The notes under the pieces were generated by a model that searched no databases, was not told the origin of the DNA, and was given only the letters and a program-made list of their open reading frames with translations. From Pirellulaceae bacterium (GTDB lineage: Bacteria; Planctomycetota; Planctomycetia; Pirellulales; Thermoguttaceae): 54,593 nucleotides of DNA. Shown piece after piece: positions 1-54,593 of this stretch; within the stretch, counting starts at the first letter, position 1, and every line of letters begins with the position of its first letter. A program made the translations under genes and the position numbers. The stretch lies in assembly GCA_012744395.1 (NCBI GenBank), contig JAAYCB010000182.1, positions 1 to 54,593 on the forward strand. Direction: 5' to 3'.

Positions 1-2
1 GC

Positions 3-539
3 GGTCGCCTGGTGACGATGACTGCCTACAACGCCAAGGGCTCGGGCAAGGGCGTGCAATCGCAGGCGACCAAGTACCTTTACACGTCGACAATCAATGC
101 CTCGTGGCAGACCGCCGCGGTCTATCCCGACAGCGACGACGTCCTCTCGCAGGACTCGACCAGCAAGGTCTGGACGATCACCACCGACAACGGCGACCAC
201 GTATCGCTCACCTACGATCGCCTCGGCCGCACCACGAGCACCACCGATCAGCGGGGCGTGGTCCGCGAGTTCACCTTTGACCTGGCCGGCCGCTTGGCCA
301 CCGACACGGTGACCGACCTGGGCTCCAGTGGAATCGTGGATAGCTCGGTCCGCCGGATCGGCACCACCTACGACGATCTCGGCCGTGTCCGGACCGTCAT
401 CAGCTTCAGCGACACCTCGGGCACAACGGCTGTCAACCAGGTGCAGTATGTATACAATGGATGGGCGAACTTGGCCCGCGAGTACCAGGAGCACGGCGGC
501 GCGGTCGACGCCAACACGCTCCATGTCGATTACACCTGA
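3..539 (+). pseudogene. RHS/YD-repeat protein, internal fragment truncated by an IS
   Basis: The frame is open from the window edge and encodes tandem YD repeats: YDRLGRTTSTTDQRG, then FDLAGRLATD, then YDDLGRV and a final YNGWANL. This is the pattern of RHS/YD-repeat proteins, which are large secreted or surface proteins that form a beta-cocoon and often carry a C-terminal toxin. The reading frame stops exactly where the terminal inverted repeat of the insertion element begins: the TGA belongs to the first bases (CTGAAG) of the element. The sequence beyond the element does not resume the RHS frame, so the C-terminus, including any toxin tip, is missing here. The N-terminus lies outside the window. 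The family call is firm; whether the truncated product is made is unknown. Confidence 0.8.
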
Positions 540-553
540 AGTTTTGCAAAACG
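536..553 (+). repeat. Left terminal inverted repeat of the IS
   Basis: The 18 bases match the right end in inverted orientation with one mismatch (T versus G at position 8). The repeat supplies the TGA stop that ends the upstream RHS fragment. Confidence 0.8.
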
Positions 554-709
554 CATTTTGGCCTTACGAAAACTGGGCAAAATCGGTAAAAAGGCGTAAA
601 ACTCGCATGGCGCACGCGAGCCGGAGCGGCGCGCGGGACGCCAAGCACGGCGGCCGGTTGCCAGCGAGATGGCGACCGGCGGCGTACGCGAACCACGGAG
701 GGTTACCGG

Positions 710-1946
710 ATGCCAGGGATCGTCGAGTGGCCGACGGTGGTGCAGGAGGGCGTGGAGCAGTTTGGGAAGTTCTTTGAGAACGATTGCCAACGTCGGCATT
801 TCGCCGAGTACGTCTGTGGCTTGATCATCGCTCAGCGCAAATCGGTAGCGGGCATCAATCGGGAGTTCGCGGAGACGACGGACCAATCGTGCCTCAACCG
901 CTTTCTGACGGAGGCGCCCTGGGACATGGAGGCGTTGAACGAAGCCCGGATCGATGCATCAGGAAGACGCTTCGACGAGATTCTCCGAGCGCGGCGTGAT
1001 CGCCATCGACAACGTGTTGATCGACCATTACGGCAAGACGATCGAAGATGTGGGGTACTTCTGGGACCATGCGGAAGAGCGGTACAAAATCGCCCACGCC
1101 TACGTGTTTGCCAATTACGTGTGCACGACAGGCAAGCACTATCCGCTGTACTTTCGACGGTTCAAGAAGGAAGAGCAGTGCGAAGCGGATGACGAAAAGT
1201 TCATCAATCACACTGAGCTGACGATCGAATTGGTAGACCAGGTTTGCGAACGAAAGATTCCCGGTACGTTCACCTGGGACAGTTTTTTCACCAACGCACG
1301 CACTATGAACCACGTTCACAGCAAGAAAGATGCCCAGGGCCATCCTCGTGCGTACGTGGGTGACCTGAAGATGAATCGCAAAGTAATCTGGAAGGGTGTC
1401 GAGCAGAAGATCAGCGAAGTCGCGGCGCGCATCCCAATCGCGGACCGGAAGGAAATCCGCCGTGGTGACAGTCGGCAGTGGTATTTCACGGCGACGTTGA
1501 AGATTCCGACGGTCAAGCATAAAGTGCGTGTCGTGATCCTGTGGGACCAACGCCGCGACAAAGAACCGCGCAAAATCTTGGTCACGAATCGAACCAACTG
1601 GGAAGTGCACCGAATCCTGTGGGTGTACCGTGATCGCTGGACGGGCACGGAGACCTTTCACCGGGACGGGAAACAGGAACTCGGCATGGGCGATTGTCAG
1701 CTGCGTGACGGTCAGGGCCAGACCCGGCACATGTATCTCGTCATGATGGCGTACAGTCTGCTCACAGGCCAACTGAAACAAGCCCGCTCGCGTGACTGGG
1801 CGCTCTGCAAGCTGATGACCATCGGCGAAGCCTCTCGAGCGATGCTGCGTGAAAGCCTGCGGCAAACACTGACCTGGGCGGTCGATCAGATTGTGAACCG
1901 ATCGCGCAAACACAAGGAGGTGCTCCTGCAGTTGGGGCTCGCCTGA
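710..1946 (+). pseudogene. DDE transposase of the IS701/IS4-like element, one frameshift
   Basis: Two overlapping frames together give a transposase of about 412 residues, the usual IS701-family length. The first frame starts at 710 and carries the N-terminal region (FGKFFENDCQRRHFAEY, then TTDQSCLNRFLTEAPWD). The second resumes at about 955 with VIAIDNVLIDHYG (first catalytic Asp), GDLKMNR (second Asp) and TETFHRDGKQELG (Glu), followed by a C-terminal helical tail. The switch needs a +1 shift near 953-960, just after NEARID. No slippery heptamer of the type used for programmed -1 frameshifting is apparent there, so a single-base indel (or a sequencing error) is more likely than programmed frameshifting. 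All three catalytic residues survive in the second frame, which alone would lack the N-terminal DNA-binding part. Confidence 0.75.
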
Positions 1947-1987
1947 TGCCAAAACCTGGCACTAACCCGAAGTCAGGGCCGAGCCCA

Positions 1988-2005
1988 CGTTTTGCAACAC
2001 TTCAG
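1988..2005 (-). repeat. Right terminal inverted repeat of the IS
   Basis: Reverse complement reads CTGAAGTGTTGCAAAACG, pairing with the left end over 17 of 18 positions. It lies about 40 bp beyond the transposase stop codon, as expected for a compact IS. Confidence 0.8.
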
Positions 2006-2049
2006 CTGAAACATGAAGTCTTCGGAAAACCGCCCAACCAACCGCCGCA

Positions 2050-3165
2050 TCAGTCTCGCTCCCCCGAACGTGGCCGGTTCCGATTCGCGGGCTTCTTCTT
2101 CGCCGCCTTCCTGGCCGCCCGCTTCCCCTTGGCCTCCTTCGCTTCCGCGGACGCAAGTTCCGCTTCGATCTCCTCCACCGTCGGCAACGCCGACTTCAAA
2201 CTCGCCGGCAGCGCCCGCGTCAGTTGGCAACTCGACACGCCAATCGGCTTGTCGATCCCGCTGAGGGCATATTCCGCCAGCATCCGGCTGCTCGTCTGGC
2301 ACAGAATCGGCCCGATCGTCGGCCCGTCGCTGCCGTGGCGCAACGGGTCGTTCACCACGTTGCAGTAGAAGGTCAGCTTGCCGGCGTATTCGGGCTTGAA
2401 CTTCCCCTTCTTCAGGTCGATCACGACAAACGACCGCAGCCGCAGGTGGTAGAAGAGCAGGTCGATGCAGAAATCCTCCTCGCCCACGTCGAGGCGATAC
2501 TGACGCTCGACGAAGGCGAAGCCCTGCCCGAGCTCGAGCAGAAACTTTTCCAGGTGGCGGATCAGTTCCGTTTCCAACGCGCGCTCCTGGAACGGCTCGG
2601 TGAGCGTGAGAAAGTCGAAGAGATGGGGGTCTTTCAGGGCTTGTGTGGCGAGGTCCGATTGCGGCGGCGGCAAAGTTTCAGACCGCCTTGCCCTGTCGCT
2701 CGTGGGCCTCGGCGTCGATCTGCATCGCCAGCATGTTTCGGCTCCAGCCGCCCGCGAGGGTCGGCTCCATGTACCACCGGCGGATTGCGAGGTCTTTGAC
2801 CTTCTGCATCAGGATCACGTGATGGAACCAGGGAATCGACCAGAAGGGCGATTCCGGCAATTGGGCAGGCGGTGGTTGCCGTTTCTCGGCGGCGGGCAAT
2901 TTCGCAACCGGTTGTGGCGAAATCATAGCTGGGGTAGTTTTGCAGCAGCTGCAAAATCGCTGTGGGATCGGGATACTCCCGGTAGAACGCGATCATGTGA
3001 CCAATGTTCCGTTCGGAGAACCCCTTCAAATCCGGCAGTTCGTTCTTCAAGTGCGGCGCCAGCCGCGGAATCACGCCGGCGCCCCAGCCTTCGCGATGCT
3101 GACGCTCGTGGATGATCCGCCCAATGTCCCAATAAAGCCGCACCAGTTCCGCGTTGACCGACAGA
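2050..3165 (-). pseudogene. DUF1016/YhcG-like PDDEXK nuclease-domain protein, frameshifted and 5'-truncated
   Basis: Three minus-strand frames in series reconstruct a DUF1016 protein. The N-terminal part reads LSVNAELVRLYWDIGRII and GFSERNIGHMIAFYREYP. The middle part reads PESPFWSIPWFHHVIL and GWSRNMLAMQI, ending HERQGKAV. The C-terminal part reads LPPPQSDLATQALKDPHLF, then DFCIDLLFYHLRLRSFVVID, ending PTVEEIEAELASAEA plus a basic tail. Frame changes are needed near 2920-2945 and near 2675-2682 (right after QGKAV a TGA appears). The protein also lacks the residues normally preceding LSVN, because the sequence changes abruptly to an alcohol dehydrogenase at about 3165. DUF1016 proteins are PD-(D/E)xK nuclease-like and frequently found in mobile or defence contexts; their function is not settled. 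This copy is almost certainly dead. Confidence 0.8.
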
Positions 3166-4085
3166 ATCTTACACTCGGACACGAGGCCGTCGGCGTGGTC
3201 GAGCGCATCGGCAGCGAGGTCAAGAGCTTCCAGGAAGGTGAGCGCGTGGCGGTGAATGCGATTACTCCTTGCTTCCAGTGCGACAACTGCGTCCGCGGCT
3301 ACACCTCGCAGTGCACCGAGATGCTGGGCGGATGGAAGTTCGCCAATGTCAAGGATGGCGTGTTTGCCGATTACTTTCACGTGAACAGTGCCGAGGCAAA
3401 TCTCGCTCAGATTCCGGATTCCGTCGCGGACGAACGGGCCGTGTACACCTGTGACATGATGTCCACCGCCTTTGCCGGGGCGGAGAACGCGGATATTCCG
3501 ATGGGTGGCACGGTCGCCATCTTTGCACAAGGCCCGGTCGGTCTGATGGCGACGGTCGGTGCGCGACTGCAAGGCGCGGGGTTGGTCATCGCTGTCGAAA
3601 CTGTCCCCAAACGCAAAGAACTCGCCAGGCATTTCGGGGCCGATGTAGTCGTCGATTTTTGCGAGCAGGATGCAGTCGAGGCGATCCTGGGACTGACCGA
3701 CGGCCAAGGCGTCGATTCCAGCATCGAAGCACTCGGCGCCCAGGCGACTTTTGAAATGTGCATCAAGGTAACGCGGCCGGGCGGCACAATTTCCAACGTC
3801 GGCTATCACGGCGAAGGCGACTATGTGAAAATTCCGCGGCAAGCGTGGGGCGTGGGGATGAGCGACAAGACCATCCGCACGGCACTCTGCCCCGGCGGCA
3901 AGGTTCGTATGCGGCGGTTGCTGCGGTTGCTGGAAACGGGCCGCGTCGATCCAACCCCCATGACGACGCACACGTTCGCGTTTGATGACCTGGAGCGGGC
4001 CTTCCGCATGATGGACACCAAGGAAAATGGAATCATCAAGCCGTTGATCGAGTTTCAGCAGGGACCTGAACTCAAGAAGCTGTAG
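3165..4085 (+). pseudogene. Zinc-dependent alcohol dehydrogenase, N-terminus missing
   Basis: From LTLGHEAVGVVERIG onwards the frame matches medium-chain zinc alcohol dehydrogenases of the isopropanol/sec-alcohol type: the GHE zinc/catalytic motif, a structural-zinc-like cysteine set (CFQCDNC followed by SQC), a Rossmann segment (IFAQGPVGLMATVGARL) and a C-terminus ending IIKPLIEF. About 60 residues that normally come before GHE, including the first catalytic-zinc cysteine (usually CGTD or similar), are missing. Upstream of 3165 the same frame stays open, but it runs antisense to the DUF1016 remnant and should not be taken as the real N-terminus. The enzyme would therefore lack a zinc ligand and probably be inactive. 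It may still be expressed from a fortuitous upstream start. Confidence 0.8.
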
Positions 4086-4681
4086 GGGGAAGTGCCCACA
4101 CTTCGGCGCAGAAGTCGCGGGCACCACCACGTGCTGCATTCAACAAACATCGCAATCTAAGCAGAAACTCATAAAAGCGCACCAATACCTGCTGAGCGCG
4201 ACGGCTCGTGCCCTGTTCCTGGGATGCTCCGGCGCCCCAAGCACCACTCCGAACGACGCGACATCATCATAAGCGGGTGGTGTTGAATCAGAAGCAGCCG
4301 CCCAGGATGACGCGGCAACGCTTGGGTGAAGTGAAGGACAAAGTGGGCGAGGCCGCCGAAGTGACGCGCAAGTTTACCTCGCAAGAGATGCAAGCTTATG
4401 GGGATTCTCTGAAGAACAAGCTACAGGAACTCGACACGCAACGCGAACAGTGAAACAGCAAGGCGAAGAACTTGCTGGCGATGAGCGTCACTGACGAGCA
4501 AGAAAAGACGCGTGTCTTTCGACAGCGACGACCAGCGCCGAGGGTGCTCAAGCCAATCGCTGCGATGAGGTTGCGGCATTCGGCCCTCTTGCTGTTCTCT
4601 CGGGCAAGCCGGTGTATACTCTGGTGCTGAAGTCAACGGGCGCTCCCCATCCCACGATTCCTCGATTCCGGGAGGTCTTCG
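4086..4681. other. Intergenic stretch with a degenerate small frame
   Basis: About 600 bp separates the truncated dehydrogenase from the next intact gene. On the + strand, 4307-4453 encodes a 48-residue charged, helical peptide (GEVKDKVGEAAEVTRKF, then LKNKLQELDTQREQ) that stops and then continues with similar lysine-rich character. This looks like the decayed end of a coiled-coil protein, but I cannot name the family. Nothing else is recognised. Confidence 0.3.
4589..4620 (+). promoter_or_regulatory. Possible sigma-70-like promoter for the Gfo/Idh oxidoreductase
   Basis: TATACT at 4615-4620 resembles a -10 element and TTGCTG at 4589-4594 a -35 element. The spacing of 20 bp is longer than ideal. 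It lies 61 bp before the start codon. This is pattern matching only. Confidence 0.25.
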
Positions 4682-6040
<1,359 letters not shown>

Positions 6041-6234
6041 CAAGTAGCGACCGGTTGAAACGGCAGGCGAGGCGAACCAGAATAAACCCTGGCGCGGGCC
6101 TGATCCGATCCGATTCCTGACGGGAGCGGGCTTTAGGAGCGCGCCCCCCTCGTTCGGCCAGCGGCTCGTCCGGACCTGGCGGCCTGGCAGGCGATCGGTG
6201 GTATTTCGGCGAACTCCGGATTGGAAAGGACAAT

Positions 6235-7287
6235 ATGGGCCTTGGTCAAGAACCCGTGCGGATCATCAACAGCGTCGCCCCGATCCGGATCAACGATTTC
6301 GGCGGCTGGACGGACACCTGGTTTGCCAGGTTCGGCAAGGTGCTGAACATCGCCGTCTGCCCGATGGCCGAGGTGCAGATGCGGGTCTTCGAGCGGAACG
6401 CCAGCCGCCCGGCGATCACGATCTACGCGGAGAATTATGGGGAACGCTACACGCTGGATGGGGTGGGGGGGACCTACGATCGGCATCCGCTGTTGGAAGC
6501 CGCGCTGCAATTCATGGGCGTGCCGGAGGATTTGGCGTTGGAGATCGACATCTTCTGCGAGGCGCCGGCCGGCGCGTCGACCGGCACCAGCGCGGCGGTG
6601 AGCGTGGCCTTGACCGGCGCGCTCGACCTGTTGACGCCCGGCCGCTTGACGCCCCACGAGGTGGCCCGCGCCGCCCACCGCATCGAGACCGAGCTTTTGC
6701 ACCAGCAGTGCGGGGTGCAGGACCAGTTGGCGTCGGCCTACGGCGGCATCAATTACATCGAGATTCTCGAATACCCCCACGCGATCGTCAGCCCTCTGCT
6801 CCTTTCGCACTCCACGCTCTGGGAATTGGAGGCGAGGCTTTCGCTGATTTTCCTGGGCCAGTCGCACAGTTCGTCGAAGGTCCACGAGCGGGTGATTGCC
6901 GAGTTGGAGGACGCCGGGCCGGACGCGGAAAAGCTCCATCCCCTGCGGCGCACGCCGATCCGCGCTCGCGACGCACTGTACGCGGGAGATTTTCCCGCCT
7001 TGGGACGGGCGATGATCGACAACACGGACGCGCAGGCCGCCCTGCATCCGGAACTGGTCAGCGCCACGCACCAGGCGGTGATCGATGTCGCGCGACGCCA
7101 CGGAGCGATTGGCTGGAAGGTCAACGGCGCCGGCGGGGATGGCGGTTCGGTGACGCTGCTCGGCGGCGCCGAGGCGGCCAAGAATCGCCAGATGCTCCGC
7201 GCGATCGCCGAGGCTGTTCCGGGGACGCAGAACATTCCCGTTTATCTGAACGCCACCGGTCTGCGGGTCTGGGAGTTTCCGCGGTAA
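6235..7287 (+). CDS. GHMP-family sugar kinase (heptose-7-phosphate kinase/fucokinase-like)
   Basis: The 350-residue protein opens with the GHMP N-terminal pattern (APIRINDFGGWTDT, residues about 14-27). It has the ATP-binding glycine/serine loop as EAPAGASTGTSAAVSVAL (near residues 107-124) and the C-terminal motif KVNGAGGDGGSVTLL. FGGWTDT is typical of the D-glycero-D-manno-heptose 7-phosphate kinase and L-fucokinase branch. These enzymes phosphorylate a sugar on the way to a nucleotide-activated form. GGAAAGGA lies 4 bases before the ATG, a strong ribosome site. No GDP-heptose partner genes are adjacent, so the substrate is open. It ends facing the convergent thioredoxin gene. Confidence 0.85.
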   Translation: MGLGQEPVRIINSVAPIRINDFGGWTDTWFARFGKVLNIAVCPMAEVQMRVFERNASRPAITIYAENYGERYTLDGVGGTYDRHPLLEAALQFMGVPEDLALEIDIFCEAPAGASTGTSAAVSVALTGALDLLTPGRLTPHEVARAAHRIETELLHQQCGVQDQLASAYGGINYIEILEYPHAIVSPLLLSHSTLWELEARLSLIFLGQSHSSSKVHERVIAELEDAGPDAEKLHPLRRTPIRARDALYAGDFPALGRAMIDNTDAQAALHPELVSATHQAVIDVARRHGAIGWKVNGAGGDGGSVTLLGGAEAAKNRQMLRAIAEAVPGTQNIPVYLNATGLRVWEFPR

Positions 7288-7351
7288 GCGTTTGCGGGGC
7301 TGCGCTTTGGGCTGGTTTGTCTGGGGGAGTCTGAGCAAGCGCGCGGCGGAG

Positions 7352-7374
7352 GTTCCCAAGCTGGGGAACCCAGG
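7352..7374. repeat. Degenerate copy of the GTTCCC palindrome
   Basis: GTTCCCAAGC is followed by a shortened right arm (TGGGGAAC) and CCAGG. It is a shortened variant of the 24-bp palindrome found 70 bp downstream. Confidence 0.6.
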
Positions 7375-7444
7375 AAGCGCGCGTGAGGACGGATAACACG
7401 AGTTGGCCTCGCTAACGCTTCGGGTTGCAGTAGGGTCGGCCGAG

Positions 7445-7468
7445 GTTCCCAAGCGGGAGCTTGGGAAC
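7445..7468. repeat. 24-bp perfect palindrome, GTTCCCAAGC arm with 4-nt loop
   Basis: The arms GTTCCCAAGC and GCTTGGGAAC surround a GGGA loop and are followed by CAGG. The same palindrome recurs at 29546, 33968 and 37673. Here it lies between the 3' ends of two convergent genes, where a hairpin could terminate both transcripts. There is no T-tract, so it is not a classical intrinsic terminator. Confidence 0.8.
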
Positions 7469-7507
7469 CAGGGGGGCCGGAGCCCGGAAAGGGGGACGAC
7501 CGCGCGG

Positions 7508-7984
7508 CTAACGCTGCGTGGTGAACAGGTCGGCCAACTCGGCTTCGCTGCGGATGCCTTTCAGTCTCTGGACCTCCTGGCCTCCGACGAAGAGCAGCAT
7601 GGTGGGGATCGATTGGACGCGGTATTGCGCGGCCAGGCCGGGACTGTCGTCGACATTGACTTTCACAATCCGGCCGGAAGTCAATTGCTCGGCGACTCGG
7701 TCGAGGATTGGCGAGAGGCGCTGGCAGGGCCCGCACCAATCGGCATAGAAATCGACCAGGACGGGTTCCTGCGCCCGGAGCACCCAATGCTCGAAATTGG
7801 ACTGGTCGGCATAGACCAGCCTGGCGTCCTCGTCGGCCGGAGTCGGGGCCGTGGCGGCGGCCGACGCCGGCGACTCCACGGCCTGGCTCCAGGGGCAGGT
7901 TCCCCGCGACGACGAATAGACAACCAGACCGACGAGCACAACCGTCAAGACGATCAACAACCAGTTGGTTCCGTTTAGACTCAT
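7508..7984 (-). CDS. Membrane-anchored thioredoxin-family protein
   Basis: The 158-residue protein has an N-terminal hydrophobic helix (WLLIVLTVVLVGLVVYSSS, about residues 8-26), a short Ala/Pro-rich linker and a full thioredoxin domain. The domain has the canonical redox site WCGPC in VDFYADWCGPCQRLSPIL and the cis-proline in SIPTMLLF. The helix predicts a single-pass anchor with the thioredoxin fold probably outside the cytoplasmic membrane, although a short cysteine just after the anchor could also suggest lipidation or a disulfide. Its role would be disulfide reduction or exchange on envelope proteins. It is transcribed divergently from the GH172 gene. Confidence 0.88.
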   Translation of the reverse strand: MSLNGTNWLLIVLTVVLVGLVVYSSSRGTCPWSQAVESPASAAATAPTPADEDARLVYADQSNFEHWVLRAQEPVLVDFYADWCGPCQRLSPILDRVAEQLTSGRIVKVNVDDSPGLAAQYRVQSIPTMLLFVGGQEVQRLKGIRSEAELADLFTTQR

Positions 7985-8300
7985 GGCAACAGCTTCCTTC
8001 CTGAGAATCTGCTAGAGGTCGTCGGGCAATGGCAAACCGCCGAAATCGCGGCGGTTTCCGTACTTCTTCTCCGTTGGATGCGCCCCCCGCAGTTCGGGTT
8101 ACACGGCCGGCGGGCGATTTCCGCGAAGCGGCAGAATCCCTGCCTGCGGCCGCCTTTCCCGCGGCCGCGCCGCACGCCAGCCGGAGCCCCTCTCTGGAAG
8201 GCGGCGCTAGCGCAATTGGTGCTCCTCCGCCGAGCCGTTTAGAATGTCGGGCGCGAGGCCGTTCTCCCATTTCCTGAAATCAGCACAAGGAGTCGCCACG
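7985..8300. other. Divergent intergenic region
   Basis: This 316-bp region separates the starts of the thioredoxin (minus) and GH172 (plus) genes and should hold both promoters. Its right end contains AAGGAG, the ribosome site of the GH172 gene. No convincing promoter boxes, repeats or RNA structure were found. Confidence 0.4.
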
Positions 8301-9407
8301 ATGTACGCCCGCCACCGCGTTTTCGTTCCGCCACTGCCCGCCGTGATGCTTGCCAGCCTGCTCGTGGCAGTGCCGGTCTCGGCCCAGGCTCCGGTCGACC
8401 TGGCGGCCCAGCCATATCTGCTCGACACGGGCCTGCTGTCACGCTCGATCTCCTTTGAGAACCCCACCGGGGCGGCGGGCGAGGGGGGCAAGGCGGCCAG
8501 CAACCTCGGAGTCGGGCGCAAGGGAGCGCCCAGCCGATCGATCAAGCCGGGGGAGACCGTCCTGTTGTGCAACATCGAGGGGCCGGGCACGATCCGCCAT
8601 ATCTGGATGACAACGCGGCCGATTCCCAAGAATCTCCGCAGCCTGGTCCTGCGCGCCTGGTGGGACGACCAGGAGCACCCAAGCATCGAGTGCCCCGTGG
8701 CGGATTTCTTCGGCATCGCTCACGGGATTGTCAAGCCGTACGCGTCGGCGGTGCACTCGGTCGGTCAAAGCGCGGGGATGAACATCTGGCTGCCGATGCC
8801 GTTCGCGCGCCGCGCCCGAATGTCGTTCACCAACGAGGGAGACAAAGACATCCCGCTCTACTACCAGATCGACTACACGCTTGGAGACAAGCATCCGGCC
8901 GACGCCGGGCGGCTCCACGCGCTGTTTCGCCGCGAGAACCCGACGACCGAGAAGCGCGACTTCGAGCTGCTGCCCATCCGCCGGGCGAAGGGCCGTTTCA
9001 TCGGCTCGGTGATCGGCATCCGCAACCTTCATCCCGATCAGTGGTGGGGCGAGGGCGAGATCAAGGTCTACATGGACGGCGACGACGAGTTTCCCACGAT
9101 TTGCGGGACCGGCAGCGAGGACTACGTGGGACTCTCCTGGGGAATCCAACAGACGCTGTTCCCGCTCAACGGCTGTAGCCTGAACCAGGACAGTTTCGTC
9201 TCCATGTACCGCTGGCACCTGCCCGACCCGATCGCCTGGCGGACGGAGTGCCGGATCGCGATCCAGCAGATCGCCTACAAGGGCGGTTTAGTGGAGACCG
9301 AGGACGACTGGTCCTGCGCAACATTCTGGTACGAGCCGGTGCCGAGCGCCGCGCTGCCAGCGTTTCCCAGCCTGGCCGAGCGGAGGGCCGATCTTCCCGA
9401 GAAATGA
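8301..9407 (+). CDS. GH172 (DUF2961) glycoside-hydrolase-like secreted protein
   Basis: The 368-residue protein has a signal peptide (about 30 residues, ending VSAQA) followed by a DUF2961 domain. The domain shows the conserved blocks GPGTIRHIWMT, SIECPVADFFG and CGTGSEDYVG. DUF2961 is now glycoside hydrolase family 172, which includes difructose-anhydride synthase/hydrolases and D-arabinofuranosidases and forms a double jelly-roll oligomer. The start was chosen at the ATG preceded by AAGGAG at 8288-8293; upstream in-frame codons lack a ribosome site and would bury the signal peptide. The substrate is probably a furanoside-containing polysaccharide, by inference from the family. The gene converges on the porin gene. 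Confidence 0.85.
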   Translation: MYARHRVFVPPLPAVMLASLLVAVPVSAQAPVDLAAQPYLLDTGLLSRSISFENPTGAAGEGGKAASNLGVGRKGAPSRSIKPGETVLLCNIEGPGTIRHIWMTTRPIPKNLRSLVLRAWWDDQEHPSIECPVADFFGIAHGIVKPYASAVHSVGQSAGMNIWLPMPFARRARMSFTNEGDKDIPLYYQIDYTLGDKHPADAGRLHALFRRENPTTEKRDFELLPIRRAKGRFIGSVIGIRNLHPDQWWGEGEIKVYMDGDDEFPTICGTGSEDYVGLSWGIQQTLFPLNGCSLNQDSFVSMYRWHLPDPIAWRTECRIAIQQIAYKGGLVETEDDWSCATFWYEPVPSAALPAFPSLAERRADLPEK

Positions 9408-9473
9408 CGACTGGTGCGGCTCGCCCGGCGACGGCCGGACCGGCCACACAGGGAATTCAGCACAATTGCCAGA

Positions 9474-9586
9474 GAATCGCGAAAGCGCGAAAGGGCGAAA
9501 ACGGAGAGGATCAAGAGGCGCCAAACGCGTTCACTTGCAGCGACTTGTCTTTTTCGCGCTTTCGCGTTTTCGCGATCCGTTCTCCA
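9474..9586. repeat. Long imperfect inverted repeat rich in CGCGAAA
   Basis: The left arm (about 9475-9503) and the right arm (about 9552-9578) each contain several CGCGAAA/TTTCGCG units. They pair over about 26 bases with few mismatches around a 48-bp loop. The repeat lies between two convergent genes, so it could act as a bidirectional transcription barrier, or it could be a decayed mobile repeat. Confidence 0.6.
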
Positions 9587-9660
9587 CCTTTTCACGCCCC
9601 GTTCTCCGCTGCCCGGCGGACAAGTCTTCGACTTGCCACGGTCCGTCTTGTTTCCGGCTG

Positions 9661-11145
9661 CTAGAAATCGAACTGCATGCGGATCAAGAAGGCGTCGAGC
9701 GGGACGTTCGGCAGAGGCGTTCCGGCGGGCGTGAATCGCTGGCGGACGTCGGTGTGGACGTAGTTCCACATCAGGCGGGCGTTGGGCGTGAGATACCAAT
9801 TGACGCCGAAGGTGTGGTCCGCCGCGAAGCCCGCCCCGAGCCCCGCGCCGGGATCGGTCAGGTCGAGATTCGAGTAGCGGTAGGCGAGCTCCCAGGCGCC
9901 GCGGCCGCTTCGGGAATCGCCGTCGCCGGAGCGGATGCCGAGGAAGTTGCCCAGCGGTTTCGTGCGGCCGAAGCGGCCTTCGCTGCGGCGATAGGGGCGG
10001 TGCTCGCCGGTCAGGAAGTAGCTGGCGTAGATATAATAGCCACTCACGAAGGCGTCTTCGGCGCCGCTCTGGCTGAGGAAGCCGGCGACATATTCCGACT
10101 GGACGGAGAACGGCCCGAAGACAATCGCCACCTCGGGGCCGAGGAAATTGCCGAAATCGGCCGCGTCGATCCTGCCCGTGTCGAGGATCGTCGGGCCGAC
10201 GCCGTTTTCCGGCCGGCTCCGAAAACGCGGCTGGAGGTCGTCGAAGTCCCAGTAGCGGTACCCCAGGCCGAGGTGGACCAGGCCGCGCCCGCCGCTCGCC
10301 TCGTCGTACCAGGGCAGCCATGTCCCGCGCGCGGTGAAGGAGTAGCCGCCGTCGTCATTGGAGCCGAGGGGGACGGACTCGGTGTCCATGTGCCGGAATC
10401 CGCCGAACGCCCAGGTCAGGGTCTCCTGTTCGTTGTGGTTCAGCGCCATCGCGCCGACGTTCCTTGCCGGCGCCAGGGCGTTGGGCAGTGATCGTTCCAT
10501 GAACGTGATCGACAGCGTGCTGGTCAACTCCTCCAGGCTGAAGGGTTCTCTGAAGTGCCCCACGCGGACGGTGTTCAACAGCCGCAGATCGCGGATCTGG
10601 AAGTAGACGTCCTTGAACGCGGTGCGCTGCTGCCGCGCCGTTTCGGAAAGCAACTCGCGGTCGGCGAAGTCCAGCTCGATCTTGTAGCTGTAGACGTCGA
10701 ACATCTCCCCTTCGGCGTGCAGTCGGGCCGTGCGGAAGTAGACCGTGTCCTGCAAATTCGCCGAACCGTATCCAGCCGGAGCGGCCGCTGCGGCCGCCGC
10801 GTTGTCGTTGAACCAGACGCTGTCGAGGAAGACCCGCCCGCCGACGGTCACCGACGGCTTGGCGGCGGCCTTTCTTTTGTTTTCGGCCTCCTTATCGGCG
10901 GCCTTCTGGAGGGCCTTTTCCAGCGCCGCGACGCGCGCGGCCAGGTCCGCTGCGGTCTGTTGGCCGCCGACCGGTTGGGCGTCGAGCCGGCGATCGGCCT
11001 GGGAGAGCCGCGCGATTGGCGGCTCCGCGGCAAGCTGCCCACCTCCCCCGGACGGCTGGACAAGCTGAGCGTTCGCGCCGGTTGACAGGATGGCCACAAA
11101 CGCCCCGGCCAAGCAGGCGCACCACGTGCCGCTGCCTCGATGCAT
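9661..11145 (-). CDS. OprO/OprP-type phosphate-selective porin
   Basis: This 494-residue outer-membrane protein starts with a signal peptide (GTWCACLAGAFVAILSTGA, cleaved near NAQ). A short coiled coil follows (LAARVAALEKALQKAADKEA, about residues 64-95), then a porin O/P barrel with alternating strands, including VGHFREPFSLEELTSTLS and the typical C-terminal aromatic end MQFDF. Family members form trimeric 16- to 18-strand channels for anions such as phosphate or pyrophosphate. I chose the ATG preceded by GGAG (10 bases upstream); the longer frame has no ribosome site and puts the signal in the wrong place. The gene is divergent from the electron-transfer operon and shares a 591-bp regulatory region with it. 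Confidence 0.85.
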   Translation of the reverse strand: MHRGSGTWCACLAGAFVAILSTGANAQLVQPSGGGGQLAAEPPIARLSQADRRLDAQPVGGQQTAADLAARVAALEKALQKAADKEAENKRKAAAKPSVTVGGRVFLDSVWFNDNAAAAAAAPAGYGSANLQDTVYFRTARLHAEGEMFDVYSYKIELDFADRELLSETARQQRTAFKDVYFQIRDLRLLNTVRVGHFREPFSLEELTSTLSITFMERSLPNALAPARNVGAMALNHNEQETLTWAFGGFRHMDTESVPLGSNDDGGYSFTARGTWLPWYDEASGGRGLVHLGLGYRYWDFDDLQPRFRSRPENGVGPTILDTGRIDAADFGNFLGPEVAIVFGPFSVQSEYVAGFLSQSGAEDAFVSGYYIYASYFLTGEHRPYRRSEGRFGRTKPLGNFLGIRSGDGDSRSGRGAWELAYRYSNLDLTDPGAGLGAGFAADHTFGVNWYLTPNARLMWNYVHTDVRQRFTPAGTPLPNVPLDAFLIRMQFDF

Positions 11146-11736
11146 GTAGATATCTCCGCCGAGATGGACTGGCGACACAAGCGGCGTTGCCACACAAGTC
11201 CACCGGTTGGACACTCCCAGCGGGCCGGCGCCAGCCGTCATGCTCGAAACCACCGTAGCAGGTTATCGAAACCGCGCAGGCCGGAGCATCACGAGAACCG
11301 GCATAATGCGGCGCGGCGCTGCCGGAAAGCGCCGCAGAAACGGAAGAATCGATATAAATTGCCAGCGAAGGCGAGGCGATTCCCAAGCTGGAGATGGGGA
11401 CCAGGAGGATGGCGGTGGGAACCAGGAAAGCTGGTGCCTGGGGACCCGATGAGGGGGGGGAAATCGGCGAATCGCCTTGACATTTGCCATGCCGCCGGAT
11501 ATCCAAGAAGAGACAGATTCGGGGTCCTGGAGCGGCCGGCGTTGTACCTCAAGGCGACGGCCTGTTTGCCGGGAGCCCGATTTCGCCGAAATCTCGTTTG
11601 CCGAAATCTCGCCTGTTTCGGCCGGTCCCGCGGCCCATCTGTCGATCGGCGGCCTGGAGATGGCTTGGGCGCCATGCGTGTTCTCGGGCTCTCAGATTGT
11701 GGCGAGGTCCCCCAAGCGTGTCCTTCGAGAATCACA
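11146..11736. other. Divergent intergenic region between the porin and the electron-transfer operon
   Basis: About 590 bp carries presumably both promoters. It contains a degenerate copy of the GTTCCC palindrome (11379-11405, with a further partial copy to about 11447). It also contains a tandem pair of TTT(C)GCCGAAATCTCG units at 11581-11611, followed by another TTTCGGCC. No convincing gene was found; frames through it are shadows or unsupported upstream extensions of neighbouring genes. Confidence 0.5.
11581..11611. repeat. Tandem pair of 15-16-bp units
   Basis: TTTCGCCGAAATCTCG is followed directly by TTTGCCGAAATCTCG. The pair lies about 125-155 bp before the first gene of the operon. A tandem operator is possible but not shown. 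Confidence 0.5.
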
Positions 11737-13146
11737 ATGATCAACAAGGGAAGCGTCGAAATCGTGCTCCCCTCCGTTCTTGCCGCGCTAGGGGTCGTTG
11801 CCTTGGGGCTTTGGCTTAGTGTTGGCCGCCGGATGGAATTCGCGCCCCGCCTGCCGGGCGCGGACGGCGTGCCGAGCCGCGGCGATCTGGAGCAGGAACC
11901 GCCCCCGCAGCCGACCGGCCCGGTTATGCTGGGCGGCAAGCCCTCGTCGCTCAAGGGGAGCTGGCCCTGGTTCCGCGGCCCCCGGTTAAATGCGATCTCC
12001 ACGGGTGGCCCGCCGCTGGCGCGGACCTGGCCCGCGAGCGGCCCGGAGAAGCTTTGGAGCGTCGAGCTTGGCCCGGGCCATGCGGGCGCGGCGATCGATC
12101 AGGGCCGCGTGTTCGTGCTCGACTACGACCCGGCCGCGATGGCCGACACGATGCGGTGTTTCTCGCTGGACGACGGCGCTGAAATCTGGCGGAACAGCTA
12201 TCCCGTCGAAGTGGTCGAGAACCACGGCATGTCGCGGACCGTGCCCGCGGTCTCCGGCCCCTACGTCGTCTCGTTCGGCCCGAAATGCCACGTGGCGTGC
12301 TGGAGCGTCGAGTCGGGCGAGTGCCTCTGGCTGCTCGACCTGGTCGGCCAGTACCACGCCAAGGTGCCCAACTGGTACGCCGGGCAGTGCCCGCTGATCG
12401 ACGGCGACCGCGTGATCCTCGCTCCCTGTGGAGACGCGTGCCTGGTTGCCGTTGACATCAAGACGGGCAAGGCGGTCTGGGAATCGGAGAAGGCCGACAA
12501 TTGGGAGATGACGCACGTCTCGATCCTGCCAATGACGTTTGCCGGCCGGAAGATGTACGTCTATTGCGGCTCGGGAGGCGTGATCGGGGTTTCCGCGGAA
12601 GATGGCCGCACGCTCTGGCGGACCACGGAGTGGGTCGGCAAGATGGCGACCTGCCCCACGCCGGTGGAGATCGGCGATGGCCGGATTTTCTTCTGCGGCG
12701 GATACGCCGCCGGCGCCCGGATGATGCAGCTCAGTGCCGGCGGCGGCGGGCTGGAGATCAGCAGCCTGTTTGAACTGAAACCCAAGCAGTTCGAATCGGA
12801 GCAGCATACGCCCGTGTTTTACGAGGGCCATCTATACGGCGTCCGTACGAAGGCGGGTGGCGAGCAGCTTGTCTGCATGGACCTGGCGGGCAAGGAGATC
12901 TGGAACAGCGGCCGCGACAAGTTCGGCCGCGGCCCGTACATGATCGCCGACGGACTGATTCTCCTGCTCAACGACCAGGGCCGGTTGACTGTGGCGGAAG
13001 CCGCAGCCGACGCCTACCGGGTCCTCGGCCAGTTCGAGGTTCTCGAAGACGCCCACGACGCCTGGGCTCCGATGGCGCTTGCCGAGGGGCGGCTGATTCT
13101 CCGCGACCTGGTGCAGATGAAGTGCCTGCGGCTTGCCGCTTTGTGA
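11737..13146 (+). CDS. Membrane-anchored PQQ-type beta-propeller protein
   Basis: The 469-residue protein has an N-terminal transmembrane helix (VLPSVLAALGVVALGLWLSV, about residues 10-29), a proline-rich linker and then a quinoprotein-like propeller. Repeats such as VWESEKADNW, LWRTTEWVGKM and IWNSGRDKFGRG show the W-docking pattern of PQQ-like blades, and WPWFRGPRLNAIS is the usual planctomycete entry motif. Without the catalytic calcium/PQQ residues recognised, it is more likely a protein-binding or scaffold propeller than a dehydrogenase. The start is the ATG that places the anchor at the N-terminus; upstream in-frame codons continue through unrelated intergenic DNA. It is the first gene of a co-directional run ending at 22340; 38 bp separates it from the next gene. 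Confidence 0.8.
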   Translation: MINKGSVEIVLPSVLAALGVVALGLWLSVGRRMEFAPRLPGADGVPSRGDLEQEPPPQPTGPVMLGGKPSSLKGSWPWFRGPRLNAISTGGPPLARTWPASGPEKLWSVELGPGHAGAAIDQGRVFVLDYDPAAMADTMRCFSLDDGAEIWRNSYPVEVVENHGMSRTVPAVSGPYVVSFGPKCHVACWSVESGECLWLLDLVGQYHAKVPNWYAGQCPLIDGDRVILAPCGDACLVAVDIKTGKAVWESEKADNWEMTHVSILPMTFAGRKMYVYCGSGGVIGVSAEDGRTLWRTTEWVGKMATCPTPVEIGDGRIFFCGGYAAGARMMQLSAGGGGLEISSLFELKPKQFESEQHTPVFYEGHLYGVRTKAGGEQLVCMDLAGKEIWNSGRDKFGRGPYMIADGLILLLNDQGRLTVAEAAADAYRVLGQFEVLEDAHDAWAPMALAEGRLILRDLVQMKCLRLAAL

Positions 13147-13184
13147 TCCCTGACCCGCCCGATGAACAGTGCCCAGGAGGCCCC

Positions 13185-14264
13185 ATGACGAACCAACCCG
13201 CCGTCCGGCCCGCAGGTCTCGGTGTGATCGTCGTCGTCGCGACCGCCGCGTTGGTGGCTGGGCTGGCGGTTTGGCTGATCGACCGGTCGGGCGGCAGCGG
13301 CCATCGCCTGCCGGAAAAGTTTGTCTACCAGATCGACAAGTACAAACAGATCGACCCGGGCCTGCTTGCCTATGAAGAGGTGTTTTGCTTCGACTCGGGC
13401 CTGAAAGACGCCAGCGCGGTGGCGATTGGCCTCGAGGACAGGATCTTCGCAGCCGGAGACCGGTCGATTCGCATCTTCGACAGCCGAGGCGGCCGGCTGG
13501 CGGCGATCGAGCTCGCCGCCCGGCCGTCGTGCCTGGCGGTAGCGCCTGCGGATCATCCGCAGGCCGGCCGGGTGTTCGTCGGCTTGGGCGATCAGATCGG
13601 AGTATTTTCGGGCGAGGGCCAGCCGCTGGCCAGTTGGCCGCCGTTGGGGGAGAAGGCCATTTTGACGTCGATCGCGCTGGCCGAGGCGGACGTATTCGCG
13701 GCCGACGCCGGCCAGGCCCGCGTCCACCGCCTCTCCTTGGAGGGCGACGTGCTCGGGGCGATCGGCGGTCAGCGGGGGGGCAGGGGGTGGGCCCCGTTTG
13801 CCGTGCCCAGCCCGTTCTTCGACGTGGCGATGCACCCGGACGGCTGGCTGCGCGTCGTCAACCCGGGCGCTTTGCGGGTGGAGGCCTATTCGTTTGAGGG
13901 GAATCTGCAACTCTTCTGGGGCGAAGGGGGTGCGCGGATCGACGGGTTCTTTGGCTGCTGCAATCCGGCCAACATCGCCGTCCTGCCCGATGGCCGGTTC
14001 GTGACCGCCGAAAAGGGGCTCGTGCGCGTCAAGATCTACTCGGCCGACGGACAGTTCGAATCGGTCGTCGCCGGACCGGAGACCTTCGGCGCGGCGGCCG
14101 GCGCGGTCAACGAAAGCCTCTCGGACCACGAGTACACGGCCGTCGACGTGGCGGTCGACGGCAAGGGGCGGGTCGTGGTTCTCGACCTGACGACCGCCAA
14201 GATCCACGGATTTCAAACCAAGGCCGGATCCGGTGAAAGCGAGGCAGCCGATGGCAGTCGATAA
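13185..14264 (+). CDS. Membrane-anchored NHL-like beta-propeller protein
   Basis: The 359-residue protein has one N-terminal transmembrane helix (GVIVVVATAALVAGLAVWLI, about residues 12-31). Several NHL/SMP-30-like propeller repeats follow (IFAAGDRSIRIFDSRGG, VHRLSLEGDVLGAIGG, VVVLDLTTAKIHGF). AGGAGG lies 4 bases before the ATG, which decides the start. It has no catalytic signature. The propeller should face the periplasm. The gene sits between a PQQ propeller and the ferredoxin genes and overlaps the next small gene by 14 bp, so translational coupling is likely. Its role in the complex (scaffold, lid or docking module) is an inference. Confidence 0.8.
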   Translation: MTNQPAVRPAGLGVIVVVATAALVAGLAVWLIDRSGGSGHRLPEKFVYQIDKYKQIDPGLLAYEEVFCFDSGLKDASAVAIGLEDRIFAAGDRSIRIFDSRGGRLAAIELAARPSCLAVAPADHPQAGRVFVGLGDQIGVFSGEGQPLASWPPLGEKAILTSIALAEADVFAADAGQARVHRLSLEGDVLGAIGGQRGGRGWAPFAVPSPFFDVAMHPDGWLRVVNPGALRVEAYSFEGNLQLFWGEGGARIDGFFGCCNPANIAVLPDGRFVTAEKGLVRVKIYSADGQFESVVAGPETFGAAAGAVNESLSDHEYTAVDVAVDGKGRVVVLDLTTAKIHGFQTKAGSGESEAADGSR

Positions 14265-14478
14265 GGTTCAACCTCCGCCGCGAGCGGATCGCCGCGATTG
14301 GCTGGTGTCTGGCGCGCGCTGGGCCATTTTCGGGGCAATCGCCGCCGCGAGCGGCGGCTTGTGGCTGAAGTCGCGGAGGCTCCGGTGCGGCGCGGAGTCC
14401 CCGTGCGGGCAGTGCTCGCGACTGGGCGTCTGCCGCTTGACGGAAGCGGCCGCGGCGCGTCGAAGGGGGAAGGAGTAG
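14251..14478 (+). CDS. Small Cys-rich single-pass membrane protein
   Basis: This 75-residue protein has a basic N-terminus, one hydrophobic helix (WAIFGAIAAASGGLWL, about residues 24-39) and a four-cysteine cluster of the form C-x5-C-x2-C-x5-C (CGAESPCGQCSRLGVC), then a basic tail. It starts inside the end of the NHL gene and stops 5 bp before the ferredoxin gene, so it is locked into the operon. I do not recognise the family. Four cysteines next to a membrane helix, among Fe-S protein genes, suggest an iron-sulfur or zinc site at the membrane surface; with a basic N-terminus and no signal cleavage site, the side it faces is uncertain. Confidence 0.65.
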   Translation: MAVDKVQPPPRADRRDWLVSGARWAIFGAIAAASGGLWLKSRRLRCGAESPCGQCSRLGVCRLTEAAAARRRGKE

Positions 14479-14483
14479 TTGTC

Positions 14484-15083
14484 ATGACGTCAGCAACGAA
14501 CAGGCAGGATCGGCGGCAGTTTCTCGGCGGTGGAGCCCGCACGGTCGGGGCGATGGCGCTGGCCGGCTTCAGCGGTTTTCTGGCGGGGCGGTCGGGCAAG
14601 GCCGAGGAGACCGTCTGGCAGATCGATCCGGATGTCTGCACGACCTGCGGCAACTGCGCGACCTACTGCGTGCTGGACGAGTCGGCGGTCAAGGCCGTGC
14701 AGTGTTTCGATCTGTGCGCGATGTGCGATCCCTGCCCGGGCTACTTCGACCTCAGCCACCAGGAGCGGACCACGGCGGCCGAGAATCAGCTTTGCCCGAC
14801 GGGCGCCGTGCTGCGGACATTCATCGCCGAGCAAGCGGGCGTGCCGCGGTTCGAGTACTACATCGAGGAGAAGGACTGCATCGGCTGCGGCAAATGCGTG
14901 GAAGGCTGCGCGATGATGAACGGGTCGCTCTACTTGCAGGTCAGGCACGACCGCTGTGTCAACTGCAACCAGTGCGCGATCGCGATTGCCTGCCCGAGCC
15001 AGGCCTTCCGCCGAGTGCCCGCCTCCCAGCCCTACCTGATGAAGAAGAAGGCGCTGGCCGCCACGCAGCGGAGGGGCAGTTGA
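14484..15083 (+). CDS. Tat-exported multi-cluster ferredoxin (NrfC/NapG-like)
   Basis: The 199-residue protein has a twin-arginine signal (DRRQFLGGG followed by a hydrophobic stretch to about residue 35) and 17 cysteines in four groups: C52-C55-C58-C62, C74-C78-C81-C84 plus C104, C132-C135-C138-C142 and C158-C161-C164-C170. This predicts about four [4Fe-4S] clusters, as in NrfC, NapG and related periplasmic electron carriers that pass electrons between a membrane quinol dehydrogenase and a periplasmic partner. AGGAG at 14471-14475 fixes the start. The stop overlaps the start of the downstream NosR/NapH-like gene (TGATG), a tight coupling that supports a NapGH-like pair. Confidence 0.88.
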   Translation: MTSATNRQDRRQFLGGGARTVGAMALAGFSGFLAGRSGKAEETVWQIDPDVCTTCGNCATYCVLDESAVKAVQCFDLCAMCDPCPGYFDLSHQERTTAAENQLCPTGAVLRTFIAEQAGVPRFEYYIEEKDCIGCGKCVEGCAMMNGSLYLQVRHDRCVNCNQCAIAIACPSQAFRRVPASQPYLMKKKALAATQRRGS

Positions 15084-16411
15084 TGAGACGACCGCTCGGC
15101 ATCTTGTTTGCGACTGCCCTGCTCGGCCTGTTGGCCGCCGGGGCCGGCGCCCAGGACCTGCTTTCGCGCCCGGAAATCGACGGCCACGCGACCCCCACGG
15201 CCGAGTTTCCCGAGCCGCGCTCGGCGAGCCTGGAATATGGTGACGTGGCGGTGCTCGCGCTGGCGTTGGGCCTTTCGGTCTACTTGGCGCTGGTCCGCCG
15301 ATCGCGCCGCGGGCTGTTCCTGTTGGCGATCGGGTCGCTGGCGTATTTTGGCTTCTATCGCCAAGGCTGCGTCTGCGCGATCGGCTCGATTCAGAACGTT
15401 GCGTTGGCCCTGTCCGACTCGAGCTATGGCGTCTCGCTCGCAATCCTCGCCTTCTTCGCGCTGCCGCTGGTGGCCACGCTGTTCTTCGGCCGCACGTTCT
15501 GCGCGGCGGTCTGCCCCCTGGGGGCGATCCAGGAGCTGTTCGCCCTGCGGCCGGTCAAAGTGCCGCCTTGGCTGGACCAGGCGCTGGGCCTGGCGCCTTA
15601 TGTGTACCTGGGGGCGGCGGTGGTCTACGCGGCGACGGGCACGGCGTTCATCATCTGCGAATACGACCCGTTCGTGGCGTTCTTCCGCCTTTCGGGCAGC
15701 GCCAACATGCTCATCGTGGGAGCCTGCTTTCTCGTCATCGGCCTGTTCATCGGCCGCCCCTATTGCCGGTATCTCTGCCCCTACGGCGCGCTGCTCAAGC
15801 CGCTCTCGCGGCTCTCGCGGTGGCATGTGCGGATTCCACCCGAGGAGTGCATCAACTGCCGGCTCTGCGAGGACTCCTGCCCCTACGGCGCGATCCGTCC
15901 GCCGACGGTCAAGCAGTCGGTTGCGGACCGCAAGGCGACCCGCTTGCGGCTTGTCCTGCTCCTGGCGCTGTCGCCGCTGATCGTCGCCGCCACCGGCTGG
16001 GCCGGCCGCGGGCTGGGTGTCCCCCTTGCGCGACTCCATCCGGAATCGCAGCTTGCCGAACGGGTCCGCTTGGAGGAGACCGGCCAGGTGGAGGGGACGA
16101 CGGATGCCAGCGATGCGTTTTACAGCACGGGCCGGCCGCGCCAGGAGCTCTACGCCGCGGCGCTGGCCTTGCACGAGCGGTTTGCGGTCGCCGGGATGTT
16201 GCTGGGTGGATGGGTCGCGCTGGTCATCGCCGTCAAGCTGATCCACACGAACCTGCACCGCCAACGGACGGAATACAGCGCTGAACGAGGCAATTGCGTC
16301 TCCTGCGGACGGTGCTTCTGGTATTGCCCCGCCGAACAAGCCAGGTTGGGGTTGATCGAAAACGTCGACGTCGTGGTCAAGAGGCCGGCGGCGGAGAAAG
16401 GTGAATCTTGA
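15083..16411 (+). CDS. NosR/NapH-like membrane polyferredoxin
   Basis: This 442-residue protein has about seven hydrophobic segments. It has the twin CxxxCP motifs typical of NosR/NapH/CcoG-like membrane Fe-S proteins: FGRTFCAAVCPLGAIQ (C140, C144) and IGRPYCRYLCPYGALL (C228, C232). There are two ferredoxin-type clusters: CINCRLCEDSCP (C256-C266) and, after further transmembrane helices, CVSCGRCFWYCP (C405-C415). An extra CVC (C96, C98) sits near the start of a helix, as in the GCxCPxG pattern of NosR relatives. The N-terminal flavin-binding domain of true NosR is absent. The likely role is moving electrons across or along the membrane between quinol, or a cytoplasmic donor, and the periplasmic ferredoxin encoded just upstream. 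Confidence 0.85.
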   Translation: MRRPLGILFATALLGLLAAGAGAQDLLSRPEIDGHATPTAEFPEPRSASLEYGDVAVLALALGLSVYLALVRRSRRGLFLLAIGSLAYFGFYRQGCVCAIGSIQNVALALSDSSYGVSLAILAFFALPLVATLFFGRTFCAAVCPLGAIQELFALRPVKVPPWLDQALGLAPYVYLGAAVVYAATGTAFIICEYDPFVAFFRLSGSANMLIVGACFLVIGLFIGRPYCRYLCPYGALLKPLSRLSRWHVRIPPEECINCRLCEDSCPYGAIRPPTVKQSVADRKATRLRLVLLLALSPLIVAATGWAGRGLGVPLARLHPESQLAERVRLEETGQVEGTTDASDAFYSTGRPRQELYAAALALHERFAVAGMLLGGWVALVIAVKLIHTNLHRQRTEYSAERGNCVSCGRCFWYCPAEQARLGLIENVDVVVKRPAAEKGES

Positions 16412-16417
16412 GCAGCC

Positions 16418-18256
16418 ATGACTGAATCGAAGCCGCCGCAAAACGATCGCGAGACGCTTCACGTCGGACGGGTCGCCGCATGGCGCACGGCTGCCGTCCG
16501 CTCGTCCTATGTCGCAGCGGTTTTCATTGCCCTGGTCGCCCTCCTTCTCTTGTGGGACTTCAGCGGGCGGCTTGTCAAGGACCCGTTGGACTCCGACGCC
16601 TATCGGCAGCTCCGCGGGCAACTGGCCGGCAGTCCGGGCGATGCGGCCCTGCGCGAGACGATCCGCGCGGAGGACCGGCGGCTCCGCGAGGACTACTTTC
16701 GCCAGCGGCGATTTACCCGGACGGGCGCTTGGCTGGCCCTGGCGGGAGCGGTGGTGTTGCTGGTTTCCGCCAAGGCGGCGGTGACGCTTCAGCGCAAGCT
16801 CCCCGCGCCACTGCCAGCCGCGCCGCCGGACGATCGGGAGACGCGGGAGTCGAATGCCGCCCGCTGGACGGTGGCGGGCCTGGGAATTGCCCTTGTCGGC
16901 GCCGCGGTGCTGCTCCGCTGCACGATCCGGACGGAGCTGGCCTCCGTCACCGCGGCCGGTTCGCCGGGCGAGTCATCCGTGGCGCCCAAGGTCGATCCAG
17001 CGGCCGCCGGGCCGCCGCCGACCGCCGCGGCATCGACCGGCGCGCCCTCCGCGGCCCTGCCCTCGGCGGAAGAGATCGCCGCCAATTGGCCGCGGTTCCG
17101 CGGGCCGGGAGGCCTGGGGATTGCCCCGGCCATGGACCTGCCGGCGGCCTGGGACGCGGAGTCGGGCGAGGGGATCTGTTGGAAGGCACCGGTCTCCCTG
17201 CCCGGCAACAGCTCGCCGATTGTCTGGGGCGACCGGCTGTTTCTGACCGGGGCCGACGAGCAGCGGCGGGTGGTGCTCTGCTACGACGCGGCGGAGGGGA
17301 AGCAGCTTTGGGAGACCGCGATCCCCGCCACGCCGGAAAGCGAGGGCAAAGTGCCGGAACTCTCGGAGGACACCGGATTTGCCGCCCCCACGCCCGTCAC
17401 GGACGGACTGCGGGTCTACGCGATGTTTGCCAATGGCGACGTTGCCGCCGTCGACTTCGAAGGCAAGCTTGTCTGGACCAAGGGGCTGGGGATTCCCAAG
17501 AACATCTACGGCCACGCCTCGTCGCCGGCCATGTGGCGCGATCGCGTCATCGTCCAGTTCGACCAGGCGACCCCCAAGGATCAGCTTTCCAGGCTGATCG
17601 CACTGGACGCGGCGACGGGTGAGACGGTCTGGTCGACGCCGCGCGAGGTGGCCAACTCCTGGCCGTCGCCGATCGTGATCGACCACGAGGGGAGCCAACA
17701 GATCATTGCCTGCTCCGATCCATTCGTGATCGCCTACAACCCCGCCGACGGCAAGGAGATCTGGCGCTGCAAGTGCCTCCGGCAAGACGTCGGTCCATCG
17801 CCGACCTACGCCGACGGGATCCTCTACGTGACCAGTGAATTCCCCCAGATGACGGCGATTCGCCCCAGCGGGACGGGCGATATTACGGACAACGACGAAT
17901 ATGTCCTGTGGATCGCGGAGGACAATCTGCCCGACACGTGCAGCCCGCTGGCAACCGCCCGGCATGTCTACGTCTTGGCGTCGTACGGCTACCTGACCTG
18001 CTACGACGCCAAGAGCGGTGAGCTCCGCTGGGAATGGGAGTCGGACGACAGCTACACTTCGTCGCCAACCATGGTCGGTGATCTGATTTACGTCTTCGGC
18101 CTGGAGACCTGCGCGGTGATCTCGCCGGGCGGCGAAGGGGCGGAGACGGTGGGCAAGGGGACCCTGGGCGAAGAGTGCTTGACCACCCCGGCGGTTCACG
18201 GCGGGCGGATGTTCATCCGCGGCAAAGAGCATTTATTCTGCATCGGCAAGAAGTAG
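16418..18256 (+). CDS. PQQ-type beta-propeller with three N-terminal membrane helices
   Basis: The 612-residue protein has three hydrophobic helices in its first 180 residues (SYVAAVFIALVALLLLW; GAWLALAGAVVLLVSA; VAGLGIALVGAAVLL), then an Ala/Pro-rich linker, then a PQQ-like propeller. The propeller starts at NWPRFRGPGGLGI and has blades such as LWETAIPATPES, VWSTPREVANSW, IWRCKCLRQDVG and LRWEWESDDS. It starts 6 bp after the polyferredoxin gene. The helices place the propeller in the periplasm. As with the first propeller gene of the operon, the family is often non-enzymatic, so a structural or partner-binding role is as likely as an alcohol or sugar dehydrogenase role. Confidence 0.82.
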   Translation: MTESKPPQNDRETLHVGRVAAWRTAAVRSSYVAAVFIALVALLLLWDFSGRLVKDPLDSDAYRQLRGQLAGSPGDAALRETIRAEDRRLREDYFRQRRFTRTGAWLALAGAVVLLVSAKAAVTLQRKLPAPLPAAPPDDRETRESNAARWTVAGLGIALVGAAVLLRCTIRTELASVTAAGSPGESSVAPKVDPAAAGPPPTAAASTGAPSAALPSAEEIAANWPRFRGPGGLGIAPAMDLPAAWDAESGEGICWKAPVSLPGNSSPIVWGDRLFLTGADEQRRVVLCYDAAEGKQLWETAIPATPESEGKVPELSEDTGFAAPTPVTDGLRVYAMFANGDVAAVDFEGKLVWTKGLGIPKNIYGHASSPAMWRDRVIVQFDQATPKDQLSRLIALDAATGETVWSTPREVANSWPSPIVIDHEGSQQIIACSDPFVIAYNPADGKEIWRCKCLRQDVGPSPTYADGILYVTSEFPQMTAIRPSGTGDITDNDEYVLWIAEDNLPDTCSPLATARHVYVLASYGYLTCYDAKSGELRWEWESDDSYTSSPTMVGDLIYVFGLETCAVISPGGEGAETVGKGTLGEECLTTPAVHGGRMFIRGKEHLFCIGKK

Positions 18257-18365
18257 CCGCGGCAGGCGGCGCTGTAGAATTCTGTCGCGGCACGGTCGAG
18301 GCGGCGGCATTTCGATCGATCCAAATCGTGGTTTCGGGCGCGAACGTCGCGTGAAGGCCAACTGT

Positions 18366-20720
18366 ATGAGCACGGACTTGGACCTCAGTTTCGTCAACCA
18401 GTGCGTCGAGCAGATCGGCCGCAACCGGGAGGCGGTGATTCCGATCCTCCAGGCGATCCAACAGCACTATCGCTACCTGCCGGCGGCGGCAATGGAGCGG
18501 GTCTGCCAACTGACCGAAATCACCCCCTCGTCGATCACCGGGGTCTCGACCTTCTACACGCAGTTCCGGCATCATCCGGTCGGGCAGCATATCATCAGCG
18601 TCTGTCATGGCACGGCGTGCCACGTGAAGGGCTCCGGATTGGTCCAGGATGCCTTGGAGTATCAGCTGGGGATCTCGGGAAATGGGCAGGACACCGACGC
18701 CCAGGGCCTGTTTACGTTGGAGAAAGTGGCTTGCCTGGGCTGCTGCACGCTGGCTCCCGTGGTGCAAATCGACCAGGTTCCCTACGGCCACGTGTCTCCC
18801 GCGCGCGTGCCGGGGATTCTCGACGACTTCCTCAAGCACGGCAAGCAGAGCGAAATCCAGATGCGCCGCCGGGAAGGCGAACGCCCAGCCGATGTGGGCG
18901 AAGTGCGGGTGGGGATGGGCTCCTGCTGCCAGGCCCAGGGGAGCAGCGGCGTCTACCATGCAATCGGCCGGGCGCTGGAGCAGAGCGGCGCTGCGGCGGT
19001 CGTCAAACGCGTCGGCTGCGTCGGCATGTGCCACCAGACGCCGATGGTCGAGATCGTCACGCCCGAGGGCCCTTCGCGATTCTTCTCCAAGGTCACTGCC
19101 GACGAGGCGGAAGAGATCGTGCTCGACCATTTTCAGCCGAAAGGGCGGATTCGCCGGTTCAGCCGGGCCGCCGCCCGCTGGCTCGACCGCTGGATCAGCG
19201 ACGAGGCCGGCCGGCCGGTGGAACGCCGGGCGCTCGATATCGCCCAGGGGCCGGCGTGTGCCTTCCTCCGCCACCAGATCCACCTGGCAACCGAAGGCAA
19301 CCCGTCCGCCGATCCGACCGACCTGGACGAGTATCTCCGCCAGGAGGGGTTCGAGGCGCTGCGCAAGTGCCTGGCTGAGATGCAGCCGGAGGAGCTGATC
19401 GAGGTGATTCGCGCAAGCGGCTTGCGCGGCCGCGGCGGCGCCGGGTTTCCCACCGGCAGGAAATGGGCCAAGGTCCGGGAAACGGCCGGCGAGAAGAAGT
19501 ATGTTGTCTGCAACGGCGACGAGGGCGACCCGGGGGCGTTCATGGACCGCATGCTGCTGGAGAGCTGCCCTTACCGGGTGATCGAGGGAATGACGATTGC
19601 CGCCCGTGCTGTGGGGGCGGATGAAGGGGTGTTCTACATCCGCGCCGAGTATCCCCTGGCGGTGCGGCGGGTCCGCGAAGCGCTGGATGAATGCCGCCAG
19701 CGGAACCTTCTCGGCGGCGACATCCTGGGGACCGGCTTCCGCTTCGAGATCTCCGTCAAGGAAGGCGCCGGCGCGTTCGTCTGCGGCGAGGAGACCGCGC
19801 TGCTTGCCTCGCTGGAAGGAAAACGGGGCATGCCCCGGCTCCGGCCGCCCTTTCCGGCCGAAAGCGGCTACCAGCAGAAGCCGACGCTGGTCAACAATGT
19901 CGAGAGTCTCGCGCTGGTGCCCTGGATCTTCCGCAACGGCGCGGAGCGGTTCGCCGCCTTGGGGACACCCACAAGCAAAGGCACGAAGGTCTTCGCCCTG
20001 GCCGGCAAGGTCCGCCGCGGCGGGCTGATCGAAGTCCCGATGGGGATCAGCGTCCGGCAAATCGTCGAAGAGATCGGCGGCGGGGTGGCCGAGGGCCGCC
20101 GATTCAAGGCCGTCCAGGTCGGTGGGCCGTCGGGCGGATGCGTGCCGGCGGACCTGGCCGATCTACCGATCGATTTCGAGGCCCTCTCCCGCGTCGGCGC
20201 GATCATGGGCTCCGGCGGCCTGGTGGTCCTCGACGACAGGGACTGCATGGTCGACATCGCGCGCTACTTTCTCCGCTTCACCCAGGACCAGTCGTGCGGC
20301 AAGTGCACCCTCTGCCGGATCGGCACCCGCCGGATGCTCGATATCCTCGATCGGATCTGCGCGGGGCAGGGGAGGCGCGGCGACCTGGAGGAACTGGAGA
20401 GCCTGGCGCGCGCCGTCCGCGCGGGAAGCATCTGCGGGCTGGGCAAAACGGCTCCCAATCCGGTGCTCTCCACGCTCCAGTATTTTCGCGATGAATACGC
20501 GGCCCACCTGGAGGGCCGCTGCCCGGCCGGCAAATGCCAGGACCTGATCGCGTACAAGATCGATGATCGCTGCATTGGCTGCACGCTCTGCGCGCAGCAT
20601 TGCCCGGTGAATGCCATTCCCTTGACGCCCTACAAGAAGCACACGATTGACGACCAGCTCTGCACCCGCTGCGACACGTGCCGCAACGTCTGTCCCACCG
20701 GCGCCGTCTACGTCGAGTAA
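18366..20720 (+). CDS. Fused NuoE-NuoF-like NADH-oxidising iron-sulfur flavoprotein with C-terminal ferredoxin
   Basis: This 784-residue protein has these domains in order. (1) NuoE/HydC-like thioredoxin-fold [2Fe-2S] domain, residues 1-160, ligands C80, C85, C123, C127. (2) A second thioredoxin-like Fe-S domain, about 180-260, with C187/C188, C218, C222. (3) NuoF core with FMN/NADH motifs GRGGAGFPTG (355-364) and NGDEGDPGAFMDR (383-395) and the N3 cluster C644-C647-C650 plus C690. (4) A C-terminal two-cluster ferredoxin, C736-C746 and C766-C776. The C-terminal ferredoxin and the extra [2Fe-2S] domain are features of HydB/HndC/Bfu-type subunits, not of complex I. GAAGG lies 8 bases before the chosen ATG; a GTG 15 bases earlier is possible. 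The protein would be cytoplasmic and oxidise or reduce NAD(H). Confidence 0.88.
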   Translation: MSTDLDLSFVNQCVEQIGRNREAVIPILQAIQQHYRYLPAAAMERVCQLTEITPSSITGVSTFYTQFRHHPVGQHIISVCHGTACHVKGSGLVQDALEYQLGISGNGQDTDAQGLFTLEKVACLGCCTLAPVVQIDQVPYGHVSPARVPGILDDFLKHGKQSEIQMRRREGERPADVGEVRVGMGSCCQAQGSSGVYHAIGRALEQSGAAAVVKRVGCVGMCHQTPMVEIVTPEGPSRFFSKVTADEAEEIVLDHFQPKGRIRRFSRAAARWLDRWISDEAGRPVERRALDIAQGPACAFLRHQIHLATEGNPSADPTDLDEYLRQEGFEALRKCLAEMQPEELIEVIRASGLRGRGGAGFPTGRKWAKVRETAGEKKYVVCNGDEGDPGAFMDRMLLESCPYRVIEGMTIAARAVGADEGVFYIRAEYPLAVRRVREALDECRQRNLLGGDILGTGFRFEISVKEGAGAFVCGEETALLASLEGKRGMPRLRPPFPAESGYQQKPTLVNNVESLALVPWIFRNGAERFAALGTPTSKGTKVFALAGKVRRGGLIEVPMGISVRQIVEEIGGGVAEGRRFKAVQVGGPSGGCVPADLADLPIDFEALSRVGAIMGSGGLVVLDDRDCMVDIARYFLRFTQDQSCGKCTLCRIGTRRMLDILDRICAGQGRRGDLEELESLARAVRAGSICGLGKTAPNPVLSTLQYFRDEYAAHLEGRCPAGKCQDLIAYKIDDRCIGCTLCAQHCPVNAIPLTPYKKHTIDDQLCTRCDTCRNVCPTGAVYVE

Positions 20721-20759
20721 CCTGCCGCCCCTTGCGGGCGGGCCCCCAATCATACCGCC

Positions 20760-22340
20760 ATGCCAAGCATCACGATCGACCAACGCGAAGTGGTCGTGCC
20801 CGAGGGCGCGACGATTCTCGATGCCGCCCGAACGATCGGCCTGGAGATTCCCACGCTCTGCCATCTGAAGGGCTACACGCCTTCCACGTCCTGCCTTGTC
20901 TGCATCGTCAAGGTGGGTGGGCGGCTGGTGCCTTCCTGCGCGACGGTGGCGGTCGAAGGGATGCGGGTGGAGAGCGAGACCGAGGAAGTCCATCAGGTGC
21001 GGCGAACGACCTTGGAGCTGCTGCTCAGCGACCATGTGGGCGATTGCCTGGCCCCCTGCCATTTCGCCTGCCCCGCCCACATGGACATCCCCTTGATGCT
21101 CCGCCAGATCAGCAGCGAAAACCTCCGCGAGGCGATTGCCACGATCAAGCAAGCCATCGCGCTTCCCGCCGTCCTTGGCCGGGTCTGCCCGAAACCCTGC
21201 GAAAAAGGCTGCCGGCGGAGCGGGGCCGACGGGGCGGTGGCGATCTGCGACCTGAAGCGCTTTGTCGCCGACCAGGATCTTGCATCGCCGCAACCCTATC
21301 TGCCAGACCGGCCGCCCGAGACGGGCCGGAGCGTGGCCGTCGTCGGCGCCGGTCCGACCGGTCTTTCCGCGGCCTACTACCTGCGGCGGGAGGGGCACCA
21401 GGTGGTGATCTACGAACAGGAGTCCCAATTGGGCGGCCGGCTGCGGCGTGAATTCGGGGCCGAGGCATTGCCCCCCGACGTGCTCGACGCCGAGATCGCC
21501 ACAATCACCGCATTCGGGATCGAGACGCGACTGGGAATGCGGTTCGGTCGCGACCTGGTGCTCGAAGGGCTGCTCGAGCGGCACGATGCCGTGCTGATCG
21601 CTTGCGGAGCGGTTGGCAGCGGAACGGTCGAAAGCTGGCAATTGGTGGCCACCCCGCGGGGCATTGGCGTTGAGAAGGAGACCTATGCGACAAGCCGCCG
21701 CGGGGTGTTCGCCGCGGGCAACGCGGTTCGCGCCAAAGGGCTCGTCGTGCGGAGCGTCGCCGATGGGAAGGAGGCCGCCGCGGCGATTGGACGATTCCTC
21801 GCGGGAAGGGACGTGGCGGAGGCACCGAAGGCTTTCTCCTCACGAATCGGTAAGCTGACGGCGGAGGAGCTGGCAGCCTTCGCCGCCGGCGGAGACACGC
21901 GCCCGCGTCAAGACCCCTCTTCCAAGGCCGCCGGGTTCGAGCCGACGCTCGCCGTCGAGCAGGCCGGGCGCTGCCTGCATTGCGATTGCCGGGCGCTCCA
22001 CACCTGCAAGCTCAAGCGGTACGCCGAGATGTACGGCGCCGATCCGAATCGTTACAAGGGCGAGCGGGCCGTATTTCAGCAGGACCTGCGGCATTCGATG
22101 GTCATCTATGAGCCGGGAAAGTGTATCAATTGCGGGCTCTGCATCGAGATCGCCACGTTGGCCGGCGAGCCGCTTGGCCTGACATTCATCGGACGCGGTT
22201 TCGATGTCCGGGTGGGGGTGCCGTTTGACCGCTCGATGGCGGAAGCGCTTGGCAAGGTGGCCGAAAAGTGCATTGAAGCCTGCCCGACCGCCGCCCTCTC
22301 AATGCGGGACAGTCACGGTCCGTGCAGGTGCAATGCCTGA
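20760..22340 (+). CDS. 2Fe-2S / FAD / 4Fe-4S protein, GltD-like but lacking the NAD(P)H domain
   Basis: The 526-residue protein has these parts. (1) An N-terminal NuoG/HydA-type [2Fe-2S] domain with C34, C45, C48, C60. (2) The Fe-S/helical domain that precedes GltD-type flavoproteins, with C96, C100, C104, C143, C147, C151. (3) A FAD fold with GAGPTGLSAAYYL (196-208) and, at the far end, RGVFAAGNAVRAKGLVV (314-330). (4) A C-terminal ferredoxin-like part with CLHCDC (405-410), CINCGLC (455-461) and CIEACP (504-509). Only about 30 residues separate DAVLIACGA from RGVFAAGN, where GltD and NfnB have a full NAD(P)H-binding Rossmann domain; that domain is absent. It starts 39 bp after the NuoEF fusion and probably forms a complex with it. 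Confidence 0.85.
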   Translation: MPSITIDQREVVVPEGATILDAARTIGLEIPTLCHLKGYTPSTSCLVCIVKVGGRLVPSCATVAVEGMRVESETEEVHQVRRTTLELLLSDHVGDCLAPCHFACPAHMDIPLMLRQISSENLREAIATIKQAIALPAVLGRVCPKPCEKGCRRSGADGAVAICDLKRFVADQDLASPQPYLPDRPPETGRSVAVVGAGPTGLSAAYYLRREGHQVVIYEQESQLGGRLRREFGAEALPPDVLDAEIATITAFGIETRLGMRFGRDLVLEGLLERHDAVLIACGAVGSGTVESWQLVATPRGIGVEKETYATSRRGVFAAGNAVRAKGLVVRSVADGKEAAAAIGRFLAGRDVAEAPKAFSSRIGKLTAEELAAFAAGGDTRPRQDPSSKAAGFEPTLAVEQAGRCLHCDCRALHTCKLKRYAEMYGADPNRYKGERAVFQQDLRHSMVIYEPGKCINCGLCIEIATLAGEPLGLTFIGRGFDVRVGVPFDRSMAEALGKVAEKCIEACPTAALSMRDSHGPCRCNA

Positions 22341-22588
22341 AACCGATCTGACTGCACCCCCTCTTTGTGCGGGCGCGACGGATCCAGGCTCGCGCGGTCA
22401 GGTCTTCTTAAAAGTTGCAGATTCACAGGATCATCCGGAAAAGGCGTGGGAACCGCGCGCGGCGGATCATTGCCATTGGGAGCGTCTCGGCAAACAGCCG
22501 ATAAAAAGGGCAGGTAGGGGTGCGCGGGATTTGCCGGATGAGACGCCCCCAATGGAATGCTGATCTGTCGCGAATGGAAGCGCCCGGC

Positions 22589-23860
22589 ATGAAGAAGATA
22601 TGTTCCGTGATTTCGGCAGTCTCCGTCGCCGTGATCTGGTCCGGGGCCGCGCGGGGGGAGACGCTCGAACAGGCGTGGACCACCGCGCTGGCGGTCGATC
22701 AGCGGATTGCCGCCAGTTCCGACCAGATTCAGGCGGCCGAGTGCACGACGTCGGCCGCGGTGCGGTCGCGGGTCCCGTCGATCAAAAACACGACTGGCTA
22801 CACTTCCTTGACCGACAGTCCGAGTTTCGCCTTCGGCGGAATGGGCGTGACGATTCTGGACCAGGACTTCGTGGCCAGCGCCACGATGGCCCAGGTGCCG
22901 ATCTACACCGGCGGCGCGATCAGCAGCGCGGTGAATGCCGCGTCGGCGCAGGCCAATGCGACCCGGCATAACCACCGGAAGACGATTCTCGACGTGAAAC
23001 TCGAAGTGGCGATTGCCTACACGACCGTTCTCCGGGCGCAGAAAGCCGTCGAGACCGCCCAGGCCAACGAGGAGAGTCTGCGGGCCCACGAGAAAGTCAT
23101 CCGCACGCTGCTCGAACGCGGCCAGGTGCCGCAGAACGATCTGCTGGCCGCCGAGGTGGCGCTGGCCGACGCCGTGCAGAAAGGGCTCCAGGCCCAGAAT
23201 GCCCTGGCAATCAGCCGGGCGAACTACAACCGCCTCGCGGGCCGGATGCTCCACGAACCGGTCGACCTGGCGGAGCTTTCGCTGTCGCCGATGGCTGGCC
23301 AGCTGGAACCGCTGATCCAACGGGCGCTGGCCACTCGGCCGGAACTGAACGTGCTCGCATGCCAGGCGGAAGCCCTCCGCCACCAGGCCGAGAGCACCAG
23401 CGCCGCAACGCGGCCGCACGTGGGCGCCCAGGGAGGCTACGTGTTTTTCGAGTCGCCGGCGGTGGACCCCAACAGCTATGGCGCCGTGATGCTCAACCTG
23501 GAGTGGAAGCCGTTTGACGGAGGCGTGACGCGGTCGAAAAGCAACTCGATCCTTCACAACGCCAATTCCGTCTCGCGGATGCGACAGAATCTCCAGTCGG
23601 TGGTCCGCTTCGAAGTCCAGAACGCCTGGCTCACCGAGCAGGAGACCCGCAAGCGGATCGACGTCACGTCCAAGGCCATCTCCCAGGCCGAGGAGAATCT
23701 GCGGGCGGCTAAGATCCGCTTCCAGAACGGCGCCGCCATCAATACGGAAGTCCTCGACGCCGAGACCCTCCGCACCAAGTCGTACGACAACTACTACAAC
23801 GCCATCTACGACGCCGTGCTCGCCACGTTCAAGCTCCAGCGAGCCGTCGGCACGCTCTGA
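22589..23860 (+). CDS. TolC-family outer-membrane efflux protein
   Basis: The 423-residue protein has a signal peptide ([19 protein letters not shown], cleaved near ARG/E). A TolC-like fold follows: two repeats of long amphipathic helices ([20 protein letters not shown] and [18 protein letters not shown]) and the usual [13 protein letters not shown] pattern. TolC proteins form trimeric outer-membrane ducts for RND or ABC exporters. No inner-membrane pump or adaptor lies beside it here. The ATG preceded by GGAAG was chosen over earlier in-frame ATGs because it gives a clean signal peptide. Only about 10 bp beyond its stop, the antisense strand holds the severed end of a restriction gene. Confidence 0.85.
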
Positions 23861-23867
23861 GGCGGAG

Positions 23868-24021
23868 TTTTCATATTCTTTCCGGCTGTCACACCTGCAC
23901 GCTCGCCTTGATCCGCATTTCCGCTGTCAAGCTGTCTCTGGCGAGCCGCTTCACGGGTTCTCCAGAATTCTTTGACCGCCTGGTGCGCCCTGGGTCGGTA
24001 ATTCGCTAAGTCAACACCCAT
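23868..24021 (-). pseudogene. PaeR7I/XhoI-family restriction endonuclease, N-terminal remnant
   Basis: The first ~50 codons read [20 protein letters not shown], then a stretch ending [14 protein letters not shown], which matches the start of PaeR7I-type type II endonucleases. These normally continue with DGF and a catalytic domain of about 200 more residues. Beyond the second methionine the frame runs into the antisense of the TolC gene, so the catalytic part is gone. The remnant follows the methyltransferase stop by 6 bp with a GAGG-type ribosome site, the arrangement expected of an intact methyltransferase-endonuclease operon. Confidence 0.75.
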
Positions 24022-24027
24022 CGCCTC

Positions 24028-25725
24028 TTATGCCCCATCCCCGGTGATCATCTTCCGCTCGCGCGGACTCAGATCGTAAAGGTCAAACACGGCCCTGTTA
24101 CACGCCGCGGACCGTCCTGCGCCGACGGACTTGACCAAGGCGTCGCGCTCTCTTTTCGGAACGTCCCGCCATCGCGGAAGCCTGATGCGCCTTAAATACT
24201 GGGCCTGAAAGCGAAGGTAGCCCCCCCGCATCTGGGTTGAGTACGAGGAAACGAAGAGGTGAGCGATTCCCGACACCAGGACGGCCTGAAGGGCCCTCAA
24301 GTCCCATTCATCGGAGGTGATATAATACAGGTTGTGATGCGGATAGAATCGTCCGTCTTCATAAACGACGTGGGCTGTGCCCTTAATGTCTGGAATCAGC
24401 AGCTTCGGCTGGTAGGTAAGGTGTTCGTGAATGCGGTCGATCGTGCGATACCATCCACGCGGGTTCTTCTTGGCGCAGTTTCGCGAGCGGATGACGTTTG
24501 CGTGCGTCTCCAGATATCCTGCCAGCTTCGGAAACCGGCGCAGATCAACGAGCGTCCCGTCCCGGTTGAATGGGTTGATGACACCGAACCCTTGCCACTG
24601 GACAGTGCCGTTCTGGATGTCCGCAGTCCTGACAAGAGGCAGCTTGCGGCTGGTCTCTACATCGAGCGAATCGAATCGGCCGATGAACACCTTGTCCGCG
24701 CCGGTTGCCACCCCGATCCCGACTTTGCAGCCGACCTCCTCCAAGAGAGGAAACTGCGATTCGAGCTTTCGCACTAGGGCAAGCTGGTCGAGGGAATCGA
24801 GTATCCATGGTTCGCGCCCGTTGGCGACCCCGCGGATTTCGACGACGTCGCTATTTCGAGGAGCGTCCTTCGCGACGATTGCCTGAGAGATTCTTGCCAG
24901 CTCTTCGGGGGCAATCCTGGGGCGGTGGGCGATGCGTGTGGGCCCCGGCGGTTCCCGGCGTATGATGGTCACGGCGGTGTAGGCGGTCACGTCCGAATGA
25001 AACGCCGGCGTGTCGACCATATCGATGTAGCCGGCAAGATGGTATTCACGCGAGACGAGTTCGCGAAGCGGCCCACCGTATCGATTCTTCATCCAGCGGT
25101 CGGAACAGATGAACCCGAGAGTTCCGCCGGGCTCCAGACGCCGCAAGCATCGTTCCATGAATGGGACGTAGACATCCGCCCTGTCGTAGAGCGTGGTGTA
25201 CCGGGATCGGTACTCTCGCAACAGAACATCCGGGATTAACTCTTGCCTGACGTAGGGCGGATTACCGACGGCATGTGTAAATTTCCAAGGCAGGTCCGCG
25301 AGCAGAAAATCTCCGTGGATGATCCACGATTGAAGAATCTCCGCGGCGCCGCGTTTTGTGATGCCGTGAGAAGCGAGCACCTCGGCGATTCGTGTTCTTG
25401 TGCGCTGGATGCTGTCAGGGTGAATCTCAACGGCTCGAATCGCACTGGACAGGCAGTGCACTGCATCCGATGGCTTCCCGTGAGATATGTAGGCCGCCAG
25501 CAGCCGTTCAACCACGGGCAGAAGAAAATCGCCATTGCCGAAGGAAGGCTCGAGGATTCGGAACTGGTAGAGGGGCAGATCTTGCGTGTAGCCAGCCAGA
25601 TCGAGAATGAACTCGACTACTTCGCGACGCGTGAAAACCGCGCCTCGGTCCTCCGCGTTGCCAGCGGCCAGAGCTTCGACGGCGTCCGAAAAGTCGATGA
25701 TCGGCAGCAATCCCTGTCGTGCCAC
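24028..25725 (-). CDS. Adenine-specific DNA methyltransferase, Eco57I/TaqI-like (orphaned)
   Basis: The 565-residue protein has the SAM-binding motif I as [14 protein letters not shown] (57-70) and the N6-adenine catalytic motif NPPYVR (155-160). A long C-terminal target-recognition region follows ([38 protein letters not shown]), typical of Eco57I/TaqI-class gamma methyltransferases. In this family the gene usually pairs with a PaeR7I/XhoI endonuclease that cuts CTCGAG; the pair is severed here, so the enzyme is now a solitary methylase. By eye, its base composition is less GC-rich than that of the genes around it, consistent with transfer. CTCGAG methylation is an inference from the partner family. 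Confidence 0.85.
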
Positions 25726-25890
25726 TGGTCCCTCGGATTTGTGTGATCATTTCCCTTTCGAGCGTGCCAACATTCGAATCGCCTCGGCTGGCGCATTATA
25801 CAGCCTACTCCGTTCACGTGAAAGCCGCCCGACAACGCAGCTCGGCTCGAATCACCCGTTCGACTGAGAACTCCGGGAAACGGCGCGACA

Positions 25891-26310
25891 TCAGCGCTGA
25901 AACTGCTGGCACCAGTAGATCGTGCCGCCGGCGCTCTGATAGGCCGCCACGCCGATCCGCCGGTAGCCGCGGTTGAGAATGTTCGCGCGGTGGCCCGATG
26001 AGCGCATCCATCCGCCGATCGCGGACTCCGTCGTGGGGTAACCCATGGCAATGTTTTCAGCGATCCCAATCCGGTTATGCTGGAGCAGGCGGCGGCGGGC
26101 CATCCAGATCGCATGGGTCCGAGCGGTCCGTACCAGGTTTGCGTCGACCGCGAGGGCGGGCAGTCCATAGCGCGCCCGCTGGGCGTTGGTCTGATCGACG
26201 ATCGCCTTCTCGATGGCGATCAACTCGAACTTCGTCGTGGCGTCGGGCGCAGCGTCTGTCGTTCCTTCGGCGGCGATCAGCAGAGTGCAGGCGAGAATCT
26301 GAGCGAGCAT
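25891..26310 (-). CDS. CAP/SCP-domain secreted protein (YkwD-like)
   Basis: The 139-residue protein has a short signal peptide (LAQILACTLLIAAEG) and a compact CAP domain: TNAQRARYGLPALAVD, AIWMARRRLLQHN, ENIAMGYPTTESAI, WMRSSGHRANILN and a WCQQF ending. The His and Glu residues of the CAP pocket are present (HN, ENIA, SGHRANIL). Bacterial CAP proteins are extracellular and of unclear function. GGGAGG 5 bases before the ATG decides the start; longer frames have no ribosome site. The 165 bp between it and the methyltransferase start hold nothing recognised. Confidence 0.82.
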   Translation of the reverse strand: MLAQILACTLLIAAEGTTDAAPDATTKFELIAIEKAIVDQTNAQRARYGLPALAVDANLVRTARTHAIWMARRRLLQHNRIGIAENIAMGYPTTESAIGGWMRSSGHRANILNRGYRRIGVAAYQSAGGTIYWCQQFQR

Positions 26311-26606
26311 TGGACCTCCCCGGTCATGACTAGGGTCGCGAGACTTCCGTGGCGAATTTCCGTGAACCGTTCCGTTGGCTCCCGGATGCTGCCCAAAGTA
26401 ACGGCGCCGTGCCAAGCTGGCCTGCTTTGGCAAGCACGGCAACCTGGGAGGGAACATCGCAATCCGCCGTCATTCCAGGCTCGCCTCTAAAAAACCTGGA
26501 ACGGTCCCCTCCCGCGTTAAGGTGGGTGTCCTGCAAAGGATTTGCGGGCAGTCTTCCTAGGATAATGGCCCCTGCGGCGATTACAAGGTGGGGCACGGTG
26601 GTTTTT

Positions 26607-28049
26607 TCACGGATTCAGGAGCGGATCACCCGCCTCTTTCTGGCACGCTTCGAGCCGTGCCCGCAGGTCGGCGGAGATCGCCGCGAATTCCGGCCGTTCA
26701 AAGAGATTTTCACGCTCCAGCGGATCGTTGCCCAGATCGAACAGTTGGAAGCGGCCGATTCTTGGGTAATGGATCAGCTTCCACCGGTCGGTGCGGATCA
26801 TTCGCTGCACGTCCTGAAAATGGCCGAACACGTGCGGGTAGACCTCGGCGCTGACGTTGTGGATCGCGGCAACGAGGCTGCGGCCCTGAACGGATGGGGG
26901 GATCGGGACGCCGGCCAATTCGCAGACCGTTGGGTAAAGGTCGCGGAGATAGCACTGCGTGGCCCGGACTTCGTTCTTGGGGATGCCCGGCCCCGACAGG
27001 AGCAGAGGCACGCCGACCGTGTGTTCGTACATGTTCTGTTTGCCCCGCAGTCCGTGGCTGCCGATCGCCAGCCCATTGTCGCTGGTGAAGATAACGTACG
27101 TCCGTTCGGCCTGGCCGGTCGCCCGGACCGTCTCGAGAACACGGCCCAACTGTTCGTCCATGTGCGTGATTACGGCATAGTACACGGCCAGATCGGCGCG
27201 GACGTCATCCGGAGTCCTTGGCCAGGGGAGAAGCTGTTCGTCGCGGCCCTCGAGGTTGCCGTGGTCGAACGGGTGGCGCGGGAGGAAGTTTTTGGGCAGG
27301 GGAATGTCGCCGGGTTTATAAGCGCCCGTATAGCCCGGCGGCATGAGCAGCGGATCGTGCGGTGCGGTGAAATTGACGTGCAGGAAGAAGGGCTTTGGCG
27401 ATTCGGCTCCACGGCGGATCAGCTCGATCGCCGCGTCAGCGAATTTCGTGCTGATGTCAGGAGTCAATCCGACGCCCAACTCGGGGTCCATCGAGCCATC
27501 GTCGCCCTGGAAGACCCAGCCGCGGTAGCCGGTCACCGGGCGCCCGTGGAAATCGACCGCGTCCCGTGCCCAACGACTGCCGCCGGCAGCGAAAAGGCCG
27601 CGCGTCTGGTCGTAGCCTCGGGTGGTCGGCTTCCCGTCGTTCATCCACTTGCCGACGTACCACGCGTGGTAGCCGGCCGAACGCATCGCGTCGCCCCACA
27701 GGGTCAGGTCCTGCCGGATTCGTCCGCCGCCGAGGCTGCTGACGCCGTTGGCGAATTCTCTGCACCCGGTAAGGATTTCCGCCCGGCTGGGCACGCAGAG
27801 AGGGTCGGGGGCGATGGCCCGTGTGAAGGCGAGCCCCTCGCGGACGAGCCGGTCGAGCGTGGGCGTGCGGATATGGGGATTGCCCAGAGCGCCGATCGTG
27901 TCGGGACGCTGGTCGTCGGTGACGACGACGAGAAAATTCGGCTTCGATTGCCGCCCGGCGTCCCCTGCCTCGCAGCGCGCCGTGCAGGCCATGCCGGCAG
28001 ACGCCAGGAAGAGCATCCAGCGCGCGAGCATTCCAAATCGACAAAACAC
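26607..28049 (-). CDS. Sulfatase, formylglycine-dependent, secreted
   Basis: The 480-residue protein has a signal peptide (ARWMLFLASAGMACTARC; the cysteine could alternatively be a lipobox). It has the sulfatase core: metal-binding TDDQRPD (D45, D46), the formylglycine consensus LCVPSRAEILTG with C85 as the residue converted by FGE, KPFFLHVNFTAPHDP, and FTSDNGLAIGSHG. The C-terminal domain ends in DLGNDPLERENLFE, as usual for arylsulfatase-A-like enzymes. Substrates are probably sulfated polysaccharides, a planctomycete hallmark. The exact subfamily cannot be assigned by eye. No sulfatase-modifying gene is adjacent. Confidence 0.9.
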   Translation of the reverse strand: MFCRFGMLARWMLFLASAGMACTARCEAGDAGRQSKPNFLVVVTDDQRPDTIGALGNPHIRTPTLDRLVREGLAFTRAIAPDPLCVPSRAEILTGCREFANGVSSLGGGRIRQDLTLWGDAMRSAGYHAWYVGKWMNDGKPTTRGYDQTRGLFAAGGSRWARDAVDFHGRPVTGYRGWVFQGDDGSMDPELGVGLTPDISTKFADAAIELIRRGAESPKPFFLHVNFTAPHDPLLMPPGYTGAYKPGDIPLPKNFLPRHPFDHGNLEGRDEQLLPWPRTPDDVRADLAVYYAVITHMDEQLGRVLETVRATGQAERTYVIFTSDNGLAIGSHGLRGKQNMYEHTVGVPLLLSGPGIPKNEVRATQCYLRDLYPTVCELAGVPIPPSVQGRSLVAAIHNVSAEVYPHVFGHFQDVQRMIRTDRWKLIHYPRIGRFQLFDLGNDPLERENLFERPEFAAISADLRARLEACQKEAGDPLLNP

Positions 28050-28399
28050 GGCGCAACTCCCGGCAAAAGGCGACCCCGCATCCTTGCGGCATTATGATCG
28101 GCACGCTCGGGAAAGTACAGAAATCCCCTCGCCCCGATCCTGCCGGCGATTGCCGGTCGCCGCCGAGCCGAGCTGGCGGCAACCGGTTGCGAGCCCGGCG
28201 ACGTCCGGTAGGATAGAAGAGTAATCGTTGACCGGCGAGAGTCCCGGTTTTGGCGGCACGCATCGCCGCGGGATAAGACGAGAAGCCCGCGCGCCGCGAA
28301 ACCGGGGGCATCCCACTCGGGTCCGCCCAGCGAGCCGGACCGGGGGTTGCGCGGGGGGACCCGCGGGCCGCGGGAGCGAGTTGGAGAAGGCGACGGCTG
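28050..28399. other. Divergent intergenic region between the sulfatase and hemC
   Basis: The 350 bp should contain both promoters. On the minus strand CATAAT (28091-28096) sits about 45 bp before the sulfatase start and could be a -10 box; on the plus strand TAGGAT (28208-28213) is a weak candidate. Both are weak. No repeat, RNA or gene was found. Confidence 0.3.
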
Positions 28400-29332
28400 A
28401 TGGCACGTTCGACAAGGATTCGATTGGGGACCCGAGCCAGCAAGCTCGCCCGGTGGCAGGCCGACTGGGTGGCGGCGCGGCTGGAGGAATTGGGGGTGGC
28501 GGTCGAGCTGGTTCCGATCACCACCCGCGGGGACCGCGATCAGCGCGGGCCCATCGGCACGATCGGGACCCAGGGGGTGTTCACCAAGGAGATCCAGCGG
28601 GCGCTCCTCGACGGCCGGATCGATCTGGCCGTTCACAGTCTCAAGGATTTGCCCACCGAGCCGGTTGAAGGATTGTGCCTGGCCGCCGTCCCCGAGCGGG
28701 ACTCGGTGCGCGATGCGCTCGTCTGCCGAGAGCCGGGTTCGCTGGAAGAGCTCCGTCCGGGGGCGGTGATCGGGTCGGGCAGCCTCCGCCGCCGCGCACA
28801 GTTGCTGCACCGCCGCGCCGACCTCCAGATCGACGACATCCGAGGCAACGTCGATACGCGATTGAAGAGACTCGCCGACGGGGCTTTCGACGCGATTGTG
28901 CTCGCCGAGGCCGGTCTGAAGCGCCTTGGCCTGGCAAGCCGGATTACGCAAATCCTGCCGCCGGAGATCATGCTCTCAGCGGTCGGGCAAGGCGCTCTCG
29001 GGCTCGAGACACGGGCGGAGGACCTTGCCACCCGTTCCGCCCTCGAGCCGCTCGATCATCCCGCCAGTCATACGGCCGTGCTTGCCGAAAGAACCATGCT
29101 GGCCGCCCTTTGCGGCGGCTGCCTGGCCCCAATCGCCGGGTGGGGCCGTGTGGAAGGAGCGAAGCTGGTCCTTACCGGCCGCGTCGTCGGCGGCGACGGG
29201 AAATGCCGCATCGAGGCGACCGAAAGCGACCGGCTCACCGACGCCGCGCGGCTCGGCCGCCGCGTGGCCGATCAACTTCTGGATCAAGGGGCGGGCGACC
29301 TGATTGCCGCGGCTCGCGGGGCCTGGGGTTGA
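28400..29332 (+). CDS. hemC: Hydroxymethylbilane synthase (porphobilinogen deaminase)
   Basis: The 310-residue protein is full length and shows all hallmarks: RLGTRASKLARWQAD at the N-terminus, catalytic aspartate D83 in AVHSLKDLPT, the substrate-binding arginines in SGSLRRRAQLL and IRGNVDTRLKRL, and the dipyrromethane-cofactor cysteine C241 in ALCGGCLAPIAG. It joins four porphobilinogen molecules into the linear tetrapyrrole for haem and related cofactors. It stands alone here, without hemD or hemA. It faces the convergent lipoprotein gene across one of the 24-bp palindromes. Confidence 0.95.
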   Translation: MARSTRIRLGTRASKLARWQADWVAARLEELGVAVELVPITTRGDRDQRGPIGTIGTQGVFTKEIQRALLDGRIDLAVHSLKDLPTEPVEGLCLAAVPERDSVRDALVCREPGSLEELRPGAVIGSGSLRRRAQLLHRRADLQIDDIRGNVDTRLKRLADGAFDAIVLAEAGLKRLGLASRITQILPPEIMLSAVGQGALGLETRAEDLATRSALEPLDHPASHTAVLAERTMLAALCGGCLAPIAGWGRVEGAKLVLTGRVVGGDGKCRIEATESDRLTDAARLGRRVADQLLDQGAGDLIAAARGAWG

Positions 29333-29545
29333 TCGGCGGCTCCAGGCCATCGGCGCCGGGTGGCGGATGGATCATGCCGCCCAGGGCCGCGCCGGCTCGG
29401 CGTTCCGGCATGGTCGGTGCTCGCGCGATCCTCCCGGCTGAGCGCGCGACCGGCCGCAAGGGCCCAGGCAATCGAGCCTGCGACCCGCAACGTTCAATAG
29501 ACGCCGGGCAAGTCCAGCCGGCCAGCGATCGGGGCGCCGGCACAG

Positions 29546-29569
29546 GTTCCCAAGCGGGAGCTTGGGAAC
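29546..29569. repeat. 24-bp perfect palindrome, GTTCCCAAGC arm
   Basis: The same sequence as at 7445, including the GGGA loop and the following CAGG. It sits 12 bp before the stop of the minus-strand lipoprotein gene and about 210 bp after hemC, again between convergent gene tails. Confidence 0.8.
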
Positions 29570-29580
29570 CAGGGAATCCT

Positions 29581-30228
29581 TCACTCGCCGGGCACGAGCG
29601 ACTTGACGAATTCCCTGAACGCCGCTTCGTGCCGTGCGATCGTCTTTTCCGGCCCGTAGGCCTTGACGAACAGGTGATCGCCCTCCATCGGAATGATCGC
29701 TCCGAGCATCCGGTAGTCTGCGCGTTTCTCTCCCGGTGCAAACGGCCCGGGCTGGTCGTTGAACGTCCCGCTGAGGTCGACCAGGGTCACCTTCCGCCCG
29801 GCCACGTCGAGCGTCTCGCTGGGCTTGTCCTTGAGGTCGTCGAACTGGCCGCGCCAGCGTTCGAGATTCGCTTCGACCGATCCGCCCGCCGTGCTGACCG
29901 TCAATCGGCCGTCGGCCTGGTCGCCTTCGGCCTTAGGGAGGGCAAACTCGGCCGTGATCAGGCTGACGCGCGGCTGCCGCTGGATCCAGTCCTCCGGCGC
30001 CTTGATGTTCAGCGCTGCGGCAGCCGTCGCGGCAGCCGGCGGCGCCTGGGGCATGTCCGGCAGGCGGGCCGGCGGGGCATCTGCCGCCCGATCGCCTCCC
30101 CGGCCGTCCCCCTCGATCGATTCAGAGGGGGGCACGTCGAGCGTTTGCCGGCGCACGGGATGGTTCGTCTCGCCGCAACCGGCAACAAGCATCAGGCAGC
30201 CGAAGCACGCGAAGATTCGCTGGTTCAT
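29581..30228 (-). CDS. Predicted lipoprotein of unknown function
   Basis: The 215-residue protein has a lipoprotein signal (IFACFGCLMLVAGC, lipobox LVAGC with the lipidated cysteine at about residue 18), a disordered Pro/Ala-rich stretch and then a folded domain. The folded part begins at IKAPEDWIQRQPRVSL, contains GGSVEANLERWRGQF, VTLVDLSGTFND and YRMLGAIIPMEGDHLFVK, and ends EAAFREFVKSL. This pattern recurs in planctomycete lipoproteins that I can only call hypothetical. It probably sits on the periplasmic face of a membrane. It is downstream of, and co-directional with, the folate genes, with about 150 bp between it and fhs. Confidence 0.7.
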   Translation of the reverse strand: MNQRIFACFGCLMLVAGCGETNHPVRRQTLDVPPSESIEGDGRGGDRAADAPPARLPDMPQAPPAAATAAAALNIKAPEDWIQRQPRVSLITAEFALPKAEGDQADGRLTVSTAGGSVEANLERWRGQFDDLKDKPSETLDVAGRKVTLVDLSGTFNDQPGPFAPGEKRADYRMLGAIIPMEGDHLFVKAYGPEKTIARHEAAFREFVKSLVPGE

Positions 30229-30382
30229 GAGAAGAAACCCCTTGGCAAAACAGTTCTCAGCCCGTCGCCGCGCAAGCGCGGGGCACGTCCGCTGCGGCGA
30301 GAACCTGTAACCTTTAATCTGTAATCGTCAATCCGCGGACACCCAGAAGCACCGGCGGGCGCTGCCCGGACCGCCGCGCGGC

Positions 30383-32074
30383 TCAGAAGAGTCCGACGAT
30401 TTCCTCGTCTTCGTTGATGTCGATCATCTCGGCCGCGGGCGTTTTGGGCAACCCCGGCATGGTCATGATGTCGCCGGTCAGCACGACCACGTATCCCGCG
30501 CCGGCTGCGACACGGACGTCGCGCAGCGGCACATCGAACTTCTTCGGCCGGCCCTTGAGGCCGGGGTCGGTCGAGAGGGAATACTGCGTCTTGGCCATGC
30601 AGATCGGCAGTTCGCCGTAGCCGGCCTCCTGGAGCTGATGGAACTTCGCGCGAAGCTTCTTGTCGGCCAGGACCTCGGTCGCGCCGTAAATCTCGCGGCA
30701 GATGATTCCGACCTTGTCCCAGAGCGTGCAGGTGTTCGGATAGAGCAGCGTGAAATCGGTTTTCGTATTCTCGGCGACGCGGATCACGGCGCGGGCCAGC
30801 GCCTCGGCGCCGCTGCCGCCCCGCGCCCAATGCTCGGCGCGGAGGATCTCCACGCCCAGGTACGCGCATTTGTCCTTGATGAACTGGATCTCTTCGTCGG
30901 TGTCGGAGAGAAACGAGTTGATCGCCACCACGACCGGCAAGCCGAACCGGTGGACGTTTTCGATGTGCTTCTTCAGGTTCTCGACGCCCTTGTCCAGGGC
31001 CTCGCTGTTCGGCCGGGTGAGGTCTTTCAAGGCGACGCCGCCGTGGTGCTTCAGCGCCCGGACCGTGGCCACGATGACGACGGCGGCGGGACTGATCCCT
31101 GCGCTGCGGCACTTGATGTTCATGAACTTCTCGGCGCCGAGGTCCGCTCCGAAACCGGCCTCCGTCACGGTATACTCGGCCAGGCGCATGGCCAGCTTGG
31201 TCGCGATCACGCTGTTGCATCCGTGCGCGATGTTGGCGAACGGCCCGCCGTGGACGAAGGCCGGCGTATGTTCGAGCGTCTGCACGAGGTTCGGCTTGAT
31301 GGCGTCCTTCAGCAGCACGGCCATCGCGCCGTGGACCTTCAGATCGGCGGCCGTGACCGGCTTGCGGTCGCCGGTTTGCCCGACCACGATCCGCCCCAGG
31401 CGGTGTTTCAATTCGGTGAGCGACTCGGAGAGGCACAGGATGGCCATGACCTCCGATGCGACGGTGATATCGAAGGTGCTTTCGCGCGGCACACCGTTGT
31501 TCGGACCGCCAAGGCCGACCGTCACGCTGCGGAGGGCCCGATCGTTCATGTCGACGACGCGGCCCCACTGGAGGCGCCGCACATCGAGCCCCAGCCGGTT
31601 GCCGTGATGGATGTGGTTGTCGAGGATCGCGGCCAGCAGATTGTGGGCCAATTCGATGGCGTGGATGTCGCCGGTGAAGTGGAGGTTGATGTCCTCCATC
31701 GGCACGACCTGGGAATAGCCGCCGCCGGCCGCCCCGCCCTTCATGCCGAAGCAGGGGCCCATCGAGGGCTCCCTGAGGCAGACGGCGGCCGTCTTGCCCG
31801 CCCGCCGCAACGCGTCGGCCAGGCCGATGCTCGTCGTCGTCTTGCCCTCGCCCGCCGGCGTGGGGGTGATCGCCGTGACCAGGATCAGCTTGCCGCCGGC
31901 CGCGCCGGCGAGCCGGTGAAACAGGTCCAGGGAGACCTTGGCCTTGTACTTGCCGTAGAGTTCCAGATCGTCGGCGGGGATGTTCAGTTCCGCGGCGATC
32001 TCGGTGATCGGCCGCAGGCTGGCCCGCCGGGCGATTTCGATCGCGGCAGGCACTTCGGGCAAGTTGGAGGGCAT
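30383..32074 (-). CDS. fhs: Formate--tetrahydrofolate ligase
   Basis: The 563-residue protein is full length for the family. It has the ATP-binding P-loop-like [16 protein letters not shown] (about residues 67-82), [32 protein letters not shown] and [20 protein letters not shown]. It joins formate to tetrahydrofolate with ATP to give 10-formyl-THF, the entry step of the methyl branch of one-carbon metabolism. About 190 bp upstream on the same strand is the methylene-THF reductase homologue. FolD is not in the window. The direction in vivo (assimilation or formate release) cannot be told from sequence. Confidence 0.95.
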
Positions 32075-32265
32075 GGTCCGTTTCCGCTAGGTTCGCTGGT
32101 AAAGTCCCCCAATATATAGTCCCGCCGGCTGATCGCTGCAAGCGCAGCAGCGGCTGTCTCCCCGCGGCGCGGGCTGGCGCGGATCGCCCGGTGCCGGCGG
32201 CAATCGGGCGGTTGGCTTGAGCAGGGACGGCCGGGGGGAGCAAGGGGACGGTCTCCCGGCAGCCC

Positions 32266-33906
32266 TCAGGGGGAATCGCCAGGCTTGGTTGACTTCTGGC
32301 CGCTCGACTCCCGCGGGTTGCCGGCCGGCGGTTCTTGCGGAGCATGGTGGTCGCGGTCGAGATACGTATTGGCCCAGGAGGAGGTGTGCAAGAGGTCCGC
32401 GTTATGCAACACAGGGGGGCCATCGGCCAGCGATTCCGACTCCCCATAGTATTTGAGCCGCTGGTAGACCCTCGTCCAAAAACACTCCTTGTCCCCCAGT
32501 TCACACCTGCCGTCGGCCGATCCGCCGCAGGGCCCGTTGCGGCTCCCCTTGGAGCAACCCGCCAACGGGCATAGATAGGCGCAGTCAGGCAGGCTGCAAT
32601 CGCCACAGTCCTGGCATCCATAACCGAGCTGCTTGGCTTGACGCTCCAGCCAATAGGAGAACGGGCCGAGAATCCTGGAATTGTCGACGCGCGAGAAGAC
32701 ACGGCGCATGACGCCCCAGAGGGCCTTGCCGCGCGTGAACGCCACGTCGTGGACGCGCCGCGAAAGGCGGTAGCCCAGGGTCACTTCCTTGCTCCGCGGC
32801 GGTCGCCGGAGCGACTGGAGATACTCGGAGTTGACCCGCGAGGGGTCGCCCAGCCCGGTCGCCGGATCATGTTCGAAGAGGAAGAACTCGCCGGGCCGGC
32901 CATAGCGGATCTGCTTGAGAAACTCGCGCCAGTCTTCGCCGCCGAAACCCTCCGCCATCTCGATGATCTCGGCGAACACGGCCGCGTCGGCCGTGCCGCC
33001 GAGGTAGCCGGCGGCGAAACCGAGACCTTTGAAGACCGCCAGCTGCTTGGCGGCCAATTCGCGGAAGAACTTGCGGCCCTTGTCCTTGCCGGCGGCGTAC
33101 TTGTTCACGTCGTCCATCAGCGAATCGCTCACCACGCAGCCGGGCAACTTGCCGGCGTGGAACATCCGGGCCACCGTCTTGGTCAGCAGGTAGACGTTGC
33201 CGATCACCGGCGCTTCCATTCCCCGCGCGGCGAGCAGCAGCTTGACCTCGTTGAACTTCCGCATGTCGTATCCCAGCTGGGGGATCACCCAGCGGGCGCC
33301 GGCGCGGAGCTTGCGGAGGAGCTTGAAATACTGCGGCACAAGCTCGGATTCGCGCAGCTTGAACGGCGAGACGGCGCAGCCGATGAAGAAGTCGGTCGCC
33401 GGCAGCGTCTGCGGCGCCCCGCGGCGGCCGGGAATCGTGAGCCCTTCGTTCATCGACCGCATCAGCTGGATCAGCCCGAGCGAATCGAGGTCGAACACCG
33501 GCCGCGCTGTGCCGCCGAAGCCCCCGCTGGGATAGTCGCCCGTCAGGGCCAGCACGTTGTCGAACCCCGTGGCCGCATAGCGCCAGCAGGCGGACTCCAA
33601 ACCGTTGCGATTCATGTCCTTGCAGGTCAAATGCAGGACGACTCTTCGCCGCTGCGACGAGACCAGCCCGCCCAGCCAGTCGGCCGGCAGCATCGGCACT
33701 CCACCCGGACTGTCCGTGATCGAGATATACCCGATCCGCGGATCGGCGAGCAGCGTCTCGGCCAGTTCCCTGATCCGATCGGGTTGCTGCGGCGGCGAGA
33801 ATCCCCGCGCCGTGACGACCTCGGCGCCATAACAGAAAGAGTCGCCGAGCAGAAGGTTGCGATAACTCGGCCGCGCGGCCGCGGCAGGTGGAGAGCCGTT
33901 GTGCAT
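32266..33906 (-). CDS. metF: Methylenetetrahydrofolate reductase fused to MTHFR_C (MetV-like) domain
   Basis: The 546-residue protein has an N-terminal MetF TIM barrel (about residues 15-300: GAEVVTARGF, HLTCKDMNRNGLES, NVLALTGDYPSGG, FFIGCAVSPFK, IPQLGYDMRKF). A middle segment follows, then a C-terminal cysteine-rich MTHFR_C domain (CQDCGDCSLPDCAYLCP, CSKGSRNGPCGG, CELGDKECFWTR). In acetogens the equivalent MetV partner is a separate zinc/Fe-S protein that works with MetF; here both are one chain. The reaction is methylene-THF to methyl-THF or the reverse. No ribosome site precedes the annotated ATG, where a heptamer repeat lies instead. Conservation begins about residue 14 (SYRNLLLGDSF), so a slightly later start is possible. 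Confidence 0.85.
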   Translation of the reverse strand: MHNGSPPAAAARPSYRNLLLGDSFCYGAEVVTARGFSPPQQPDRIRELAETLLADPRIGYISITDSPGGVPMLPADWLGGLVSSQRRRVVLHLTCKDMNRNGLESACWRYAATGFDNVLALTGDYPSGGFGGTARPVFDLDSLGLIQLMRSMNEGLTIPGRRGAPQTLPATDFFIGCAVSPFKLRESELVPQYFKLLRKLRAGARWVIPQLGYDMRKFNEVKLLLAARGMEAPVIGNVYLLTKTVARMFHAGKLPGCVVSDSLMDDVNKYAAGKDKGRKFFRELAAKQLAVFKGLGFAAGYLGGTADAAVFAEIIEMAEGFGGEDWREFLKQIRYGRPGEFFLFEHDPATGLGDPSRVNSEYLQSLRRPPRSKEVTLGYRLSRRVHDVAFTRGKALWGVMRRVFSRVDNSRILGPFSYWLERQAKQLGYGCQDCGDCSLPDCAYLCPLAGCSKGSRNGPCGGSADGRCELGDKECFWTRVYQRLKYYGESESLADGPPVLHNADLLHTSSWANTYLDRDHHAPQEPPAGNPRESSGQKSTKPGDSP

Positions 33907-33923
33907 GGGGCTAGGGGCTCGGG

Positions 33924-33951
33924 GTTCAGGGTTCAGGGTTCAGGGTTCAGG
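33924..33951. repeat. Tandem heptamer GTTCAGG, four copies
   Basis: Four exact copies of GTTCAGG in the + orientation (CCTGAAC on the minus strand) lie 18-45 bp upstream of the minus-strand metF start. They occupy the leader where a ribosome site would be expected. Perfect short repeats of this kind can change copy number by slippage. Confidence 0.8.
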
Positions 33952-33967
33952 CCTTCCCTCCATCCTC

Positions 33968-33991
33968 GTTCCCAAGCTCCGGCTTGGGAAC
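33968..33991. repeat. 24-bp perfect palindrome, GTTCCCAAGC arm, TCCG loop
   Basis: Same arms as the other three copies, with loop TCCG and followed by CAGG. This copy lies between two minus-strand genes: just after the PQQ propeller gene and before metF. Confidence 0.8.
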
Positions 33992-34011
33992 CAGGAGAGC
34001 CGCGAGACCGG

Positions 34012-35388
34012 TCATTCCTGGGACCCGGCCGATTCGTCTGGGGCGGCGGACAGGTCGACGCAGACGATTTCACGGTCGTTTCGAGCGAAGACGCGCCGAT
34101 TGGCGAACGCGGGATGCGACCAGACCACGTTGCGCCTGCCAACCCTGAGCGTCGGCTCGATGATCTTCAGGCGGCCGATTTCGTCGTATCCGGCGGGGCC
34201 GAGCCGCGCGAGGACCAATTCGCCGTGTTCGTTGAAGAGGAAGAACCGGTCTCCGTGGCGGATCAAGAATGCATTGGCCCAGCGGTTTTCTCCGGTTGCC
34301 TCAAGCGTCTCCCAGAGCCGCTCTCCCGTGTCCAGGTCGAGGCACCGCAGGTGCCCGTAGCTGTCGACCCCGAACAGGTGATCGGCAAACACCGCCGGCG
34401 TCGACATCAGGCAGTGCAGCTTGTCGGTGTTCCGCGGCAGTTCGCTCCTACTGAAGCCCTGCCAGAGGAGTTCGGCCGCGGGCCCGCCTGGCGCCAGGCG
34501 CAACATCCGCGGACCATCGAAAAACGAGGAGACAAACAGCAGTCGCCGTTGGGGATCGAAGACGGGCGTGGCGACCGCATGGGCCATCTTGGTCTTGTAG
34601 GGGAATTCCCAGTAGGGCTTGCCCGTGGCCGGGTCGAGCGAATGGACGCCCAGCGAGTTCCAGACAATCAGTTGGCGGGCGCCGCCGGCCTCGATGATGA
34701 TCGGCGAGCTGTAACCGGGGTCCTCGGCGTCGAGGCTGCGCCAGACCTCTTCGCCCGATCGCAGGTCGAGCGCCACGACGCATGCGCCGCCGGCGCCGCC
34801 GGCAAGCACGATCAATCGCTGGCCGTCAACCAGCGGAGCGGAGGCCATGCCCCAGGGATTGATCACCGTGCCGAAATCGCGGACGTAGTTCTTGGACCAC
34901 AGCACCCGGCCATCGGCGGCGGCGAGGCAGACCAAATCGCCCATCGCGCCGACGGTGTAGACCCTGCCGTCCGAGACCGTCGGGGTCGCCCGCGGACCGG
35001 AAGGATAGCTGACCTGGTAGCGGCAGGGGTAGACGTGCTGCCAGAGGAGTTTGCCGGTCTTCTCATCGAGACAGAAGACGCGTTCCGCCCCCTCGACCGG
35101 CGCTGTGACATTCCACGCGTTGACCGATGCCGTGGCGTCCGCCGGAAGAATCCGGTCGCAGCCGAAGACGCGGCCTCCGGCCACGGCGGGGCCGGCGAAT
35201 CCACCGCCAAGCGGAGTTCGCCAGGCATACGCCGGCTTCTCCGGCAGGGTTTCGACGACGCCCGTTTCGCGCCAAACGCCGTCGCGCTGGGGGCCGCGCC
35301 ATTGGGGCCAGTCGTCGGCCGCCAGGCGGGCTACGGTCGTCAACACCAGGACAACCGAAAGGATGGAGGGGAAGCACCGATTCTTCAT
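34012..35388 (-). CDS. Secreted PQQ-type beta-propeller protein
   Basis: The 458-residue protein has a signal peptide (SILSVVLVLTTVARLAADD) followed by the entry motif DDWPQWRGPQRDGVW and PQQ-like blades: LLWQHVYPCRYQVSY, VLWSKNYVRDF, VWRSLDAEDPGY, LWETLEATGENRW. It has no membrane helix beyond the signal, so it is periplasmic. Like the other propellers in the window, no catalytic residues of true quinoprotein dehydrogenases were recognised. It lies upstream of metF on the same strand; functional linkage to C1 metabolism is not evident. Confidence 0.82.
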   Translation of the reverse strand: MKNRCFPSILSVVLVLTTVARLAADDWPQWRGPQRDGVWRETGVVETLPEKPAYAWRTPLGGGFAGPAVAGGRVFGCDRILPADATASVNAWNVTAPVEGAERVFCLDEKTGKLLWQHVYPCRYQVSYPSGPRATPTVSDGRVYTVGAMGDLVCLAAADGRVLWSKNYVRDFGTVINPWGMASAPLVDGQRLIVLAGGAGGACVVALDLRSGEEVWRSLDAEDPGYSSPIIIEAGGARQLIVWNSLGVHSLDPATGKPYWEFPYKTKMAHAVATPVFDPQRRLLFVSSFFDGPRMLRLAPGGPAAELLWQGFSRSELPRNTDKLHCLMSTPAVFADHLFGVDSYGHLRCLDLDTGERLWETLEATGENRWANAFLIRHGDRFFLFNEHGELVLARLGPAGYDEIGRLKIIEPTLRVGRRNVVWSHPAFANRRVFARNDREIVCVDLSAAPDESAGSQE

Positions 35389-35708
35389 GGGTCGTTCCGA
35401 GTGTCCGTCAAGGCTTGCGGCGCCGGCACGCGTTCCGGTCGGGTGTCGCCCGCGCGTCGAAGGCAGGATAGAATCGTCTCAGCGCGGCCCGCCGCGGGAG
35501 ACGACCGATACGATTATAGCCGGCGGTCGCCCGCCTGGCACGCGGGCCGGACGGTCGATTCGGCACAACGGCTGCGCCGGGCGACCAGCCCGGCACGCGG
35601 GCGGAATGCCGCACGGTGCCGCGAAGAGGGCATGCCCTTCCCCGAAGTCGCCCTGAAGAAGGCAAAACGGCGGACCCGCCATCGGGGCCGCGGGAGTACG
35701 ATCAAGAG
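35389..35708. other. Divergent intergenic region
   Basis: This 320-bp region separates the PQQ propeller start (minus) from the small protein start (plus). No recognised repeat, RNA or promoter; frames in it are unsupported. Confidence 0.35.
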
Positions 35709-35927
35709 ATGCGGGAGATCAACGGCGAGCGGTTCTACGTGCGGCTGGGTGCGTCCCAGGCGAGAAAGCGGCTTCGCGGGATCGGCTTCGGAGTGCGAAA
35801 AGTCGAAACCGCCGGCACCGGCCGCGCGCTGATCATCCACACCGCCACCGGCGAGCACCTCCGCAAGTTGAAGGCGGTGTTTCGCGATGTCCTGGAGGCT
35901 GAAGACGGAGAGCCGGGCGAAGTCTGA
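35709..35927 (+). CDS. Small basic protein of unknown function
   Basis: The 72-residue protein reads MREINGERFYVRLGASQARK, then a glycine-containing core and VFRDVLEAEDGEPGEV at the end. Its alternation of short strands (FYVRLG, IGFGVRKVET, ALIIHTATGE) and a C-terminal helix looks like a folded small alpha/beta domain, not random frame. I do not recognise the family. Longer upstream frames lack conservation cues. It is followed after about 200 bp by an exported redoxin. Confidence 0.55.
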   Translation: MREINGERFYVRLGASQARKRLRGIGFGVRKVETAGTGRALIIHTATGEHLRKLKAVFRDVLEAEDGEPGEV

Positions 35928-36128
35928 ATCGCTCAAGAAGAACCCATGCAGAGGGGGGGGTCTCGTCTTTTTGCCGCCAAAAGGGTCGTCCGCACCTTGC
36001 CTTTCCCGGCCGCTCGGTGAATCATTCGGGAGACAATCCGGAAAGGAATCGCGCGGCAACACGTCTGGCTCGCATGAGACGCGGGCCGGCCCGTTTCCCC
36101 CGTTTTTCGTGCTGAAAAGGAGAATTCC

Positions 36129-36722
36129 ATGGTTCGGACGTTCTGTCTGCTGGCGCCGGTGGCCTTGCTGCTTTCGTCTCTCTCGCCCGCTTGCGCGGCC
36201 GGGGTGAAAATTGGCGACAAAGCGCCTCCCTGGTCGGGGATCATCGGCATCGACGACAAGGAGCACAGCCTGGCCGACTTGAAACAGGCGAAGGCCGTTG
36301 TGCTGGTGTTTACCTGCAACCACTGCCCGGTCGCCCAGGCCTATGAAGACCGGCTGGTTGCCCTCCAGCGAGATTACCGGGACAAGGGCGTTCGGCTCGT
36401 CGCCGTCAACGTCAACAACCTCGACGCCGACAAGCTCGGGCCGATGAAGGTGCGGGCAAAGGAGAAGCAGTTCAACTTCCCTTATCTCTACGACCCGACT
36501 CAGAAAATGGGCCGCGACTACGGCGCGACCAAGACCCCCGAGATTTTTGTCCTCGACGGCGAGCGGAAGATCGCCTACCACGGCCCGGTTGACGACAGCC
36601 AGAATCCAGACAAGGTGAAGACCCAGCACCTGAGACAGGCTCTGGATGCGATCCTGGCCGGCAAGGCGCCGCCCAAGGCGGAAGTGCTCGCCTTCGGCTG
36701 CACGATCAAATACGACAACTAG
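36129..36722 (+). CDS. Exported redoxin (AhpC/TSA-thioredoxin-like) with CNHC site
   Basis: The 197-residue protein has a signal peptide (CLLAPVALLLSSLSPACA) and a redoxin fold starting GVKIGDKAPPWSG. The active-site region reads VLVFTCNHCPVAQAYEDRL, with a CxxC as CNHC. It also has FPYLYDPTQKMGRDYGATKTP, with the conserved proline after TKT. Members are periplasmic thiol oxidoreductases or peroxidase-like proteins; the planctomycete TCNHCPVA subgroup is common but uncharacterised. AAGGAG precedes the start. A second thioredoxin-fold gene follows after about 160 bp. Confidence 0.85.
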   Translation: MVRTFCLLAPVALLLSSLSPACAAGVKIGDKAPPWSGIIGIDDKEHSLADLKQAKAVVLVFTCNHCPVAQAYEDRLVALQRDYRDKGVRLVAVNVNNLDADKLGPMKVRAKEKQFNFPYLYDPTQKMGRDYGATKTPEIFVLDGERKIAYHGPVDDSQNPDKVKTQHLRQALDAILAGKAPPKAEVLAFGCTIKYDN

Positions 36723-36884
36723 GGTGAATATCTTGGGAACCGTCCCGCTGTTTCGCGGCGGGTTCTGGCCGGGCGGCGGATCAGAAACCCATGTTGCCGC
36801 GAAACGCGGACGGTCTCCCGCGACTCCGCCCGGCGCGAACGAACCGGGCCGTCGCCCAAACTGGACCGCCAAGAGGATCATGCC

Positions 36885-37514
36885 ATGTTCCCCCCGAACC
36901 GCTCCGTACTGGCGATACTCCTCGCCGCGACCGCTGCCCTTGGATTCTCGGGATGCTCGGATACGCCCGCCAACGATGGCTCGGCTGCCGCTCTGGCCAG
37001 CGGCGCGGCTGGAGAGGCCGCCGCGGGCGGCCCGCCCGCGGCGTCGACACCCGGCGGCGCTCCGGCCGAGGGACTGGCTCTGGAGATCGTGGATGAAAAG
37101 CGCTTCCAGGAGATTCTCGCGGCCAAGCGCGGCCAGGTGGTTCTGGTCGACTTCTGGGCAACCTGGTGCATCGAGTGTCTCGAACTGATCCCCCACACGG
37201 TCCGGCTGCACGATGCGCTCCGCGATCGGGGGCTGGCCGTTCTCCTGGTCAGCTTCGACTCGCCCGACGATCGCCAGACCGTCGAGGAGGTCCTCGCCGG
37301 CCAGCAGGTGGATTTCGAGAGCTATATCAGCCAGTACGGGGCCGACGTGAAGTCCGCCGAGGCCTTCCAGATCGAGCGCGCCACCTTGCCGCACTTGAAG
37401 CTTTACGATCGGCAGGGCGTCTTGCGGAAAGTCTTCTCGACCGGACGAGTCCCCCCCGAGCCGTTCGGAGCGGACGATATCGAAAAGGCCGTCGCCGGAC
37501 TTCTGGCCGAGTAG
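36885..37514 (+). CDS. TlpA-like thioredoxin-fold lipoprotein
   Basis: The 209-residue protein has a lipoprotein-type signal (AILLAATAALGFSGC, lipobox FSGC), an Ala/Gly/Pro-rich linker and a TlpA-like thioredoxin domain. The domain has active site WCIEC in VDFWATWCIECLELIP and the cis-proline region RATLPHLKLYD. The insertion between the site and the proline (LLVSFDSPDDRQTVEEVL) is typical of TlpA/ResA relatives. The domain would be tethered in the periplasm and reduce disulfides, possibly of cytochrome c apoproteins. It is co-directional with the upstream redoxin. Confidence 0.82.
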   Translation: MFPPNRSVLAILLAATAALGFSGCSDTPANDGSAAALASGAAGEAAAGGPPAASTPGGAPAEGLALEIVDEKRFQEILAAKRGQVVLVDFWATWCIECLELIPHTVRLHDALRDRGLAVLLVSFDSPDDRQTVEEVLAGQQVDFESYISQYGADVKSAEAFQIERATLPHLKLYDRQGVLRKVFSTGRVPPEPFGADDIEKAVAGLLAE

Positions 37515-37672
37515 CGCGTCGCCGCCGCGGCGGCAACCGGCCCGGAAGGTCAGGGCATGTGGTTCCATCGCGCGGGACGGCGGCTCGAATCCGCCTTCGA
37601 TCCCGGTCGGGGAAGATTCACCCACCCCGGGCTACGCCGCCAAGCGCTGGCTGGGGAGGGCAAGTGCGCCTG

Positions 37673-37696
37673 GTTCCCAAGCTGGCGCTTGGGAAC
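37673..37696. repeat. 24-bp perfect palindrome, GTTCCCAAGC arm, TGGC loop
   Basis: Same arms as the other copies and followed by CAGG; two further partial units (GGGAACCAGGCG, then GGGGAACCGG) follow within 50 bp. It lies between convergent genes, the TlpA-like lipoprotein and the UPF0173 hydrolase. Confidence 0.8.
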
Positions 37697-37770
37697 CAGG
37701 CGCTTTGTTACGGGAACCAGGCGTTTTGGTGGGGGAACCGGCTGTGCTTGGGGAGCGCAGAGGTTCAGCG

Positions 37771-38454
37771 CTAAAGCGAGATCGTCGCGCCCGGCTGGAT
37801 CACCAGCGGCTCGGCGGCGGTCTCCGCCCGGACCCGCGCCGCCCAGGCGTCGGCGTCCTGGTCGATCAGCGGCCAGGTCTTGTTGTGCACCGGCACAACC
37901 CGCCGCGGGGCCAGCAATCTGACCGCCTCGAGTGCGTCGTCGGGGCCCATCGTGTAATTGTCGCCGATCGGCAGGGCCGCCAGCGCCAGCCCGCAGGCGC
38001 CGATCAGCCGCATATCGGAGAACAGGCCGGTGTCGCAGGCGAAATAGACGTTTCCCTCGGGCAGCGCGACCACGAACCCGGCCGGATTGCCGCCGTTTGC
38101 GCCGTCGGGCAGCATCGACGTATGGTGGGCGATCGTCATCTTCACGCGCCCGAATGGGAAATCGAAGCCGCCGCCGAGATTCATCGCGTGCGTCTTCTCC
38201 AGCCCCTTGGCGGCGAACCACTGGCAGATTTCAAAGTTGGCGATGATCGTCGCGCCGGTTCGCCGGGCGATCCTCTCCGCGTCGGCCATGTGATCGAAAT
38301 GACCATGGGAGACGAGGATCCAATCGGCGTCGACCTCGCCGGATTTGACGGGCGAAACCGGCGAATCGTCGAGAAACGGGTCCAGCAGGATCGCTTGCCC
38401 AAGCGACTTGATCGACCAACTGCCGTGTCCCAGCCAGGTAAGTTCGGATGCCAT
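37771..38454 (-). CDS. UPF0173-type metal-dependent hydrolase (beta-lactamase fold)
   Basis: The 227-residue protein begins MASELTWLGHGSWSIKS and has the metallo-beta-lactamase signature SHGHFDHMADAERIA (about residues 49-63). Other metal-ligand regions are AHHTSMLP, YFACDTGLFSDM and the C-terminal VPVHNKTWPLI. Length and order match the UPF0173 family of predicted metal-dependent hydrolases, whose substrates are unknown. It is cytoplasmic with no signal. The gene sits about 115 bp downstream of pgi on the same strand, but a link to glycolysis is not established. Confidence 0.88.
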   Translation of the reverse strand: MASELTWLGHGSWSIKSLGQAILLDPFLDDSPVSPVKSGEVDADWILVSHGHFDHMADAERIARRTGATIIANFEICQWFAAKGLEKTHAMNLGGGFDFPFGRVKMTIAHHTSMLPDGANGGNPAGFVVALPEGNVYFACDTGLFSDMRLIGACGLALAALPIGDNYTMGPDDALEAVRLLAPRRVVPVHNKTWPLIDQDADAWAARVRAETAAEPLVIQPGATISL

Positions 38455-38569
38455 CGGTTGGGGTCTCCTTGGAGAAGCTATCAGTCATCAGCGATCAGCG
38501 GAAGAAACGGCGCGAGTCTTCGCGAGACCCCGTACCGGCAGCTGACGGCTGATCGCTGACGGCCATCTG

Positions 38570-40216
38570 TCACTTCGAATCTCCGCCCTTTGCGCGATGC
38601 GCGCGGAACCAGCGGACGAGGCGGTTCGTCGAGGCGTCGTGGTTCAGTTCGGGCTCGTCGGCGGCCTCCAACTCCGGCAGAATCCGCTCGGCAAGCGCCT
38701 TGCCCAGCTCGACGCCCCACTGATCGAAACTGTTGATCTGCCAGATCACGCCCTGAACGAAGATCTTGTGTTCGTAGAGGGCCACCAACTTGCCGAACGT
38801 CTCCGGGTCGAGGCGCTCGGCCAGGACCGTGTTGGTGGGCCGGTTGCCTTCGAAGACCTTGTGCGGCACGAGCGCTTCGGGCGTGCCTTCGTTCAACACC
38901 GCTTCCCGGCTCTTGCCCAGCGCCAGGGCCTCGGTCTGGGCGAAGAAATTGGCCATCAGTTTCGCGTGGTGATCGCCGATCGGATTGTGGCTCTGGGCGA
39001 AGCCGATGAAATCGGCGGGCACGATCTTCGTCCCCTGGTGGAGCAGCTGATAAAAGGCGTGCTGGCCATTCGTGCCCGGCTCGCCCCAGATGATCGGGCC
39101 GGTCTGCCAGGCGACACGTTCGCCGTTGACCGTCACGGACTTGCCGTTCGACTCCATGTCGCCCTGCTGGAAATAGGCGGCAAACCGGCCCAGGTATTGA
39201 TCGTAGGGGAGGATCGCGTGGCTGGCAAACTGGAAAAAATTGTTGTACCAGACGCCCAGCAGGCCCAGCACGACCGGCATGTTGCGGTCCAGCGGCGCGG
39301 AGCGGAAGTGATTGTCCATGGCGTGATAGCCGTCGAGCATGCGGAAGAAATTCTCCGGCCCGATGGCGATCATCAGCGCGAGCCCGATGGCCGACGGCAG
39401 GCTGTAGCGCCCACCGACCCAGTCCCAGAACGGGAACATGTTCCGCTCGGCGTCGATTCCGAAGGCGGCGACCCGTTCCGCATTCGTCGACAGCGCGACG
39501 AAGTGCCTGGCGATGGCCGCCTCGTCCTCCATCGCCTCGAGCAGCCAGCGTTTGGCGCTTTCCGCGTTGGTCATCGTCTCCTGGGTCGTGAACGTCTTGC
39601 TGGCGATGATGAACAGCGTTTCCGCCGGGTCGAGATCGCCCGTGGCCTCCGCCAAGTGGGTGCCGTCGATGTTCGAGACGAAACGCACGGTCAGTTTTCG
39701 GTCGGTGAACGGCCGCAGCGCCTCGCAGGCCATCGCCGGCCCCAGGTCCGATCCGCCGATGCCCACGTTGACGATATTCTTGATCTTCTTGCCGGTGTGC
39801 CCGACCCACTGGCCGCCGCGGATTCTCCGGGCGAAGCCGGCCATCTGGTCGAGCACCGCCCGAATCCGCGGCATGACGTTCTCGCCATCGACGTAGATCG
39901 GCGTGTCGGAGCGGTTGCGCAAGGCCGTGTGCAACACGGCTCGATTCTCGCTGGCGTTGATCTTCTCGCCGGAGAACATCCGCTCGATCGCGGCGGGCAG
40001 GTCCGCCGCCGCGGCCAAGGCGACGAGCAGCCGCATGGTCTGGTCGGTGATCCGGTTCTTGGAATAGTCGAGCCACAGCCCGCACGACTCGATCGTCAGC
40101 CGCTCCGCGCGGCCGGGGTCTTCCCGAAAAAGGTCGGCCAAGTGCAGGGGCTCGACGGAAATGAAGTGCTCTTCGAGATTCTTCCAGGCCGGTTGCTGGT
40201 CGAGTCGCATGATCAT
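38570..40216 (-). CDS. pgi: Glucose-6-phosphate isomerase
   Basis: The 548-residue protein is full length. Motifs include [73 protein letters not shown] (with the catalytic His) and the C-terminal [15 protein letters not shown]. It interconverts glucose 6-phosphate and fructose 6-phosphate. I chose the ATG preceded by GGAAG at 8 bases; another ATG two codons later is equally good, and longer frames extend into repeat-rich DNA. It is divergent from the phosphoglycerate mutase gene, so two glycolytic genes share one control region. Confidence 0.95.
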
Positions 40217-40554
40217 CGTTTGCGCTTCCGATCCGGGTAAGGGTCCGCGTCTTCCAGGAACCATGAAGGATAGCCGACCGCAGCCCCCTGCCGCCAGAGG
40301 GGCGCGCGGGCGGCCCCCCCACTTGCCCTGGAGCCCCGGGGCAGGAAAATGGGTGGACGAGAGATGACAGGTCGCAGGTGTCCTGGTTCCCAGGCTCCCG
40401 ACTCTCCTGGAATCCTGCCCCCCCGGCTGCCAAGCTCCGGCTGGGGAACCGTGTCGACGTTGCCAGGCCGGAGCCTGGCAGCGAGGTGAACACTGTTCGC
40501 CATGACGGGAAACATGTAGCCCCCCGACGGCTTTCGCTCCAAGGAACCACGCGC
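40217..40554. other. Divergent intergenic region with decayed palindromes
   Basis: This region lies between pgi and apgM and should hold both promoters. It contains degenerate relatives of the GTTCCC palindrome (40385-40410 and 40427-40450) and a separate inverted repeat, TTGCCAGGC with GCCTGGCAG (about 40460-40481). AAGGAACC just before 40555 is the ribosome site of apgM. Confidence 0.5.
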
Positions 40555-41760
<1,206 letters not shown>

Positions 41761-41768
41761 CCGCGTAG

Positions 41769-41788
41769 GACGGGTCTCCCGGCCCGTC
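41769..41788. repeat. Short inverted repeat GACGGG / CCCGTC between convergent genes
   Basis: Six-base arms with an eight-base loop, 8 bp after the apgM stop and 120 bp from the end of the convergent gene. It is a possible terminator hairpin without T-tract, or a relic of another dispersed repeat. Confidence 0.45.
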
Positions 41789-41910
41789 GCGATACCTTGT
41801 AATTGGCGATCGGTGGGGCGGCGCTGCCGAACCGGTTGCGCAAAAGCGGTTGGATTCTCGACAGGCAACGGCCGTCTCAACCGCATCGGGACGGTCCGCT
41901 CTCGACCACC

Positions 41911-43101
41911 CTACCGGACGAATCGGGCGCCAAGCCAGTTGGCATGGTCCTGCACGTCCGCCCGGTCGGCGTAGTCGACGACCAGGTCGACGCGCTGCGC
42001 GCCGCGGACGTCGACCTCGATCGGCGCCGGCGGAGCGCCGCCGCGAATCGTCGGGCTGACGTACTTCTGACCGCCGTCGACAAACACGCGGAACCGCACA
42101 CTGCCGAGCTCTCTGGCGGCGTCGTCGATGGCCAGCGACGCCTGAAACGACCTGGCATCCTCCGGCGGCGCAAAGGTCAAGCGGCTGGCGGTGTGCATGC
42201 CGATCCCCTTCAGATGGATTTGCCCCGCATTGCGGAGGCGGCCGCCGAGCACGTTGCGATCCAGGCGATAATCCCAAGCGAGGTTGAGAAACGGCACGTG
42301 CCGGTAGCCATCGGGCGCCAAGTCGGACAGGTACACCACCCGATCGCTTGCCGGCTGGAGAAACACGATGCGCTGCGGATCGATCGTCGACGCAACGCCG
42401 CCGCCGACCAGCGTCGCTTCCCGCTCCCCGATCGCCAGCCGCTCGGCCAGCACGCGGCTCCCGTCATCCAGTCCGACGACGATCCGGCCCGGCGCGGCGG
42501 CGGATTCCGCGTCCGCGGCCTGCGGAAACGTGATCGAACTGATCCGGTCGAGGGCCAACGTCACGGGCCCGACCTCGGTCTCGAGTTGGATCTCCGTGCC
42601 GCCGAGGGCCAGCAATCGTCCGCGGACCACGTCGCCGTTGAGCAAGACCGCCCGAGTCTCCGCCGTCTCGGCTTGCAGGGCGCGATCGAGGAGCCGGTCG
42701 CGCTGGACGGGCGCGGCGGGCAGCTCGAGTACCACGGCCGCGAGACGGCTAAAGGGAATTTCCAATTGGCCCAGGCTGTCGGCATCGGCCCCGATCACCC
42801 CATCCTTCAGGTCGACGCGTCGGGCGGCCAGGAGCGATCCGTCGCGGAGCAGCAGGACCGGCCCCCGTTCCGGCTCCGCGCAGCGGCCCCAGCAGACGAT
42901 GTCGCGGCGGGCGAACACGCGGCGGCCGCCCGCTGCGTTGAACACCAGGCTGTCATCCGAGTCGCTGGCGGCCAGGGTGGCCGGGAAAGGCTCGCCCTCG
43001 ACGGGCACCAGCAGCGGCCCGTCGCCGGCCCGGAGCGGACCGGCAGCGGTCAGAATCGCAATCGCGATGGCAAAGACACCTGGCCGGAACGGGATACTCA
43101 T
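41911..43101 (-). CDS. Secreted NPCBM-domain protein
   Basis: The 396-residue protein has a signal peptide (GVFAIAIAILTAAGPLRAG) and a middle region of repeated beta-rich units: LLRDGSLLAARRVDL, VLLNGDVVRGRLLAL and VVGLDDGSRVLAERLA resemble successive copies of one motif. A C-terminal NPCBM/NEW2 carbohydrate-binding-like domain follows (VVYLSDLAPDGY, GIGMHTASRLTFAPP, FRVFVDGGQKYVS, DLVVDYADRADVQDHANW). NPCBM domains occur with glycosidases; here no catalytic domain is seen. It is the last gene of a three-gene minus-strand operon, starting directly after the stop of the preceding gene. Confidence 0.82.
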   Translation of the reverse strand: MSIPFRPGVFAIAIAILTAAGPLRAGDGPLLVPVEGEPFPATLAASDSDDSLVFNAAGGRRVFARRDIVCWGRCAEPERGPVLLLRDGSLLAARRVDLKDGVIGADADSLGQLEIPFSRLAAVVLELPAAPVQRDRLLDRALQAETAETRAVLLNGDVVRGRLLALGGTEIQLETEVGPVTLALDRISSITFPQAADAESAAAPGRIVVGLDDGSRVLAERLAIGEREATLVGGGVASTIDPQRIVFLQPASDRVVYLSDLAPDGYRHVPFLNLAWDYRLDRNVLGGRLRNAGQIHLKGIGMHTASRLTFAPPEDARSFQASLAIDDAARELGSVRFRVFVDGGQKYVSPTIRGGAPPAPIEVDVRGAQRVDLVVDYADRADVQDHANWLGARFVR

Positions 43102-44175
43102 CTAACGCTGAAGGATCGGCAGATAGTTGTTGGGCACCTGGAGGACAATGCACGACATGGCGGTGGCGTATTCGGGCGAGATCGGCGACACCCAGGAGCC
43201 GTCGCTCCTTTGCCGCTCGACCAATTCATCGCGGATCGCCGGATACCAGCGTTGCCAGAACGTGCCGCCCTGGCGCCACATCGCCTGGACGGCGTAGTAG
43301 TGCGCGTAGTAGTAATAGCTCCCCGCCGAGGCGGCGCTGCTCTGGCCGGGCAGGAAGCCCATCAGGTACTGGATTCCCTTGGCAAGCTCCGGCCCCTCGT
43401 AGACCCCGGCGCTGTGCAGGGCGACGACGCCCGCCGCCGAGCGGCCGAACGCGCTTTCGCCGCCGCTGGCCATGTACATGAATCCGCCGTCCGGATTCTG
43501 GCAGCGGCGAACGTAGGCGATGCACTTGTCGATCGTCTCCCGCGGCACCTCGATCCCGGCATTCCGGGCAGCGCGGAGGGCCATCACCTGGCAGATCGTC
43601 ACGGAGATGTCGGCGTCCAGCCGCCGCGGTTGATACCGCCACCCGCCCTCGTCGTTCTGGGTATTGACGATCAGGTTGACAGCCCGCGCCAGCTTGTCGC
43701 GGAGTTCCTCTTCGGCCGACATCCCGTAGCATTCCGCAAGACACAGCGCGGCGAACCCGTGCCCGTACATCGGCCCGTGGCTGGCGGACCCCGGCGCCGT
43801 GATGAATCCGCTTTCCTGGGTGCGATCCATGATGTAGCGGACCGCCCGGTCGACGTTCTCGCCATACGGCCCGCGGTTCGGCGTGCTCCCGCTGGCCAGG
43901 AAGGCCAGCCCGGCCAGCCCGCTAATCGCCACGTTGCCGCGATAGCCGCCGGAGGCGAAGGAGCCATCCTCGTGCTGGGCCCGGGCAAGATAGCGGAGGC
44001 CGTTTTCAATGGCTTTTTCCGCCGCCGGGCTGATCATCCGCCCGGCCTCGGCCTCGACGAGCGGGGCCTCGGCCGCCAGGCCGCCGGCTCCCTGCCAGAG
44101 CGTGGCTGCCGTCACAGCCAGGGCGCTGACCAGTCCGGTCAACCATCGGCCGCGGCGGCCCGTTTGACTCGTCAT
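43102..44175 (-). CDS. Secreted prenyltransferase/squalene-oxidase-repeat protein
   Basis: The 357-residue protein has a signal/anchor (LVSALAVTAATLWQGAGGL) followed by helical QW-like repeats of an alpha/alpha toroid: YLARAQHEDGSFASGGY, LIVNTQNDEGGWRYQPR, YVRRCQNPDGGFMYMA and ELVERQRSDGSWVSP. The catalytic DxDD motif of squalene-hopene cyclases is not present, so it is a repeat-only relative without cyclase activity, common in planctomycetes. It overlaps the upstream gene by 4 bp and abuts the downstream NPCBM gene, so the three are probably translated together. Confidence 0.85.
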   Translation of the reverse strand: MTSQTGRRGRWLTGLVSALAVTAATLWQGAGGLAAEAPLVEAEAGRMISPAAEKAIENGLRYLARAQHEDGSFASGGYRGNVAISGLAGLAFLASGSTPNRGPYGENVDRAVRYIMDRTQESGFITAPGSASHGPMYGHGFAALCLAECYGMSAEEELRDKLARAVNLIVNTQNDEGGWRYQPRRLDADISVTICQVMALRAARNAGIEVPRETIDKCIAYVRRCQNPDGGFMYMASGGESAFGRSAAGVVALHSAGVYEGPELAKGIQYLMGFLPGQSSAASAGSYYYYAHYYAVQAMWRQGGTFWQRWYPAIRDELVERQRSDGSWVSPISPEYATAMSCIVLQVPNNYLPILQR

Positions 44176-44936
44176 GGCACGGTCTTCCGATCCGCAGCGA
44201 GGCGTTTGTAGTATTGCTCGATCAGGTCGGCGTATTTCGGCAAGAACTCCTCGACCGACAACTGGAGCATCTCCTGGCGCTCTTGCTCCGGCAGCTCACC
44301 CCAAACCTGCTTGATCGCCGCGATCGCCTCGGCGATGTTGCCCGACTGGCCTTCCGCCTTGCCGGGCTTGGCGTCGCTCGTGGTCGACGGCTTGGCGGCG
44401 GGCTTTCCCTCCTCCGGTTCGCCCGGTTTCGGCTGCTCGGCGGGCTTCCGCTCGGCGGTGCTTTGGGAAGGGCTAGCGCACGCCTGGCACTTCTTCTGCG
44501 CCTGCTCGAGCAGCTTGTCCAGATCCGCGACGATCTCCGCCTGGACCTGCTGCGTCATCTGGCCCGAGTTGGCCTGGCCGATGAGCCCTTCGGCGAGCCT
44601 CATGCTGCGGGCGATCCCGACCAGCGGATTCTGCATTTCGTCGATCGCCGCCGCCTTCAATTCCTCCTTGAGCAGATCGTTCCAGGCATCGATCCGCCGC
44701 TGATCCGCCGTCTTCTTCTGTTCCACCGCCGCAGGACTTGGAGCGCTTCCGGAGTTGCCGAACAGTTGCCGGTCGACCTCGGCGTCGGCCTCCCCCCCGG
44801 CATCGCCGAACAACTGGTCATCCAAGGAACGGGCGGCCGGCGGCGGTTCGGCAGCCGGCGCCCATGCCGATCCGAGGGCAACGGCCGGCAGGATTGCCAC
44901 GAGGCCGCCAAGACGTAAAAGGCTGACGCAAGGCAT
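44172..44936 (-). CDS. Exported protein of unknown function, first gene of a three-gene operon
   Basis: The 254-residue protein has a signal peptide (LLRLGGLVAILPAVALGSAWA). It has two similar short motifs (LDDQLFGDAGGEAD and VDRQLFGNSGSA) and a helical region (WNDLLKEELKAAAIDEMQNP). A segment with CQAC follows, then a Pro/Lys/Glu-rich disordered stretch and a final helix pair (VWGELPEQERQEMLQLSVEE, YADLIEQYYKRLA). I do not recognise a named family. The ending resembles that of other planctomycete exported proteins next to squalene-repeat genes. The stop overlaps the next start (ATGA), so coupling is strong. Confidence 0.7.
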   Translation of the reverse strand: MPCVSLLRLGGLVAILPAVALGSAWAPAAEPPPAARSLDDQLFGDAGGEADAEVDRQLFGNSGSAPSPAAVEQKKTADQRRIDAWNDLLKEELKAAAIDEMQNPLVGIARSMRLAEGLIGQANSGQMTQQVQAEIVADLDKLLEQAQKKCQACASPSQSTAERKPAEQPKPGEPEEGKPAAKPSTTSDAKPGKAEGQSGNIAEAIAAIKQVWGELPEQERQEMLQLSVEEFLPKYADLIEQYYKRLAADRKTVP

Positions 44937-45081
44937 GGTCTCACTGCTGGTTAGGACAAATCGGCGCTGTCTGAAGCCCCTACCTGGAATGTTGCCGGTC
45001 TCCCGCCATTTGTCAAGCCGCCCGCGGACGGGACAGGCGGCAACCCGGTGTCGAAGAATCCGGGATGGACTCCCATCGACG

Positions 45082-46050
45082 CTATCTGTTCAAGATTCTG
45101 CGCGCGTTGTCACGGAATATCTTGGCCTGGACGTCGGCCGGCAGGTCAAGCCGGTCGAGGAACTCGAACTGGCCGACCTGCTGGCCCTCCGCCAGGTAGT
45201 CGGTGCCGAACAACAGCCGGTCAGCCCGGCGGATGAGGAACTCGCGGCCGAAGTCCGGGTCGCGGCTGATGGCGTTCAAGCCGCTGCCGGCCGACAGATC
45301 GCCATAGATGTTCGGGTACTTTTCCATCAACCGGTCGACCGCGCCGCCGGGCTTGACCGGCCCGGTTGGATATCCGCCCAGTTCTTTCCTGTCGCTGACC
45401 GCCGAGATCGACGACCACCAGCCGGTCGCATGGCCGATGAACGTGGCGCCGGGCGCCGCCTGGAGGGCGCGCTCCAGGCCCGGCAGTCCCGGCTCATCGG
45501 TGTTGCGTACGGTGTCCATATGCAGGAGCACGGGCCACTTCAGGTCGGAGCAGGCGCGGAAGATATCCAGGTTTCCGGCGTCGTCGATCGGCGTGCCGCA
45601 CTTGTGCTCGCCCAGGCCCTTGGCGCCCGCCTCGATGTAGCGATCGAGCATCCGGCCGATGGCCTTCCCCTTGACGTAGGTTGCGCGGGGATCGATGTCG
45701 CAGAACGGTATCAGCCGGTCGCGATGGGCCCGAGTCTGGTCGAACACCCAGTCGTTCGACACCATGTAATGCCAGCTTTCGGGCGAGACGAGCGGCAGCA
45801 CCACGGCCTCCGCCACCTGGCGCTCGTCCATCCAGCCGAGCAGGGCCTCCGTCGAGAGCGGCGCCTGGCCGGCGACCCAGTCCTGGGTCAGGTGGACATG
45901 GATGTCAACGTATTTCCCCGCCGGATGCTGCCCGGCGGCGGCACGCGCCGCGCCCTGCACCAGCCCGTCGGCGAGCGCCCCGCCGAGAGCTGCCATCGCC
46001 CGGCGATGAAAACCGCGCCGCGAGAACCGATCTCTGGATTGGTCGGACAT
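45082..46050 (-). CDS. Amidohydrolase-family protein, Tat-exported
   Basis: The 322-residue protein has a twin-arginine signal (FSRRGFHRRAMAALGGALAD) and a TIM-barrel amidohydrolase_2 domain. It has the metal-binding HxH in KYVDIHVHLTQDW, VLLHMDTVRN, GATFIGHATGWW and the terminal Asp in LLFGTDYLAEG. Family members hydrolyse or decarboxylate ring or lactone substrates. The start is the ATG that gives the Tat signal; it has no strong ribosome site. It is the last gene of a minus-strand run with a Gfo/Idh oxidoreductase and a sugar epimerase, suggesting a role in sugar or lactone catabolism. Confidence 0.82.
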   Translation of the reverse strand: MSDQSRDRFSRRGFHRRAMAALGGALADGLVQGAARAAAGQHPAGKYVDIHVHLTQDWVAGQAPLSTEALLGWMDERQVAEAVVLPLVSPESWHYMVSNDWVFDQTRAHRDRLIPFCDIDPRATYVKGKAIGRMLDRYIEAGAKGLGEHKCGTPIDDAGNLDIFRACSDLKWPVLLHMDTVRNTDEPGLPGLERALQAAPGATFIGHATGWWSSISAVSDRKELGGYPTGPVKPGGAVDRLMEKYPNIYGDLSAGSGLNAISRDPDFGREFLIRRADRLLFGTDYLAEGQQVGQFEFLDRLDLPADVQAKIFRDNARRILNR

Positions 46051-46177
46051 GGGATTCTTGTTCCAGGTTGACAGGGTCTGATTGCCTGTTGACGAAGCCA
46101 CCCGTGCGGTTGCCCGCGTTCGCGCCGCGGGACCGCCCGGCGGCCATCTTCGGTGCCCGTCGGTAAATCCCTTCACG

Positions 46178-47569
46178 TCAGATTTCATTGCACGCGCCGG
46201 GGATCGGCGGGGCGTAGCGGCCCTCGGCGTCGGCGCGGACCGGGGGCTGACTGTCTGCGTTGAGCGAGTCGAGGTTGGGGCAGAAGGCGAAATCCGAGGC
46301 CAGGGCCTCCTCCCAGGTAATGACCCTGCCCGAGTGGACCGCCGCGCGGCCCATGATCGAGGCGAGGTCCGCGTAGGCGGCCCGGCGAGCCTCATTGTGC
46401 CGCCGGTCCGCGCGGATCGCGGCCAACAGCACGTTCCATTCTTCCTGCCAGGGGCTCTCCGACCCGCGGTACCTCGTCGACCAGTCTTTCCTCTCCTGGT
46501 AACCGTAGTTCCAGTCGATGTTGTCGGCGGCGATCACCTGGCTCTTGTAGGTCCGCACGGTCGGCGCGTGGATGTTGCCCGAGAACTGCGCGGCGCGCTT
46601 CGTGCCGTGGGCGAACGTGGCGAACTCGTTGTAGCAGTTGGGGATATACCTGCCGACGACCATCGCCTTGGCGCCGTCGGCAAAGGTATATTCGATCGAA
46701 TAGGAATCGACATTCTCGCTTGCGTCGGGGCTGTTGGCGATCCGCCCGCCGACGCCGTGGGCACTGATCGGCCAGGCGTCCTTGAGCCAGCAGCATTCGT
46801 CGATCTGGTGGACCATCAGCCCGATGAACCGCCCCGACGACGCCCAGAGGAACCAGGGCGCGCGGCGAATCTGCCAGAGCAGCTCGTTTTCTCCCGCCTT
46901 GTAGGGCGGCAGGCCGCCGCCGGCATCCATCCGGTAGGCGCGGATCCACATGATCTCGCCCAGCTCGCCGTCGCGGATTCTCTTGATCAGGGCCTGCCGG
47001 GCCGGCGAGTGGCGGCACATCAGGCCCGCGGCGATCTTCAGGTTCTTCTTCTCGGCCGCCTCGCCCGCCCGAATGATCCGCTTGATTCCCGCCGGATCGG
47101 GGGCGAAGCTCTTCTCCATGAAGACGTTCACCCCCTTCTCCACGGCATACTCCAAATGGATCGGGCGGAACGCGGAATGCGTCGTCAGCAAGGCCACGTC
47201 GCCGGGGCGGAGGCAGTCGATCGCCTTGCGGTAGGCGTCGAAACCGACGAACCGGCGGTCGGCGGGAACGTCGACCGCCGGGCCGAATTCGCGGGCGAGG
47301 TTCTTCTGCGAGGCGGCAAGCCGCTCGGGAAACAGGTCGGCCATCGCCACGAGCCTGGCGTTGCCGTTGGGAACGGTCAGCGCGTTGGCCACCGCTCCCG
47401 AGCCGCGGCCGCCGCAACCGACGAGCGCCAACCGGATCGTGTTGTCTTCCGCCGCATGCACCCGCGGGATGGCGACCGCCGCAAGGGCCGATCCGCCGGC
47501 CAGGGTTCCGCCCCACTTGATGAAATCCCGCCGCGATAGCGACCCCGGCGACAGATCGTTGCGTTTCAT
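46178..47569 (-). CDS. Gfo/Idh/MocA family oxidoreductase, Tat-exported
   Basis: The 463-residue protein has a twin-arginine signal (SLSRRDFIKWGGTLAGGSAL), the Rossmann motif IRLALVGCGGRGSGAVANAL and the catalytic-lysine motif in VFMEKSFAPDPAG. In the last motif EKS replaces the usual EKP. The substrate domain includes WLKDAWPISAHGVGGR and ends YAPPIPGACNEI. It is a close paralogue of the protein at 4682-6040. The start overlaps the end of the upstream epimerase gene by 4 bp (ATGA). The family oxidises or dehydrates sugars and inositols using NAD(P). Confidence 0.88.
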   Translation of the reverse strand: MKRNDLSPGSLSRRDFIKWGGTLAGGSALAAVAIPRVHAAEDNTIRLALVGCGGRGSGAVANALTVPNGNARLVAMADLFPERLAASQKNLAREFGPAVDVPADRRFVGFDAYRKAIDCLRPGDVALLTTHSAFRPIHLEYAVEKGVNVFMEKSFAPDPAGIKRIIRAGEAAEKKNLKIAAGLMCRHSPARQALIKRIRDGELGEIMWIRAYRMDAGGGLPPYKAGENELLWQIRRAPWFLWASSGRFIGLMVHQIDECCWLKDAWPISAHGVGGRIANSPDASENVDSYSIEYTFADGAKAMVVGRYIPNCYNEFATFAHGTKRAAQFSGNIHAPTVRTYKSQVIAADNIDWNYGYQERKDWSTRYRGSESPWQEEWNVLLAAIRADRRHNEARRAAYADLASIMGRAAVHSGRVITWEEALASDFAFCPNLDSLNADSQPPVRADAEGRYAPPIPGACNEI

Positions 47570-48501
47570 GACGTTTGCTCCTTATCGATATTACAGGCCT
47601 TGTCGATCATCGACTCCCAAAGCTCTCTCTGCCCGATCATTGCCGCCACGCGGTCGGCGACGACCTGGTCCTGCTCCATCAGTGCCCAGCCCTCCCATCC
47701 GGCCTTGATCAACAACTCGACCATCAGCGCGTAGGGGTAATCCGGGTCGTTGAGGTCATGCAGGTGGATGATCCGCGAGAGACAGTCTCTCACGAGGTTG
47801 AAGTTCGCCGCGAAGCCGGCGCCCTTGGTGTCGCGCGGGTCGCAGTTCAGCCGGACGCGGACGCTGGGCCGGGTCACCCGGTCCATGAACGCGCGGATCG
47901 TGGGCAGTTCGCCGGCCGAGCCGTGGGCCTCCAGCGACACCTCCTGGCCGAGGCCGGCGGCCGCGGCGCCCAACTCGTTCAACGCCCGGGCAATCTGCTC
48001 GATCGTCTGCACGTGCGGAACACCGGCGTGGAATTGGTTGGGAAACACGCGGAGCACGTCGCAGCCCACGTCGCGGCTGAGCCGCAGATGGGCCTTGGCC
48101 GCCTCGATCGCCGCCTGGAGCTGCTCCGGCTGCGGCCAGTCCATCCGCTCGCTGCAAGCGATGCTCACAATCCGCACCGGGCTGTCGGCAAACCGCGCCT
48201 TGACCTCGGCGCGCTCCCGGGCGCTGAGCGTCACTTCCACGCCATGCGCGTGTTTCAGGTTCGTTCGCAACTCCACGCCGGCCAGACCGGCCTTGTGGCA
48301 GTTGGCAATCAGCGTAGGAATGTCCCAGTCCTTCCCCCAATTGTACGTGGCCAGACCGATCCGCATCTTGGCCTTGACCGCCGCCGGCGCCGCGGCCCCA
48401 AGAGACGAAAGGACACCGGCGCCCGCGGCAGCGCCGATTCCGACGGCGAGAAACGCGCGCCGCGACGCCGTGCGTGCCGACGGATGATTTGGGAGAGTCA
48501 T
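47566..48501 (-). CDS. Sugar phosphate isomerase/epimerase (TIM barrel), Tat-exported
   Basis: The 311-residue protein has a Tat-type signal (TASRRAFLAVGIGAAAGAG, residues about 11-29) followed by an AP-endonuclease-2-like TIM barrel: IGLATYNWGKDWDIPTLI, GLAGVELRTN, CDVLRVFPNQF, VSLEAHGS, RLNCDPRDTKG, IIHLHDLND and GWEGWALMEQD. The metal ligands (Glu, Asp, His, Glu) are at the expected strand ends. Family members epimerise or isomerise ketoses or inosose. The short start is chosen because it opens with the signal; longer frames read into the upstream pseudogene. It is coupled to the Gfo/Idh gene. Confidence 0.85.
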   Translation of the reverse strand: MTLPNHPSARTASRRAFLAVGIGAAAGAGVLSSLGAAAPAAVKAKMRIGLATYNWGKDWDIPTLIANCHKAGLAGVELRTNLKHAHGVEVTLSARERAEVKARFADSPVRIVSIACSERMDWPQPEQLQAAIEAAKAHLRLSRDVGCDVLRVFPNQFHAGVPHVQTIEQIARALNELGAAAAGLGQEVSLEAHGSAGELPTIRAFMDRVTRPSVRVRLNCDPRDTKGAGFAANFNLVRDCLSRIIHLHDLNDPDYPYALMVELLIKAGWEGWALMEQDQVVADRVAAMIGQRELWESMIDKACNIDKEQTS

Positions 48502-48557
48502 CTGGTCTTCCTGTGCTATCGTTGATGGGTGACCCGGGGAGGCTGTTTCCGGGCAGC

Positions 48558-49063
48558 TCACACCTGTTGCGGAACCTCGAACGGCCGGCGATATTGCCGG
48601 GCCACCAACTCGTTCGCCGGCCGGCTCAGCTCGCCGACGAACCGCTCGGTCTGGGAATCGAACGTGAGCATGGCTCCCAGCGTGGCGGGCGTTTTGTCCA
48701 AATCGACCCCGTTGGCCGACAGATGGGCCTTGAACCGCTGGTAGGCCGCGGCCATTTCCCGGTTCCCCTCGACCCGTTCGCCGATCTCGTGCTCGGGCAC
48801 GGCCCGGCCGACGCGGTGTGAAATATTGCCCAGGTGGACCAGCGCGGCCGAGAGGTGGCCGTCGAGAATATCGGCCGCCAGATCGGCGGCGAGGCGGCTG
48901 CGGACCGCGTCGATGAAATTCGCGCCGAGCTCTGGCGTTGCCGGCTGGAACTTCTTGATCTGCCGGCCGCTCGAAGCCAGGCAGTCGAGCCAAGCCCCGC
49001 CCAAACGCCCGAGGAGACCGCCGCCGATCGCTTGAGAAAACCACGGCGAGAGATCCGGTTCAT
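48558..49063 (-). pseudogene. Gfo/Idh/MocA oxidoreductase, internally deleted remnant
   Basis: One minus-strand frame gives a Tat signal (MNRISRRGFLKRSAAVSSGV, then WAGLGSTAWL). A different frame, starting about 30 codons in, gives only the last ~150 residues of a Gfo/Idh/MocA protein: NFIDAVRSRLAADLAADI, DGHLSAALVHLGNISHR, GVDLDKTPATLGAMLTFD, ERFVGELSRPANELVARQYR. The Rossmann and catalytic regions between them are absent. An internal deletion of about 750 bp, out of frame, accounts for this. The remnant still sits in the catabolic run and would have been a third Gfo/Idh family member. Confidence 0.75.
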
Positions 49064-49125
49064 GGTCGCCCTCCTCCTCAGAAATGCGAGAGGAACCCTC
49101 ACGTTTCCACTTTAAACACGCCAAC

Positions 49126-50145
49126 TCAGCGAATCATCTTCTGCCCGGCCAGCCACTCCAGCGCCGCGCTCTGCCAGGCATCCCACATCGGCCCCTTGTA
49201 GCCATCCAGTCCGTGGCCGCCGCTGGGCAGCTCCAGGTACTCGGTCGCCACGTGGTGCGCTTTGAGGGTCTCGTGGAGCATCCGGCTGTGGTCCGCCGGG
49301 ACCGTCTTGTCGTCCTGGGCGTGAGCCAGGAACATCGGCGGCGTCTGGCCGGTCACTTGTTTCTCGTTGGAAAACAGGTCCACCATCTCGGGTTTCGGAT
49401 CGGGCCCGAGCAGGTTGCGCTTCGATCCGCCGTGGGTCTTCGCGCCCATCGTGACGACGGGGTAGACGAGGATCACGAAATCCGGTCGGCAGCTTGCCCG
49501 CTGGATCGGATCGGCCGCTTGGGGCTCGCCGCCGTCGAAGTGGGTCCCGGCGGTGGAGGCGAGGTGCCCGCCCGCGGAGAACCCGATGATGCCGATGCGG
49601 GCCGGATCGATGCCCCACTTCTGCGCGTTCGTCCGAACCGTGCGGATCGCCCGCTGGGCGTCCAGAAGCGGCACGAACGGCCTGCCCTTGGGGAGCCGGT
49701 ATTCGAGCACAATCCCCGCGATCCCATGCCCGGTGAGCCAGCCGGCGATGCCATGCCCCTCCGGGCCGCTGACCAGGCCGCCATACCCGCCGCCCGGGCA
49801 GATCACGATCGCCGCGCCGGTGGCGGTTCCCAGCGCCGGCCGATGGACCGTGATCGAGGCGTCGGCCGCCTCGGACCCTCCATCCCCGACAGGCGCCCGG
49901 CCCGACCAGAGCGAGAGTCTCTCGGGAGCTGGCGGCGCGGCGTCTTGCCCCCCGGGCATCGAGGCGGAGGCAAGCCGGGCATCGGAGGGGCCGCCGCCAC
50001 CCTCCGGCCCCCTCGCCACCGCGCCGGGCGCGTTGCCGGCCGCCAGGGCGGGCGCTATCGGCAATGCATTGAAGGACAAGGCGGCCGCCAGGGCAATCGC
50101 CAACGGCATGGAACCGCGAAACGCAAGACCGTCGGATGCGCGCAT
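49126..50145 (-). CDS. Secreted alpha/beta hydrolase (carbohydrate esterase-like)
   Basis: The 339-residue protein has an N-terminal signal (MPLAIALAAALSFNALPIA), a Pro/Ala-rich linker and an esterase domain. The oxyanion loop is in AIVICPGGGYGGL, the nucleophile serine in IGIIGFSAGGHLASTAG, the acid in AHAQDDKTVPADHS and the histidine in LPSGGHGLDGYKGP. The pattern fits the BD-FAE/acetylxylan-esterase-like group that deacylates plant-type polysaccharides. I chose the ATG at 50145, which gives a signal peptide after a short basic stretch; a later ATG 11 codons downstream (SMPLAIAL) is also possible. It heads the minus-strand catabolic run. Confidence 0.82.
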   Translation of the reverse strand: MRASDGLAFRGSMPLAIALAAALSFNALPIAPALAAGNAPGAVARGPEGGGGPSDARLASASMPGGQDAAPPAPERLSLWSGRAPVGDGGSEAADASITVHRPALGTATGAAIVICPGGGYGGLVSGPEGHGIAGWLTGHGIAGIVLEYRLPKGRPFVPLLDAQRAIRTVRTNAQKWGIDPARIGIIGFSAGGHLASTAGTHFDGGEPQAADPIQRASCRPDFVILVYPVVTMGAKTHGGSKRNLLGPDPKPEMVDLFSNEKQVTGQTPPMFLAHAQDDKTVPADHSRMLHETLKAHHVATEYLELPSGGHGLDGYKGPMWDAWQSAALEWLAGQKMIR

Positions 50146-50556
50146 GATCTGAATCCTCGGTGAGCGGGCGCGGCGCAAGGGGCTGGCGTCCGATTCTTCG
50201 CGGCACGCAGGCTCTTCGCGGCACGCAGCCGCATGGTCTTCATCCGACGGCGATGCTCGCCGCGAAAGCCGGGCAGTCGCCGTCACCGATTGCCTCCGCA
50301 GTGCCTACGATAAGCTCGGCGTCCGATCGGCGTCAAGCAGCCGCGGGACTCGCCCGGCCTGGCAAGCGTCTTTCGCCGTTGACCCCGGCGCGCTTTCGTG
50401 TTCGCGGCACGCGGGCGTCTCTGTGGCCACGGCGACCGTGTTTGCCGTGAAGACGGCGCCGGGCCGAGCGCGTTGCCGCGGGCCGGCGCCGGCACTACAC
50501 TTGACGGCAGCCGTTTCCCGTTCCCCTACGATTCGCCAAGCCCGAGGACCGCTGCC
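50146..50556. other. Divergent intergenic region
   Basis: The 411 bp separates the esterase (minus) and the propeller protein (plus). It contains two copies of TCTTCGCGGCACGCAG at 50195-50210 and 50213-50228 (period 18 bp) and a related copy, TTCGCGGCACGCGGG, at 50401-50415. No gene, RNA or clear promoter was recognised. Confidence 0.4.
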
Positions 50557-52041
50557 ATGACAACTCCCCAACCAGCGCTGCGCAAGATCACCCGCCGCGA
50601 TGCACTTTGGCAAGGATTGACCCTGGCCGCGCTGGCGGCCCGCGCGCCCGGCCGTGCGGCCCGGGCGGCGGATTCGCCGGCCGGCGCTGCGCCGATCGAA
50701 CTGGGCGGGCGGCGCGAGTTGTTCGTCGACGACTTTCTGATTGCGAGCCTGGTGGGCGCGGAGTTGAAGCTGCACAAGCCGGCGCCGCGCGAGGCGGTCC
50801 TGGTCTGCGACGCGCCGTGGGAAGGGAACACATCGGCTTACTACACGCTGTTTCGCGACGATGACCGCTTCCGCATGTACTACCGCGGCGCGCACTTCGA
50901 CGAAACGACCAAGCGGGCGACGCATGCGGAGTTCGCCTGCTGCGCCGAGAGCGCCGATGGCGTGAACTGGACAAAGCCGGAGTTGGGCCTGTTCGAGTCT
51001 GGCGGCTCGAAGCGGAACAACATCGTCTGGGCCGGGCCGGGCACGCACAACTTCACGCCGTTCAAAGACGGCAATCCCGCCGCGGCGGGCGACGCTCGAT
51101 ACAAGGCGCTGGCCGGCGGATCGGCCCTGATCGACGGCAAGACGCGGAGCTGCCTCAACGCGCTGAAGTCGGCCGACGGGATTCACTGGACGATGATGTC
51201 GGCCGCGGTGATCACCGCCGGCGCGTTCGATTCGCAGAACCTGGCGTTTTGGGACGCCGCCCGCGGCCAGTATCGGGCCTACTGGCGGATCTTCGCCCCC
51301 GGCCGCGCGGCCGGGGGCGCTGGCAAGCCGGAGAGCGTTCGTGCCATCCGCACGGCGACTTCGCAAGACTTCATCAATTGGGAAAACCAAGCCGATCTGC
51401 GGTACGTGGACTCGCCGGACGAACACCTCTATACGAACGCGATCCAGCCCTACTTCCGCGCGCCCCATTTGCTCGTCGGTTTTCCCACGCGGTTCCAGCC
51501 CAAGACCCAGCAGGTGGAACCGGTGTTCATGACAAGCCGCGACGGCGTCCTCTTCCGCCGCTGGAGCGAAGAGCTGATTCCGATCACCGCGCCCCAGGAC
51601 CGCGACGGCAACCGCAGCAACTATATGACCTGGGGCCTGCTGCAACTGCCGGGCGACGAGCGGGAAATCTCGGTCTACGCCACGGAGGCCTACTACGCCG
51701 GCCCGGGGAGCCGCGTCCGCCGCTTCACGTTCCGCACCGACGGGTTCGTGTCGGTCCACGCCGATGGCGCGGGGACGCTGGTCACCCGGCCGCTCCTATT
51801 CACTGGTTCGAAGCTCTCCCTGAACATCGCGAGCAAAGGGCGGACCCGGGTCGAAATCCAGGACGCCGGCGGCAGGCCGCTGCCGGGCCTGACGCTGGCA
51901 GAGTCCGCGCCGATCACCGGCGATCGGATCGAGCAGGCCGTCTCGTGGAACGGCGGCGACCTGGGCGCGCTGGCCGGCAAGCCCGTGCGGCTGCGGTTCG
52001 TCATGGAAGACGCGGACCTGTTCTCCATCCGATTCCATTAG
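50557..52041 (+). CDS. Exported glycosidase-like beta-propeller protein, function unknown
   Basis: The 494-residue protein has a Tat-like signal (ITRRDALWQGLTLAALAAR). A domain like the five-bladed propellers of GH32/43-type proteins follows, with repeated aromatic/Asp motifs: GGRRELFVDDFLIAS, FRMYYRGAHFDE, SADGVNWTKPELGLFE, SADGIHWTMMSAA, YRAYWRIFAPGRA and SRDGVLFRRWSEELIPI. The C-terminal part is a small beta-sandwich (LSLNIASKGRTRVEIQDAGG). I cannot point to catalytic acids with confidence, so hydrolase activity is an inference. GAGG is upstream of the start. The gene is followed after 18 bp by the HZS-alpha-like gene, so the two are probably co-transcribed. Confidence 0.7.
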   Translation: MTTPQPALRKITRRDALWQGLTLAALAARAPGRAARAADSPAGAAPIELGGRRELFVDDFLIASLVGAELKLHKPAPREAVLVCDAPWEGNTSAYYTLFRDDDRFRMYYRGAHFDETTKRATHAEFACCAESADGVNWTKPELGLFESGGSKRNNIVWAGPGTHNFTPFKDGNPAAAGDARYKALAGGSALIDGKTRSCLNALKSADGIHWTMMSAAVITAGAFDSQNLAFWDAARGQYRAYWRIFAPGRAAGGAGKPESVRAIRTATSQDFINWENQADLRYVDSPDEHLYTNAIQPYFRAPHLLVGFPTRFQPKTQQVEPVFMTSRDGVLFRRWSEELIPITAPQDRDGNRSNYMTWGLLQLPGDEREISVYATEAYYAGPGSRVRRFTFRTDGFVSVHADGAGTLVTRPLLFTGSKLSLNIASKGRTRVEIQDAGGRPLPGLTLAESAPITGDRIEQAVSWNGGDLGALAGKPVRLRFVMEDADLFSIRFH

Positions 52042-52059
52042 CGGCAAGGAGCGGCGGCG

Positions 52060-54593
52060 ATGAGGGATCGTGCGGCGGATTGTTGGGTCCTGGCGGCCTT
52101 GAGCCTGATCTGGCCGGCATGGGCGGCGTTCGGCCGCGCGGGCGAGAGCCCCGCGACGGTCAAGGGCCCCGCGGTGGTCAAGGGCCCCGCGGTGGTCAAG
52201 GGCCCCGCGGCGGCCAGCCAAGAGGCCGACCTGGTCGCCAAGGCCCTCGAGGCGAGCGGCGGCGCGGATGAGGTCGTGTTTGCGGTCCGCGGGCTTTACG
52301 AGGACGGCCATTACTACGCCAACTTCGGCCACTGGTCGATGGACCCGAACAAGATGATGTACGCGCCCGGCGGGTCGCGGCTGTGCAGGCTGAACCTGCG
52401 GACGCGGCAGCCGGCGGTCCTCCTCGACGATCGCCAGGGGTCGATTCGCGATCCGCAAGTGGACTACGATGGCAGGAGGATCCTCTTCTCGTACCGGCCC
52501 GGCGGAACGAAGCACTTCCACCTCTACGAGATCAACCGCGACGGGAGCGGGCTGCGGCAACTGACCGACGGCCCGTTCGACGACATCGAGCCGACCTATC
52601 TGCCCGACGGCGGCATCCTCTTCTGCTCATCGCGCTGCAAGCGGTTCGTCGCCTGCTGGTATACGCCCGTGGCGACGCTGCACCGGATGGACGCCGACGG
52701 CCGCAACCTCCGCCCCCTCTCCTCGAACATCGTCCACGAGAGCACGCCGTCGGTCATGCCCGACGGCCGCATCCTCTACACCCGCTGGGAATACGTCGAT
52801 CGCGACCCGTCGAAGTTTCACGCCTTGTGGACGATGAATCCCGACGGCACGGGGCAGATGCTCTACTACGGCAATTCGACGGCCGATCCGTGGGTGTTGA
52901 TGATCGACGCGAAACCGATTCCGGGCAGCACGCAGGTGGCGGCGACCTTCTCGCCGCACCACGGCAATCGCGAGCACGATGGGAACATTGTCGTGGTCGA
53001 CTGCCAGGCCGGCCCCGACGCGCCTCTCCGCGCCCGGCAAATCAGTCCGAAAATCACCCTGGCCAACGGCTGGATGGGGGGCGCGGAAGGGTTTCGCGAT
53101 CCCTACCCGCTCTCGGCCGACTGTTTTCTCGTGGCCCACGTCAACCGCCTGCTGTTGATGGACGGTCAGGGACGGGCGCAAACGCTCTACAAGGCGGAGA
53201 CGATGCTTCACGAACCGTGCCTCCTGCGACCGCGGCCGCGGGAGCGAGTGATTGCCCCGCGTTCGGACCCAAGCCAGGCGACGGGGTGCGTGTTTGTCCG
53301 CGATGTCTATCGCGGCCGCAACATGGAGGGCGTCCAGCGGGGCGAGATCAAGAAGCTGCTCGTCCTGGAACAGCTGCCCAAGCCGGTCAGTTTCAGCGGG
53401 ATGCAGCAGAACCTGAGCATGAACGGCACGTTCACCCTCAAGCGGATTCTCGGCAGCGTGCCGGTCGACGCCGACGGCTCGGCCGCGATCGAGGTGCCCG
53501 CGCTGCGGAGCCTGTACCTGGTAGCGCTGGATGAGAATGACCTTGCGGTCAAGAACATGCAGAGCTTCTTCACGGTGATGCCTGGTGAAACGCTCGGCTG
53601 CGTCGGCTGCCACGAGCCGCGAATGGAGGCCGCGCCGCCCGCGCACGCGCCATTCGCCTTGGAGCGCTGGCCGCAGAGGCCGGAACCCGCCGCGGGCGTG
53701 CCGGAGGTGATCGATTATCCCCGCGACATACAACCGATCTGGAACCGGCACTGCGTGGACTGCCACTCGGCGGAAAAACCTGAAGGGAAAGTGATCCTGA
53801 CGGGCGATCACAACGAGTGGTTCTCGCAGAGCTACTACACGCTGTTTGCCCGGGACCAGGTCCGCGACGGCTGGGGCTATCTCGAAGACGGCAATCGCCC
53901 GCCGCGCCAGCTCGGATCGGGAGCCAGCCCGCTGATCAAGCTGATCGATGGCGGCCATTACGATGTGCGGCTCTCCGCGACCGAGCGCAACCTGGTGCGG
54001 CTCTGGCTCGACTGCGGAGCGACCTACCCCGGCACCTACGCAGCGCTTGAGACCGGCACGGCGGCCGTGGCAATCCCGATGGCCGTGCTGGAGCGCCGCT
54101 GCGGAGCCTGCCATCCGGCGCCGCCCAGAGACGAGCGCGACAGCGTGATCAGCGCTCCCCGGCTGTATGGTGGAGAACCCCTACACGAGGGGGGCGGCGG
54201 CCGCCCGACGACCGTGTTGACCGGGCTCGGACCGCGAATCCGCAAAGTGCGGGCGCTGCACACGAGGACCGGATACGCGAACGTTCCGGACTACTGCCTG
54301 AACCTCTACGACCTTGCGCAGCCCGAAAAATCGCTGATCCTGATGGCGCCGCTGGCCAGTTCAGCGGGGGGGTACGGCTGGTGCCGGGGAAAATCCGCGG
54401 AGGGCGGCCAGGGGCAGCCGGCCGCCGTCTTCGCCAGCCGGGAGGACGGCGACTATCAGGCGATCCTGGCCGCGATCTCGCTGGCCGGCAAGCGTTTGCA
54501 GGCCATCAAACGGTTCGACATGCCCGGCTTCCGGCCCAATCAGCACTATATCCGCGAGCTGAAGTCTTATGGCATTCTGCCGCCGGGTTTCGA
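52060..54593 (+). CDS. HZS-alpha-like triheme c-type protein with TolB/propeller domain, 3' end cut by the window
   Basis: The 844 residues visible begin with a signal peptide (VLAALSLIWPAWAAFGRAG) and a GPAVVK tandem repeat. A TolB/DPP-type beta-propeller follows (DPQVDYDGRRILFSYRPGG, IEPTYLPDGGILFCSSR, STPSVMPDGRILYTRW), then a hydrazine-synthase-alpha-like region. Three haem c sites are present: C514-VGC-H518, C565-VDC-H569 and C681-GAC-H685. Similar proteins occur widely in planctomycetes that are not anammox bacteria, so hydrazine synthesis is not implied; they are periplasmic and of unknown redox function. The frame is open at the window end, and residues after GILPPGF are unknown. Confidence 0.82.
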   Translation, partial: MRDRAADCWVLAALSLIWPAWAAFGRAGESPATVKGPAVVKGPAVVKGPAAASQEADLVAKALEASGGADEVVFAVRGLYEDGHYYANFGHWSMDPNKMMYAPGGSRLCRLNLRTRQPAVLLDDRQGSIRDPQVDYDGRRILFSYRPGGTKHFHLYEINRDGSGLRQLTDGPFDDIEPTYLPDGGILFCSSRCKRFVACWYTPVATLHRMDADGRNLRPLSSNIVHESTPSVMPDGRILYTRWEYVDRDPSKFHALWTMNPDGTGQMLYYGNSTADPWVLMIDAKPIPGSTQVAATFSPHHGNREHDGNIVVVDCQAGPDAPLRARQISPKITLANGWMGGAEGFRDPYPLSADCFLVAHVNRLLLMDGQGRAQTLYKAETMLHEPCLLRPRPRERVIAPRSDPSQATGCVFVRDVYRGRNMEGVQRGEIKKLLVLEQLPKPVSFSGMQQNLSMNGTFTLKRILGSVPVDADGSAAIEVPALRSLYLVALDENDLAVKNMQSFFTVMPGETLGCVGCHEPRMEAAPPAHAPFALERWPQRPEPAAGVPEVIDYPRDIQPIWNRHCVDCHSAEKPEGKVILTGDHNEWFSQSYYTLFARDQVRDGWGYLEDGNRPPRQLGSGASPLIKLIDGGHYDVRLSATERNLVRLWLDCGATYPGTYAALETGTAAVAIPMAVLERRCGACHPAPPRDERDSVISAPRLYGGEPLHEGGGGRPTTVLTGLGPRIRKVRALHTRTGYANVPDYCLNLYDLAQPEKSLILMAPLASSAGGYGWCRGKSAEGGQGQPAAVFASREDGDYQAILAAISLAGKRLQAIKRFDMPGFRPNQHYIRELKSYGILPPGF
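52159..52212 (+). repeat. Tandem 18-bp in-frame repeat (three units) in the HZS-alpha-like gene
   Basis: GTCAAGGGCCCCGCGGTG occurs as three adjacent copies (the third differs at its end), encoding repeated VKGPAV just after the signal peptide. The 18-bp unit keeps the frame, so copy-number changes would only alter linker length. Confidence 0.8.

Follow-up and report, generated by a model that had tools for sequence, protein, structure and literature searches.

Results

Genes of the operon

The stretch of DNA analysed here, called the window, comprises 54,593 nucleotides of a contig from a Pirellulaceae bacterium (JAAYCB010000182.1) and carries on its forward (+) strand a compact gene set that starts at position 11737 and ends with the gene for a 526-aa protein at 20760-22340. 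The set opens with a PQQ-type beta-propeller protein (11737-13146) and an NHL-type beta-propeller protein (13185-14264; NHL Pfam match weak) with a conserved GCCNP motif. These are followed by a 75-aa protein with an Arg pair, a hydrophobic segment and four cysteines spaced C-x5-C-x2-C-x5-C (14251-14478), a ferredoxin with a twin-Arg signal and 16 invariant cysteines (14484-15083), a polytopic membrane ferredoxin that resembles NapH/NosR and has conserved Cys motifs (15083-16411), and another PQQ-type beta-propeller protein, this one with N-terminal hydrophobic segments (16418-18256). A fused NuoE-NuoF, similar to HydC-HydB and BfuC-BfuB (18366-20720, alternative start 18351), stands directly before the gene for the 526-aa protein.

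The Tat-type ferredoxin has a conserved RR and four [4Fe-4S] motifs, as in NapG, and from its sequence would work like a NapG-type periplasmic ferredoxin; its NCBIfam NapG match lies below the cut-off, which leaves membership in that family unproven. Both cysteines of the GCCNP motif are invariant in homologues of the NHL-type propeller, and these adjacent residues could bind a metal or a cluster.

A reading of the sequence alone had identified the neighbor of the 526-aa protein as a NuoEF subunit, and the fusion indeed keeps FMN/NADH motifs, B1 and the C-terminal 2x[4Fe-4S] ferredoxin domain of BfuB together with the BfuC [2Fe-2S] site, as found in bifurcating (Bfu) cores. Its B2 region, the [2Fe-2S] N-terminus of BfuB, reads GSCC...GCVGMC. 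The idea that these unusual B2 cysteines might be special to this locus was set aside, as a similar GSCG motif opens the NuoF of L090, a full-length relative that lies outside the operon. N-terminal [2Fe-2S] cysteines of NuoF are lost in several lineages (L101, L103, L105, L106, L112 and L116), and L046 seems to be without the domain. Because B2 cysteines have been lost in some lineages, the sequences suggest that the core may not always bifurcate.

The same gene order occurs at most loci that encode a homologue of the 526-aa protein without an NAD(P)H-binding domain (NAD-less, see below) and that have enough flanking DNA, and 22 of 31 loci have a similar 4-Cys small ORF ahead of the gene for the Tat-type ferredoxin. 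Among 392 genomes of the phylum, the subunit family was found in 51 and the Tat ferredoxin in 37, with both present in 33. Operon conservation alone is no proof of a single complex. The notion that the operon replaces Rnf/Nqr was discarded: the source genome is without PF03116, but many operon carriers have it.

Two other loci were noticed. On contig C337 of the source genome (26979-29288; L002, L004), a GltD-like match falls within a frame that stays open for about 1195 aa and adjoins a HydA-like protein; it may be a hydrogenase-linked pyridine-nucleotide module. Within the window, an ORF on the reverse strand (24028-25725, -) looks like an Eco57I-kind N6-adenine DNA methyltransferase, judged from an NPPY motif seen by eye.

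A BfuA-type subunit without its NAD(P)H-binding domain

Pfam matches place Fer2_4 at residues 3-74 of the 526-aa protein, Fer4_20 (DPD/GltD-type 4Fe-4S) at 96-174 and an FAD Rossmann fold from about residue 191. The full layout is a NuoG-type [2Fe-2S] domain, a GltD/DPD-type Fe-S domain, two FAD Rossmann halves and a C-terminal Fe-S region. Among PDB entries the best matches come from the Bfu-type bifurcating transhydrogenases NfnABC/StnABC, namely from their A subunits (9bov, E 2.7e-96; 9n5u; 8oh5), the corresponding subunit being named StnC in the paper on the Sporomusa enzyme StnABC (PMC10482914). These matches span residues 1-290 and about 290-515, skipping the NAD(P) domain. The best NCBIfam match, PRK12814 (NF009454), covers the first 287 residues with their order unchanged; its 406 bits fall well short of the curated cut-off (916 bits) of this 657-position model.

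An AlphaFold model of the protein (mean pLDDT 90.6) superposes end-to-end on the solved NfnABC/StnABC A subunits over 510-518 residues with Z 40-42.5, and on 9bov_A over 517 residues with Z 42.5 at 2.6 A. Inside the matched range, the solved chains have approximately 150-200 extra residues, which are the NAD(P)H-binding domain missing here. Similarly, residues 94-349 match NfnL (5jfc) with Z 31.1 at 1.6 A, 255 aligned residues being spread over a chain range of about 427.

The protein has a NuoG-like [2Fe-2S] N-terminus, an Fe-S chain and a gene adjoining BfuB/BfuC homologues, as expected of a BfuA-type subunit, and a GltD/NfnB-type FAD fold with GxGxxG and the ribose-binding acid. Absent is the second Rossmann domain, for NAD(P)H, that GltD/NfnB-type proteins have between the FAD halves, and with it the NADP(H)-binding FAD domain that characterizes BfuA in NADP-linked Nfn-Bfu enzymes. 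On the evidence of sequence and structure model, we read the 526-aa protein as a BfuA-type (NfnA/StnC-like) subunit that has lost its NADP(H)-binding Rossmann domain by deletion.

Between DAVLIACGA and RGVFAAGN, a 29-residue linker (21615-21701) takes the place of the domain. In 28 of the 29 complete homologues of a first search round the linker measures 28-32 residues (exactly 29 in 25 of them), the remaining one having 20. A Planctomycetota-wide comparison set comprised 51 NAD-less homologues, with linkers mostly of 29 residues and some of 4-64, and 13 relatives that retain the domain, with 160-182 residues at this place. The sequence-only reading had proposed the domain loss, named a clean deletion shared by homologues as what would support it and a sequencing or assembly deletion as what would overturn it. 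The same clean deletion is seen in 51 homologues from independent assemblies, which excludes both chance and an assembly error. A single loss is compatible with the tree (AU p 0.51). One protein, L109, is a candidate for independent loss: it groups with the full-length forms and retains the RLP-side Arg and the AGGD Asp. Its placement hints at two losses, and the AU test leaves both histories standing.

Iron-sulfur ligands are retained

As the sequence-only reading had it, the N-terminus is of the NuoG [2Fe-2S] type; its four ligands (C34, C45, C48 and C60; 20859-20939) are present in all 51 NAD-less homologues. The GltD/NfnB-type ligands (H92, C96, C100, C104, C143, C147 and C151, with C163 and K166; 21033-21257), assigned from conservation and the StnABC paper (PMC10482914), follow, and the GltD sets are kept in 49-50 of the 51. 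K166, the equivalent of the StnC cluster ligand K170, is found in 43 of 48 NAD-less proteins. A cysteine at position 163 occurs in 40 of these 48 versus 2 of 13 full-length relatives. The ferredoxin-like C-terminal region that had been proposed is present (21972-22283), with its ligands retained in 51/51, but of the two cluster motifs that StnC has there just one full set remains (C455, C458, C461 and C508). Beside it stands an RCLxCxCx5C set (C405, C408, C410 and C416).

The FAD site is partly preserved

Residues 185-285 (21312-21614), delimited by Pfam and conservation, make up the first FAD half and contain GAGPTG at 196-201. In the second half (residues 315-350; 21702-21809), recognized by conservation, AAGN replaces AGGD, so that the Asp of this FAD motif is Asn; the Asp is retained in only 4 of 48 NAD-less proteins. 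The nicotinamide side has changed as well. Relatives that keep the domain have RYGIPxxR or a near-variant at positions matching 229-236, the last Arg of which (R239 in StnC, R201 in NfnB) is A236 in the 526-aa protein; Arg stands there in 13/13 full-length relatives versus 7/48 NAD-less proteins, and mean conservation over 229-236 falls from 0.83 to 0.34. In StnABC, changing R239 to Ala brought NADP reduction below detection (PMC10482914). An NADP(H) transhydrogenase reaction at this flavin, which the sequence-only reading had already discounted, is implausible.

The FAD contacts themselves were better preserved. For contact residues picked from the general fold rather than from the AlphaFold model, mean conservation is 0.79 over the NAD-less proteins and 0.872 in the family of the 526-aa protein itself, in each case above the remainder of the domain (permutation p <= 0.0003). 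GxGxxG, E/D219, GG225-226 and the VRS/A-x-AxG helix all stand above the remaining FAD domain. Since the contacts are better conserved than their surroundings, FAD is probably still bound by the 526-aa protein. Of 48 NAD-less proteins, 38 have Arg at position 324, a residue that no listed full-length relative has there. Arg 331 was likewise considered as a novelty of the NAD-less family and dropped, since full-length relatives also carry it.

Compared with the other domains, the first FAD half is relaxed. In the NAD-less set residues 185-285 have the lowest mean pairwise identity (0.445, against 0.558 for the N-terminus, 0.578 for the GltD Fe-S domain and 0.501 for the C-terminus), whereas in full-length relatives they have the highest (0.561, against 0.514, 0.503 and 0.459, respectively). 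When proteins were compared at matched divergence of the other domains, every bin with both groups again showed lower identity of this half for the NAD-less proteins. Such relaxation is expected if the flavin site has lost its catalytic partner, and part of it may merely stem from former contact surfaces with the missing domain.

Loss of the flavin arm within one operon

Variants of the subunit from the same operon form a series of progressive loss of the FAD arm. Full-length forms with the NAD(P)H domain occur in L092, L093 and L094, the first accompanied by PQQ1, NHL, ferredoxin and NapH. The 526-aa protein and most others are without the NAD(P)H domain and have the FAD motifs. L096, L112 and also L017 have a decayed FAD domain, L096 being without the GltD cysteines as well. 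In L126 and L130 the FAD domain is deleted, L127 is likewise without it, and these proteins measure 355-391 residues. Apart from L129, every protein of the series retains its N-terminal [2Fe-2S] cysteines along with the two C-terminal Cys sets. L129 has no GltD arm, and its NuoEF is extended by a NuoG-like tail: this single-contig genome encodes a 984-aa NuoE-NuoF-NuoG-tail fusion (10216-13170) with the same membrane genes. L129 could be a side branch instead of the end point of the series.

Because homologues from the same operon have decayed or deleted FAD domains, the flavin appears to be dispensable to the system in some lineages. A series that runs, inside one operon, from a full NADP(H)-binding flavin arm to none provides natural variants with which to test the roles of Bfu modules.

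Discussion

The sequence-only reading suggested that the flavin of the 526-aa protein relays or splits electrons received from the adjacent NuoEF subunit. An obligatory relay would have electrons leave the Fe-S clusters by way of FAD for a new docking partner, such as the NapH-like protein or a soluble carrier, that stands in for the NAD(P)H domain. It would fit the kept FAD contacts, the presence of K166 and C163 beside the FAD-proximal cluster in most NAD-less proteins and the Arg at 324 that the listed full-length relatives do not have. The relay is conceivable, but several lineages with the same operon have the FAD domain deleted or ruined and residues 185-285 are relaxed overall, and we consider it unlikely. 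The opposite reading, that the domain is a flavin-free structural remnant and the subunit an Fe-S wire only, is a shade less likely again: it accords with the replacement of the AGGD Asp in 44 of 48 proteins, the frequent loss of R236, the relaxation and the deletions elsewhere, but would leave the above-average conservation of GxGxxG, E/D219, GG225-226 and the VRS/A-x-AxG helix unaccounted for. With the FAD contacts kept and C163 and R324 in most NAD-less members, the flavin or the adjacent cluster may retain a job. HdrA is another FAD protein said to be without a usable NAD(P) site.

Splitting of electrons by this flavin found no support. The GltD-type FAD of NfnB does bifurcate, but that of StnC is non-bifurcating, bifurcation in StnABC being assigned to the FMN subunit and the electron route being NADPH to FAD to clusters to FMN (PMC10482914). 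Moreover, the N5-proximal Arg has been replaced by A236 and no hydride donor site remains, which makes a bifurcating FAD here highly improbable. We give just as little credence to the idea that another protein supplies the missing domain, with NADP(H) still reacting at the FAD, since the nicotinamide-facing residues are lost too, the genes of the operon include none seen to encode a separate Rossmann protein, and a limited search turned up nothing in its favor.

The account that we favor, and hold to be somewhat probable from sequence and model, is that a BfuA-type subunit has been stripped of its NADP(H) arm and that its third partner is now a membrane/periplasmic Fe-S chain. According to the Bfu scheme, the BfuBC core receives a third substrate through BfuA (PMC9304861). 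Here, the 526-aa subunit and the fused NuoE-NuoF would form a cytoplasmic module for NADH and probably also ferredoxin, in which NADP(H) has been replaced as third partner by the NapH-like protein, the Tat ferredoxin, the small 4-Cys protein and the beta-propellers. Electron transfer, to or from the membrane, would connect NADH/FMN of NuoF with the NapH-like protein by way of the [2Fe-2S] and [4Fe-4S] clusters in the 526-aa subunit; we infer this path, like complex formation and the occupancy of the FAD site. No docking site between the 526-aa subunit and the NapH-like protein was identified. FAD would be a side cofactor off the main path, left over from an NADP(H) arm that was dismantled stepwise from a Bfu-type core.

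More tentatively, we propose that this may be a membrane-linked Bfu-type complex, patchy but wide in Planctomycetota, that connects an NADH/ferredoxin bifurcating core with a periplasmic Fe-S ferredoxin and beta-propellers through the NapH-like protein, after stepwise loss of the NADP(H) flavin arm. Planctomycetota are an environmental phylum of wide occurrence, and the eight conserved genes point to a transmembrane electron-transfer system in it. The components of this system are of known kinds; neither a description of the operon nor the combination of these components with the domain loss was met in the mostly open-access literature searched.

The closest known systems are compared as follows. 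NfnABC/StnABC (9bov, 9n5u, 8oh5) share the NuoG-like [2Fe-2S] domain, the GltD-like Fe-S domain and FAD fold, the C-terminal Fe-S region and partners homologous to the fused NuoE-NuoF. In contrast to them, the 526-aa protein is without the NAD(P)H domain, YGIPxxR and the AGGD Asp, and also without the long FdhF-like C-terminal extension of StnC, while NuoE and NuoF are fused and the operon includes membrane and periplasmic genes. PRK12814, a putative NADPH-dependent glutamate synthase small subunit, is alike in domain order over the N-terminal 287 residues, the match being below its curated cut-off. With NapGH/NosR-type systems the operon shares a Tat-type multi-[4Fe-4S] ferredoxin and a NapH/NosR-like membrane ferredoxin, but the matches lie below curated cut-offs, no nitrate or N2O reductase is encoded, and cytoplasmic NuoEF, a GltD-like partner and beta-propellers are present instead. 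The Kuenenia Rieske/cytochrome b complexes (PMC12954380) have an NAD(P) oxidoreductase subunit with a modelled fold like NfnABC, which has been proposed to function together with a membrane complex. That proposal centers on the NAD(P) site and on a Rieske/cytochrome b membrane part; the present operon has a NapH-like membrane part and a subunit that has lost the site. Finally, in the predicted Mbh-Bfu and Nuo-Bfu (PMC9304861), a BfuABC-like core is likewise clustered with membrane genes and BfuA adapted to a third partner, but the present operon has a NapH-like protein and a periplasmic ferredoxin in place of a hydrogenase or the membrane arm of complex I.
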